In this document: piece after piece, positions 1-49,410 of the stretch | How positions within the stretch are numbered: the first letter of the stretch is position 1 | How the letters are laid out: the number at the start of each line of letters is the position of its first letter | Source of the DNA: Candidatus Zixiibacteriota bacterium | GTDB taxonomy: Bacteria > Zixibacteria > MSB-5A5 > RBG-16-43-9 | Length of the DNA stretch: 49,410 bases | Reading direction: 5' to 3' | Assembly (NCBI GenBank): GCA_022865345.1 | Contig: JALHSU010000087.1 | Location: 1 to 49,410 of the forward strand | Program-made: the position numbers and the translations under genes | The notes under the pieces: model-generated | What the model saw: the letters and a program-made list of their open reading frames with translations, nothing else | Told to the model about the DNA's origin: nothing | Databases searched by the model: none

Positions 1-1331
<1,331 letters not shown>

Positions 1332-2090
1332 ATGAGCTTGGTCAAAACCGAAGGGATCGTCCTGAAGAGCTTCAAGTATGGGGACTCCTCGCTCATCTTT
1401 TCCCTCTACACCAGAGATTTCGGGAAGGTAAAGGTCTTAGCCAAAGGGATAAAAAGGGCAAAAAGCAGGACTGCTCCACCTGGAACGTTTTCGCTGGTCG
1501 AGGTAGTTTTTTATAAAAGGGAGAGAAGCGAACTCCATCTTCTTTCCTCTGCTGAGACCCTGAAAAGTTTTTCGGGATTAAGCAAAAGCTTGAACCGTTT
1601 TTCCTGGGCAGCGGCTGTGTCTGAGCTTCTGGACCAGTTGATAAAAGGCGAGGAGTCAAACCCGAGGATTTTCAATTTGAGCCTGAAGACACTCTCAAGG
1701 ATGGAATTAACTGATGAGTCGAACCTGGAAAAGCTTTTCTGGAGTTTTGCACTCAAGCTCAGCACGCATTTAGGGTATAAGCCTAAATTAGATGCCTGCG
1801 TAAACTGTGGTAAGGAGATAAAAGAGGAAGAGGTTTTCTTCAGCCCGGAAAGAGGCGGGGTGATCTGCAAAAAGTGCGCAAAGGAGGATGAATATTTTCT
1901 CAAGCTCAACCGGAAATCGTATCTTATAGCCAGGAAGCTTCTATCCCTGGATATTAACAAGGCGGATAAATTCCCCGTAGATAAAGAAAACCTGGAAGAG
2001 ATCGCTGAGCTGGTCAAGAGTTTTATCAGTTATCATACCGGAGCAAAAGAGCTAAAAACTCTGGAATTCTTGAGGAAGATTTCGGGTTAA
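1332..2090 (+). CDS. recO: DNA repair protein RecO
   Basis: RecO helps RecR load RecA onto SSB-covered single-stranded DNA in gap repair and anneals complementary strands. The protein has 252 residues, the usual family length. The N-terminal OB-fold (about 1-80) opens with the typical VKTEGIVLKSFKYGDSSLI and contains KGIKRAKS. The C-terminal helical domain carries an intact zinc site, C156-x2-C159 and C179-x2-C182. The ATG follows the ftsB stop directly (TAG then ATG), so the gene is in the same operon. Confidence 0.93.
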   Translation: MSLVKTEGIVLKSFKYGDSSLIFSLYTRDFGKVKVLAKGIKRAKSRTAPPGTFSLVEVVFYKRERSELHLLSSAETLKSFSGLSKSLNRFSWAAAVSELLDQLIKGEESNPRIFNLSLKTLSRMELTDESNLEKLFWSFALKLSTHLGYKPKLDACVNCGKEIKEEEVFFSPERGGVICKKCAKEDEYFLKLNRKSYLIARKLLSLDINKADKFPVDKENLEEIAELVKSFISYHTGAKELKTLEFLRKISG

Positions 2091-2115
2091 TCAACAGGAA
2101 CTTTTTGGAGGAAAG

Positions 2116-3432
2116 GTGGCAAACAAGAAAAGTCAAGATTTAATGGATAAACTGGTCTCCCTGTGTAAAAGGAGAGGTTTCATTTTCCAGTCCAGCGAGA
2201 TCTATGGGGGGATAAATAGCTGCTGGGATTATGGGCCCTTAGGCGTGGAGCTTAAGAATAACATCAAACAGTGCTGGTGGAAAAGTATGACCCAGTTCCG
2301 GGATGATATCGAAGGGCTGGATGCCTCGATTCTAATGCATCCGCAGGTCTGGGTGACCTCAGGTCACGTAGCTTCTTTTGCTGACCCGATGGTAGACTGC
2401 AAGAACTGCAAGATGAGATTCAGAGCAGAAGAAGTTCAGGGAACGAAATGCCCTAATTGCGGTGGAGAATTGACTGAAGCCAGGCAGTTCAATCTGATGT
2501 TCAAAACCCATATGGGTCCAGTGGAGGATGATGCTTCAATGGTCTATCTTCGTCCGGAAACTGCCCAGGGTATTTATGTCAATTTCCTAAACGTATTAGC
2601 CCCTTCCAGGCAGAAACCTCCTTTCGGAATTGCTCAGATAGGGAAGGCTTTTAGAAACGAGATCTCCCCTGGCAATTTCATCTTCCGCTCGCGTGAATTC
2701 GAGCAGATGGAGATGCAGTTTTTTATCAACCCCAAAGAAGACGACAAATGGATCGAATACTGGAAAGAGGAGAGAATGAAATGGTATCATTCTCTGGGGA
2801 TAAAAAAAGAAAACCTGCGGTTTCACCAGCACGATAAAAAGGAATTAGCTTTTTATGCCAAGATGGCTTTTGACATAGAATATAATTTCCCCTTTGGCTG
2901 GAAGGAGATCGAGGGGATTCATAACCGCACCGATTATGACCTTTCCCGGCACACCCAGGCAACCGGGAAAGACCTTTCCTATTATGATGACCTGACCAGG
3001 GAAAGGTTTATTCCATACATAATCGAGACCTCAGCCGGGGTTGACCGCTCGTTGCTGGTCTGCCTGGTGGATGCTTACCACGAAGAGGTGGTCAAGGATG
3101 AGGAAAGAACCGTTTTGAAATTAGATCCCAAAATCGCGCCGATCAAAGCCGGGGTGTATCCCCTGGTCAAAAGGGAGAATATGCCAGAGATAGCAAAAAA
3201 GATCGAAGATCTGTTAAGACCTCATTTTAAGGTCTTCTATGATGAAGGGGGTGCCATTGGCAGAAGGTACAGAAGGCAGGATGAGGTGGGAACTCCATTC
3301 GGCATAACAGTTGACTCCCAGACGCTACAAGATCAGACAGTGACCTTGCGGGAGCGGGATTCGATGGAGCAGGTAAGAGTGAAAATTGATGAACTGGTGG
3401 GTGTTTTGAAAAAGAAGATATGGGGAAATTAA
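2116..3432 (+). CDS. glyS: Glycyl-tRNA synthetase, single-chain (alpha2) type
   Basis: This class II synthetase charges tRNA-Gly. At 438 residues it is the homodimeric form, not the alpha/beta form of many proteobacteria. Visible are the N-terminal SSEIYGGINSCWDYGPLG, a zinc-ribbon-like insert with C95-x2-C98 and a later CPNC pair, motif 2 around FRNEISPGNFIFRSREFEQME, motif 3 with ETSAGVDRSLL, and a C-terminal anticodon-binding domain containing YDEGGAIGRRYRRQDEVGTP. The start is GTG at 2116, with TTGGAGG just upstream (2105-2111). It lies 25 bases after recO and is probably cotranscribed. Confidence 0.96.
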   Translation: MANKKSQDLMDKLVSLCKRRGFIFQSSEIYGGINSCWDYGPLGVELKNNIKQCWWKSMTQFRDDIEGLDASILMHPQVWVTSGHVASFADPMVDCKNCKMRFRAEEVQGTKCPNCGGELTEARQFNLMFKTHMGPVEDDASMVYLRPETAQGIYVNFLNVLAPSRQKPPFGIAQIGKAFRNEISPGNFIFRSREFEQMEMQFFINPKEDDKWIEYWKEERMKWYHSLGIKKENLRFHQHDKKELAFYAKMAFDIEYNFPFGWKEIEGIHNRTDYDLSRHTQATGKDLSYYDDLTRERFIPYIIETSAGVDRSLLVCLVDAYHEEVVKDEERTVLKLDPKIAPIKAGVYPLVKRENMPEIAKKIEDLLRPHFKVFYDEGGAIGRRYRRQDEVGTPFGITVDSQTLQDQTVTLRERDSMEQVRVKIDELVGVLKKKIWGN

Positions 3433-3684
3433 GTAGACAGTAGACAGCATACAGTAAACAGGGAAAAACAACGTAGGGGCGACCCCCCGCGGTCGCCCGA
3501 GCCGTAGCCGTATGTCAATCATGATGAAGTCAGATTGACATCTCTGTGTCATTCTGAGCCCTACGGGCGAAGAATCTATAAAACCTGTAGTATAGGAAGC
3601 ACTAATAGATACTTCGCTTCGCTCAGCATGACAGCTAAAAAAGTAATTAATCAGCCCTAACGTAGTAATAGGAGGTACTTTTTT
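3433..3684. repeat. Intergenic repeat block after glyS
   Basis: Three repeat types lie side by side. At 3434-3462 is a degenerate tandem GTAGACAG-like tract that begins at the stop codon. At 3473-3498 is a GTAG-led hairpin (GGGCGACC paired with GGTCGCCC). At 3547-3633 is a long inverted repeat with arms TGTCATTCTGAG and CTCAGCATGACA, resembling a MITE-like element found dispersed in many bacterial genomes. No gene is visible here. Confidence 0.75.
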
Positions 3685-4242
3685 ATGAAACCCACAGATG
3701 AATTAAAAGAAGAGCACAAGGTCATTTTGAGGATGCTGAAGATTTTGGAAAAGGTCTCACAGAGTTTAGATGAAGGTAAAGAGGTTAAGCCTGAAGTCTT
3801 CAAGAAAGCAATTGATTTCATACGCAATTTTGCTGACAAGTGCCATCATGGCAAAGAAGAGGATACTCTTTTCCCGATGATGGAGAAATACGGGATACCC
3901 AGGGAGGGCGGTCCTCTGGGAGTAATGTTGTATGAGCACACCTTAGGCAGAAATTATGTCAAGGGTATGGCAGAGGCATTAGAAAAATATGAGAAAGGGG
4001 ATAAATCTTCTATCAAAAAACTGGTGGAAAATGCACGCGGTTATGCTGGCCTCTTAGCCCCACATATTTTTAAGGAAGATAATATTCTTTATGCAATGGC
4101 TGATAGAAATATCCCGGAAAAAGAGCAGAAGATTTTAGAGGAGAAGTTTGAAAAGATAGAAAAAGAGGTTATTGGGGAAGGAAAACATCACGAGTACCTG
4201 CATCTGGTTGAGGAGTTAGAGAAGCAATTGGGTTTGATTTGA
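3685..4242 (+). CDS. Hemerythrin HHE-domain protein
   Basis: A 185-residue soluble protein of the hemerythrin-like HHE family, four-helix bundles that bind a di-iron centre. Putative ligands fit the family pattern: EEHKVI near residue 10, CHHGKEEDTLFPMM around 53-66, YEHTLGR around 87, and APHIFKEDNILY around 124. The family is linked to oxygen, NO or iron-sulphur protection, but the role here cannot be read from sequence. It has a strong ribosome site (AGGAGGTA) and is flanked by repeats on both sides, so it is probably its own unit. Confidence 0.87.
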   Translation: MKPTDELKEEHKVILRMLKILEKVSQSLDEGKEVKPEVFKKAIDFIRNFADKCHHGKEEDTLFPMMEKYGIPREGGPLGVMLYEHTLGRNYVKGMAEALEKYEKGDKSSIKKLVENARGYAGLLAPHIFKEDNILYAMADRNIPEKEQKILEEKFEKIEKEVIGEGKHHEYLHLVEELEKQLGLI

Positions 4243-4294
4243 TGGGATAGATTATTACCACCACAATATTCTGAAAAATTGAAAGAAAGTAGAG

Positions 4295-4354
4295 TTCCCT
4301 CTCCCCTTGTGGCAGAGGGTTAGGGAGAGGGGAACACCCTCCCATCAAGGGAGG
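4295..4354. repeat. Two adjacent hairpins before the first GNAT gene
   Basis: TTCCCTCTCCCC (4295-4306) pairs with GGGAGAGGGGAA (4323-4334). A second small hairpin follows: CCTCCC (4338-4343) with GGGAGG (4349-4354). The right arm of the second contains the Shine-Dalgarno sequence of the gene starting at 4360, so folding could mask its ribosome site. Confidence 0.6.
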
Positions 4355-4359
4355 AGAAA

Positions 4360-4890
4360 ATGAAAGAGAACTTGCGGATTATGTCTGGAGGTCAAATGCT
4401 AATCCGGGAGATGAAAAAAGAAGACATCGAGGATTCGATTGAGCTTTCGAGAACTGTTCGGGAAAAAACCTGGGAGAAGTATGAGAAGGAGGTCTATCCC
4501 AGGAAGCTTCTGGATGAGGAGCTTCAACTTTATTCCTATGATACTTTCTTGAGATTTATCGGAGATGAGAACAGATATGGTTTTGTGGCTGAAGAAGACG
4601 GCAGAATAGTCGGGCTGACTATCGGCAGATTTGACCAGGGTGGGGTATCAGACCTTTCCTGGATCTGCACGGCATTGGATGAACAGGGTAAAGGGATTGG
4701 AAAAAAGCTGATTAACAAAGTCGCAGATTACTCCCAAAAAAAAGGATGCCATAAGCTTTTCGCCTATACCACACCAAGTCTTATTACCGCAGTTAATTTG
4801 TATTTGTCATCAGGTTTTGTGCAGGAAGCTCATCTACGCAAGCACTGGCATAAATTAGATTTTCTGATTATGTCAAAATTGTTGGAATGA
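4360..4890 (+). CDS. GNAT-family N-acetyltransferase
   Basis: A 176-residue GCN5-related acetyltransferase that would transfer an acetyl group from acetyl-CoA to an unknown amine. The acetyl-CoA loop appears as DEQGKGIGKKLINKVADYS (about 107-125), preceded by the beta-strand region DLSWICTALD and followed by FAYTTPSLITAVNLYLSSGFV. The ATG at 4360 has GGAGG six bases upstream; ATGs at 4381 and 4396 are alternatives. The substrate cannot be inferred. The gene stands alone between repeat blocks. Confidence 0.87.
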   Translation: MKENLRIMSGGQMLIREMKKEDIEDSIELSRTVREKTWEKYEKEVYPRKLLDEELQLYSYDTFLRFIGDENRYGFVAEEDGRIVGLTIGRFDQGGVSDLSWICTALDEQGKGIGKKLINKVADYSQKKGCHKLFAYTTPSLITAVNLYLSSGFVQEAHLRKHWHKLDFLIMSKLLE

Positions 4891-4976
4891 GTAGACAGTA
4901 GACAGCATACAGTAGACAGGGAGAACAGCTCCGCCCCCGCACAGTACCAGTATACCCACGTTGCCACAACGTGGGT
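4891..4976. repeat. GTAGACAG-type tract and a 10-bp perfect palindrome
   Basis: At 4891-4921 a degenerate GTAGACAG tract begins right after the TGA stop of the preceding gene. At 4954-4976 ACCCACGTTG and CAACGTGGGT form a perfect 10-bp stem with a three-base loop. The GTG inside the right arm is an unlikely start for the next gene. Confidence 0.7.
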
Positions 4977-5024
4977 CAATTTTCCCACCCTGAGGGTAAG
5001 GTGGAGCTACCACAAATTATTAGG

Positions 5025-5666
5025 ATGAATCCAAACTTATCCCTCAAAATAGTCCGCATTAAGCTTAAAGGAGAAAGGCTAATCATCCGTCCGCTTAGCA
5101 GGGACGATATTGACAAAAGGCTAAAATGGAAACCTTACCCTGATCCGTTATATGCTCATTACAATTTAGGGGAGATGACTGAGGCTCAGAAAAAGGAATG
5201 GTATCTGAAAAGAAAAAAAGACCCTCATATGCTTTACCTGTCCATTGACAGTCTCAAAGAGGAGCTTTTAGGATTTTTAAATATCTATGACCTTGACTGG
5301 GGGAATAAAAAGGCAAAGCTAGGCATCTATTTCGGGTGTGAACATACTGATAAAGGTTATGGGACTGAAGCAATTAAGACCCTTCTGCCTTATTATTTTG
5401 AGAAGATGAGATTCAAGGAGCTGTATTTAGATGTTGCCGCTTTGAACAAAAAGGCTATTAAATGTTATCTCAATTGCGGGTTTGAATTTTTCAGAACTAA
5501 ATTCGAAAAACATGATCCGAGAAACAAGATAAATATCTTTGGATATGAACGTTTCAAAGATATAAGGAAATATTTCAAACAAGAGGGTGATGAAATCCTG
5601 GTGCAGTTCAAGGAGATGAGGATAACTAAGGAGATTTGGGAGAAGAAACAAGTAGATAGTAGGTAG
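5025..5666 (+). CDS. GNAT-family N-acetyltransferase (RimJ/RimL-like)
   Basis: About 213 residues. The N-terminal half has the RimJ/RimL-like pattern (LKGERLIIRPLSRDDIDKRL), and the acetyl-CoA region reads GCEHTDKGYGTEAIKTLLPY, followed by LDVAALNKKAIKCYLNCGF. An upstream GTG at 4971 is in frame but lies inside a palindrome, so I prefer ATG 5025, although its ribosome site is weak. The last codons (KKQVDSR) and the stop are encoded by a GTAGACAG-like repeat, so repeat DNA has been taken into the coding end. Substrate unknown. Confidence 0.82.
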   Translation: MNPNLSLKIVRIKLKGERLIIRPLSRDDIDKRLKWKPYPDPLYAHYNLGEMTEAQKKEWYLKRKKDPHMLYLSIDSLKEELLGFLNIYDLDWGNKKAKLGIYFGCEHTDKGYGTEAIKTLLPYYFEKMRFKELYLDVAALNKKAIKCYLNCGFEFFRTKFEKHDPRNKINIFGYERFKDIRKYFKQEGDEILVQFKEMRITKEIWEKKQVDSR

Positions 5667-5695
5667 TAGCGAGCATATTGGGAAAAGATATATTC

Positions 5696-5811
5696 GTAGC
5701 GCGAGCCTTTCAGGCTCGCTTTCGTTTACCAGAAGCTTTTCGTTGATTATTTCAGGAGTTGTTTCTGACACCGAAGTTCATTAGATCCTGTCAGGTCTGA
5801 GGACCTGACAG
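5696..5811. repeat. Two intergenic hairpins upstream of tilS
   Basis: GCGAGCC (5701-5707) pairs with GGCTCGC (about 5713-5719). CTGTCAGGTC (5788-5797) pairs perfectly with GACCTGACAG (5802-5811) across a four-base loop. Both belong to the general class of short GC-rich intergenic hairpins that recur in this window. Confidence 0.65.
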
Positions 5812-5831
5812 AACAAATTCCCCCTTTTGGT

Positions 5832-5859
5832 TTGACAATTCCTCTAAAAACCATATCTT
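5832..5859 (+). promoter_or_regulatory. Putative sigma-70 type promoter for tilS
   Basis: TTGACA at 5832-5837 is followed after 16 bases by TATCTT (5854-5859). The -35 box is perfect and the -10 box imperfect. It sits about 50 bases before the tilS start, at the head of the tilS-hpt-ftsH run, after a repeat block with no gene. Confidence 0.5.
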
Positions 5860-5911
5860 TTTGTAGTATAGTCCAAGAAATCAGGGTAGGCAAAAAGGGT
5901 AAGAGATTCTT

Positions 5912-7303
5912 ATGGAAATACTGCTGAAATTTGAACAGACAATCGGGCGTTTTAATATGCTACAAAAGGGGGATAGGGTAATTGTTGCCTGTTCCGGAGG
6001 TCCGGATTCTGTGGCGCTGCTTTATCTTTTATATCAGATAAAGGAAAAATATGATTTGAAACTTTTTGTTGCTCTTATAAATCATAAGCTCAGGGGTGAA
6101 GAGTCAGATAAGGACGAGAGATTTGTCAAAAGCTTGGCACGGGATTTAAGATTAGACTTTCATACCAGGTCTTTCGATGTCGCAAAAATTGCCAGGAAGA
6201 AAAAGCTTTCTATCGAAGAAGCTGCCAGGGAAGTCAGGTATCAGTACTTGGACAAGTTAGCTCAAAGGTTAAAAGCGACCAAAATAGCCTTAGGACATAA
6301 TGCAGATGACCAGGCAGAAACCGTGCTGATGCGCCTGATCAGAGGAACAGGAGCTTTAGGTCTGACAGGAATGTCGATTGTAAGGGGTAAGATCATCAGA
6401 CCACTTCTGCAAATAAAAAGAGAGGAGATAGAGGAGTTTCTCAAAGAACAAAATCTTGATTTCCGAATCGATTCATCTAATTTAAGACAGGATTACCTGA
6501 GAAACAGGATAAGATTGGAGCTTTTGCCTCATCTCAAAAGGAATTATAATCCGAAAATCATCGATACACTAAACCGGACTGCTTCTATTTTAACTGCTCA
6601 GGAAGATTATCTCGAGAAAGAGACTCTAAAGGAATTTGGAAAGGTGGCAAAGGCTCAAAAGGAGAAGATTTCGCTTGATTTAGATAAGTTATTTAGTTAT
6701 GATATTTTTTTACAAAGAGAGATGCTCAGGTTGGTTTTCGAACGGTTAGGAGGAGGTGGATTTAAGGCAAGTTTCAATCTGGTAGAGCGGGTTCTGAGCT
6801 TAGCTCAGCAAAAGAAGGCAGGCAGAAGAGTCTTCCTGAATAAAGATGTTCTGGCTGAAATCTCTGCCAGGCATCTGAATTTCTATAAGGTAAAAAAGAC
6901 GGAAAAAGATCAGCCGTTGATTTTTCCGGGAATAGTAGAGTCCAGAAAATTCGGGATAAGGTTAGATTCAGAGGTAATCAAAAGGAAAAATCTGAAAGAA
7001 AAGCCTTATTCAAAAGACGAGATGACTGCCTCCCTCGACTGGGATAAGTTGAAACCGCCGTTCATCTTAAGAAATCCGAGGACAGGGGACCGGTTCAGAC
7101 CTCTGGGAATGAAGGGGACCAAAAGTCTGAAAGATTTCCTGACAGACCTTAAAGTTCCTCGTTATGAAAAGGAAAGAGTTCTGGTTTTAACCTCCAATGA
7201 TTGGATAGTCTGGGTCTTGGGATATAGAATTGCAGATGAATTCAAAGTGAGAAAAACCACAGAGAATATCTTAAAAATAGAAGCTAAAGAAACTGGAGAA
7301 TGA
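5912..7303 (+). CDS. tilS: tRNA(Ile)-lysidine synthase
   Basis: TilS converts C34 of tRNA-Ile(CAU) to lysidine using ATP and lysine, so that AUA is read as Ile. The 463-residue protein has the PP-loop motif VIVACSGGPDSVALLYLL (SGGPDS at 28-33), followed by ALINHKLRGEESD, ALGHNADDQAETVLMRLIRGTG and the substrate region RIDSSNLRQDYLRNRIR. A C-terminal domain around NPRTGDRFRPLGMKGTKSLKDF is also typical. The next gene overlaps it by four bases (ATGA), and tilS-hpt-ftsH is a widely conserved order. Confidence 0.95.
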   Translation: MEILLKFEQTIGRFNMLQKGDRVIVACSGGPDSVALLYLLYQIKEKYDLKLFVALINHKLRGEESDKDERFVKSLARDLRLDFHTRSFDVAKIARKKKLSIEEAAREVRYQYLDKLAQRLKATKIALGHNADDQAETVLMRLIRGTGALGLTGMSIVRGKIIRPLLQIKREEIEEFLKEQNLDFRIDSSNLRQDYLRNRIRLELLPHLKRNYNPKIIDTLNRTASILTAQEDYLEKETLKEFGKVAKAQKEKISLDLDKLFSYDIFLQREMLRLVFERLGGGGFKASFNLVERVLSLAQQKKAGRRVFLNKDVLAEISARHLNFYKVKKTEKDQPLIFPGIVESRKFGIRLDSEVIKRKNLKEKPYSKDEMTASLDWDKLKPPFILRNPRTGDRFRPLGMKGTKSLKDFLTDLKVPRYEKERVLVLTSNDWIVWVLGYRIADEFKVRKTTENILKIEAKETGE

Positions 7304-7854
7304 GAAGAAAAGGGATTAAGATAATCATCCCAAAAAGGGAGCTGGACAAACGGATAAGAGAGTTAGGGAGTAAAATCTCCAGGGACTATGCGGGTAAAGA
7401 GCCGATATTAATCGGGATACTCAAGGGCAGCTTCATTTTCTTAGCTGATCTGGTCAGGCAGATAAAAATCCCGCATCAGGTCGATTTCATTGCAGTTGCC
7501 AGCTATGGCCAGGAGATAGTCGGCAGCGGGGCAGTCAAACTGATCAAGGACCTAAACGTTAATATCGAGGGAAAAGACGTAATAATCATAGAGGATATCG
7601 TGGATACTGGTTTAACCCTGAACTTCATAAAAAAAAACTTGCTTCTGCGTTGTCCGAAAAGCATAGAGATAGTTACCCTTTTAGACCGTAAGGAGAGGAG
7701 AAAAGTCGAGGTCCCGATCAGATATGCAGGTTTTGCAATACCCAACGAGTTCGTCGTGGGTTACGGATTGGACTTAGCCGAAAGATACCGTAACCTGCCT
7801 TATATAGCCAGGGTCGAAGGAGCGAAGTTGTCCCAAAGAAAGCTTGAGCTTTGA
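7300..7854 (+). CDS. hpt: Hypoxanthine(-guanine) phosphoribosyltransferase
   Basis: This purine salvage enzyme makes IMP or GMP from hypoxanthine or guanine and PRPP. It has 184 residues. Visible are the flexible-loop region [18 protein letters not shown], the PRPP-binding motif [14 protein letters not shown], the base-contact region [14 protein letters not shown] and the C-terminal [19 protein letters not shown]. It overlaps tilS by four bases and ends just before ftsH, so all three are probably translated from one message. Confidence 0.95.
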
Positions 7855-7883
7855 GAATAAATAAAGGTGATAAGGTGAAATAT

Positions 7884-9875
7884 ATGAATGGAAAAAAAGA
7901 AAACTCGAATCGAGGCAACAGGTTTAAGCCTGAGAAGAAGAATAGATCGAAAAGAGTCCCTGAAGGTGAAAAACCAGGTGGTGAATTCCCCTGGAGAAAA
8001 GCAGGAAGGACTCTTCTGATCTGGCTGGTTTTGATCATCATCTCGGTGTACCTTTTCCAGTATTACAATCGCGGCTTTAAAAAAGAAGCCGAGATAAACT
8101 ATACTGAGTTTTTGGAGCAGCTTGATTCCAATAATGTTAAAACCGCTCTTATGGTGGAGAAGGATATAAGTGGCGATTTCGTTAAGCCAATTAAAAAGAC
8201 AGAAGGTAATGTTACCAGATCATACCTGAATTACAAACTGCATCTCCCTTTTGATGACCCTTCTCTTTTACAGAAATTAGTAGCAAAAGGGGTGCAGATA
8301 AAAGCTGAACCACCCAAATTCAACTGGTCAGGGCTTCTCCTGGGGGTACTGCCTTATCTTCTGCTCTTGGGTTTTCTCTGGTTTATCCTTTTCAGGCAGA
8401 TGCAAGGGGGCACCAAAGGGATATTCTCTTTTGGCAAAAGCCGTGCCAGACTCCAGACCGGGAATACTCCTAAGGTCACCTTCAACGATGTAGCAGGAGC
8501 AGACGAGGCTAAACAGGAGTTGCAGGAGGTCATAGAGTTTTTAAAAGACCCTTCTAAATTCCAGAGATTAGGAGGTAAAATCCCCAAAGGGGTGTTACTT
8601 TTAGGGGCACCCGGCACGGGCAAGACCCTTTTAGCCAGAGCAGTTGCCGGAGAAGCCGGGGTTCCTTTTTTCAGTATGAGCGGGTCAGATTTTGTGGAGA
8701 TGTTCGTGGGAGTCGGTGCCTCCAGGGTCAGGGACCTATTTGACCAGGGAAAGAAAAATGCCCCCTGTATAATCTTCATCGATGAAATAGATGCAGTAGG
8801 CCGTCACAGAGGCGCAGGATTGGGCGGCGGGCATGACGAGAGAGAACAGACCTTAAATCAGCTTTTGGTGGAGATGGATGGTTTTGAGTCGAATGAGGGC
8901 GTGATTCTCTTAGCAGCCACTAACCGCCCGGATGTTTTAGACCCGGCTCTTTTAAGACCTGGCAGATTCGACCGCCAGGTGGTAGTAGATATTCCTGACG
9001 TAAAAGGTAGAGAGGGCATCTTGAAAGTTCATATCCGGAAAATAAAGATGTCTGAGGATGTAAATCTATCAATCTTAGCCAGAGGAACTCCAGGTCTTTC
9101 AGGAGCAGACTTAGCTAACCTGGTGAATGAGGCAGCACTTTTAGCTGCCAGAAAAAATCATGATAAGGTTACTATGGATGATTTTGAGGAGGCAAAGGAT
9201 AAGGTGATGATGGGAACTGAGAGGAGAAGCCTGGTAATAAATGAAGAGGAGAAAAAACTTACCGCTTATCATGAGTCCGGGCATGCACTGGTGGCTAAAC
9301 TTACCCCTGGTTCTGATCCGGTTCACAAGATGACCATAATCCCCAGGGGGTTATCCCTGGGTTTAACCCATTATCTGCCCATAGATGAAAAGCATACCCA
9401 TTCCAAAGGGTATCTGGAGACCAAGCTGGTGCACCTTTTAGGCGGCAGGGTTGCAGAGAGGTTAGTCTTCAATGAGCTGACCACTGGAGCGGGGAATGAT
9501 ATCGAGAGAGCTACTGAGCTTGCCAGAAAGATGGTATGCGAATGGGGGATGAGCGACAAGTTAGGTCCTTTGACCTTCGGGAAAAAAGAAGAGGAGATCT
9601 TTTTAGGACGGGAGATAGCCAAACACAGGGATTACAGCGAAATGACTGCTCAGGAGATCGACGAGGAGGTAAAAAGGATTGTCGAAGAAGCGGAGAAAAA
9701 AGCCTTCGATCTTTTAAGCGGCAACTTAGATAAGCTTCATCTTTTAGCTGAGGCTCTTTTAGAGAAGGAGATTCTGGATGGAGAGGAGATAGACCGGATT
9801 CTAAGGGGGGAGAAACTTGAGAATAAAAACAGTGACCAGAAAAGCAAAGTAGAAGATAAAAAGGAATCAAAATAA
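7884..9875 (+). CDS. ftsH: ATP-dependent zinc metalloprotease FtsH
   Basis: This membrane AAA+ protease degrades misassembled membrane proteins and selected regulators. From ATG 7884 it has 663 residues, with membrane segments near 40-60 and 150-170 and a periplasmic loop between them. The AAA domain has [13 protein letters not shown] (about 241-253), Walker [16 protein letters not shown] and the second region of homology [21 protein letters not shown]. The zinc site is HESGH from H463, with [13 protein letters not shown] downstream. I chose ATG 7884 over TTG 7851, which overlaps hpt, because AAGGTG lies six bases upstream. The C-terminus is Lys/Glu-rich. Confidence 0.96.
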
Positions 9876-9985
9876 AAGTAAGGATGAACCTGAAAAAGGT
9901 AGAGAAGATCCTTCTTAAAAAGGGTGACAGAAATCTTCAAAGGGGAATGTAGCCGTCCTTATACACTCGTTTTATCAGGGGAAAT

Positions 9986-10870
9986 ATGAACCTTAAAGGA
10001 CAAGGACTAAAAGAGCTCAATCAGAAGAAAGGATACTTACTGGAAATTGGACAGAGAGTACTTGATCTTTCCTCTCGCACACATCTTATGGGTGTGCTGA
10101 ATGTTACCCCGGATTCATTTTCAGATGGAGGAAAGTTTTTCAAGCCGGAGGAGGCAGTAAAACAGGGGCTCAAATTAGCAGAAGAAGGTGCGGATATAAT
10201 CGATATAGGCGGTGAATCTACCAGACCGGGTTCAGAACCCGTAACTATCGAGGAAGAACTGCGCAGAGTTATACCGGTGATTGAGGAATTAACTAAAATG
10301 ATTCAGGTCCCGATCTCGATAGACACCTATAAATCCAGAGTAGCAAAGGAGGCTTTGGACTCCGGGGCTTCAATGGTCAACGACATAAGCGGGTTGAGGT
10401 ATGATCCTGAGATGAAGAAAGTCATAGCTAAATACGATGTTCCGGTAGTCTTAATGCATATTAAGGGAACACCGAAGAATATGCAGGAGAATCCTCATTA
10501 TGATAACCTGATTGAAGAGATTAAAACATATCTAATAGAATCTATAAAAATTGCCAAAGAAGCCGGTATCGATGAAGACAAAATAATTATCGATCCCGGA
10601 ATAGGGTTTGGTAAAACCCCGGAAGATAACTTAAGGATATTGAAAAATCTTAATGAGTTCACAGAGTTAGGCAGACCACTTATGGTTGGAGTTTCGCGTA
10701 AGTCGTTTATCGGAAAAATATTAAATCTGCCGACTGAAGAGAGGTTAGAGGGTAGTTTAGCCTCGATGGCAGCTGCCATAATGAACGACGCAAATATCTT
10801 AAGAGTGCATAATGTCAAAGAAAGCAAAAGGGTGGCAAAATTAGTGGATGCAATCTTAACGTCAGGTTAG
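9986..10870 (+). CDS. folP: Dihydropteroate synthase
   Basis: FolP condenses p-aminobenzoate with dihydropterin pyrophosphate in folate synthesis and is the sulfonamide target. It has 294 residues forming a TIM barrel. Both family signatures are present: GVLNVTPDSFSDGGKFF and GADIIDIGGESTRPGSEPV. Further on are PISIDTYKSRVAKEAL, MVNDISG, IIIDPGIGFGKTPEDN and MVGVSRKSFIG. The N-terminal ~30 residues precede the canonical domain. cdaA follows six bases later; folP next to cdaA is known from other FCB-group bacteria. The 110 bases before it contain no convincing gene. Confidence 0.95.
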   Translation: MNLKGQGLKELNQKKGYLLEIGQRVLDLSSRTHLMGVLNVTPDSFSDGGKFFKPEEAVKQGLKLAEEGADIIDIGGESTRPGSEPVTIEEELRRVIPVIEELTKMIQVPISIDTYKSRVAKEALDSGASMVNDISGLRYDPEMKKVIAKYDVPVVLMHIKGTPKNMQENPHYDNLIEEIKTYLIESIKIAKEAGIDEDKIIIDPGIGFGKTPEDNLRILKNLNEFTELGRPLMVGVSRKSFIGKILNLPTEERLEGSLASMAAAIMNDANILRVHNVKESKRVAKLVDAILTSG

Positions 10871-10876
10871 CAAAAG

Positions 10877-11644
10877 ATGACACTCTTTCACGTAGGGTTT
10901 TTGAAATTCGGCATAGTCGACTTAATCGATGTGGCGATTGTGGCATTTCTTTTCTACCGTTTTCTGATCCTGGTCAAAGGAACCAGGTCAATCCAGATTT
11001 TGTTTGGAATCTTTGCTCTGATCGTGATCGCGTTCGTGGCGTTTTGGTTTCAATTAGAAGGGTTGAAATGGCTGATAACCAATATAGCCACTGTCGGGGT
11101 AATTGTTCTGGTAATCGTATTCCAGCCAGAAGTGAGAAAAGCTTTGGCTGAATTCGGGCAAAGCCGTCCCTTTCGTCTTTTCATCCGATTTGAAAAGCAG
11201 AAGGTCTTAGATGAGCTGGTCAAGGGATTGATAAAGCTTTCGGAGCTTAGATACGGAGCTTTGATTGTCCTGGAAAGGGAAACCGGGCTGAAGAATTTCA
11301 TAGAGACCGGGAAAGCTTTGAATGCCCAGCTTTCCAGTGAACTGCTTCTGACCCTATTCACGCCTTACACTCCTCTGCATGATGGAGCTGTGATCGTCAG
11401 AGGAGAAACGGTGGTAGCAGCCGCCTGCACCCTGCCTTTAACTCAGAAAAGAGAATATGCTGACCTGTACGGGATGAGACATAAAGCTGGAATCGGGGTG
11501 ACTGAGGATTCTGATGCTTTAGCTGTGATCGTATCTGAGGAGACCGGGGAAATATCCGTAGCTACCGATGGTAAGTTGAGAAAAGATATTGAGAAGAGCA
11601 GATTGAGAGATGTTTTAATTCAGCTGATCGAGGGAAAGAAATAG
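10877..11644 (+). CDS. cdaA: Diadenylate cyclase, CdaA type
   Basis: This enzyme makes cyclic di-AMP from two ATP. The 255 residues contain three N-terminal membrane helices (about 15-32, 39-57, 65-83) and a C-terminal DAC domain. The first catalytic motif is present (DGAVIVRGE, DGA at 169-171). The second reads R201-H202-K203 (GMRHKAGIGVTEDSDA) where RHR is usual. The final SEETGEISVA matches the family. Cyclic di-AMP controls osmolyte and potassium transport and wall homeostasis in other bacteria. No riboswitch or receptor for it is visible in the window. Confidence 0.93.
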   Translation: MTLFHVGFLKFGIVDLIDVAIVAFLFYRFLILVKGTRSIQILFGIFALIVIAFVAFWFQLEGLKWLITNIATVGVIVLVIVFQPEVRKALAEFGQSRPFRLFIRFEKQKVLDELVKGLIKLSELRYGALIVLERETGLKNFIETGKALNAQLSSELLLTLFTPYTPLHDGAVIVRGETVVAAACTLPLTQKREYADLYGMRHKAGIGVTEDSDALAVIVSEETGEISVATDGKLRKDIEKSRLRDVLIQLIEGKK

Positions 11645-11651
11645 AAGAATC

Positions 11652-12668
11652 ATGTTCGTAGATTATGCAGAGATAGAAGTATGGGGAGGTAAAGGTGGGA
11701 ATGGATGCATCAGCTTCAGAAGGGAGAAATATCTTCCCAAAGGAGGTCCCAATGGAGGCGACGGAGGAAAGGGAGGAGATCTGATTCTAAAAGTGGATCC
11801 AGACCTTTCCACCTTGCTGGATTTTCATTATAAGAGAATTTACAAAGCAGAAAATGGCAAACATGGCGAAGGTAAAGATAGAACAGGAGAAGGCGGTAAA
11901 GATCTGGTGGTGAAAATTCCTCCTGGCACAATGGTGAAGGATAAAGAATCAGGAGAGGTGTTAGGTGATCTGGTCTCCCCTGAGGACTTATTCATAGCAG
12001 CCAAGGGTGGGAGAGGAGGAAAAGGGAATGCGCATTTTAAGTCCTCCACTAACCAGGCGCCCCGATTTGCCCAGCCGGGTGAAAAAGGTGAAACAAGAAA
12101 AATAATCCTGGAGTTGAAGCTCTTGGCAGACGTGGGGATTGTTGGACCGCCTAATGCAGGCAAATCCACACTTTTGGCCAGGATTTCAGATGCCAGACCC
12201 AAAATAGGTCCATACCCATTTACCACCCTCAGGCCGAACTTAGGAGTGGTCAGGTTAAAAAGCGGCAAAAATTTCATTTTAGCCGATATTCCGGGGCTGA
12301 TCGAGGGTGCCCATAAGGGAAAAGGGTTAGGGCTTGATTTCCTAAGACATATACAAAGGACTAAGATACTGGTTTTTCTATTAGATGTGACTGTGCCTGA
12401 CATACCTCTGGAATATAATAGGCTCAAACAGGAACTCAAATTGTATGATCTTTCGCTTCTTGAGAAACCTGCGATTTTAGCTTTAAACAAAATCGATCTT
12501 TTGCCTGATAAGGAGAAGAAAAAAATTAAAGTTAACCTGGATCTGCCAAGCGTAAAGATCTCAGCCCTGACAGGGGTCGGGATTAAAGAGCTTTTAAATA
12601 TCATCAGCCGGGAACTGGAAAAAGGTAGGCTGCAGGAAAAGGGAGAGGTAAAGATTGGAGCATTCTAA
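11652..12668 (+). CDS. obgE: GTPase Obg/CgtA
   Basis: This ribosome-associated GTPase acts in 50S assembly and stress control. It has 338 residues, so it contains the Obg fold and G domain but lacks the C-terminal OCT extension. The N-terminal Gly-rich domain includes GGKGGNGCISFRREKYLPKG. The G domain has GPPNAGKSTLLARIS (from residue 165), the switch region YPFTTLRPNLG, DIPGLIEGAHKGKGLG, NKIDL and ISALTG. It starts seven bases after cdaA. Confidence 0.95.
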   Translation: MFVDYAEIEVWGGKGGNGCISFRREKYLPKGGPNGGDGGKGGDLILKVDPDLSTLLDFHYKRIYKAENGKHGEGKDRTGEGGKDLVVKIPPGTMVKDKESGEVLGDLVSPEDLFIAAKGGRGGKGNAHFKSSTNQAPRFAQPGEKGETRKIILELKLLADVGIVGPPNAGKSTLLARISDARPKIGPYPFTTLRPNLGVVRLKSGKNFILADIPGLIEGAHKGKGLGLDFLRHIQRTKILVFLLDVTVPDIPLEYNRLKQELKLYDLSLLEKPAILALNKIDLLPDKEKKKIKVNLDLPSVKISALTGVGIKELLNIISRELEKGRLQEKGEVKIGAF

Positions 12669-12732
12669 AAAGCTCGTAGCTTGCAGCAGGGAGCTGGTAG
12701 CTAAAAGCCATAAAGAGGAGAGGAGTTAGGAT

Positions 12733-13827
12733 TTGGAGGTTTCTGAGATAAGGGATTGGATCGGGTTATCTTTAGTCCCGGGAGTTGGACCAAAAAGGTT
12801 TGTCTCGCTTTTAAATCATTTTGGCTCACCCAGGCAAGTGTTTTCAGCCGGGTTAAGGGAGCTTAAGCAGATACCGGACATTGGTGAGATGACTGCTCAG
12901 AACATAAAAACCTTCAGCTCCTGGGAAGAGGCTGAAAAGCAAAGCCTAAGAGTGGGAAAAGACGGGATCAGATTCATCACTTTTAAGTGTGCTGAATATC
13001 CTCCTGGCCTGAAAAATATCTATGACCCTCCTCCTTTCCTTTTCGTAAAGGGGGAGATTAAAAATGAAGATTCTAAAGCTTTAGCCATTGTGGGGACCAG
13101 ACTGCCGTCATCTTACGGCAAGCTCATCGCTGAAAAGATCACCCGTGAATTAGCAGAAAAAGGAATAACCATAGTCAGCGGGTTTGCCCGGGGAGTCGAT
13201 TCGACCTCGCATCACTTTGCCCTGGAGTCAAAAGGAAGGACAGTTGCAGTTTTTGGGTCCGGGCTGGATGTTATTTATCCGCCAGAGAACAAGAAATTAG
13301 CTGAGAGGATTGAGAAAAACGGCGCTTTAATCTCAGAGTTTCTATTAGGCACAGAGCCGGAAGGGAACAACTTTCCTAAGAGGAACAGGCTGATAAGCGG
13401 TCTCTCCCTTGGGGTGATAATCATCGAAGCCGGAATAAAAAGCGGGGCGCTTCTCACGGCTCAGCTTGCCTTAGAGCAAGGTAGGGAGGTCTTCGCTATT
13501 CCAGGCAACATAAGCTCCAAGGGGAGCCAGGGGACCAACTGGCTGATCAAAAATGGAGCTACTCTGGTGACCCGGGCTGAGGACATCTTAGAGGAGCTGA
13601 AGAATGTTTTTTCCAATGAAACAGAAGAACCTAAGAAGGACATAGGTTTTTCACTTTCTGAGCAGGAACAAAAAGTTTACCAGCTCCTTTCCACTGAACC
13701 AGCTCACATAGACCTGATTGCCAGGGAAAGCCAGCTTACAACCCCCCAGGCACTGTCGCTTTTGCTTAACTTAGAGCTAAAAGGAGCTGTTAAACAGCTT
13801 TCAGGCAAGAATTTCATACGGGTTTAA
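12733..13827 (+). CDS. dprA: DNA processing protein DprA/Smf
   Basis: DprA binds incoming single-stranded DNA and loads RecA during natural transformation; it is also widespread in bacteria not known to be competent. The 364-residue protein has an N-terminal helix-hairpin-helix/SAM-like region, a Rossmann domain with IVGTRLPSSYGK, VSGFARGVDSTSHHFAL, VAVFGSGLDVIYPPENKKL and FPKRNRLISGLS, and a C-terminal winged-helix-like part. The start is TTG 12733, preceded by an AGGAG-containing stretch. No other competence genes are visible nearby. Confidence 0.93.
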   Translation: MEVSEIRDWIGLSLVPGVGPKRFVSLLNHFGSPRQVFSAGLRELKQIPDIGEMTAQNIKTFSSWEEAEKQSLRVGKDGIRFITFKCAEYPPGLKNIYDPPPFLFVKGEIKNEDSKALAIVGTRLPSSYGKLIAEKITRELAEKGITIVSGFARGVDSTSHHFALESKGRTVAVFGSGLDVIYPPENKKLAERIEKNGALISEFLLGTEPEGNNFPKRNRLISGLSLGVIIIEAGIKSGALLTAQLALEQGREVFAIPGNISSKGSQGTNWLIKNGATLVTRAEDILEELKNVFSNETEEPKKDIGFSLSEQEQKVYQLLSTEPAHIDLIARESQLTTPQALSLLLNLELKGAVKQLSGKNFIRV

Positions 13828-13838
13828 AGGATTTCAAG

Positions 13839-14105
13839 TTGACGGAAAAGAAAATCCAGGTAATAAACCGCTTAGGGCTGCATGCTCGCCCGGCCGCTCT
13901 TTTAGTGCAGAAAGCCAGCCGGTTCCAGTCGGAGATCAGGCTGGTAAAGGATGAATACGAGCTGAATGCCAAAAGCATTATGAGTGTGATGATGTTAGCG
14001 GCGGAGATGGGGAGTTTCATAACCATAAAAGCCTGGGGCGAAGATGAAGCCCAGGCAGTGGAGGAGATAGCCAAGCTTTTCCTGGAGAAGTTTGGCGAGG
14101 ACTGA
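13839..14105 (+). CDS. ptsH: Phosphocarrier protein HPr
   Basis: HPr takes phosphate from Enzyme I and passes it to sugar-specific Enzyme II proteins or regulatory targets. It has 88 residues. The active His is H15 in RLGLHARPA, and the regulatory Ser is S46 in NAKSIMSVMML, so an HPr kinase could act on it. The start is TTG 13839, 11 bases after dprA. ptsI follows 54 bases downstream. No Enzyme II gene is in the window. Confidence 0.95.
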   Translation: MTEKKIQVINRLGLHARPAALLVQKASRFQSEIRLVKDEYELNAKSIMSVMMLAAEMGSFITIKAWGEDEAQAVEEIAKLFLEKFGED

Positions 14106-14159
14106 GCAGCATCAGCAAAAAATAATAAACCTGAAAGGAATGTAAAGATAAACTCTAAA

Positions 14160-15929
14160 ATGAAGAATCAGAAAAAAAATAGAATCTGGCTTGGGATTTC
14201 TGCCTCTCCCGGGATAGCAATTGGCAGGGTATATCGCCTGGACCGGGAGGAGATCAGGATCAAAGAGGAAGACCTGTCTTCGGATCAGGTCGAAAATGAG
14301 ATCCTGCGCTTTAATAAAGCGCTGAACGAGGCGAAAATTGAGATTTCCAAGCTGAAGGATAGTATAGCTAAAAAGTTAGGACCTGAGCATGCCAAGCTTT
14401 TTGAAGCTTATCTTCTGATCCTCGAAGATGAATTTATCAACCAGCAGGTGTTTACCGGGATCAGGGAGGAGAAAAAGAATGCCGAATTCATATACAACCG
14501 GGTTGTTCAGAAAACCATTCAGACCATCTCCTTGTCCAGGGATGAATATTTAAAAGAAAGGGTGGCTGACATCTCTGCGGTTTCAAACCGGGTACTAAAC
14601 CGGCTTTTAGGTAGAAAACAGCATACCATCGAGCCTTTAGAGACCCCGGGGATAATCGTCGCCCATTCCCTTGCTCCGGGAGATGTTGTGCAGATGAAAA
14701 AGGGGAATGTGCTCGGTTTTGCCACAGATACCGGCGGTAAAACCTCTCATGTGGCGCTCTTAGCTAAGTCCTTGGGTTTTCCGGCTGTGGTCGGACTAAA
14801 AACTTTTTTCTACAGCCTGAAGGGCGGGGAGATGTTGATTCTGGATGGGGAAGAAGGGGAGATAATTCTTTCACCAGATGAGCTTACCTTAAAGAGCTAT
14901 GAAGCAAAAAGGGAAAAGCTTCTGGAAAGGAAGAGAAGCTTAGCTGAGCTGACCAGCCTTCTTGCAGAAACCAAAGATAAAAGGAAAATAGAGCTCTCTG
15001 CCAATATTGAGCTCCTTTCAGATGTGGACACTGCCATAGAAAACGGGGCGCAGGGTATAGGACTTTTCCGGACAGAATATCTTTATTTAGTCACTTCAGA
15101 TCTTCCCGGGGAGGAAGAGCAGTATCAGGCATATTCTTCTCTTGCCCGCAAAGTCCATCCACAGAATGCAATCATCCGGACTTTCGACATGGGAGGAGAT
15201 AAATTCGCTCAAGATGCAGAAAGAGTTTATGAGGCAAATCCCTTTCTGGGCTGGAGAGCGATCCGGGCCTGCCTTGATCTTCCGGATTTCTTTAAAATCC
15301 AGCTCCGGGCTATTCTCAAAGCCAGCTCGTTAGGAAACTTAAGGATTATGCTTCCTATGATCTCCGGGTTAGAAGAGCTTTTAAAGTCAAAAGAGCTTTT
15401 AGAAGAGGTCAAATCGGAGCTAAGAGAGAAGAAAGTTCCCTTTGATGAGAAAATCAAACTCGGGATTATGATCGAGATACCATCTGCGGCTTTAGAAGCA
15501 GATTCTTTAGCCCAGCATTGCGATTTTTTCAGCATCGGGACCAATGATTTGATCCAGTATACCCTGGCAGTTGACCGGACCAACGAGAGGATCGCGCATC
15601 TTTATCAGAGTTTTCATCCTTCGATTTTGAAACTGATAAAAAAGACCATAGAAGACGGGCATAAGAATAATATCTGGGTAGGGATGTGCGGAGAGATGGC
15701 AAATGACCCCAAGGCAACGGCTTTTTTAATAGGACTGGGGATAGACGAGCTTTCCACTTCTCCTTTAGCCATACCCCAGATCAAGAAAATCATCCGTTCG
15801 ATTGAATTTGAAGAAGCCAGAAATCTGGTTGAGCAAGCAATGAAGCTTAATGATTCTAAGGACATAGAAAGATTCCTGGATGAAGACTATCAAAGAAAAT
15901 TCAGCCACGAAAATTCTGCGAGGACTTAA
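14160..15929 (+). CDS. ptsI: Phosphoenolpyruvate-protein phosphotransferase (Enzyme I)
   Basis: Enzyme I autophosphorylates with phosphoenolpyruvate and phosphorylates HPr. It has 589 residues. The phospho-His is H197 in DTGGKTSHVALLAKSLGFP. The C-terminal PEP-binding barrel has GIGLFRTEYL, RTFDMGGDK, LRIMLPMIS, GIMIEIPSAAL, FFSIGTNDLIQYTLAVDR and the catalytic Cys region WVGMCGEMANDP. It is complete and intact. It ends three bases before the isomerase gene, placing sugar phosphotransfer and hexose-phosphate isomerisation in one unit. Confidence 0.96.
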   Translation: MKNQKKNRIWLGISASPGIAIGRVYRLDREEIRIKEEDLSSDQVENEILRFNKALNEAKIEISKLKDSIAKKLGPEHAKLFEAYLLILEDEFINQQVFTGIREEKKNAEFIYNRVVQKTIQTISLSRDEYLKERVADISAVSNRVLNRLLGRKQHTIEPLETPGIIVAHSLAPGDVVQMKKGNVLGFATDTGGKTSHVALLAKSLGFPAVVGLKTFFYSLKGGEMLILDGEEGEIILSPDELTLKSYEAKREKLLERKRSLAELTSLLAETKDKRKIELSANIELLSDVDTAIENGAQGIGLFRTEYLYLVTSDLPGEEEQYQAYSSLARKVHPQNAIIRTFDMGGDKFAQDAERVYEANPFLGWRAIRACLDLPDFFKIQLRAILKASSLGNLRIMLPMISGLEELLKSKELLEEVKSELREKKVPFDEKIKLGIMIEIPSAALEADSLAQHCDFFSIGTNDLIQYTLAVDRTNERIAHLYQSFHPSILKLIKKTIEDGHKNNIWVGMCGEMANDPKATAFLIGLGIDELSTSPLAIPQIKKIIRSIEFEEARNLVEQAMKLNDSKDIERFLDEDYQRKFSHENSART

Positions 15930-15932
15930 AAG

Positions 15933-17009
15933 ATGAACATAAAACCGGATTTAGACAATGTCAAAGGCATAAAAAAAGTGGATGCAAAAGGGATGTACGA
16001 TTTAATCTATAATTTCCCCCAGCAATTAACTGAAGGTGCTCATCTCGGGTTCATCGCTGATTTGAAATTGCCTAACTTCACTCCGCAGAACATTATCCTT
16101 ACCGGAATGGGGGGCTCTGCTATCGGTGGGGATTTAGCCCGATCTTACCTAACTTATGAACTTAAAGTTCCTTTTACAGTTTGCAGGAATTATCTTCTGC
16201 CGGAATACGTAAATGATAAATCCTTAGTCTTTGTCTCCAGCTATTCAGGTGAGACCGAGGAGACCCTTTCAGCTTTTCGGGAAGCAAAAAGAAGAAAAGC
16301 CAAAATCATCGCCATCACCTCAGGAGGGACTCTTTTTCAGGAATGTAACAAGGACCGATTCCCCTTCGTACTCATACCCAAGGGTTTTCCTCCCAGAGCG
16401 GCTTTGGGTTATTCTTTTACGCCGATCCTTATTGCTCTTTCTCGATTAGGATTGATTCAGGATAAGATAGAGGAGCTTGAGAAAACCTCTAAATTCCTTG
16501 AGGAAAAAAGAGCAGAATATGCACTGGATAAAAAGAAAAGCCAGAACCCAGCTAAGAGCTTAGCCGCAAACCTGTATGGAAAACTCCCCATAATTTATAC
16601 CTCAGTGGATTATGTTGATGCCGTTGGGTACAGGTGGAAGGGGCAGTTTGGCGAGAACTCAAAGATTTTGGCTTACAATAACTATTTCCCCGAGTTCAAC
16701 CATAACGAGTTGGTGGGCTGGGAGGTTTTAGACCAGATCAGGGATAAGTTACGGGTGATTGTTTTAAAAGATGAAGAGGACCATCCCCGAATCAAAGTCA
16801 GGATGCGGATAGTCAAAAATATAATTCAGAAGAAGAAGGTGAAAATAATTGAAATAGAAAGCCGGGGACAAAGTCTTTTATCCCGGATTTTCTCCTTGAT
16901 CCAGTTAGGGGATTTTACCAGCTTTTACTTAGCTATCCTCAATCAAGTTGATCCTACACCAGTTGAGGTTATTGACTATCTCAAAAAGGAATTAGCTTCT
17001 AAAAAATGA
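15933..17009 (+). CDS. Bifunctional phosphoglucose/phosphomannose isomerase
   Basis: This SIS-domain enzyme interconverts glucose-6-P or mannose-6-P with fructose-6-P; the short bifunctional form was first described in archaea. It has 358 residues. The first SIS domain has NIILTGMGGSAIGGDLARSY (about 53-72) and FVSSYSGETEETLSAF, plus AIITS-like segments. The second half has the family segments GYRWKGQFGENSKI, NHNELVGWE and DYLKKELA. Its end overlaps the next gene by four bases (ATGA), which ties it to the membrane cluster downstream. Confidence 0.9.
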   Translation: MNIKPDLDNVKGIKKVDAKGMYDLIYNFPQQLTEGAHLGFIADLKLPNFTPQNIILTGMGGSAIGGDLARSYLTYELKVPFTVCRNYLLPEYVNDKSLVFVSSYSGETEETLSAFREAKRRKAKIIAITSGGTLFQECNKDRFPFVLIPKGFPPRAALGYSFTPILIALSRLGLIQDKIEELEKTSKFLEEKRAEYALDKKKSQNPAKSLAANLYGKLPIIYTSVDYVDAVGYRWKGQFGENSKILAYNNYFPEFNHNELVGWEVLDQIRDKLRVIVLKDEEDHPRIKVRMRIVKNIIQKKKVKIIEIESRGQSLLSRIFSLIQLGDFTSFYLAILNQVDPTPVEVIDYLKKELASKK

Positions 17010-17872
17010 GAAGAAGAATTGTCCTTTCACTCCTTACTGCAATTGCATTCTCCTCTGCCAGTTTCAAGCTTGCCTTTGCTTCTGAGAGCACTTCTGTATT
17101 CAGAATGGACAGGATAAATATCCTGGTTTTGTTTATCATCTTTTGCGCGGCTGTGCTTTTATATATCCGCAGTACCAGAAAGGGTAAGAAGTTTTTTATC
17201 CGCAAGATTAATGGATTAGAAGCAATAGAGGAGGGAGTTGGCAGGGCTACGGAGATGGGAAGACCAGTCCTTTTTATCCCTGGGATAGATGAGTTAGATG
17301 AGATTCAGACCATTGCCGGGCTTTCGATTTTGAGCCGGGTGGCTAAGATAACTGCTCAGTATAATACTCCTCTTTCAGTTCCAGTGCGTTATCCCCTGGT
17401 CTTGGCAGCTGCTCAGGAATCGGTCAAGGGGGCTTATTTAGATGCAGGCAAGGGGGATGATTATGATCCGGAGATGGCACAGTATGTGGCTGGAGAGCAG
17501 TTCGCCTTTGTGGCTGCTGTTCACGGGATTATGCACCGGGATAAGCCAGCCACCAACGTGTATATGGGCGCCTTTTATGCTGAATCTCTGCTTCTGGCTG
17601 AGGAAGGACAGGCGAGCGGAGCCATCCAGATAGCTGGAACTGCTAATCCGGAACAACTCCCTTTCTTCATAGCGGCCTGCGACTATACCCTGATGGGTGA
17701 GGAGCTTTTTGCAGCCAGCTCTTATCTTTCCAAGGAGCCTCTGATGTTGGGGAGCTTGAAGGGTCAGGACTGGATGAAGATTCTCCTGGTAATATGTATC
17801 TTTTTAGGGGTAATTTTTGAAACCCTGAATATCGGTGGTGGTTTCTTTTATAAACTTTTCATAGAGCATTGA
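17006..17872 (+). CDS. Membrane protein with DUF6754-like domain
   Basis: 288 residues, function unknown. It has an N-terminal hydrophobic segment or signal (about 6-25), a second membrane segment (about 36-55), a soluble domain (about 60-250) and a C-terminal membrane helix (about 255-278). The soluble part, with PVLFIPGIDELDEIQTIAGL, SVPVRYPLVLAAAQE, GEQFAFVAAVHGIM, FYAESLLLAEEG, GAIQIAGTA and ACDYTLMGEELFAASSYLS, matches what I recall as Pfam DUF6754. It overlaps the isomerase gene by four bases and leads a run of membrane proteins, so a membrane complex is likely. Confidence 0.72.
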   Translation: MRRRIVLSLLTAIAFSSASFKLAFASESTSVFRMDRINILVLFIIFCAAVLLYIRSTRKGKKFFIRKINGLEAIEEGVGRATEMGRPVLFIPGIDELDEIQTIAGLSILSRVAKITAQYNTPLSVPVRYPLVLAAAQESVKGAYLDAGKGDDYDPEMAQYVAGEQFAFVAAVHGIMHRDKPATNVYMGAFYAESLLLAEEGQASGAIQIAGTANPEQLPFFIAACDYTLMGEELFAASSYLSKEPLMLGSLKGQDWMKILLVICIFLGVIFETLNIGGGFFYKLFIEH

Positions 17873-17876
17873 AATT

Positions 17877-18491
17877 ATGAGAACACAAATCAATACTGCC
17901 ATAGCATTCTTGTCCGGTTTCATCATGATATTAGCTTTTTTCAGCGCCAACTCCGGGATAGTGAATTTCAGCCAGAATCTTTTAACCTGGGTCACTATCG
18001 TGGGAGGGATTAGCCTGCTCTTAGGGATAGTCAGTATCCTCAAAGTGAATTTGAAAGTTATCCAGGAAAAAGGAAAGGATTGGATTTTCAAGCTCGTTCT
18101 GGTCTTGTTTGTACTTGGTATGTCTATCTGCGGCATCATCTGGGGGATACAGGAAAAGACCCCCTTTGACTGGCTTTTTCAAAATATCCAGTCTCCTATG
18201 ATGTCGACTATGTTTTCGATTTTGGCTTTTTTCATCGCCTCCGCAGCTTATCGGGCTTTCAGGGCAAGAACCCTGGAAGCTACTATCTTGCTTATTACGG
18301 CAATCATAGTAATGTTAGGCAGAACTCCTTTGGGACAAGCTCTATGGGATAAGCTTCCCACCTATGCGGACTGGATTATGGCTTATCCCAATTTGGCTGT
18401 GCAAAGGGGAATCATCATCGGCGCAGCCCTGGGTGCGGCTGCGATGTCTTTAAGGATTCTTTTAGGCATCGAGAGAACTTATATGGGATAG
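17877..18491 (+). CDS. Hypothetical polytopic membrane protein
   Basis: 204 residues that I do not recognise as a named family. About five or six hydrophobic segments are visible, near 5-25, 34-53, 68-88, 108-125, 133-150 and 176-195. The loops are short and no enzyme motif stands out. It starts five bases after the DUF6754-like gene and must be cotranscribed with it. A function in the same membrane assembly is an inference from position only. Confidence 0.75.
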   Translation: MRTQINTAIAFLSGFIMILAFFSANSGIVNFSQNLLTWVTIVGGISLLLGIVSILKVNLKVIQEKGKDWIFKLVLVLFVLGMSICGIIWGIQEKTPFDWLFQNIQSPMMSTMFSILAFFIASAAYRAFRARTLEATILLITAIIVMLGRTPLGQALWDKLPTYADWIMAYPNLAVQRGIIIGAALGAAAMSLRILLGIERTYMG

Positions 18492-18795
18492 ATGGAGTGT
18501 AAACCTTCAGGTTTACCTCAATAAGATCCGTAGGTCAAGCATGTCTGCCAAAGGCGGGCTGCTTGACAGATAGATAAAAAATAGTCAACCAGTCCTCTGG
18601 ACATGTTTGACCTACTCGGTTAAGAAATTGATAATGTCGGGAGAGTTCAACAGAGCTTTTATTGTGGGGCTGGGAGCCCCGCCTACGGGTTCAATGGTTA
18701 AGTTTCTCGTAGGTTTCGGACACCCTTGCCCGACAGAGCCTCCTGATTTTTCCGAGCCCTAGCAAAAAAAAATAATTCAAGTTAGATGGAGAAAA
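18492..18795. repeat. 304-base gap made of inverted repeats
   Basis: No gene is visible. GTAAACCTTCAGGTTTAC forms a hairpin near 18500-18517. GTAGGTCAAGCATGTC (18531-18546) has an imperfect inverted partner GACATGTTTGACCTAC (18600-18615). Near 18664-18685 is a hairpin of the GGGGCTGGGAGCCCCGCCTAC type, which recurs at about 46238 and, inverted, at 48641. These are the same intergenic families seen elsewhere in the window. Confidence 0.65.
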
Positions 18796-19143
18796 ATGAA
18801 AGTAAAAAGCTATAGGATCGAAGATATCCTGGTGATTGAGCCCCAGGAGAAGTTCCTGACCGGGGATGATATCAAGGAATTAGAAGATAAATTTGCCGAG
18901 GCGTATGCTGCGGGCAATTACAGAGTCATAATGGATTTTTCCAGGACCGAGCTGATATACTCTGCCTTCATCTCTGTGCTCCTGGAATATAGCCAGAAAT
19001 TAAGGCAAAAAGGAGGCAGGATAAAGTTAGCCAATCCAGGGCTGGAGGTGAAAAAAATAGTGGAGGTAACCCATCTGGGTCAGATATTCGAGATTTATCC
19101 AAACCTGGAAAAGGCAGTAGAAAGTTTCAAAAAGGAAAATTAA
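18796..19143 (+). CDS. STAS-domain protein (anti-sigma antagonist-like)
   Basis: 115 residues forming one STAS domain, the fold of SpoIIAA-like anti-sigma antagonists. Visible are the N-terminal strand region IEDILVIEPQEKFLTGDDI, the core strand RVIMDFSRTELIYSAF and the C-terminal KIVEVTHLGQIFEIYPNLEKAVESF. Where phosphorylated members have D-S-S-G, this one reads Y-S-A-F, so the usual phospho-Ser seems absent. No Rsb/SpoIIAB kinase or cognate sigma lies next to it. It sits between membrane-protein genes and may be a structural or docking module. Confidence 0.82.
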   Translation: MKVKSYRIEDILVIEPQEKFLTGDDIKELEDKFAEAYAAGNYRVIMDFSRTELIYSAFISVLLEYSQKLRQKGGRIKLANPGLEVKKIVEVTHLGQIFEIYPNLEKAVESFKKEN

Positions 19144-19252
19144 TCCTGGAGTGTAAACCTTCAGGGTTGATAAGTAGGTAGTAGACAGGGAAAGAAGATT
19201 TGTAGGTCAAGCATGTCCCCTTGGGGACTGCTTGACGAGTCGGGTCTAAAAG
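19144..19252. repeat. Short repeat block between STAS and membrane-protein genes
   Basis: It contains a GTAAACCTTCAGG element, a short GTAGGTAGTAGACAGGG tract (about 19174-19190), and a hairpin starting GTAGGTCAAGCA at 19201, whose GTCAAGCA pairs with TGCTTGAC (about 19229-19236). No gene is visible. Confidence 0.6.
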
Positions 19253-20095
19253 ATGAACTCCTTTTTAAAAATATTCTCTTCTCTTAAGGCACTGGATCGA
19301 AGGTATATCTTCCTTTTGATCGGCGTGGCGGTAATTTTGCCTCTTATTTTCCCTCTGGGCTTGCCCTTGGGGGTTACCCAGCCTTCTTTGGACTTATATA
19401 ATAAAGTAGAAAGCCTGAAGGAGGGCTCGGTTGTCCTTTTGACTTTCGACTACTATCCTTCTACTCTGCCTGAAACTGAGCCGATGTCCTATGCGGTTTT
19501 AAGACAGCTTTTCAGGAAAAATGTTAAGGTCGTAACTGTAACCACTATTCCTTTAGGAGCACTTTCGGTGATGGAGAACGTGGTTAAAAATGTAGCCAGG
19601 GAATATGATAAAAAATATGGAGTAGATTACGTCAACTTAGGTTATAAGTATGGATATCAGGCGGTGATGTTAGGTATGGGCAGGAGGATTGCTGATATTT
19701 TCCCATCTGATGCTTATGGCAACAAGTTGGAGACCTTGCCCTTGATGCAGAGGGTAAAAAACTACAAAGATGTAGATTTTATCTTTATAGTCTCTGACAA
19801 TGCCACTGTGGATTACTGGGTCTCCTTAGTCAATGCCCAGTTCGGAACCCCGATGGGGGCAGGGGTTACCGCAGTGATGGCACCCAAGTGTTATTCTTTT
19901 CTGCAGACCAAGCAGCTGGTGGGTCTTTTAGGAGGGATGAAAGGGGCAGCCGAATACGAGAAGCTTACCTCAAACCTGGGCAGAGCCATGCGCGGGATGG
20001 ACTCCCAGTCGATCATTCATTTTGCAATAATATTTTTTGTGGTCTTAGGAAACTTAGGATATTTTGCCACCAGGAAAAAAGAGGCTTCAAAATGA
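19253..20095 (+). CDS. Hypothetical protein anchored by N- and C-terminal membrane helices
   Basis: 280 residues. A membrane segment near 18-42 (YIFLLIGVAVILPLIFPLG), a soluble domain of about 200 residues, and a second helix near 252-272 (IIHFAIIFFVVLGNLGYF) frame the protein. The soluble domain has alternating strands and helices (SVVLLTFDYYPSTLPE, VKVVTVTTIPLG, VDFIFIVSDNATVDYWV), suggesting a Rossmann-like fold. No catalytic motif is recognised. The topology mirrors the DUF6754-like protein upstream. It overlaps the next gene by four bases, so the two are coupled. Confidence 0.75.
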   Translation: MNSFLKIFSSLKALDRRYIFLLIGVAVILPLIFPLGLPLGVTQPSLDLYNKVESLKEGSVVLLTFDYYPSTLPETEPMSYAVLRQLFRKNVKVVTVTTIPLGALSVMENVVKNVAREYDKKYGVDYVNLGYKYGYQAVMLGMGRRIADIFPSDAYGNKLETLPLMQRVKNYKDVDFIFIVSDNATVDYWVSLVNAQFGTPMGAGVTAVMAPKCYSFLQTKQLVGLLGGMKGAAEYEKLTSNLGRAMRGMDSQSIIHFAIIFFVVLGNLGYFATRKKEASK

Positions 20096-20697
20096 GTTGG
20101 GAATTCTTTGGGACAACTCTGGCTGCTTTCTTTACCTTGTCCCTTTACAGCTTTCTGTACAAGGATAACCCTTTCTACAAGCTGGCAGAGCATGTTTTCG
20201 CCGGAATCTCAGCCGGCTATTATGTCGGTCTGATCTGGCATTCGGTCATCAAACAGCAGCTCTGGACTCCGCTGTTCAACGAGAGACAGTATCTTCTGAT
20301 CATCCCTGGAATTTTAGGCCTTTTAATGTTCACCCGGTTTTTTTCAAAGGTCTCCTGGCTTTCCAGGTTTTCCTTAGCCTTTGTGGTGGGGAATACTGCT
20401 GGTATCTCCCTGATCAGACAGCTTCACGGGCTGATCCTGCCTCAGACCAGGAGTACGTTCGTAAACGTAGTCTCTTTGTCCGGGTTAGTGATGGTGCTGG
20501 GGGTCATCTCCACCCTGATTTACTTCTACTTTTCCAAGGAGCATAAAGGTGCCTTAGGCGCGGTAGCGAAACTCGGAATCTGGTTTATAATGATCTCATT
20601 TGGCGCCTCGTTTGGATATACGGTTATGGCAAGGGTCTCGCTTTTAATCGGCAGGGCGCAATTTCTTTTGACAAATTGGTTGCATATTATTAAATAA
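20092..20697 (+). CDS. Hypothetical polytopic membrane protein
   Basis: 201 residues from ATG 20092, which overlaps the preceding stop (ATGA). An upstream ATG at 19888 is in frame but would overlap the preceding gene by 200 bases and add an unlikely basic stretch. About six membrane segments are visible, near 8-22, 34-55, 66-84, 92-112, 125-146 and 158-185. Motifs such as HVFAGISAGYYVGLIWHS recur as hydrophobic, Gly-rich helices. Not a family I recognise. Position suggests a membrane subunit that works with the upstream proteins. Confidence 0.75.
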   Translation: MSWEFFGTTLAAFFTLSLYSFLYKDNPFYKLAEHVFAGISAGYYVGLIWHSVIKQQLWTPLFNERQYLLIIPGILGLLMFTRFFSKVSWLSRFSLAFVVGNTAGISLIRQLHGLILPQTRSTFVNVVSLSGLVMVLGVISTLIYFYFSKEHKGALGAVAKLGIWFIMISFGASFGYTVMARVSLLIGRAQFLLTNWLHIIK

Positions 20698-20715
20698 AGA
20701 TTATTTTAGAAGACT

Positions 20716-21693
20716 ATGAAGGTCATAATTCCAGTAGCCGGAATAGGCTCCAGGCTGAGACCCCTTACCCATACTGCGCCCAAAGTTTTGCTGCACGTGG
20801 CAGGCAAACCGATCTTAGGGCACGTCTTGGATGGCTTGAAAGGGTTAAAGATAGACGAGGTGATCTTCGTGATCGGGTTTATGGGCGAAAAGATCATAGA
20901 TTATGTGCGGAAAAACTACAAGTTCAAATCATCTTTCATAAAGCAAAAAGAGTTAAAAGGACTGGGCTATGCAGTTTATTTAGCCACCAGATCCGTGAAA
21001 AGGGGTGAGCCTCTTTTGATTATCTTAGGGGATACAGTTTTCGAGATGAACCTCAAACAGGTCACAAAAGAAAACCACGATGCCTTAGGTATAAAAGAGG
21101 TAGACGACCCGAAAAGATTCGGTATAGTGGAACTCAAGAACGGATATGCTTCAAGATTAATCGAAAAGCCGGACCGTCCAACCAGCAAAAAAGCTTTAGT
21201 AGGGGTCTATTACTTCAGGAGCGGGGACCTGTTGAAAAAGGCACTGGGGGAGATCATTAACGAGGGGATACGCACCAAGGGAGAATATCAGCTTACTGAT
21301 GCCCTGCAGCTTATGATCGATAAAGGTGTGAGATTCCGCACTTTCGATGTGGATGGCTGGTTCGACTGCGGAAAACCAGAAACACTTTTGGAGACCAACC
21401 GGCACCTTCTTTCTAAGATTAAAAAATCAAGAGACGTAAATGGAAGCGTGATTATTCCACCGGTTTACTTACCGAAAAACTACCTTATAGAGAAATCAGT
21501 TATAGGTCCTTACGTCTCGATTGGAGAATGTGCGATCATTCGCAATTCTTTCATAAAAAATTCTATTGTAGGAGAGAAATCTGAAGTCTGTCACTGTTTG
21601 TTAGATTCTTCTTTAGTTGGAAATAACTCACGGGTACTGGGGAAGTTTCAGAAACTGTATGTGGGAGATTCGTCAGAAGTAGGACTGGATTAA
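20716..21693 (+). CDS. Sugar-phosphate nucleotidyltransferase
   Basis: 325 residues of the glucose-1-phosphate thymidylyl/uridylyl/mannose-1-phosphate guanylyltransferase superfamily; the product is an NDP-sugar for envelope glycans. The nucleotide loop reads IPVAGIGSRLRPLTHTAPK, followed by VLLHVAGKPIL, IILGDTVFEM, FGIVELKNG, EKPDRPTS, GEYQLTDALQLMI and GWFDCGKPETLLETN. The last ~90 residues form a hexapeptide-like left-handed helix (SVIGPYVSIGECAIIRNSF). It resembles RmlA/StrD-like long forms, but nucleotide and sugar specificity cannot be fixed from sequence. It starts 18 bases after the membrane cluster. Confidence 0.88.
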   Translation: MKVIIPVAGIGSRLRPLTHTAPKVLLHVAGKPILGHVLDGLKGLKIDEVIFVIGFMGEKIIDYVRKNYKFKSSFIKQKELKGLGYAVYLATRSVKRGEPLLIILGDTVFEMNLKQVTKENHDALGIKEVDDPKRFGIVELKNGYASRLIEKPDRPTSKKALVGVYYFRSGDLLKKALGEIINEGIRTKGEYQLTDALQLMIDKGVRFRTFDVDGWFDCGKPETLLETNRHLLSKIKKSRDVNGSVIIPPVYLPKNYLIEKSVIGPYVSIGECAIIRNSFIKNSIVGEKSEVCHCLLDSSLVGNNSRVLGKFQKLYVGDSSEVGLD

Positions 21694-21695
21694 GA

Positions 21696-21740
21696 AAAGT
21701 AGACAGTGGACAGCAAACAGCAAACAGTAGGCAGGGAAAA
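21696..21740 (+). repeat. GTAGACAG-type degenerate tandem tract
   Basis: A run of GTAGACAG, TGGACAG, CAAACAG, CAAACAG, TAGGCAGGG units begins a few bases after the nucleotidyltransferase stop and ends just before the metK ribosome site. It is a member of the tract family seen at 3434, 4891, 5651, 19174 and 22943. Confidence 0.65.
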
Positions 21741-21763
21741 GATAAAAAAAGAAAGGATTGAAG

Positions 21764-22924
21764 ATGGAGAAGAAAGATTATTTCTTTACCTCGGAATCGG
21801 TTACTGAGGGGCATCCGGATAAGGTGTGCGACCAGATCTCGGACGCAGTCTTAGATGAGGTGATAAGGCAGGACCCAACTGGAAGGGTTGCCTGTGAGAC
21901 CTTCATCACTGTGGGATTGGTCATAGTCGGGGGTGAAATCACCACCACCGGTTATGTGGATATCGCCGGATTGACCAGAAATCTGATCAAGGACATCGGA
22001 TATACTCATTCTAAATATGGTTTCAACTACGAGACCTGCGCAGTTCTTAATGCCATAGGGTCTCAATCTCCTGACATCGCACAGGGCGTAGATGTAGGTG
22101 GAGCAGGGGATCAGGGATTCATGGTCGGTTATGCCTGCGATGAGACACCTGAGCTTATGCCGATGTCGATCTCTTTAGCCCATAAGCTTTGCCGGAGGCA
22201 GGCTGAGGTCAGAAAAAAGAGGATTTTAAATTATCTGGGTCCGGACGGCAAGTCTCAGGTCACAGTGGAATACAAAAATAACGCTCCACATCGGGTCGAT
22301 TGTGTGGTTTTATCTTCCCAGCATACTGAAGATATCCTTGATAAGACCGGTAAGAAGATTACGGAGAAAGCCAGGCAGGAGATTATCGAGAACATAGTGA
22401 AGCCGGTCATAGGGAATTTGGCCGATGGGAAGACCAAGTACCTGGTCAACCCGACCGGAAAGTTCGTCATCGGAGGTCCCCAATCAGATACTGGCATGAC
22501 CGGTCGTAAAATCATCGTGGACACGTATGGTGGAATGGCTCCACACGGTGGAGGCGCTTTTTCCGGCAAGGATCCTACCAAAGTGGACCGATCTGCTTCC
22601 TATATGGCAAGGTATATTGCCAAAAATATCGTGGCCGCAGGCTTGGCTCAGAAATGTGCAGTTCAGCTCGCTTATGCCATAGGCGTGCCTGAGCCGGTAT
22701 CGGTTATGGCTGATACTTATGGAACTGCCAAAATTCCCAACTCCCGTCTGGTCAGCTTGATCAAGAAGCATTTTCAACTTACACCCAAGGGAATGATCGA
22801 GATGCTGGACTTAAGAAGACCCATCTATCTGAAAACCGCGGCTTACGGACATTTCGGCAGAACCGAACCTGAGTTCACGTGGGAAAGATTAGATAAGATA
22901 GAAGATTTAAAAAAAGATGCTTAA
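21764..22924 (+). CDS. metK: S-adenosylmethionine synthase
   Basis: MetK makes S-adenosylmethionine from ATP and methionine. It has 386 residues. Visible are [107 protein letters not shown] and AYGHFGR. I place the start at ATG 21764, because AAAGGA ends six bases upstream; TTG 21758 would abut the ribosome site. The gene precedes ahcY, giving synthesis of the methyl donor and removal of its by-product together. No SAM riboswitch was seen. Confidence 0.96.
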
Positions 22925-22942
22925 ACGCTCAAAAGGGAAAAA

Positions 22943-24299
<1,357 letters not shown>

Positions 24300-24348
24300 A
24301 ATAAAAGTTTAATGGTTCAATAGTTCAAGGGATTAAAAAAATCCGTAA

Positions 24349-24378
24349 CGCCCGACCTTTGTGTCGGGCGATTTTTTT
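24349..24378 (+). terminator. Rho-independent terminator after ahcY
   Basis: CGCCCGAC (24349-24356) and GTCGGGCG (24363-24370) form a perfect 8-bp stem with a six-base loop, followed by A and seven T. It lies 50 bases after the ahcY stop. Confidence 0.85.
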
Positions 24379-24879
24379 GTAGGGGCAGGCCCCCGTGCCT
24401 GCCCTTTTAATTTGGGCGAACACGGGGGTTCGCCCCTACATTCATTGTAAAGACACATAGCCATGCGTCTCTTGTTCGTGCGGGAATTGGAATTCCCGCA
24501 AGTAATTAGATTGGTTCGGGAAATCCTATTCCCGAACCAACTTAGAGTTGAAGTAGAGACGCATTGCATGCGTCTCTTTTTTGGAAATTAGTTCTTTTTG
24601 GGTAAGAAAAGAATGTAGCGGTCCCGCCTTTGGCGGGATCAGACCTCCATTATGGAGTGCATCCATATGGATGCATGCACCCCGCCAAGGCGGGATGCAC
24701 TCCAAAAAATGGAAGGCTGAAGTCTCAAGACCTTGAGGCCTTCCTCTACATTTGATCACCCCACCTTGTGGGCAAGGTGGGGATACCGGTTTGGTATTCA
24801 CCGTTGCCACAGGAGTGGCAACGCTACGCTAAAACCCATCTTGTGGGCAAGATGGGTATACCGGTTTTGGCATCCGTAA
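24379..24879. repeat. Hairpin-rich island between ahcY and the GHKL ATPase gene
   Basis: About 500 bases with no gene but many hairpins. There are GTAG-led elements at 24379-24405 and, inverted, at 24414-24439. Stems of CGGGAATT type lie near 24481-24498, and GGTTCGGGAA pairs with TTCCCGAACC near 24512-24540. GAGACGCATTGCATGCGTCTC lies near 24555-24575 with a T tail. TCCCGCC...GGCGGGA occurs near 24622-24639, and GGAGTGCATCC (24654-24664) pairs with GGATGCACTCC (24693-24703). Two related Cys-free stems of CACCTTGTGGGCAAGGTG type follow near 24771 and 24839. The island is bounded by two terminator-like copies sharing ATCCGTAACGCCCG. Confidence 0.75.
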
Positions 24880-24917
24880 CGCCCGGCCCCGTTTTAGCGG
24901 GACGTCGGGCGTTTTTT
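24880..24917 (+). terminator. Second terminator-like hairpin bounding the island
   Basis: CGCCCG (24880-24885) pairs with CGGGCG (about 24906-24911), an inner CCCG/CGGG pair lies between them, and seven T follow. The 14 bases ATCCGTAACGCCCG at its left also precede the first terminator (24341-24354). It would insulate the downstream promoter from read-through. Confidence 0.7.
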
Positions 24918-24919
24918 TA

Positions 24920-24948
24920 TTGACACCAGAATTTTATCTTATTATAAT
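24920..24948 (+). promoter_or_regulatory. Consensus sigma-70 promoter of the GHKL ATPase gene
   Basis: TTGACA (24920-24925) and TATAAT (24943-24948) are both perfect and separated by exactly 17 bases. Transcription would start near 24955, giving a leader of about 13 bases with a GAAGGTGA ribosome site before the ATG at 24968. It is the best match to consensus seen in the window. Confidence 0.85.
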
Positions 24949-24967
24949 TTAAACCGAAGGTGACCAA

Positions 24968-26410
24968 ATGAAAACCTTGCCCATTACCGTTGACAAAGCT
25001 CATATCATTACCATCGGAGAAAAGCTTTATACTGAGAGCATCGAGTTAATTCGAGAGCTGGTTAACAATACCTATGATGCGGATGCCACCGAGGTCAAGA
25101 TCGCCTTAACTCCGGATGCCATCGCGGTTGAGGACAATGGAACGGGAATGGACCTTGAAGGATTGAAGCAGTATTTTAACATCGGTTCACCAGAAAAGAA
25201 ATTACACACCAGATCTCCTAAACTGGGAAGAGATCGAATCGGCCAGTTTGGCATAGGTAAATTTGCCACCCTTTCCGCCTGCGATGTTTTTGAAGTTCAT
25301 ACTCAATGTCAAGGTTTTGCGGCTAAAGTTACCTTTGATAAAAAAGACTGGGAAAAAAGTGGCGATAGCTGGCAACTACCTTTAGAGACACCACCCTATG
25401 ATCCCGAGCGGGGGGATGGAACCACGGTGATTTTATCAAAACTGAGAAAACGATTTGATCCCAATCTGGTGGAACAGAGAATTGTGGAAAGCTGTCCCAT
25501 TCGGGATCCACAATTTAAAGTTTATCTGAATGGCATGAGAGTCAGAGCCAGGTATACCCCAGGCAGGCGAGTTCCATTTTTGGAAGGGACCAAATTCGGA
25601 CCAGTACACGGAGAGATAATTATTTTGCCAGAAGCTAAAGCGACCCCCGAGGAACTGGGAATAGAATGCAAGGTCAAACAGGTTACCATCAAAAGAGAGT
25701 TTTTCGGGATGGAATCTTGGGGCAAAGATATCGCTCGAATTAGAGGGGAGGTTGACGCTGACTTCCTGCCAATCTCCAGCTCGCGGACTAATTTCATTCT
25801 GGATTCGGAAGAATATAAAGCCTTCTACGAGGTGATGGAGAGCGTTAAAAAACAATTAGGAAGATTGAAAGAAGAAAGAGACAACAGGTCAACCAGAAGG
25901 GCTTTAAGAGAAGCTCTGCATAGAGTTCAGGATGCCTTAGCCCAAAATCCTGAGTTCGCACCGGAGGGAATCCTGCCGGTTGCTTTTGAGGCCGGAGGAC
26001 TGGGAGAGGCTGGAATGGTCAAGAAAAAAGGAAAAGCTAAAGAAGAGACCATTGGCGAAAAATCAAAAAAGGAAAAAGGAACAAGGAAAAAGGAAGAGAA
26101 AAAACCGATGGTTTCCCAGCTCACACCAAATGCTGTTGTGCAAAGGTTAAAGATGGGAAAGACCGGCATCACTTGCTGTCTGGATCACTTTGGACCAGAT
26201 GGACCAGAATGCATGACTGAGGGGGTCACCATTTTTGTTAACCGCGATCACCCTTTGTATCAAAGGCAAGTGAAAAACATGAAGACTCACACTATGCACG
26301 TTGCCCGCCTTTTGACCCAAGAGATCTCCTTGATGAAATCCCCACCTGATCCGCGCAAAGCTTTTGAAAGACAGAGCAGACTTTTGAAAGATGCCTTTGC
26401 AAAAGATTAG
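24968..26410 (+). CDS. Stand-alone GHKL ATPase, MORC/MutL/Hsp90-like
   Basis: 480 residues. The N-terminal GHKL ATPase has the N box RELVNNTYDADAT (E30, N34, D37), the G1 box EDNGTGM (55-61), the G2 region GRDRIGQFGIGKFATLS (87-103) and a DGTTVILSKL strand. An S5-like second domain follows (about 190-290). A Lys/Glu-rich linker of about 40 residues leads to a C-terminal domain with TCCLDHFGPDGPECMTEG, IFVNRDHPLYQRQ and MHVARLLTQEISLM. Prokaryotic MORC-like ATPases are often linked to restriction or defence loci, but none lies beside it here. Arg codons include more CGA than in neighbouring genes by eye. No cellular role is established from sequence. Confidence 0.8.
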   Translation: MKTLPITVDKAHIITIGEKLYTESIELIRELVNNTYDADATEVKIALTPDAIAVEDNGTGMDLEGLKQYFNIGSPEKKLHTRSPKLGRDRIGQFGIGKFATLSACDVFEVHTQCQGFAAKVTFDKKDWEKSGDSWQLPLETPPYDPERGDGTTVILSKLRKRFDPNLVEQRIVESCPIRDPQFKVYLNGMRVRARYTPGRRVPFLEGTKFGPVHGEIIILPEAKATPEELGIECKVKQVTIKREFFGMESWGKDIARIRGEVDADFLPISSSRTNFILDSEEYKAFYEVMESVKKQLGRLKEERDNRSTRRALREALHRVQDALAQNPEFAPEGILPVAFEAGGLGEAGMVKKKGKAKEETIGEKSKKEKGTRKKEEKKPMVSQLTPNAVVQRLKMGKTGITCCLDHFGPDGPECMTEGVTIFVNRDHPLYQRQVKNMKTHTMHVARLLTQEISLMKSPPDPRKAFERQSRLLKDAFAKD

Positions 26411-26441
26411 TCAACCCTTTTGGGTTCAATAGTTTTTTTCT

Positions 26442-26476
26442 GTAGGGACAGAACACTGTTCTGTCCCTACATTTTT
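26442..26476. terminator. Palindromic GTAG element acting as terminator
   Basis: GTAGGGACAGAAC pairs with GTTCTGTCCCTAC (26442-26470), a near-perfect palindrome followed by ATTTTTT. It lies between the convergent GHKL ATPase and lptG genes and can terminate plus-strand transcripts. Confidence 0.75.
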
Positions 26477-26481
26477 TGCGA

Positions 26482-27567
26482 CTACTTCTTCGCTTTGAAC
26501 AAAAGCACCAATCCTACAATTCCGAAGACCAGGTTGGAGATCCAGGCGGCTAAAAGAGGTGAAAATTTATGGGAGTAGCCAAAGGACTGTCCGATCCTTA
26601 AAAAAGTATAATAGACAAAACATATCGCCAGGCTGAAGGCAAAGCTCAAAGCCAATCCTGATCTCCTGGGGCTGGTTGCCAGGGTGCAGCCGAAAAGGAC
26701 TATGACCAGATTGGCTAAAGGGAAAGAGATTTTCAAATAAAGATCGGTTTTTTCTGCGGCGACGTCCTGCCCGGTTTTCTGCTTGAGCAGGACATAGTTT
26801 TTAAGCTCCTGGTAGCTCATCTCTTCAGGCAATTTCTGCTCCCGGGTTAAGACCTCAGGTTTAATCTTTAGATCAAACCTCAGTGTCCGTTCAAAAGGTA
26901 AATATTTTTCAGGAGATAAAGAGGAATCAGAGAAGATCCTCTGGCTTCCCTTAAAGAATATCCAGCCGTTTCCTCCCCAGATGATCTTTTCTGCGCGGAT
27001 CTCCTCTTTCATCTGGTTATCCTTGAAAGTCTGAAATAATACCCCTTCGCCTGTTCTGTTCTGGCTATTGTAATGGTTCAGATACAGAATCTGCTGGTTT
27101 TCAGTCTGCAGGTAGACATCATTGTACATCGTTTCACCGAGATTGGCTTTTTTCTCTATCTCCCTGGAATGAATTTTCCGGCTGAGCCGATTGGTGTAAG
27201 GGATCAGATAATTCCCAGCCATCATCACCAGAAAACTCATGACCAGAGCTAATCCAAGAAGCGGGAAAAGGATTCGGTATAGGCTTACCCCCGAGGATTT
27301 CAAGGCTAAAAGCTCGTTCTGCCTGGAGAGGAGTCCTAAAGAGAAAAGGGAGGACAAAAGCATGGCAATGGGCAAAACCAGAACAAATATGTAAGGCGAA
27401 AAGAAAATATAATATTTGATGATTGAACTCAAGGAGGCGTGCTGGTCGATGAAAGTATCTATATGCTCCACCACGTCCACTATCAAGAAGATTATCCAGA
27501 AAGACAGGAGCGCGAAAAAAAGGACGTAGAGGAACTGTTTCAACAAATATCTATCTAAAATCTGCAT
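26482..27567 (-). CDS. lptG: LPS export permease LptG-like (YjgP/YjgQ family)
   Basis: This inner-membrane subunit pairs with LptF and the ATPase LptB to extract lipopolysaccharide and pass it to the periplasmic bridge. It has 361 residues, the usual length. Three membrane helices precede and three follow a periplasmic beta-jellyroll-like domain (about 130-260). The family signature LLSRQNELLALKSSGVSLYRI is at about 79-99, and the C-terminal half has FPLANLVIVLFGCTLATSPRRSG. It is cotranscribed with lptF upstream (135-base gap). Which of the pair is F and which is G is assigned by order and length only. Confidence 0.88.
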   Translation of the reverse strand: MQILDRYLLKQFLYVLFFALLSFWIIFLIVDVVEHIDTFIDQHASLSSIIKYYIFFSPYIFVLVLPIAMLLSSLFSLGLLSRQNELLALKSSGVSLYRILFPLLGLALVMSFLVMMAGNYLIPYTNRLSRKIHSREIEKKANLGETMYNDVYLQTENQQILYLNHYNSQNRTGEGVLFQTFKDNQMKEEIRAEKIIWGGNGWIFFKGSQRIFSDSSLSPEKYLPFERTLRFDLKIKPEVLTREQKLPEEMSYQELKNYVLLKQKTGQDVAAEKTDLYLKISFPLANLVIVLFGCTLATSPRRSGLALSFAFSLAICFVYYTFLRIGQSFGYSHKFSPLLAAWISNLVFGIVGLVLLFKAKK

Positions 27568-27701
27568 AGAGAAGGTCTCGTAGAGTATAAAACCTCAAAG
27601 TCTTGAGACTTTGGCTTATTTTATTATAGGTAAACCTCAAGGTTTACACTCCAAGTTTTCTTCAAGAAGTTTTTTCTCAGAGTCTTTCAAGTAAAACCCT
27701 T
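27568..27701. repeat. Two hairpins between lptF and lptG
   Basis: CTCAAAGTCTTGAGACTTTGG forms a short stem near 27593-27613, and GTAAACCTCAAGGTTTAC another near 27629-27646. The second matches a hairpin at about 18500. They may act as a processing or partial attenuation signal within the operon. Confidence 0.5.
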
Positions 27702-29075
27702 TTAGAGGTCAGTCCCGAAAAGAACTTTTCTAAACTTTTTCGGGATAAATCTCTCAGCCCATTTCCAGGAGATAAAGGTCATCTCCTTAGTCGATCTTAC
27801 CAGAATGTAAGTTCCGGCTAAGGCTAAGAGGATATTGGCTGACCACATTGCCCAGAAGGGTGAAATATAAAGCCGGTCTGCCAGTTCCTCTCCTCCTATC
27901 AGGAAAGCCCAGTATAATACAAAGAAGACTAAGGAGAGTCCCAACCCCACTGCCATATTCCCTCTCCGGGACATAATTCCCAAAGGCGCCCCTATCAGGA
28001 CAAACACCAGACAGGCGAAGGGAATCGAGTACTTCTTCTCTATTTCGACCAGGTACGAATTTTTATCCTTTTCCTGAGAGAAAAGGTTCTGGGTTTCCAT
28101 CTGAAGCTGATAAAAAAAGTTTTGATTTTTGAAAAAAATGCTGGTCAAAACCTCTTTTTCATTTGAAGGGTTGGAGGCCGGAGATGAAACGATTTTTCTG
28201 CCAAAAACCTCAGATATTCTGTCTTCTGCGAGCTTATTCAGGCTGCCCAGCTCTGAGTCCGTGCTTTTTTCTATATTCCTGACCTGCTCAGACATCATTC
28301 GGATGTTCATCTCCCGGTCGGTGCGGTAATTAGAGCCTGCCTGGATAAACTTTCCCTCAACGTTCGGGATATAGATGGTCTGTTTTTCGAAGCTTATGCG
28401 GCGATACCTCCCTGGCTCGTTCTGATCTGCCTCATGTACTTCACCTTTTTCTAAGTTTAAAATCAAGGTGCTTCTATCCTGAGAGAACTCAATTTTTCCC
28501 TTCTGGGCGAGAATGGTCCTGGGAAATGGTCCTTCTACCTTTTCATAGATAGTTATATCTGAGATCTCGTTATTTCCGGGATTGATCTTTTTAATCAAAA
28601 TATGATAGCCAGGGATCTCGTCTATGAACCTATTTTCTTTGAGGATCAAAGTCGGTTTTATCTGGTGAAGCTCAGACATCAAAATACGTGCCCGGTGATT
28701 TGCCTCAGGCAGAATTCTATCGTTGAAGTAGATCAAACCCAAAGTCAAAATAAGAGAGAAAAGAAGAGGGGAAAAGACGATACGATAAAGGCTTACTCCT
28801 GAAGCCTTCAAAGCAGTTATCTCGTTGTCCTGAGAGAGTCTTCCAAAAGCCATCAGAGTAGAGACTAAGACCGCCATAGGAATAGACAGGGCTAACATCC
28901 AGGCTAAATTCAAGGCAAACGCCTGAAGAACAATCAGCAAGCTCACCCCTTTTCCAATTATCAAATTGAGCAGCTCTAAGAGAAAATCCATTATCAGGAC
29001 AAAGGTAATTATGGCTAAGCCAAAAAAGAAAGGTCCTATATGCTCTTTTAAGATGTAGCGATAAATTATGGGCAT
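27702..29075 (-). CDS. lptF: LPS export permease LptF-like (YjgP/YjgQ family), enlarged periplasmic domain
   Basis: Same role and family as the neighbouring gene. At 457 residues it is about 90 longer than usual. The N-terminal helices are followed by FGRLSQDNEITALKASGVSLYRI (about 75-97). The periplasmic region contains an extra charged stretch (about 255-345) with a Ser/Glu-rich segment around NIEKSTDSELGSLNKLAEDR. Three C-terminal helices begin at YSIPFACLVFVLIGAPLGIMSRRG. The insert is plausible for this lineage rather than an artefact, since the frame is continuous. It is the first gene of the minus-strand pair. Confidence 0.87.
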   Translation of the reverse strand: MPIIYRYILKEHIGPFFFGLAIITFVLIMDFLLELLNLIIGKGVSLLIVLQAFALNLAWMLALSIPMAVLVSTLMAFGRLSQDNEITALKASGVSLYRIVFSPLLFSLILTLGLIYFNDRILPEANHRARILMSELHQIKPTLILKENRFIDEIPGYHILIKKINPGNNEISDITIYEKVEGPFPRTILAQKGKIEFSQDRSTLILNLEKGEVHEADQNEPGRYRRISFEKQTIYIPNVEGKFIQAGSNYRTDREMNIRMMSEQVRNIEKSTDSELGSLNKLAEDRISEVFGRKIVSSPASNPSNEKEVLTSIFFKNQNFFYQLQMETQNLFSQEKDKNSYLVEIEKKYSIPFACLVFVLIGAPLGIMSRRGNMAVGLGLSLVFFVLYWAFLIGGEELADRLYISPFWAMWSANILLALAGTYILVRSTKEMTFISWKWAERFIPKKFRKVLFGTDL

Positions 29076-29108
29076 TGGTTCAACCGATTTTCCTGAATTT
29101 CGTCCTCC

Positions 29109-29181
29109 GGGTAGCCGCAGACTTTATGTCTGCGTTCTTATCTTTGTCAGGTGTTCACGCAGCCTGAAGGTTGCGGCTACC
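29109..29181. repeat. Inverted repeat in the divergent lptF / nuclease region
   Basis: GGTAGCCGCAG (about 29109-29119) pairs imperfectly with TTGCGGCTACC (about 29171-29181), with an inner CGCAGACTTTATGTCTGCG hairpin. The element again has GTAG at its end. The remaining divergent region carries the promoter noted below. Confidence 0.6.
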
Positions 29182-29255
29182 AACTTTTCTACGACTCACT
29201 CCAGATTTTTTTTTAAATATAAGCAGAAACCGTTTCATTAACAACTATTTTGTTC

Positions 29256-29285
29256 TTGACTTTTGTTCGGCTATTTCGATATTAT
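29256..29285 (+). promoter_or_regulatory. Putative promoter of the YhaM-like gene
   Basis: TTGACT (29256-29261) and TATTAT (29280-29285) are 18 bases apart. The predicted start of transcription near 29292 leaves a leader of only about 12 bases with no clear ribosome site before ATG 29304. Confidence 0.45.
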
Positions 29286-29303
29286 TAACAAAATTGTTGA
29301 TCG

Positions 29304-30314
29304 ATGAAAAATATCTGGATAAAAGACCTAAAGCCTGGCACCGAGGTTACCGACTTCTTTGTGCTCAGAAAAAAAGAGATCAAGCCGTTTAACGGGCAAA
29401 AATACCTGAAGTTAGAATTAGGGGATTCCACAGGCAGAATTGATGCTGTTCTATTCGAGAATGTTGAGGAATCGTATGCTGAGGCTGAACCCGGGGATAT
29501 CGTTAAGGTTAAGGGAATGACAGTAACCTATCGAGAAGGTCTGGAGATAAAGGTCGAAAAGCTGAGAAAGGCTAAGGAAGGTGAAGAGGATCCTCTGGAT
29601 TTCCTTCCCAAATCGGAGATGGACCTAGGGATGCTCTTTGAAAATTTCCTGAAAAAAACCGAGAAGATAAAAAACCAGCATCTAAAGAAACTTCTGGGCG
29701 TGATTTTGGAAGATGAGAAATTGACCCGGAAACTTAAAATCGCACCTGCCGCCAAGCTCTGGCATCATTCCTATTTAGGCGGGCTTTTGGAACATACTTT
29801 AAAGGTGGCTGAGTTTTGCGAGAAAGCGGCTGACCTGTACGAACTGGTAGACAGAGACCTGCTCCTTACCGGTGCTCTGCTGCACGACATCGGTAAAATC
29901 TACACCTATTCGATTGCCGGTTTCGTAGATTATACAGATGAAGGCAGGCTTTTAGGCCATATCGTGTCCGGAGATGAGCTGGTTTATCAGAAGATCAAAA
30001 AGATCGAGGGCTTTCCGGAGAATTTAGCTTTAGAGCTAAGGCATCTGATCCTGTCACATCAGGGGGAGTTAGAGCTTGCTTCACCGGTGGTGCCTCAAAC
30101 TATAGAGGCGATAATCTTACACTATGCAGATGAGATGGACGCTAAAGCCGGAGCATTTTCCGAGATAATCAAAAGGGAGACCCTGCAGGGGAAAACCGGG
30201 AAAAAATGGAGCGATTGGATTCCCCTAATTCGCCGATATATCTATTTGGGAGAGGAGATGAACAAAACCGTCTCATCCCCTTTGGAAGAAGAGAAAGCCA
30301 ATGATTCTACATAA
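29304..30314 (+). CDS. OB-fold plus HD-domain 3'-5' exoribonuclease, YhaM-like
   Basis: 336 residues. An N-terminal OB-fold (about 1-95; LKLELGDSTGRIDAVLFE) is joined to an HD domain (about 160-300) with AAKLWHHSYLGGLLEHTLKVA, LLTGALLHDIGKIYTY, LRHLILSHQGELE and HYADEMDAKAG. This matches YhaM of Gram-positive bacteria, a metal-dependent exonuclease that trims RNA 3' ends. The HD metal ligands look intact. The upstream promoter is its own; mreB follows after 51 bases. Confidence 0.88.
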   Translation: MKNIWIKDLKPGTEVTDFFVLRKKEIKPFNGQKYLKLELGDSTGRIDAVLFENVEESYAEAEPGDIVKVKGMTVTYREGLEIKVEKLRKAKEGEEDPLDFLPKSEMDLGMLFENFLKKTEKIKNQHLKKLLGVILEDEKLTRKLKIAPAAKLWHHSYLGGLLEHTLKVAEFCEKAADLYELVDRDLLLTGALLHDIGKIYTYSIAGFVDYTDEGRLLGHIVSGDELVYQKIKKIEGFPENLALELRHLILSHQGELELASPVVPQTIEAIILHYADEMDAKAGAFSEIIKRETLQGKTGKKWSDWIPLIRRYIYLGEEMNKTVSSPLEEEKANDST

Positions 30315-30356
30315 ACGGAACGGCTTTCCCAATGCACAAATCTAAAAAGCCATTGA

Positions 30357-31394
<1,038 letters not shown>

Positions 31395-31441
31395 TAAAGA
31401 TAGTTTTAAGTGGTCAGTGATCAGTGTCCAGTATTTCTAAG

Positions 31442-31474
31442 AAGGGTAAACTCTGGTTTGCCCTTTATTTTTTG
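31442..31474 (+). terminator. Terminator after mreB
   Basis: AAGGGTAAAC (31442-31451) and GTTTGCCCTT (31456-31465) pair as RNA with one G-U, closed by a TCTG loop and followed by a T-rich tail (TATTTTTTT). It separates mreB from the sigma factor operon. Confidence 0.7.
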
Positions 31475-31496
31475 ATTAAACTTTCAGGGTTTGCCA

Positions 31497-32072
31497 GTGT
31501 CAAATAAAATAGAAAACCAGAAGATGAACGAGGAGATCGTCCGGGAGTTAGTTCGGAGGTTTAAGCACGGAGAGGAAAAGGCTTATAACGAGCTGGTCAA
31601 CCTGTACAAGCAAAGGATTTTCAATCTGGTCTTGAAAATGGTTCGCAACAGAGAAGATGCTATGGACTTAGCCCAGGAGGCTTTTGTGAAGGCGTATCGT
31701 TCCTTAAAAGATTTCAGAGAGGAAGCAAGCTTTTCAACCTGGCTTTACCGGATAGCTGTGAACCTGTGTTTGAATTTTACTCAAAGAGATAGGTTCAGGT
31801 CTTTTATCCTTTTGGAGGATTTGACTCAACCGGTTTTGTCCTCTGATTCCCCTCTTAAAGACCTTGAACAAAAGGAGCTTGACAAGGCTATAGATCAGGC
31901 GGTGCTGAATCTGCCCGGTAAGCAAAGGACGGTGTTCATATTAAGGCATTATCAGGAATTGCCCCATTCGGAGATAGCTAAAATCCTGGACAAAAGCGAA
32001 GGCACCATTAAAGCTAATTATTTTCAGGCTGTAAAAAAGCTCAAAAAATCTTTAGCCGGTTTTATGGAATAG
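31497..32072 (+). CDS. ECF-type RNA polymerase sigma factor (module 1)
   Basis: About 191 residues with sigma region 2 (AYNELVNLYKQRIFNLVLKMV, AMDLAQEAFVKAYRSL, FSTWLYRIAVNLCLN) and region 4 (LPGKQRTVFILRHYQELPHSEIAKIL, GTIKANYFQAVKKLKKSL). It lacks regions 1 and 3, as ECF factors do. I chose GTG 31497 because AGGG (31486-31489) is seven bases upstream; TTG 31491 and ATG 31524 are alternatives. It is followed after 15 bases by its likely anti-sigma factor and two Spy-like genes, which points to an envelope-stress regulon. Confidence 0.92.
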   Translation: MSNKIENQKMNEEIVRELVRRFKHGEEKAYNELVNLYKQRIFNLVLKMVRNREDAMDLAQEAFVKAYRSLKDFREEASFSTWLYRIAVNLCLNFTQRDRFRSFILLEDLTQPVLSSDSPLKDLEQKELDKAIDQAVLNLPGKQRTVFILRHYQELPHSEIAKILDKSEGTIKANYFQAVKKLKKSLAGFME

Positions 32073-32087
32073 AAATAGGCGAAAATT

Positions 32088-32708
32088 ATGAGATGTAAAA
32101 ACATACAGGTTAAGCTGGTAGATTATTATGAGAACTCTATCTCCCCTGAGGAGAGGAATTTAGTTCAGAGCCATCTGGAGATCTGCTCAGACTGTCAAAA
32201 AGAGCTGCAAAAAATCAGTTCAACCTTTGAATTACTGAAAAATGAGAGTGCCTATGAGCCGGATGAGGCATCCTGGGTTAATTTTGTGCCTGGGGTCAGA
32301 GCAAAAATCGAGAAAGGCCAGGGAGCCACTCTTGTTCCTATTCCAAGGTTGAAAATAGCTGGAGGAATCGTCAGCCTGGCACTGGTCTTGTTATTAGGTA
32401 TCTTTTTGTTTAAGGAAGACCAAAGGGTTATGTTTAAATCCAGCCAAGAGCCATACAGTTACCTCTTGCCGGCTGAAGGCGAGAAAATAGACCAGCTTTT
32501 CTATGCAGAAGCAGGTAATGAAAGCTCGGCCAGTAAACTTTTTTCAGAAACCGACAGAGATAAATTGGCTCTGGCAGAGATAGAGTTGGAAAAAAATAAT
32601 TGGGATAAGGGGGGAAAGGAAGAGGCTTTAGAAGAACTGGATTTAAAACAACTGGAAAATCTAAAGAAAGACTTAGAAAAAACAAAATTCAAAAGGGAGA
32701 TTTTATGA
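32088..32708 (+). CDS. Zinc-finger anti-sigma factor (module 1)
   Basis: 206 residues. The N-terminal ZAS/zf-HC2 finger has C3, H29, C33 and C36 (SHLEICSDCQ), which would clamp the sigma factor at the membrane. One membrane segment spans about 89-108. The periplasmic part is short, charged and without a recognised domain. It overlaps the next gene by four bases. It would release sigma on an envelope signal, by proteolysis or through a conformational change; which of these applies is not shown by sequence. Confidence 0.87.
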   Translation: MRCKNIQVKLVDYYENSISPEERNLVQSHLEICSDCQKELQKISSTFELLKNESAYEPDEASWVNFVPGVRAKIEKGQGATLVPIPRLKIAGGIVSLALVLLLGIFLFKEDQRVMFKSSQEPYSYLLPAEGEKIDQLFYAEAGNESSASKLFSETDRDKLALAEIELEKNNWDKGGKEEALEELDLKQLENLKKDLEKTKFKREIL

Positions 32709-33217
32709 AAAAGCTTAAGCTCTCAGGGATGCTCTTCCTGGTCTTTATTTTTGTCTTGACTGCTCAAGCAGTTCACGCTCAAAGACCTCCTGCTCGACCT
32801 TTCCCGGAGGAAGGTAAAAGGGAAAGGTTAAGGGAAGAGATCGAGACTATGAAGATGTGGAAGATGTTAGAGGTTCTGGATTTGTCCCAGGAACAATCGG
32901 ATAAATTTTTACCTGCCTGGAGAGAGATGCAGAAAGCGCAGAAGATCTTCAGGGAAAAAAGGGAAGACCTTTTGAAGTCGCTGGAAGCAGTTTTAGGAGA
33001 AGAGAAACCGGATGAAGGCAAAATAAAAGATATCTTGAGACAGTTAGAAAAAGAGAGGGTCCAATTGGAAGAAGTCCAGCAAAGGTTCAGAGAAAAAACA
33101 AAAGAGATCCTGACGTTGGAGCAGCAGGTAAAACTTCTGCTGTTTGAGGATAGATTTGAAAAAAGGATGATGGAGATAATCAGACAGTACCGAGGAAAAA
33201 GAGGATTTGAACAATAA
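32705..33217 (+). CDS. Spy/CpxP-like periplasmic protein A
   Basis: 170 residues. A signal peptide (about 1-25, ending AHAQ) is followed by a helical domain rich in Lys, Glu and Gln with one L-S-x-E-Q motif (LDLSQEQSDKFLPAW) and LTLEQQVKLLLFEDRFE. This resembles the LTxxQ/Spy/CpxP-CnrX group of periplasmic helical hooks that sense or chaperone. In known cases such proteins set a sigma/anti-sigma or two-component threshold. No Cys is seen in the mature part. It overlaps the anti-sigma gene, so the pair is stoichiometric. Confidence 0.8.
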   Translation: MKKLKLSGMLFLVFIFVLTAQAVHAQRPPARPFPEEGKRERLREEIETMKMWKMLEVLDLSQEQSDKFLPAWREMQKAQKIFREKREDLLKSLEAVLGEEKPDEGKIKDILRQLEKERVQLEEVQQRFREKTKEILTLEQQVKLLLFEDRFEKRMMEIIRQYRGKRGFEQ

Positions 33218-33239
33218 AAATTAAGGAGGTGAAAAGATA

Positions 33240-33932
33240 ATGAGTCTAAAGAAACTGACCATGCTTTCTGTCGTAATACTGGCTTTCCTGTTTCTTACGA
33301 CAGGTTTAGTTTTCTCTCAAATGACCGAGAGGGAGAAACCTTCTAAATCAGGTTTGGGCCTTTCTCCGGAGCATAAGGAAAAAGTTAAGAGCATTGCTTT
33401 CGAGGGGAGAAAAGAAGAAATTCGGCTCCATTCTGACCTGGAGATTGCCAACCTGGAGTTAAGAGAGCTTTTGCATCAGGAGAAGCTTGACAAAGCTAAA
33501 ATTAATAGGAAATTGGATGAGATAGGAGCTTTGAGGACCAAGCTGGAGAAGGCTAAAGTCGACCAGCTGATGGCTTTTAGAGACGTTCTGACCAAAGAGC
33601 AGATTCAGAGCTTCAGAGAAAGAAGACTGCACCGTGCATTCGACCGAAAAGTAATACGGAAAAGAATAAAATTAAATGAGGGAAGGTCACAGAGATTCCA
33701 GAGGCAGGGGATGGGAATGGGACCTCTTTCCGAAGAGGCAGCACCTTCGCCTTTAACTCAAGAGGAGGAAATGGAACTCTCCATTGCTCCTGAAGAGCCA
33801 CCTGTAGATCCGGAACAGGCATTAATGGAGGAAGAGCTTGCCCCTTTGTTTGATGAGGTCGAACCAGCACCGCCTATGGAAGAATTTCAACCTTTACCGG
33901 ATGAAGCGCCTCTACCCGAAGAATTGCACTAA
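33240..33932 (+). CDS. Spy/CpxP-like periplasmic protein B with acidic proline-rich tail
   Basis: 230 residues. A signal peptide (about 1-26) precedes a helical domain (about 38-135) with LSPEHKEKVKSIAFEGRKEE, LELRELLHQEKLDKAKINRKLDEI and LTKEQIQSFRERR, typical of periplasmic heavy-metal-sensor-like (CnrX/ZraP/Spy) proteins. A basic stretch is followed by an acidic Glu/Pro tail (about 160-230). It has a very strong ribosome site (AAGGAGGTGA). Last gene of the module; a terminator follows 32 bases later. Metal binding is a family possibility only. Confidence 0.8.
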   Translation: MSLKKLTMLSVVILAFLFLTTGLVFSQMTEREKPSKSGLGLSPEHKEKVKSIAFEGRKEEIRLHSDLEIANLELRELLHQEKLDKAKINRKLDEIGALRTKLEKAKVDQLMAFRDVLTKEQIQSFRERRLHRAFDRKVIRKRIKLNEGRSQRFQRQGMGMGPLSEEAAPSPLTQEEEMELSIAPEEPPVDPEQALMEEELAPLFDEVEPAPPMEEFQPLPDEAPLPEELH

Positions 33933-33964
33933 GCACCCCATTCACTTCTTCTATTTTTCTAAAG

Positions 33965-33993
33965 GAGCCCCCTTAGGGGGCTCTTCGTTTTTT
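33965..33993 (+). terminator. Terminator of sigma module 1
   Basis: GAGCCCCC (33965-33972) and GGGGGCTC (33976-33983) form a perfect stem with a three-base loop, followed by TTCGTTTTTT. Confidence 0.9.
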
Positions 33994-34011
33994 ATACATG
34001 GTAGGACAGAC

Positions 34012-34160
34012 TTTTAGTCTGTCTCCGGTTGGACGACAGACAAGTAAGGGCACATTGCAATCTGCCCTTACAGAAACGATTGACCCACATTGCGGGCAAC
34101 GTAGGTCTACTTTTCTCAGGTTAGGACTAAGGTAGGGGCGACCCGGCGGGTCGCCCCTAC
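34012..34160. repeat. Hairpin cluster between the sigma module and the ABC transporter
   Basis: ACAGAC...GTCTGT lies near 34007-34022, GTAAGGGCA...TGCCCTTAC near 34046-34070, and a GTAG-led hairpin at 34132-34160 (GTAGGGGCGACCC with GGGTCGCCCCTAC) closes the block. It sits between convergent genes. Confidence 0.7.
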
Positions 34161-34174
34161 AGATTATCTAAAAG

Positions 34175-34903
34175 TCACTTCAGTACCTTACTCAAAAAAG
34201 CTATTGTTCGTGGGTTTTGGGGTGAGTTTAAGATGTCTTGGGTTTTTCCTTCTTCGATGATTTTGCCCTGATCCATAAAGATTATCCTTTTCGCCACCTC
34301 CCGGGCAAACCCGATCTCGTGAGTTACCACCAGCATGGTCATACCCTCCTTAGCGAGATTTTTCATGACCTCCAAGACCTCGCCTATCATCTCCGGGTCT
34401 AAAGCCGAGGTTGGCTCATCGAATAGCATTATCTTGGGATTCATAGCCAAGGCTCGGGCAATGGCTACTCTCTGCTGTTGCCCGCCTGAAAGCTGGTTGG
34501 GAAATGAGTTTTTTTTGTCCAGAAGCCCCACTTTTTTTAAAAGCTCCAGAGAGATTTTCTCGGAATCCGGTTTACTCCTTTTACGCACGGCCTCCTGGGC
34601 TAAACAAAGATTTCCTAACACTGAAAGATGAGGGAAAAGATTGAATTCCTGAAATACCATTCCCAATTCCTCTCTGACCTTATGGATGCTTTTTTTATCC
34701 TTGTCTAATCTTATCCCATCGATTATGATTTCGCCGGAATCTGTTTTCTCCAAACCATTCAGACACCTGAGCAGGGTGCTTTTGCCAGAACCTGAGGGTC
34801 CGATTATAACCACCACCTCACCTGATTCGACCCCAAAATTGACCCCCTCCAGGGCAATGATTTCGCCAAATCTTTTGCTGATTTCTTTAGTCTGAATGAT
34901 CAT
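34175..34903 (-). CDS. glnQ: Polar amino-acid ABC transporter ATPase
   Basis: 242 residues; drives uptake of a polar amino acid. Walker A is [20 protein letters not shown], the Q loop [12 protein letters not shown], the ABC signature [20 protein letters not shown], Walker [20 protein letters not shown], and the switch His is in [12 protein letters not shown]. It is a GlnQ/HisP/ArtP-type ATPase. The permease lies upstream on the same strand. The substrate (Gln, Arg, His or other) cannot be read; the symbol is used for the family. Confidence 0.92.
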
Positions 34904-34924
34904 AAATGCATACCCACGCTCTAA

Positions 34925-35063
34925 GGGGATGTTATCATCCCCGTCGCTAATCCTCGGGATGATAACATCCCTCGGGGAGCAGGATCATATTTTGGCACAT
35001 ACCGCGTAGGGGTGGAGCTTGTCTCCACCCCTGCACTTGGGCAGAGATAAACTCTGCCCCTAC
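34925..35063. repeat. Hairpins between permease and ATPase genes
   Basis: GGGATGTTATCATCCC (about 34928-34943) and GGGATGATAACATCCC (about 34956-34971) are each self-complementary and also pair with each other. GTAG-led stems lie at 35006-35034 and, inverted, at 35039-35063. They separate two genes of one transporter and could serve as differential stability elements. Confidence 0.65.
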
Positions 35064-35079
35064 TCGATTCATAAACTAA

Positions 35080-35775
35080 TCAATGCGGTATTCCATAGCC
35101 ATGCACCCTATATTTTTTCTCCAGATAGGAGACCAATCTGGATAAGCTCAAGGTCATTATCAAATAAATTATGCCCACCACCAGCCAGGTCTGGAAATCT
35201 ATAAAATGCTGGGAGTAGTATTCCCTGCCTGCTCGGGTTAACTCCCTTAATCCTATAATAGAAACAAGGGAGCTATCTTTCAGGGATGCTATGAACTCGT
35301 TTGCCACTGGCGGGACTATGATCCTTAAAGACTGAGGCAGGATCACAAATCTCATTGTCTGGTAAGGTGTCATTCCCAAAGATAGGGCTGCCTGGTACTG
35401 ACCTTTGTGAATTGCCTGGATACCAGTTCTTATTATCTCTGCCAGATAAGCTGAGTAACATACTGCAATGGCGATAACGCCTGCCAAAAAGCGGTCTAAA
35501 TTAAGAACCTTGCCCAGGCCGAAATAGATGAAGAAGATCTGAACCAAAAGCGGAATCCCTCTCAACACATCCACATAGATTTTGGATAAAGCTTTGATTA
35601 AACCTCTCTGCGATAACCGGGCTAAACCTATCAAGAGTCCTAAAATCAGAGCTAAAGCAAAAGCCACCAGGGTTAGCTTGATGGTCATCGGTATTGCTGG
35701 GGCAAGGAAAAAAAGGATATTTTTCAGGATATGAAGCTGAAATGAAATCCAATTGACTATTTGCTGCAGGAACAT
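35080..35775 (-). CDS. Amino-acid ABC transporter permease
   Basis: 231 residues of the HisM/GlnP family. The membrane helices include TIKLTLVAFALALILGLLIGLARLS (about 31-55). The cytoplasmic EAA loop, which contacts the ATPase, reads IHKGQYQAALSLGMTPYQTMRFVILPQ (about 142-168). LRIIVPPVANEFIASLKDSSLV follows. A single permease would form a homodimer with the ATPase upstream in the same locus. The binding-protein gene is about 1.1 kb away on the same strand, separated by two plus-strand genes. Confidence 0.92.
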   Translation of the reverse strand: MFLQQIVNWISFQLHILKNILFFLAPAIPMTIKLTLVAFALALILGLLIGLARLSQRGLIKALSKIYVDVLRGIPLLVQIFFIYFGLGKVLNLDRFLAGVIAIAVCYSAYLAEIIRTGIQAIHKGQYQAALSLGMTPYQTMRFVILPQSLRIIVPPVANEFIASLKDSSLVSIIGLRELTRAGREYYSQHFIDFQTWLVVGIIYLIMTLSLSRLVSYLEKKYRVHGYGIPH

Positions 35776-36089
35776 ATTAAGAAAGGCTCCTAACGTTGTC
35801 GGGAATTTAAAGAATGGGCAAAAGAAGTCAAGGGGAATGTTGGGTGTTTTTTCTGGAGTGCAAGAGCTTGCTCTTGCATTAACAAGCTAATGCACTCCAA
35901 TTTCAGATGCGCCGTAGGGTCGGCTGACCAGACGAATAAAATGGCGTAGGGGAGTATTGCAATACGCCCCTACAAAAAGCTAGATTTATCGAATCCCAAA
36001 TTGATTAAGAGCCATAATTGAATCTGTCGATAATTAATATGCGACAACCATAGGGTCGTTCCCTGCTTGATGCAACTTTAGGAGATAAT
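35776..36089. repeat. Gap with two hairpins
   Basis: GGAGTGCAAGAGC (about 35852) pairs with GCTAATGCACTCC region near 35886-35898, with an inner AAGAGCTTGCTCTTGC stem. A perfect GTAG/CTAC palindromic element lies at 35946-35973. The rest shows no gene. Confidence 0.6.
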
Positions 36090-36602
36090 ATGGCTCTTCG
36101 TTTCAAGAAAAACGAGTTTTACTGTTGGAAAAAGGGTGAAATAACGGAGTGTATGGTCGGCCTTAGGCCTATCGATATAAAACATGATTTTGATTTCAGA
36201 GATAGGCTATGGGTACACATCTCTAAAGATAAGAAACTTGTTATCCTGAGAGACGAAGGACATCCAACGAAAGCAGATAGTGTGTTCAGATTAATTGATG
36301 AAAAGGATGAAAAGGCGGTTTATGGCTTTCTCGGTAAGAAGATTCCCAACCCTTTCGCCAGCATATTCAAAACTAAAAGCTGGAGAATTTGGCAGGAGGA
36401 ATGGAGGTCCATGACAAAATTAGTCAAAGTAGAAATAGAGACGAGTCATGATTTCTCTGGTGTATTGATAAATAGCAGAATACATTCACCCGAAGATCTC
36501 TCTGTAGAAATAAAGAAAGTTGCTACTGAGTTGGGATTAGAATTAAACGAAAATAAAGAGTTGGAAGGCATAAATATATTTACAAATCGCGTTTTTCGTT
36601 AG
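36090..36602 (+). CDS. Hypothetical protein inserted in the ABC transporter locus
   Basis: 170 residues, soluble, not recognised. It is rich in Lys, Asp and aromatic residues, with a Trp-rich segment (about 109-120: KSWRIWQEEWRS). There is no signal, membrane segment or Cys cluster. ATG 36090 has a ribosome site (AGGAGA). It lies on the opposite strand to the flanking transporter genes, with GTAG hairpins at both ends of the insert, so it may have arrived by transfer. Function unknown. Confidence 0.6.
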   Translation: MALRFKKNEFYCWKKGEITECMVGLRPIDIKHDFDFRDRLWVHISKDKKLVILRDEGHPTKADSVFRLIDEKDEKAVYGFLGKKIPNPFASIFKTKSWRIWQEEWRSMTKLVKVEIETSHDFSGVLINSRIHSPEDLSVEIKKVATELGLELNENKELEGINIFTNRVFR

Positions 36603-36671
36603 CTGTGGGGGCTAAGGTCACACGCAAGCAGAGTTGGTCTACTACCCTCAATTTACTTGAGGTTTTACCCT

Positions 36672-36878
36672 ATGATTAGCAAAGTCATCACCCCTTTTAA
36701 ATGCAGCCAATGCGGGACTGAGTTCTCAGAAATGGATGGAGGGATTTGCTATTTCTGCCACGAAGTTTTCTACCAGGCTCATTTGCTTATCGTTTTTGCT
36801 GGCAAGAAAGATATAAAGCATGTCTGTCTGAGCTGTAAGGTAAAATATATTGACGTGAAAATTGAAAAAGAGAATTGA
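36672..36878 (+). CDS. Small zinc-ribbon-like protein
   Basis: About 68 residues from ATG 36672; TTG 36657 is an alternative start. Three CxxC pairs are visible: CSQCGTEFSE, CYFCHEVF and CLSCKVKY, enough for one or two structural zinc sites. Not a named family to me. It follows the preceding hypothetical gene by about 70 bases on the same strand and may belong with it. A GTAG hairpin begins ten bases after its stop. Confidence 0.55.
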   Translation: MISKVITPFKCSQCGTEFSEMDGGICYFCHEVFYQAHLLIVFAGKKDIKHVCLSCKVKYIDVKIEKEN

Positions 36879-36887
36879 TCGTTAATG

Positions 36888-36915
36888 GTAGGGGCACGGC
36901 GCGCCGTGCCCCTAC
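36888..36915. repeat. Perfect GTAG/CTAC palindromic hairpin
   Basis: GTAGGGGCACGGCG and CGCCGTGCCCCTAC form a perfect 14-bp palindrome with no loop bases, ending three bases before the stop of the convergent binding-protein gene. Confidence 0.85.
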
Positions 36916-36917
36916 AT

Positions 36918-37712
36918 CTATTGTATCCTGGTCTGAACTGAGAACCACTTATTATTGAGGTTTTCTAATTTGCCAGAAAGCTCTAAAGAGATGAGGGCGT
37001 TATTTATTGCGTCTAATAATCTTATTTCCCCTTTTCTTACTGCAATGCCATAGTTCTCTGAGGAGAGGTCTGTTCCCACTATCTTTGCATTTCCGCGGAA
37101 GGCTATTATCCGCTGAGATGTGGGCTTATCATTGATTATGGCATCTAATTTACCATTCTCTAAATCGATAAAAGCCGCACTGATATTGTCGAAAGAGATG
37201 ACTTCAGCACCTTCTACCTTTTTAGCTAAAAGCTCGCCGGTTGTGCCTAACTGAACTCCGATTTTCTTCCCCTTTAGGTCAGTCAGAGAATTAATGTCCT
37301 GCCGGTCAAGTCTTACCGAGATCGACTGGCTGGCATGGTAATACGGTTTGGAGAAATCTATAACCTGTTCCCTTTCCGGTGTGATGGTAAATGAGGAAAT
37401 GATGGCATCATATTTTTCGCTGTTTAAACCGGAGACTATGCCGTCAAAGGGAACTACTACATATTCGCACTTGACCCCTAACTTGTCGCAGATTTCATCC
37501 ATCAGGTCTATATCGTAACCTACGAGCTTGCCAGTTTTATCCTTAGACTCAAAAGGAGGATAAGTGGCATCTGTTCCCACCAGAAGCTTTTTCTCCTTCA
37601 TCATTCTGGAAAAGGCATCCGGTTTTTCTTTAGAACAATCAAAAGAGAACAGAAGGATGAAAAGCCAGACAAAAATAACAAATGTTCCGAAAACTTTGAA
37701 CCGATTTAGCAT
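36918..37712 (-). CDS. Amino-acid ABC transporter substrate-binding protein
   Basis: 264 residues of the periplasmic SBP family 3. The N-terminal hydrophobic segment (about 8-25) ends in FSFDC; C26 could be lipidated, but the lipobox is weak. The mature part has KLLVGTDATYPPFESKDKTGKLVGYDIDLMDEI, the family opening, then MPFDGIVSGLNSEKYD-like residues, SSFTITPEREQVIDFSKPYY, LTDLKGKKIGVQLGTTGE and a C-terminal GKLENLNNKWF. It belongs functionally with the permease and ATPase at 34175-35775, from which it is separated by inserted DNA. Confidence 0.92.
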   Translation of the reverse strand: MLNRFKVFGTFVIFVWLFILLFSFDCSKEKPDAFSRMMKEKKLLVGTDATYPPFESKDKTGKLVGYDIDLMDEICDKLGVKCEYVVVPFDGIVSGLNSEKYDAIISSFTITPEREQVIDFSKPYYHASQSISVRLDRQDINSLTDLKGKKIGVQLGTTGELLAKKVEGAEVISFDNISAAFIDLENGKLDAIINDKPTSQRIIAFRGNAKIVGTDLSSENYGIAVRKGEIRLLDAINNALISLELSGKLENLNNKWFSVQTRIQ

Positions 37713-37721
37713 AGTTCAGGA

Positions 37722-38636
37722 TTAATAACCTATGACTTTGAGTGAAGAGACATCTCCATGAATGGAGATCTCGATCTTTGAAGGAGAGGAATCGTAATTA
37801 GAGGTCCAGTAGCTTTTTCTCTCATGATTAACAGAGATATCCTCAAAGTTGGTTGAGCTTAAAGAAGACCGGTTCTCAATTTTCAAACCGGCATCTTTCG
37901 GAAGTAAAAGCTCCAGTCTGGAGACATCTGAATCTATCTTAACCTTCAGGTTCCTGGATTTATTTCCTAATTTGATTTTGAGGGAGCTGGCATCCAGGTT
38001 CACTGATAAATTCTCCAGAATCAATCCGGAGAAATCAAGGTCTCCATTCATCACCGAGTTCTCGATCTCCAGGTCCCAGGGGATTTTATCAGAAAGAAAA
38101 ACGTCCCACTGGTGCCTGCTCTTGATTCCGGGCTTAAACCAACCCCTCCAGAAATGGTCCTGGTCCTTTATCTCCAGCCTGACTATACTGTCTTTATCAG
38201 AGTAGTTGTAAAAACAGAGGGGCACTCTCCTCCAGTAGTCCAGTTCAGCCAGAGCCAGCTTATCCTGGCTGGCATTGGTTTTCAGGGTACCAGCCTTGAA
38301 ATCGAAGGTCGCGAACCCTTTTTTGACAGCAGGTACCATTTCTTTTTCCCATCGAAATCTCTTACCCTCGTAAGTAATGTTGTCTCTCTCGTTATTATAA
38401 AAGTAATAAGCCGGACCCAGAATCGCAATCAGGAGTAAAATTGGAGAAAGGTATGCTAAGAAGCTCAAAGAGGTTCTGGCAAAGATTTTTTCTATCCCGA
38501 TGGCAATTAGCAGGACCGGCCATAGAGATAAAATGGAAACCCAAACTGACCAGTCGACGTAATCCAGGTTGTTCAAAAGTAAAACTATGCCGACTGAAAG
38601 CAAGATGACCCCATTCCTTATTCTGGAAACTGTCAT
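37722..38636 (-). CDS. LiaF-like membrane protein (DUF5668 plus beta-repeat domain)
   Basis: About 304 residues. The start is ATG 38636, directly behind a perfect GGAGGAAAT; TTG 38651 would lie upstream of that site. Membrane helices near 6-24, 30-48 and 60-80 form a LiaI/LiaF-type module (LLSVGIVLLLNNLDYVDWSVW). The C-terminal ~220 residues are beta-rich, with repeats such as LEIENSVMNGDLDFSGL and NLKVKIDSDVSRLELLLPKD, like the wall-stress LiaF/putative adhesin domain. It sits 28 bases downstream of a PspC-like gene. A role in sensing envelope damage is an inference. Confidence 0.82.
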   Translation of the reverse strand: MTVSRIRNGVILLSVGIVLLLNNLDYVDWSVWVSILSLWPVLLIAIGIEKIFARTSLSFLAYLSPILLLIAILGPAYYFYNNERDNITYEGKRFRWEKEMVPAVKKGFATFDFKAGTLKTNASQDKLALAELDYWRRVPLCFYNYSDKDSIVRLEIKDQDHFWRGWFKPGIKSRHQWDVFLSDKIPWDLEIENSVMNGDLDFSGLILENLSVNLDASSLKIKLGNKSRNLKVKIDSDVSRLELLLPKDAGLKIENRSSLSSTNFEDISVNHERKSYWTSNYDSSPSKIEISIHGDVSSLKVIGY

Positions 38637-38664
38637 ATTTCCTCCTGTCAAACTGGTTCTAGAT

Positions 38665-39030
38665 TTAAGCCCGGATCAAAAGGAAAAGCCCCAGGATTAT
38701 AAGGATCACCGGCCAGATGAAATGAAAGTGGAACCAGGGGATGAAATTATTAAGCAAAAACAGGATGCCTACCCCGATGAGAATTAAGCCTGGTAAATAT
38801 TTTTTTGTCTCAGACTCTTTCTGGCTCACGGTCTCACCCTCAACTGCCTCTGCCCGGGGCATGATTATCCAGGCGATAAGATAAAGGATTATCCCAATCC
38901 CTTCAGCAAAGATCAAAAGGACTGCAAACAGGCGGACTATGGTAGGGTCAATATTCAGATATTCCCCTATGCCGCCGCAGACCCCAGCGATCGTCGAATT
39001 TTTTGTGGAACGATAAAGTTTTTTGTCCAT
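38665..39030 (-). CDS. PspC-domain protein with LiaI-like C-terminus
   Basis: 121 residues. The N-terminal PspC domain has STIAGVCGGIGEYLNIDPTIVRLFAVLL (about 12-39) and a helix ending IAWIIMPR. The C-terminal half has two helices with LPGLILIGVGILFLLNNFIPW, the DUF5668 pattern also seen in the next gene. PspC proteins act in phage-shock or envelope-stress responses in proteobacteria. It is paired with the LiaF-like gene downstream; no PspA is visible. Confidence 0.88.
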   Translation of the reverse strand: MDKKLYRSTKNSTIAGVCGGIGEYLNIDPTIVRLFAVLLIFAEGIGIILYLIAWIIMPRAEAVEGETVSQKESETKKYLPGLILIGVGILFLLNNFIPWFHFHFIWPVILIILGLFLLIRA

Positions 39031-39078
39031 CTCTACCTCTTTTTTTCTTCCTAATACGAGCCTGTTAGCTCCTCGGTT

Positions 39079-39819
39079 TCATTTCTTTTCCGCCTCCCCG
39101 GTCATAGGCACAAACCGGACCGGGATGACGTTTTCCTTTTTAATACCTTTTTCAGTTTTGGTAACCAGGATAAGCTCCTGAAAAAGCTCTCCCACCGGGA
39201 TAACCAATCTTCCTCCAATCTTCAACTGGTCAACCAGAGGCTGAGGGATATGATCAGGAGCGGCAGTTACGATTATCCCGTCAAATGGGGAATGCTCTTT
39301 CCATCCCTGGTAACCATCCCCGCACTTGACTGTGATATTCTTATATTCTAATTCCTTCAGAGTACTTTCAGCCTTTTCAGCCAGGAGGCAGATAATCTCA
39401 ATACTGTAAACCTCTTTTGCGATCTCAGCCAGGATGGCTGCCTGATAACCAGAGCCGGTTCCTATTTCCAAAACCTTTTCTTCTCCTTTTAAGCCTAAAA
39501 GCTCGGTCATCAGGGCAACTATGTAAGGCTGGGAAATGGTCTGCCCTTCTCCGATAGGTAAAGGCTCATCTGCATATGCTTCTTCCTGATAGCTCTTAGG
39601 GACAAAAAGATGCCTGGGCACCTTTCTCATCGCTTTTAAAACCAAAGGGTCTTTGACTCCCCGGCTTTCGATCTGGGTTTTTACCATCCAGTCCCTTTTC
39701 TCCTGCATCCTCAGGGAATCTGACTGAGCATTATTCTCCATAGAAGAGTCCTTTTCCTCAGTTTTCCCGCAGCTAAACACAAGAAACATGAGGATTACAA
39801 GTAATACCTGCCATTTCAT
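39079..39819 (-). CDS. pcm: Protein-L-isoaspartate O-methyltransferase with lipoprotein signal
   Basis: 246 residues. PCMT repairs isoaspartyl residues in aged proteins using S-adenosylmethionine. The catalytic domain is complete: [34 protein letters not shown], motif [18 protein letters not shown], the GDGYQGW segment and FDGIIVTAA. Unusually, it begins with a lipoprotein-like signal peptide (hydrophobic residues 4-16, then LVFSC with C17) and a charged linker. This would place the enzyme outside the cytoplasm, where S-adenosylmethionine is not expected. The downstream genes are PspC/LiaF-like envelope proteins. Confidence 0.9.
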
Positions 39820-39990
39820 CTTTCCACCTGAAAACTATTGGAATCTCCTTTGAGGAAAATAAAAATCAAAATATAGGCTTTGTCAATAGATATTTAAGAA
39901 TAAGGGATCGAGGATTAAGGGGTCAAGGGTTCAAGGAAAGAAAAGAAGAAAAAATGCTGAGCAATAAGATGGGTGGGGTTGATTTTAAGA

Positions 39991-40040
39991 TAGGGGCGAG
40001 GTTTCCACGCCCCTTGGAGTTTGTCAGATTTTGGGCGGGG
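39991..40040. repeat. Hairpins between the VWA and pcm genes
   Basis: TAGGGGCG pairs with CGCCCCTT (about 39991-40015), and GGCGGGGTAACCCCGCC forms a second hairpin near 40034-40050. No other feature was seen in this 240-base gap. Confidence 0.55.
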
Positions 40041-40062
40041 TAACCCCGCCTCAACGATTTCA

Positions 40063-42211
40063 CTATAACTGGTTCAGAATTTCAGTTTTCTCTTCACCAA
40101 GTTCTGAAATTTCAATCATCTTATCCTTGTGTACGAAAATAACCCTCTCGCCTAAAGAGAGATACTTCTCGAATTCCGGAAATCTTTTAGCTAACTCGAA
40201 ATAGGCCGGGCTGAATCTCTGAATTTTTATAATCTTAAGTGTACTGTCATATTGACTATCCACCCAAAGGTTACCTTCTTTAAAGAAAGTCTTGTTTCCT
40301 GCCTGGATTATCTGAGACACCTTTCTATCTTTACCTGAATGGTCAATATATGCTTCCGGAGCCTTCAAGGCGCTTTGCATCCCGAGCAGATTCTTGGATT
40401 GATAAACCGCACCTGATCCGGTCTCAGTACGTAGAGCAGCGGTTACACCCTTCTTGATTATCGGCCTCTCAGCTGTGACCGTTATCGGGCGATCTGCATC
40501 TACCAGAAAAGAAGTATATTGGGTTATTATGCCATATCTCTTGGAGAGGCGGACAATTTCGTCGATTAATTCTGTGCTTTGGCCGTAAAGTCTCATCTGA
40601 TCAACCAAATATCCGATTCTCCTGGTTGCCCAGAGCCGGGGGATGAAGCTATTTTTTTCCTCAGGTGAAAAGTTTACCTGATAGGAGTAGGTCTGCTTTT
40701 TTTCACCAGCATATCCGCTTAAAAAGGCTGAGGAACTTCCTTCTCCTTCATATTTTCCCAAAACCAGCACCTGAGAGCCGCTGAATAGGTCAGGCAATTC
40801 CTTTGGATAAAGTTCAAAGGTTTTAACTCCTGGGAACTTCAGACTTAACTCCGATAGTATAGGATTTGAGATCTTTTTAAAGAAATTGGATACTTTTACC
40901 TCGATGTCTTCGTTCGGAGTCACATAATCAGAAGTGGCATGATTTTCCTGAGCCAGTCTGTCCAGAAAATGAGTGTTCACATCGAAGCCCACGCCGAAGA
41001 CAAAAATTCTGTTGGAGATATTTCTCTCTTTCACATTCTCCAGTATCCTCTTGATGTCTGTTAATCCAACAGTGGGCAAGCCATCAGTCAGAAATACGAT
41101 ATATGAAGTTTTGTCTTCAGGGTTTAAGTTTTTCAGACCTTCCAAAAGGGCAGAATTGATATCTGTTCCTCCGTCCGCTTCGCAATTCCGGATGAACTTT
41201 ATGCCGGAATTAATATTCTCCCTCGTAGCTGGCAGAAGTCTTTCCCTGAAAGGCTTGACCTGGTCATCGAAATCAATCAGATTAAAGCTGTCTCCGGGAT
41301 TCAGGCTGTTCAAGCAGAATATCAAGGCGTTCTTAGCCTGTTCTATCTTCTTACCCTGCATACTGCCTGAAGTATCCAGAATAAAGACTACTCTTTTTCT
41401 GATGAACCTGTCAGGTCTCTGGATTTTGGGAGAGAAAAGAGCCATAAAGAAGTTCCCTTCTTTTTTATCCTGATAACTCAAGAGATTGAAGCCCACTTCC
41501 TTATCTGACAGCGAGTAATAGAGGACAAAATCCTTATTCGGTCTGGCGTTCTCCTCAAAATAGGAGACTTTTACCCTGTGGTCGCTTTCTTTATCAATTT
41601 TTATATCCTGAGTCGGAGAGTAGACATTCTTAATCGGAATATCTGAATTGATGACCAGATCGATTTGCACATTTTCCAGAGGGTTCTGGGAGAATTTCTC
41701 AGTAGAGAGAGAATATTTATATTCGCAGAGGTTATTTTCAGATTTCAAAACCTGAGAGTATCCTAATTTTATCCTGGTCTCGCCGTGAGCAGGTATGGGA
41801 TAGACCCGTGCCCTGAACATCCCCTGATTATAATACTCCAACAGAGCCGGGTCTTTTCTTCTCCGAACTATATCCTCATAGATTCTCCTCGCTCTGTCTC
41901 TGTCCAGAATCTCACCTTTCAGTTCCTCACCTCCTATAAACATCGAGAATTTGGAAATAGAGGCATCGAGAGGCAACGGAAAGATGTAGGTTCCTTCAAG
42001 GTCGCGAGGATAATCATTTCTAAAAACCTGATCAACTGTGGTCTGAGCCACCTGGTTATCGATTTTGATTTCTACGTGATGATATTTGATCGAGAGGTAG
42101 GGCGGGAGTGGCTCATCCGGATGACGAGGAATCGGGACGATAAAGCCATCCGCTAAGGTTTTGGAGTAAAGAATGAGGAAGATGCTGAGTATAAGGCTTA
42201 GTTTTTTTCAT
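40063..42211 (-). CDS. VIT/VWA-domain secreted protein, frameshifted in an A7 run at the start
   Basis: About 715 residues after correction. A continuous frame of 662 codons begins only at GTG 42051, inside the VIT domain. Upstream, the same frame encodes a clear signal peptide (KKLSLILSIFLILYSKTLA) and the first VIT strand, but it ends at a TGA. ATG 42211, with an ideal ribosome site at 42216-42222, is out of frame by one base because seven A follow it where six are needed. Later domains: VIT (YIFPLPLDASISKF), VWA with FILDTSGSMQGKKI, DGGTDINSALLEGL and VFLTDGLPT, then a C-terminal region containing ITVTAERPIIKKGVTAALRT (40426-40485), shared with the adjacent anti-sigma factor. Confidence 0.85.
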
Positions 42212-42215
42212 AATT

Positions 42216-42222
42216 CCCTCCT
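42216..42222 (-). promoter_or_regulatory. Ribosome-binding site that fixes the VWA start
   Basis: On the minus strand AGGAGGG lies four bases before ATG 42211. The ATG is followed by AAAAAAA. This strong site argues that 42211 is the real start despite the frame conflict. Confidence 0.8.
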
Positions 42223-42279
42223 GGTTAAAGGTTTTCTAATTTCTCTACAAATCAAGGAAAGAATTATTCTCGAATTTTT

Positions 42280-43527
42280 TTATTTTTTCTTTAGAGCCTC
42301 TAATTCAAAGATGTTTTTAGTCAGCTCATCCTTCATCTTCTGGTCAGTTACCGAGTCCTTATATTGATTCAGTAGTTTTATCCCTGCCTGACGTAAGGGC
42401 TCATCGCTTGTCTTCAGGAAAAGAAGCTCATAAGCAACTTTAATCTGCGAAAAACCTTCAGGAGTCCATTCTGATACAGGCTTCTTTTCAAAATATTCTT
42501 TCCAGGAAGAAATTACCTTTTTTAATGTATCTGCTTCTACCAGTGTATCTTTGTCAGTTAAAGCACGCACCCACTCCGTATCGACCTTATAATATCTTAC
42601 GCTTTCGGCTGGGTATAACCCCTCATCCCTTTTCGCCGCCGCAGGGGCTCGAAGTGTGGTTGTTACTGCAGTGCGTTTATCTTCTGGCGACTTCTGAACA
42701 TAAAGGATGGTTTCTGGTAAGCTTGGAGGCTTCATAGCCATTTCTGCTTGATTAACAGTCCTTAAATTTGCTGTGACTCCTTTTTCAATTTTCGGTCTTT
42801 CAGCAGTGACAGTTATACTTTTCTTGAGTTCCGAAGTTTTACTTTCTCCAGCTCCCTTTTCTTTTTCCCCCTGAGCTTTCTCTCCGGCCAAAGAAATCAC
42901 AGATTCAGATGGAGCTTGTAACTCAGCGTTTTTTTCTGCCTGCACAGACGATATGGATTCAGAAGGAGTGGAAATCTGCAAAGCTTTCTGTTCAGCGATG
43001 GGAGGCTTTGGCTTGACGAAAGTGGTTTCCTTGGCAGGCTTTTTAGTCTGGAGAGATTCCTTTACAGCCGGGGTCTGTAACTCAGGCTTCTGCTGAACTG
43101 GAATAGATAAAGCCTTTTCTATTCTTTCAGATCTGACCCGCTCTAATTCTTTTCCTTTGTAATCCCAGTAGAGCTTTCCGATTATGAAGACTAAAAGGAT
43201 CGAGGCGATTCCAGCGGCGATTCTCAATTTTACCGGCGAGTAGAAGAAAAAAGATTCCCATCCAGATTTGAGCCTTGACCAGATAGATTTTCTCCTTCTG
43301 AGGATTATCTCATTCCTTACTCTTTCAGCAAAGGTTTTCCAGTAATCAGGGGAAAGCTCTGGCAGTCTTACACCCTTAGCACTTTCTTCAAGCTTTTTAA
43401 GTTCCTGCAGTTTTGCCGCGCAGTTTTGACAGGTCAAAAGATGCTCCTCTATCTCTTTTGATTCTCCCGCATCTAATTCCCCATCAAAATAAAGATGAAT
43501 TAGCTTGTCAAAATCCTTACACTTCAA
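42280..43527 (-). CDS. Zinc-finger anti-sigma factor with long periplasmic region (module 2)
   Basis: About 415 residues. I prefer TTG 43527, giving MKCKDFDKL behind AAGGTGG, over GTG 43536. The zinc finger has C3, H29, C33 and C36 (EHLLTCQNCAAKL), at the same positions as in module 1. One membrane segment spans about 102-120. The periplasmic part is low-complexity (Pro/Glu/Lys/Ser, about 130-235), then carries SITVTAERPKIEKGVTANLR (42760-42816 region), and ends in a helical domain of about 110 residues. The 20-residue motif is nearly identical in the downstream VWA protein. It should hold the ECF sigma factor encoded just upstream. Confidence 0.87.
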   Translation of the reverse strand: MKCKDFDKLIHLYFDGELDAGESKEIEEHLLTCQNCAAKLQELKKLEESAKGVRLPELSPDYWKTFAERVRNEIILRRRKSIWSRLKSGWESFFFYSPVKLRIAAGIASILLVFIIGKLYWDYKGKELERVRSERIEKALSIPVQQKPELQTPAVKESLQTKKPAKETTFVKPKPPIAEQKALQISTPSESISSVQAEKNAELQAPSESVISLAGEKAQGEKEKGAGESKTSELKKSITVTAERPKIEKGVTANLRTVNQAEMAMKPPSLPETILYVQKSPEDKRTAVTTTLRAPAAAKRDEGLYPAESVRYYKVDTEWVRALTDKDTLVEADTLKKVISSWKEYFEKKPVSEWTPEGFSQIKVAYELLFLKTSDEPLRQAGIKLLNQYKDSVTDQKMKDELTKNIFELEALKKK

Positions 43528-43542
43528 TTTTCCCACCTTCTT

Positions 43543-44136
43543 TCATAGATAACCTTTTAAACTCTTTTGCAGTCTTTCTCTTGCCCGGAAGAGCCGGGAC
43601 ATCACAGTCCCTTTGGAGATTTTCAGGGTATTGGCGATTTCCTCATAACTTAATTCCTCATACGTTTTGAGGATAAAGACCGCCCTGAATTCAGCTGGCA
43701 GGTGATCTATCTCGTTTTCTATTTTTCTGGCCAGCTCATCCCTGACTAACTGCTCTGAGGCATCGGCTTTCCCCGTATCCTCTACAAGCTCCAAGGAGCC
43801 CTGGGGTAGCTGGCTTTCTGAGATGGTGAATTTCTGTCTTTTGAGATAGTTTATAGTCAGATTCATACAAATCTTATAAACCCAGGCGCAAAAGCTATGA
43901 CCCTCCTTAAAAGACTTAAGAGAATAAAATGCCTTGATAAAAGATTCCTGAGCCAGATCATCTGCCGCCTCATGCGATCTGGTCATCCGCAAAGCCAGAT
44001 AATAGAACTTCTTCTGGTATCTTTCTACCAGCCTTTCAAAGGAATAGATATCCCCCTTTTTCGCCCTGGCAATGAGCTTATCCTCAGTCTCCTCAGCTCC
44101 GGTTTTGAATTTTTTCTCCACCATCCGGACTTCCAT
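43543..44136 (-). CDS. ECF-type RNA polymerase sigma factor (module 2)
   Basis: About 197 residues from ATG 44136; TTG 44139 and ATG 44124 are alternatives, and none has a strong ribosome site. Region 2 is FERLVERYQKKFYYLALRMT, AADDLAQESFIKAFYSLKSF and FCAWVYKICMNLTINYLKR. Region 4 is LPAEFRAVFILKTYEELSYEEIANTL and GTVMSRLFRARERLQKSL. The anti-sigma gene follows at once, and the VIT/VWA gene comes after that. holA lies 80 bases upstream, with an inverted GGGAATTTTTCCC in between. Confidence 0.93.
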   Translation of the reverse strand: MEVRMVEKKFKTGAEETEDKLIARAKKGDIYSFERLVERYQKKFYYLALRMTRSHEAADDLAQESFIKAFYSLKSFKEGHSFCAWVYKICMNLTINYLKRQKFTISESQLPQGSLELVEDTGKADASEQLVRDELARKIENEIDHLPAEFRAVFILKTYEELSYEEIANTLKISKGTVMSRLFRARERLQKSLKGYL

Positions 44137-44217
44137 CAACTTAAATACACTTCGAGATGGGAAAAATTCCCGATTTTCCTGAATTTATATTTTATTTCGG
44201 TATAGATATTTCAAGGT

Positions 44218-45204
44218 TTATAAACGGCACAGTTCATAGACTAAAAGCTCAAGCAAAAGCTTTTCCGGCATCTTGCCTGATTTCAAATCCGAATCTGCCT
44301 GGTAAAGGAGTGCCAGCCCCTTTTCCAACTGTTCCAGGCTGAAGTTCTTTGCCTGGTTCTGGTATTCGAGAATAAATCCAGAATAAGTTCTTAAGGTATG
44401 AGCCAGATTATATATATTCTGGTCTTTTGAGGCTTTCACCTGGTACATCTTCAGAAAATGGTCACCCAGTCGGTAGTTTATGCTGGTTTCCCTTTCTTTG
44501 GAAAGGGAGAGGTCTTTCAAGATCTTTAAAGCCTGGGAGAGGTTTTTCCCCACTATTGCCTGGGCTAACTGGGATATGTTCTCAGCTTTAGTATAACCAA
44601 CTACGGTCTCGACATCCTCTAAGTTTATTGACTCCCGTTCTTTAACATAAAGAGATAACTTCTCCAGCTCATTTGACAGCTCATACAGGTTATTTCCCAC
44701 TGCTTCCTGCAGGAAATTAATCCCCTCTGAGGTTATTTTTTTACCATAGGTATTGACTCTTTCCCTAATCCAGTCTGATGCTTCCTCCGGGTCGAGTGCA
44801 GAAAATTCAACTTCGGCTGCGAGCTTCTTTAAACTCTGATAGAATTTCAAGCGGTTATCAACTGTATTCGAAAATAAAACCAGGCAGGTTGTCGGGGGAA
44901 CATGGGGGAGGTATTTTAAAAGCTCATCCTTCTGAATAGGGTGAAGTTTCTGGCTCTCGTAAACTACCACCATTCTTTTTTTGGAGCCGAAGGGAAGGGT
45001 AGCACAAAGGTTTATGATCTCCTCTGCCTTGACTCCTCTGGCCTGGAGAAAATCTAAATTGAAGCTCTTCAGAGATGGCTCAATCAAAAGCTCTATCAAT
45101 TTCTCAGTGGCTTCTCGCTTGAGAAAATCCTCTTCGCCGGAAAAGTGATAAAGAGTAGCTATCTTTCCTTTTTCGATCTGGCTTAGGAATTCAGTGTATT
45201 TCAT
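44218..45204 (-). CDS. holA: DNA polymerase III delta subunit
   Basis: HolA is the clamp-loader subunit that opens the beta clamp. It has about 328 residues from ATG 45204; TTG 45213 is an alternative. Visible are the N-terminal LYHFSGEEDFLKREATEKLIE, FGSKKRMVVVYESQKL, ALDPEEASDWIRERVNTYGKKIT, FLQEAVGNNLYELSNELEKLSLYV and VGYTKAENISQLAQAI, all typical of the family. It ends 80 bases before the sigma factor gene. Confidence 0.9.
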   Translation of the reverse strand: MKYTEFLSQIEKGKIATLYHFSGEEDFLKREATEKLIELLIEPSLKSFNLDFLQARGVKAEEIINLCATLPFGSKKRMVVVYESQKLHPIQKDELLKYLPHVPPTTCLVLFSNTVDNRLKFYQSLKKLAAEVEFSALDPEEASDWIRERVNTYGKKITSEGINFLQEAVGNNLYELSNELEKLSLYVKERESINLEDVETVVGYTKAENISQLAQAIVGKNLSQALKILKDLSLSKERETSINYRLGDHFLKMYQVKASKDQNIYNLAHTLRTYSGFILEYQNQAKNFSLEQLEKGLALLYQADSDLKSGKMPEKLLLELLVYELCRL

Positions 45205-45536
45205 ATTTTCCAAGTTAGCAAAATTGATTTAGTCTGTCAACATTTTCCTCTTTAAACCAATGACTAATGACAGATGAAAGATGACAGATAAAAAAATAAT
45301 GACTGATAGCGGATGTCGAATAACGAATAAAGGAAAATCTTTCTGTAGGGACAGGGCTTGTCCCTGTCCTAACTCTAATGCGGACAGCCACAAGGGCTGT
45401 CCCTACGTCAACGACTCCTGACTCAAATTTACCATTTCTATGAGTTAAGCAACAGCCCCCAGGGGGTCTACCCTACAAAAAAACGTCAGGGATAAACCCT
45501 GACGTTGTACTTTCCCTACCCTAACCCCTATCTTTT
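45205..45536. repeat. Repeat-filled gap of about 330 bases
   Basis: An ATGACAGATGAAAGATGACAGAT-like short tandem tract lies near 45267-45290. GTAG-led hairpins occur at 45345-45369 and, inverted, 45382-45406, and a CAGCCCCCAGGGGG stem near 45449-45463. The minus-strand terminator below closes the block. No gene is visible. Confidence 0.7.
45477..45506 (-). terminator. Minus-strand terminator of the RNase H-like gene
   Basis: AACGTCAGGG (45482-45491) and CCCTGACGTT (45497-45506) form a perfect 10-bp stem. On the minus strand the stem runs into seven T (A at 45477-45483). It lies 30 bases beyond the stop of the gene at 45537-45902. Confidence 0.85.
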
Positions 45537-45902
45537 TTAAATTATGGCTGGATTATCATTCCTGGGAATCCAGTTAAGCACGTAAGGAATTTTCCTTTTA
45601 TATCCCAGCGCCATATTGCGATAAGGCTCCAATTCTTTGGTACAATGCATCTGCATATTGACCTGATGGACCACGGTGAAACTGTCACCGTAAATCTCAA
45701 TCCTTCTGCTCTTGAACAGGTTCGGGTTCTGCTCGATAAATTCCAGAAGGGCTAAAAGGCTGGCATATTCACATTCAGCCGGAGTGCCTTTAAACTGTGC
45801 CCGGAAGATGAATCCTAAATCTGGTATGGCGAAGGACAACACTCCATTGAATCTTTCTTTTACCTCTATTTCCCTGATCGTTCCGTAAAAGAAGCATTCC
45901 AT
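45537..45902 (-). CDS. Small RNase H-fold protein, probably catalytically degenerate
   Basis: 121 residues. The pattern fits the RNase HI/RVT_3 fold: an N-terminal strand, PAECEYASLLALLEFIEQNP (the helix that carries the catalytic Glu), IEIYGDSFTVVHQVN (the strand with the third acidic residue) and the C-terminal WIPRNDNPAI. The first catalytic Asp, normally in a F-x-D-G/A-S strand, is replaced (MECFFYGT). The last His/Asp-containing helix is cut short. It may bind nucleic acid without cleaving it. A good ribosome site (GGAGGAAAT) precedes it; it stands alone with its own terminator. Confidence 0.65.
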   Translation of the reverse strand: MECFFYGTIREIEVKERFNGVLSFAIPDLGFIFRAQFKGTPAECEYASLLALLEFIEQNPNLFKSRRIEIYGDSFTVVHQVNMQMHCTKELEPYRNMALGYKRKIPYVLNWIPRNDNPAII

Positions 45903-46358
45903 ATTTCCTCCCTACGGGTCGTAAAGCTCTTAACGACCTTTGCCATTTGCCAAAATTACTCTACTGCAAAACCTATGCCTGTTAAGAGGTGATAGGTTGT
46001 AGGTTGTAGGTGATAGGGAAGATGCTGAAAAGATGACCAGCAAAGGTCAAAGCATTTTATAATTCCCTGATTTTGAGCGGGATATGAAAAGCAGCGAAAA
46101 AATCGGGAGTATTGCAATTTGCAATAACAGGTTGGTGGCGATGATCTCGAGATAAAGGAAATCAACTGGAAAGATTTTTTATGCAAGCAGATTCATACTT
46201 GGTGCAATCTCTTACATAGACGTTTCATGGAGAATAGTGGGGCTGGGAGCCCCGCCTACGACCGGCTTACATTAAAGTTTTTTATGACAGACACATGTGA
46301 TAATGGGATCTCGTAGGGCGGGCACCTTTGCCCGCCAGATATTCCAGTTCTCGACAAA
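45903..46358. repeat. 456-base gap with tandem tract and two hairpins
   Basis: A degenerate GATAGGTTGTAGGTTGTAGG tract lies near 45990-46018. Hairpins of the GGGGCTGGGAGCCCC-GCCTAC type occur at about 46237-46259, and GTAGGGCGGGC...GCCCGCC at 46313-46335. These match elements at 18664 and 48599-48665. No convincing gene was found; the region between 46020 and 46200 has no open frame worth calling. Confidence 0.65.
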
Positions 46359-47522
46359 TCAGACCCTTTCAAACGGGTCGAAAAGCTTTTTATATTCCTG
46401 AAGCGCGAACCTATCCGTCATTCCGGCTATATAATCACAGATCACCTGCATCTTTTCGGTCTCTTTGAAATTCTTTCGGGTATGGGGTGGAAGCTGATCC
46501 GGATTACTCAGATACACTTCAAATAACTGGGTGATTATCCTCTTGGCTTTGTCAGCCATCCTAATCATCCGGTAATGACGATACATTTTATTGAAAAGGA
46601 GCATCTTCAGCTGAGAGTTGAGCTTTTTTAAATCCGGGCTAAAGCTCAAAATATGCTCTCCTGAAGAGCGGACTTCGTTCACGCTCTTGATCTGATATTT
46701 ATTCAAGCGTTTGGTGGTCTCCTCAATGGCATCCGTGACTTCCTGGTTAATGATCATCCTCACCACCTGGATATATTTATGATGCGAGGGCAAGTTCTTA
46801 TATTTTTTCTCGATCTGCTCTATGGTCATTCTCCATAGATCGACCTCGCTCAGCTCCTCCTCAGACAAAACCTGTGAACGCAGCCCGTCATCGATATCGT
46901 GAGCTGAGTAGGCGATCTCATCAGCCAGATTGACCACCTGGCATTCAAGCGTGGGACAGAATTTCGGATTGAACTCAGCCGGGACCGGTTTATCATAAAC
47001 GGTCTCATGTTTTATAATCCCTTCGCGCACTTCATAGGTCAGATTTAAACCCGGGAATTCAGGATATCTTTCCTCCAGAAGATCGACCACTCTCAGAGAT
47101 TGACGGTTATGCTCAAACCCACCATATGATTTCATAATCTCATTTAAAGTCTCCTCACCTGAATGTCCAAAAGGGGTGTGGCCCAGGTCGTGGGCTAAGG
47201 CTATGGCTTCGGTCAAATCTTCATTTAACCTTAAAGCCCGGGACAAGGAGCGAGAGATCTGTGCGACCTCAATCGTATGAGTTAGTCGAGTGCGGTAGTG
47301 GTCACCCTCGTGATTTACAAATACCTGGGTTTTGTATTCCAACCTACGAAAAGCAGTGGAGTGGATGATCCGGTCACGGTCCCTCTGGAAAGAGGAACGG
47401 TACGGATGATCCTCCTCCTGATACTTTCTTCCTTTGGTGCCTTCGCTTTTCATGGCGTAAGGCGCCAGATACTTTTCCTCCTGTTCCTCCATATTTTCCC
47501 GGATAGTATCGAAAATCTCCAT
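46359..47522 (-). CDS. dgt: Deoxyguanosinetriphosphate triphosphohydrolase-like HD protein
   Basis: 387 residues. The dGTPase family hydrolyses dNTPs to nucleosides and triphosphate, tuning nucleotide pools. Visible are the N-terminal GRKYQEEDHPYRSSFQRDRDRIIHSTAFRRLEYKTQVFV signature (arginine-rich start of the domain), the HD-domain ligands in RLTHTIEVAQISRSL and AIALAHDLGHTPFGHSGEETL, KHETVYDKP, and LADEIAYSAHDIDDGLRS. The start ATG follows GGAGGTCTT closely. It is monocistronic as far as can be seen, in a repeat-rich context. Confidence 0.93.
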   Translation of the reverse strand: MEIFDTIRENMEEQEEKYLAPYAMKSEGTKGRKYQEEDHPYRSSFQRDRDRIIHSTAFRRLEYKTQVFVNHEGDHYRTRLTHTIEVAQISRSLSRALRLNEDLTEAIALAHDLGHTPFGHSGEETLNEIMKSYGGFEHNRQSLRVVDLLEERYPEFPGLNLTYEVREGIIKHETVYDKPVPAEFNPKFCPTLECQVVNLADEIAYSAHDIDDGLRSQVLSEEELSEVDLWRMTIEQIEKKYKNLPSHHKYIQVVRMIINQEVTDAIEETTKRLNKYQIKSVNEVRSSGEHILSFSPDLKKLNSQLKMLLFNKMYRHYRMIRMADKAKRIITQLFEVYLSNPDQLPPHTRKNFKETEKMQVICDYIAGMTDRFALQEYKKLFDPFERV

Positions 47523-47629
47523 AAGACCTCCAAAAATCTCAAAACAATTTTAAACTTTGACGTGCTCGTCGGGTCTCCTGACCCGACAAGAAGACTGGTA
47601 AACCTGAAGATTCACACTCCAGGTGGAAA

Positions 47630-48544
47630 TTATCTCCGGAAGAAATTTTTTGCCACAAAGAACAGGTTGGCTGGCCTTTCTGCCATCCGGCGCATAAAAT
47701 AGGGATACCACTGGTCTCCATAGGGAACATAGATCCTGATGTTATATCCCTGCTTGACCAATTCCTCCTGTAACTCTCTTCTTATTCCGTAAAGGAATTG
47801 AAATTCATAACTCTCTTTAGTTATGTTTTCTTTTTTTGCAAAATCGATAGTTGCCTGTACCATTTTATCATCATGGGTGGCGATTCCATGGTATACCCCG
47901 CTTTTCAGCATCATCTTCATCAATTTTACGAAATTTTCATCCACCTCTTTTTTCTTCTGGAAAGCCACTGTTTTAGGCTCCTTATATGCCCCTTTGCACA
48001 GTCTTATTCTGATTTTCTGTTCCAATAGTTTTCTCACATCTTCTTCGCTCCGGTAAAGGTAAGACTGAATCACTGCCCCCACGTTCTGGTATTCCCGGTG
48101 TAGGGTAAAACAGACCTGCAGGGTCTTGTCAGTACGTGGGGAATCCTCCATATCGATTCGTACGAAGTTATTATACCCTTTTGCCCTTTCAACGATCCTT
48201 TTGACGTTATTCAAACAGAATTCGAAATCCAGGTCCAACCCCATCTGGGTGAGCTTGCAAGAAACATTAGAGTCAATACCATTTTGATTGATCTTATCTA
48301 ATAGCAGAAGATAATCGTCTGCCGCTCTTATGGCTTCCTCCTGATTGGTTACATTTTCACCGAGACGGTCGAGGGTTGCCAAAAATCCTTTTTGATTCAA
48401 ATCTTTTACTGCACTGATTGCCTGTTCCTGAGTCTCGCCGGAAACGAAACGGCGTGAAACCCTCTGGGCGAACTCAAATCCCAGGACAAAATTTTTTAGT
48501 TTCTCCTGACGGGAAAGGAAGAGAAGTGTGCTTTTCATTACCAT
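47630..48544 (-). CDS. Proline dehydrogenase, monofunctional
   Basis: 304 residues; an FAD enzyme of the PutA/PRODH family that oxidises proline to pyrroline-5-carboxylate. The TIM-barrel motifs are NVSCKLTQMGLDLD, FVRIDMEDSPRTDKTL, VGAVIQSYLYRSEEDV, RIRLCKGAYKEPK, GVYHGIATHDDKMV, FQFLYGIRRELQE and the C-terminal RIYVPYGDQWYPYFMRRMAERPAN. The start ATG has AAGGAG eight bases upstream. No pyrroline-5-carboxylate dehydrogenase is in the window, so the second step must be encoded elsewhere. Confidence 0.93.
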   Translation of the reverse strand: MVMKSTLLFLSRQEKLKNFVLGFEFAQRVSRRFVSGETQEQAISAVKDLNQKGFLATLDRLGENVTNQEEAIRAADDYLLLLDKINQNGIDSNVSCKLTQMGLDLDFEFCLNNVKRIVERAKGYNNFVRIDMEDSPRTDKTLQVCFTLHREYQNVGAVIQSYLYRSEEDVRKLLEQKIRIRLCKGAYKEPKTVAFQKKKEVDENFVKLMKMMLKSGVYHGIATHDDKMVQATIDFAKKENITKESYEFQFLYGIRRELQEELVKQGYNIRIYVPYGDQWYPYFMRRMAERPANLFFVAKNFFRR

Positions 48545-48598
48545 TTGAAAACTCCTTAATGTTCATTTACTTAAAGAATTCTTAAAAAAGATTACAAT

Positions 48599-48668
48599 GG
48601 TCGGGCAGGGTGCCCGACCTACGAAAGTTACTTGTCGTGGACGTAGGCGGGGCTCCCAGCCCCGCAAG
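48599..48668. repeat. Two GTAGG-type hairpins
   Basis: GGTCGGGCAGGGTGCCCGACC lies at about 48599-48619, followed by CTACG, and GTAGGCGGGGCTCCCAGCCCCGC at about 48641-48663. Both families recur at 18664, 46237 and 46313. Confidence 0.7.
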
Positions 48669-48701
48669 ATAGATTTTTCAAAGACCTCCAAGAAACCTGA
48701 C

Positions 48702-49269
48702 CTAAAGGTGAAAAGATAACGTTACCTTATGGCTTCCGCCTAAAACAGGGTGACTCAGATATCCATAGTCGAACCTTAAATTCTCCAATTCCAATCCAGT
48801 GCCCAGAGAGTAGCAGGCTGGAGATGTTTTCATCCCGAATCTCAATGCCAGGTTTCGGAAAACTTTAATCTCCTGCCCGAACCTCAATTCCTCTTTCTCT
48901 GATTTAGTTTTGTACAATTCTGCTGCGAGGAGAACCTGCTTATAGGGGTACAAAGAGATGCCAGCTGAATAGGAGAAAGGGATTCTGTCTGAATTCTTTA
49001 TCAGTTCAGGTTGATTTACATTCCTGAAAGCCAATCCGATCTGGATTTTTTCCTCTATCTCGTAAAGAGAGCCTAAATCAAATCCCAGGGTCTTGAAATC
49101 GCCATAGGGTGAAGGAAAAGAGAGTTGGAAATATTTTAGATTTGTTCCCAGAGAAAGATGTTCAGACACTTTTATCCCGAATCCTATTATTAGCAGGTTC
49201 TCTTTATAGTAATCATTTTTTCCAAAGATATTATATCCTGCGCCTAAGGTCAATCTTTTATTTAGAGGT
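48702..49269 (-). pseudogene. Outer-membrane beta-barrel (PorV/PorQ-like), 5' part displaced by an IS end
   Basis: About 189 codons on the minus strand end with a typical C-terminal barrel strand (GGSHKVTLSFHL). The protein shows alternating strands: GFGIKVSEHLSLGTNLKYFQL, LGFDLGSLYEIEEKIQIGLAFRNVNQP, RFGMKTSPACYSLGTGLEL and LRFDYGYLSHP, as in PorV/PorQ or UPF0164-type barrels of about 300 residues. The frame runs up to QPLNKRLTLGAGYN and meets a stop (49272-49274) inside sequence that looks like an IS end. The signal peptide and first strands are missing. Its C-terminal half alone is unlikely to be functional. Confidence 0.6.
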
Positions 49270-49410
49270 TGTTATAGCAAGATTAAAATGTCCTAATTTC
49301 TGCAAAGTTAAAATGTCCTGTCCTACAGATCCGTTTCTCGGATTTTCATGTTTTAGTTAGTAGTAGCTTTCCTTCTTTTTGGCTACTTTTTTCTTTTTGT
49401 TCATAAGGTT
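49270..49410 (-). mobile_element. Probable insertion-sequence end (IS481-like ends)
   Basis: The segment opens with TGTTATAGCAAG and contains two direct copies of TTAAAATGTCCT (49283-49294 and 49308-49319), a 25-base period typical of subterminal transposase sites. On the minus strand the outer 18 codons (49410-49357) form the C-terminus of an open frame ending KKKKVAKKKESYY, which would suit a transposase tail. The element continues outside the window, so the family cannot be confirmed. Confidence 0.5.

Follow-up and report, generated by a model that had tools for sequence, protein, structure and literature searches.

Plug pieces of the cell's own TonB-dependent receptor in an ECF anti-sigma factor and a VIT/VWA protein of Zixibacteria

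Comparison of protein sequences strongly supports the view that a 20-residue motif common to an anti-sigma factor and a neighboring VIT/VWA protein of a Candidatus Zixiibacteriota bacterium was captured from the plug of one of the cell's own TonB-dependent receptors (here called TBDR-A), of which it comprises the TonB box and the stretch after it. This suggests that the regulators sense TBDR-A by imitating part of it. What is new here is that the regulator itself carries the copy of the receptor's plug, and that this copy is matched to the lineage; in the open-licence literature, no earlier account was found of anti-sigma or VWA proteins that contain parts of a plug. If functional, the arrangement would amount to sensing of an outer-membrane receptor by mimicry, would point to a periplasmic reader of plugs, and would assign a function to the VIT/VWA and YfbK-type VWA proteins, which are widely distributed but little understood. 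Since the pieces match the lineage, sequence alone also suffices to assign the partner receptor.

Results and Discussion

Genes of the sigma system

The window (the whole stretch of DNA that was analyzed, 49,410 nucleotides) contains the following genes.

43543..44139, minus strand: ECF sigma factor (Sigma70_r2 and Sigma70_r4_2 by Pfam)
42280..43536, minus strand: anti-sigma factor with a cytoplasmic zf-HC2 domain, one transmembrane stretch, a long and variable periplasmic linker and a conserved C-terminal region (Pfam and alignment)
40063..42211, minus strand: VIT/VWA protein with a signal peptide (VIT and VWA by Pfam; stop near 40063)
39079-39819, minus strand: PCMT-family gene, after the VWA gene

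The zf-HC2 domain occupies residues 6–40 of the anti-sigma factor (Pfam). With this domain, a transmembrane stretch (read from the sequence) and a gene adjoining that of an ECF sigma factor, the protein belongs to the zf-HC2 class of ECF anti-sigma factors. The start of the VWA gene was corrected to the ATG at 42211, which is provided with a ribosome-binding site and lies upstream of the GTG at 42051. A run of A (42205-42211) after this ATG shifts the frame of the signal peptide by one base in the assembly; the sister species have an intact frame, and the shift is either an assembly error or a recent mutation. The VWA protein is ∼90% identical to that of RBG_16_43_9 and of C20_concoct.bin.73, the nearest named records. 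It shares the VIT and VWA architecture of TIGR03788 (marine sortase target) but, at 323.6 bits, scores below the cut-off of that family (551.65 bits). Proteins 45–50% identical to it are encoded in metagenome-assembled genomes labeled Altiarchaeales/Altiarchaeota (L141, L142, L144, and L149), either through inter-domain transfer or through contamination. PCMT-like sequence also follows the VWA gene in G003 and in G015 and G031, which are from distant families. In the genome numbering used here, G000 is the window's genome, G001 and G002 are sister species, and G003 is a sister genus; the compared genomes are mostly metagenome assemblies, and the kinship labels are the tool's own.

The shared motif

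Within the two proteins, four stretches are of importance.

42757..42816, minus strand: motif ITVTAERPKIEKGVTANLRT in the periplasmic region of the anti-sigma factor, corresponding to the TonB box of TBDR-A and the plug residues after it
40426..40485, minus strand: motif ITVTAERPIIKKGVTAALRT in the VWA protein (profile match, codon comparison)
42673..42816, minus strand: extended plug-like segment of 48 aa in the anti-sigma factor (constraint and receptor match)
40327..40512, minus strand: low-confidence stretch of the VWA model, residues 514–575 (AlphaFold2, pLDDT < 50), holding the motif between folded parts

The two copies are identical at 17 of 20 residues, exactly where and to the degree that a first-pass annotation of this DNA had reported, and share 70% of their nucleotides. 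The same codon is used at 5 of the 17 common residues, which is in the range of what is expected with random synonymous sites (∼5–6). The annotation's further claim, that the synonymous codons differ and that the motif is not a recent DNA copy, therefore holds for the window's pair, and recent DNA duplication is ruled out as its origin. When the VWA protein was used as the query, the anti-sigma factor of each of the two sister species was retrieved via the motif alone (E ∼4e-4); together with the receptor matches of the anti-sigma factor as a query (see below), this places the likeness beyond chance. In the structural model of the VWA protein (AlphaFold2, 23 sequences, mean pLDDT 78), residues 514–575 constitute the sole long low-confidence stretch, and the motif is, according to this model, within a disordered loop. 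The corresponding region of the anti-sigma factor is variable.

Identity with the plug start of TBDR-A

TBDR-A (L277, 1115 aa, encoded in the same genome) consists of CarboxypepD_reg, Plug, and barrel, and has no STN domain (Pfam). Its plug starts with TTVTAERPMIEKGVTANLRT, which is identical to the anti-sigma copy at 18 of 20 positions, and it is the one further protein of the genome in which VTAERP occurs in related context. With the anti-sigma factor alone as the query, TBDR-A was found in four genomes over ∼43 residues at 49–53% identity (E between 2e-7 and 1e-6); in the anti-sigma factor, the similarity extends over ∼45 residues. This search was independent of the plug-start profile (A2), to which the anti-sigma and VWA proteins had given one row each. 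At E up to 0.1, four proteins of the own genome matched this profile, namely TBDR-A, a second receptor (897 aa), and the two proteins with the motif. In the alignment of the profile with the colicin I receptor, the match begins at residue 8, the site of that receptor's TonB box. By homology (18/20 and the alignment with the colicin I receptor), the motif is a segment of a TonB-dependent receptor plug, and the statement in the first-pass annotation that such stretches open the plugs of TonB receptors is borne out by the anti-sigma query, the profile search, and the colicin I receptor alignment.

The same annotation had named occurrence in many unrelated secreted proteins, as a generic linker, as evidence that would speak against a shared partner; in the own genome, the profile found, at the cut-off given above, nothing beyond the two receptors and the two proteins with the motif. 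Although the motif is short, chance or a generic secreted-protein linker is hardly credible as its source, considering these four matches and the shuffle tests described below, which reached the floor of 300 shuffles; the genome census and the shuffles rule both out. With E cut-offs of 0.05 and 0.01, the Pfam Plug model (PF07715) had no match in anti-sigma or VIT/VWA proteins, which contain fragments only; this may be the reason why the plug pieces have gone unannotated so far. In YfbK-type VWA proteins, Plug is recognized by Pfam.

The TBDR-A gene lies on a contig other than that of the sigma operon, beside the lipoate ligase gene (lplA). It is followed by a gene for a large secreted protein in a cluster that is conserved across families and usually located beside lplA (L338, L336, L337, and L277); in G026 and G035, the cluster also includes a gene for a PorV-like outer-membrane protein.

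Recurrence of plug pieces in related genomes

The search for the motif in related genomes that the first-pass annotation had proposed gave a divided result: the exact 20-mer is limited to one family, and other pieces of the plug are present in other families. In the sister species, both proteins have retained the motif. In G003, it is present in the VWA protein but absent from the anti-sigma factor, which contains a later part of the plug instead (LKTQTGFV...IHVKAGRAGEV). The anti-sigma factors of family f11 (G018 and G033) carry a piece of ∼60 aa, from the TonB box to RGGR, with extra partial copies in G018; those of G042 (f13) and G116 (f10) also contain plug pieces. Among the VIT/VWA tails, that of G018 bears KKSAIRKEIATSRVKLAPEEEKAL, that of G008 MVQKDVTAAVRT, and that of G033 the plug end TLNGGFDAQYGNNASGV; the tail of G035 has two plug pieces in reversed order and that of G040 the plug end followed by the plug start. 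Outside the class, a 30-residue stretch of the VIT/VWA protein of G133 is identical to its own receptor at 29 positions, Latescibacterota G134 shows a weaker match to its own receptor, and the VWA tail of G136 (Gemmatimonadota) gave no significant plug match. The orthologous tails of families f2, f6, f8, f12, f15, and most of f3 lack a plug piece and served as internal controls; the piece is, therefore, not essential to the operon.

A census of ∼30 related genomes, in which frames cut by the locus end were counted as receptors by length and plug and not individually checked, assigned the complete non-receptor frames with the plug start to anti-sigma factors of the zf-HC2 class and to VWA proteins of the VIT/VWA and YfbK types, with two exceptions, both short CarboxypepD_reg-plug frames beside YfbK genes. 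Two weak matches (G018 C41 and G033 C1; EAVVVAAKRTPVGKG) were dismissed because the matched stretch resembles the N-terminus of a thiolase and had a poor score with the plug model. The two short frames (L329 3670-4305 and L331 4432-4986) come from unrelated families, consist of CarboxypepD_reg and the plug start, are cut off within the plug, and lie directly upstream of the genes for YfbK-type VWA proteins.

Which part of the plug is present bears on the view that ITVTAERP is a working TonB box, by which energized TonB would pull the anti-sigma factor (and the VWA protein) and so couple proton-motive force to sigma release. The genome has genes for TonB, ExbD, and TolA-like proteins, including an ExbD-ExbD-TonB set, the profile matches the plug of the colicin I receptor at its TonB-box start, and the TonB-box part is kept in the anti-sigma factors of f1 and f11 and in the VWA protein of G035. 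For the VWA side, a lead comes from the proposal, made in 2025, that vWA-fold proteins act as TonB-like force transducers (PMC12204202). However, the anti-sigma factors of G003 and G116 and the VWA proteins of G033, G040, and G054 have later plug parts only, without the TonB box; the conserved stretch of f1 extends ∼40 residues beyond the box; and a TonB box as such would not require the family-specific residues beyond it to be matched. Docking to TonB is accordingly rated unlikely, and plug mimicry is favored over a reading based on TonB only, as the latter fails for the lineages with later plug parts. The property common to all pieces is that each stems from the plug of one receptor. The differences between the pieces of the various lineages give no indication of a single fixed binding partner and, like the tails that lack a piece, were counted against mimicry.

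Match to each genome's own receptor

The tails were scored by local alignment against plugs from the same genome and from other families, with 300 shuffles that preserved composition only; the receptors of each genome were sampled by profile, not exhaustively. The score against the own plug exceeded that against every other-family genome for 7 of ∼15 anti-sigma factors (G000, G001, G002, G018, G033, G042, and G116) and for ∼11 of 28 VIT/VWA proteins (G000-G003, G007 [weak], G008, G033, G035, G040, G050, and G054). These matches were at the floor of the shuffles (p 0.003; G007, p 0.010). The score was 220 for the anti-sigma factor of G033 (compared with at most 106 elsewhere), 221 for that of G018 (compared with 130), and 212 for G133 (compared with 114); for both G133 and G134, the own receptor surpassed all Zixibacteria genomes. 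The VWA proteins of G005 and G026 and the anti-sigma factor of G003 were significant against shuffles, but the own receptor was not the closest. For the G003 anti-sigma factor, this was counted against mimicry, its piece being plug-like all the same.

When full TBDR-A proteins from nine genomes were used for scoring, significant matches were confined to the plug, with none in CarboxypepD_reg or the barrel. TBDR-A was usually the best match among the sampled receptors of each genome, and lies beside lplA in most genomes; for G008, the plug pieces gave a near tie among receptors, and the full protein favored TBDR-A. Thus, the plug fragment follows the syntenic TBDR-A across lineages.

These data also bear on an ancient fusion, in which a whole CarboxypepD_reg/plug would once have been part of the anti-sigma and VWA proteins and have eroded in each lineage while co-evolving with the receptor. 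In its favor are YfbK-type VWA proteins (PF12034, PF12450, and PF07715) of the same class, which still have CarboxypepD_reg, plug start, and VWA. Like the VIT/VWA proteins, they are VWA proteins with a receptor plug start; their plug part, however, is situated N-terminally, with CarboxypepD_reg before it as in receptors, whereas that of the VIT/VWA proteins is in a loop near the C-terminus. CarboxypepD_reg gave no match in the anti-sigma or VIT/VWA proteins, the pieces are permuted and repeated, they are close to the own receptor and not to a common ancestral sequence, and G040 retains the trace of a DNA copy (see below), all of which makes such a fusion quite unlikely.

Selection and age of the pieces

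Between the anti-sigma factors of G000 and G001, the 48-aa piece is 95% identical, and its flanks are 50% and 18% identical. Compared with the own receptor, identical codons were as frequent as expected at random in G000 (7 of 18; 6.0 expected), G018 (14 of 42; 17.5), G033 (9 of 23; 9.0), G035 (9 of 20; 10.7), and G133 (19 of 29; 17.1), although 72–97% of the residues of these pieces are kept. As the synonymous sites are mostly randomized and the protein sequence is held, most pieces are old and selected. In G040, 16 of 19 codons are identical (9.0 expected, P 0.0004); this piece looks like a recent DNA copy, judged by its codons, and its excess indicates that at least one capture has left a trace at the DNA level.

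Such a trace would be expected of recurrent neutral capture, whereby weakly constrained, disordered tails gain short, functionless pieces of an abundant gene through ectopic copying. The diversity of the pieces, their permuted order in G035 and G040, and their repetition in G018 fit the same idea. Neutral capture is possible for the youngest case. As a general explanation it is improbable, given the island of 95% identity amid poorly conserved flanks, the retention of 23 of 24 (G033) and 29 of 30 (G133) residues with codon identity at random expectation, and the confinement of the pieces to few protein classes and to the plug.

Promoters

Two sites resembling ECF promoters were found in the window.

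44146..44171, minus strand: GGGAAT-N15-GTGTA before the sigma gene, conserved in G000-G003
42246..42271, minus strand: GAGAAT-N15-TTGTA before the VWA gene, with a similar site in the sister species

Sites of this kind (GGGAAT-N15-TTGTA-like, with slight variation) precede the sigma and VWA genes throughout G000-G003 and are rare in those genomes. The promoter-like site that it shares with the sigma operon makes the VWA gene a probable target of the sigma factor and supports the earlier assignment of the VWA protein to the sigma system. A regulon search with GGGAAT-N15-TTGTAK gave no convincing downstream genes beyond the sigma and VWA promoters; one site that is conserved in G001 and G002 is situated ∼200 bases before a gene for an ABC transporter ATPase, inside another reading frame. 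No ECF site was seen before TBDR-A, where a sigma70-like promoter (TTGACA-N17-TATAAT-like) is located. This promoter, together with the lack of linkage to the sigma operon, was counted against mimicry.

Proposed mechanism and comparison with known systems

Chances appear even that the ECF sigma system reads the state of TBDR-A via plug-mimic peptides, with the VWA protein as feedback. In this mechanism, the captured pieces would act as plug mimics, and a periplasmic factor that binds the TBDR-A plug (an empty barrel, a chaperone, a protease, an RseB-like guard, or TonB) would also bind the tail of the anti-sigma factor. The sigma factor would thereby respond to the state of TBDR-A and activate its own operon and the VWA gene, and the VWA protein, carrying the same plug piece, would bind either that periplasmic factor or the receptor and so complete the loop. 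More tentative, and rather less likely than not, is the broader idea that parts of the plug of the own receptor are captured time and again by anti-sigma and VWA proteins as self-mimics, which would read its plugged, assembled, or engaged state and be renewed as the receptor diverges. A precedent exists in cell-surface signaling, where a piece of the receptor contacts the anti-sigma factor and controls its proteolysis (PMC11637429). The first-pass annotation had envisaged a shared docking element for a TonB-dependent receptor: the link to one receptor, own and syntenic, stands, but because the element copies the receptor's own plug, "mimic" fits better than "docking site". Its proposal as a whole is thus supported in part.

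In known receptor-to-sigma signaling, the receptor has an STN domain dedicated to this purpose. The FecA/FecR/FecI and FoxA/FoxR/FoxI systems share with the present one an ECF sigma factor, a membrane anti-sigma factor encoded next to it, and a TonB-dependent receptor as the likely partner, and periplasmic contact controls the stability of the anti-sigma factor in the known case (PMC11637429). In contrast to FecR-type systems, only zf-HC2 and no FecR domain was found in the anti-sigma factor (Pfam), TBDR-A has CarboxypepD_reg and no N-terminal STN (Pfam), its gene is on another contig and not linked to the sigma operon, and the plug piece is carried by the anti-sigma factor itself. The proposed logic also resembles that of the sigmaE/RseA/RseB/DegS pathway of E. 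coli, in that segments of outer-membrane proteins would compete in the periplasm and control the anti-sigma factor. There, the C-terminal end of porins acts on DegS; here, the anti-sigma factor itself contains a segment of the plug.

A protease with a TonB C-terminal domain was considered as the reader of the plug and rejected, as the large TonB_C protein of this genome (L360 813-2825, 670 aa) is, by inspection, TPR lipoprotein-like and not a protease. In the related genomes, TonB_C matches are present in frames of similar size.
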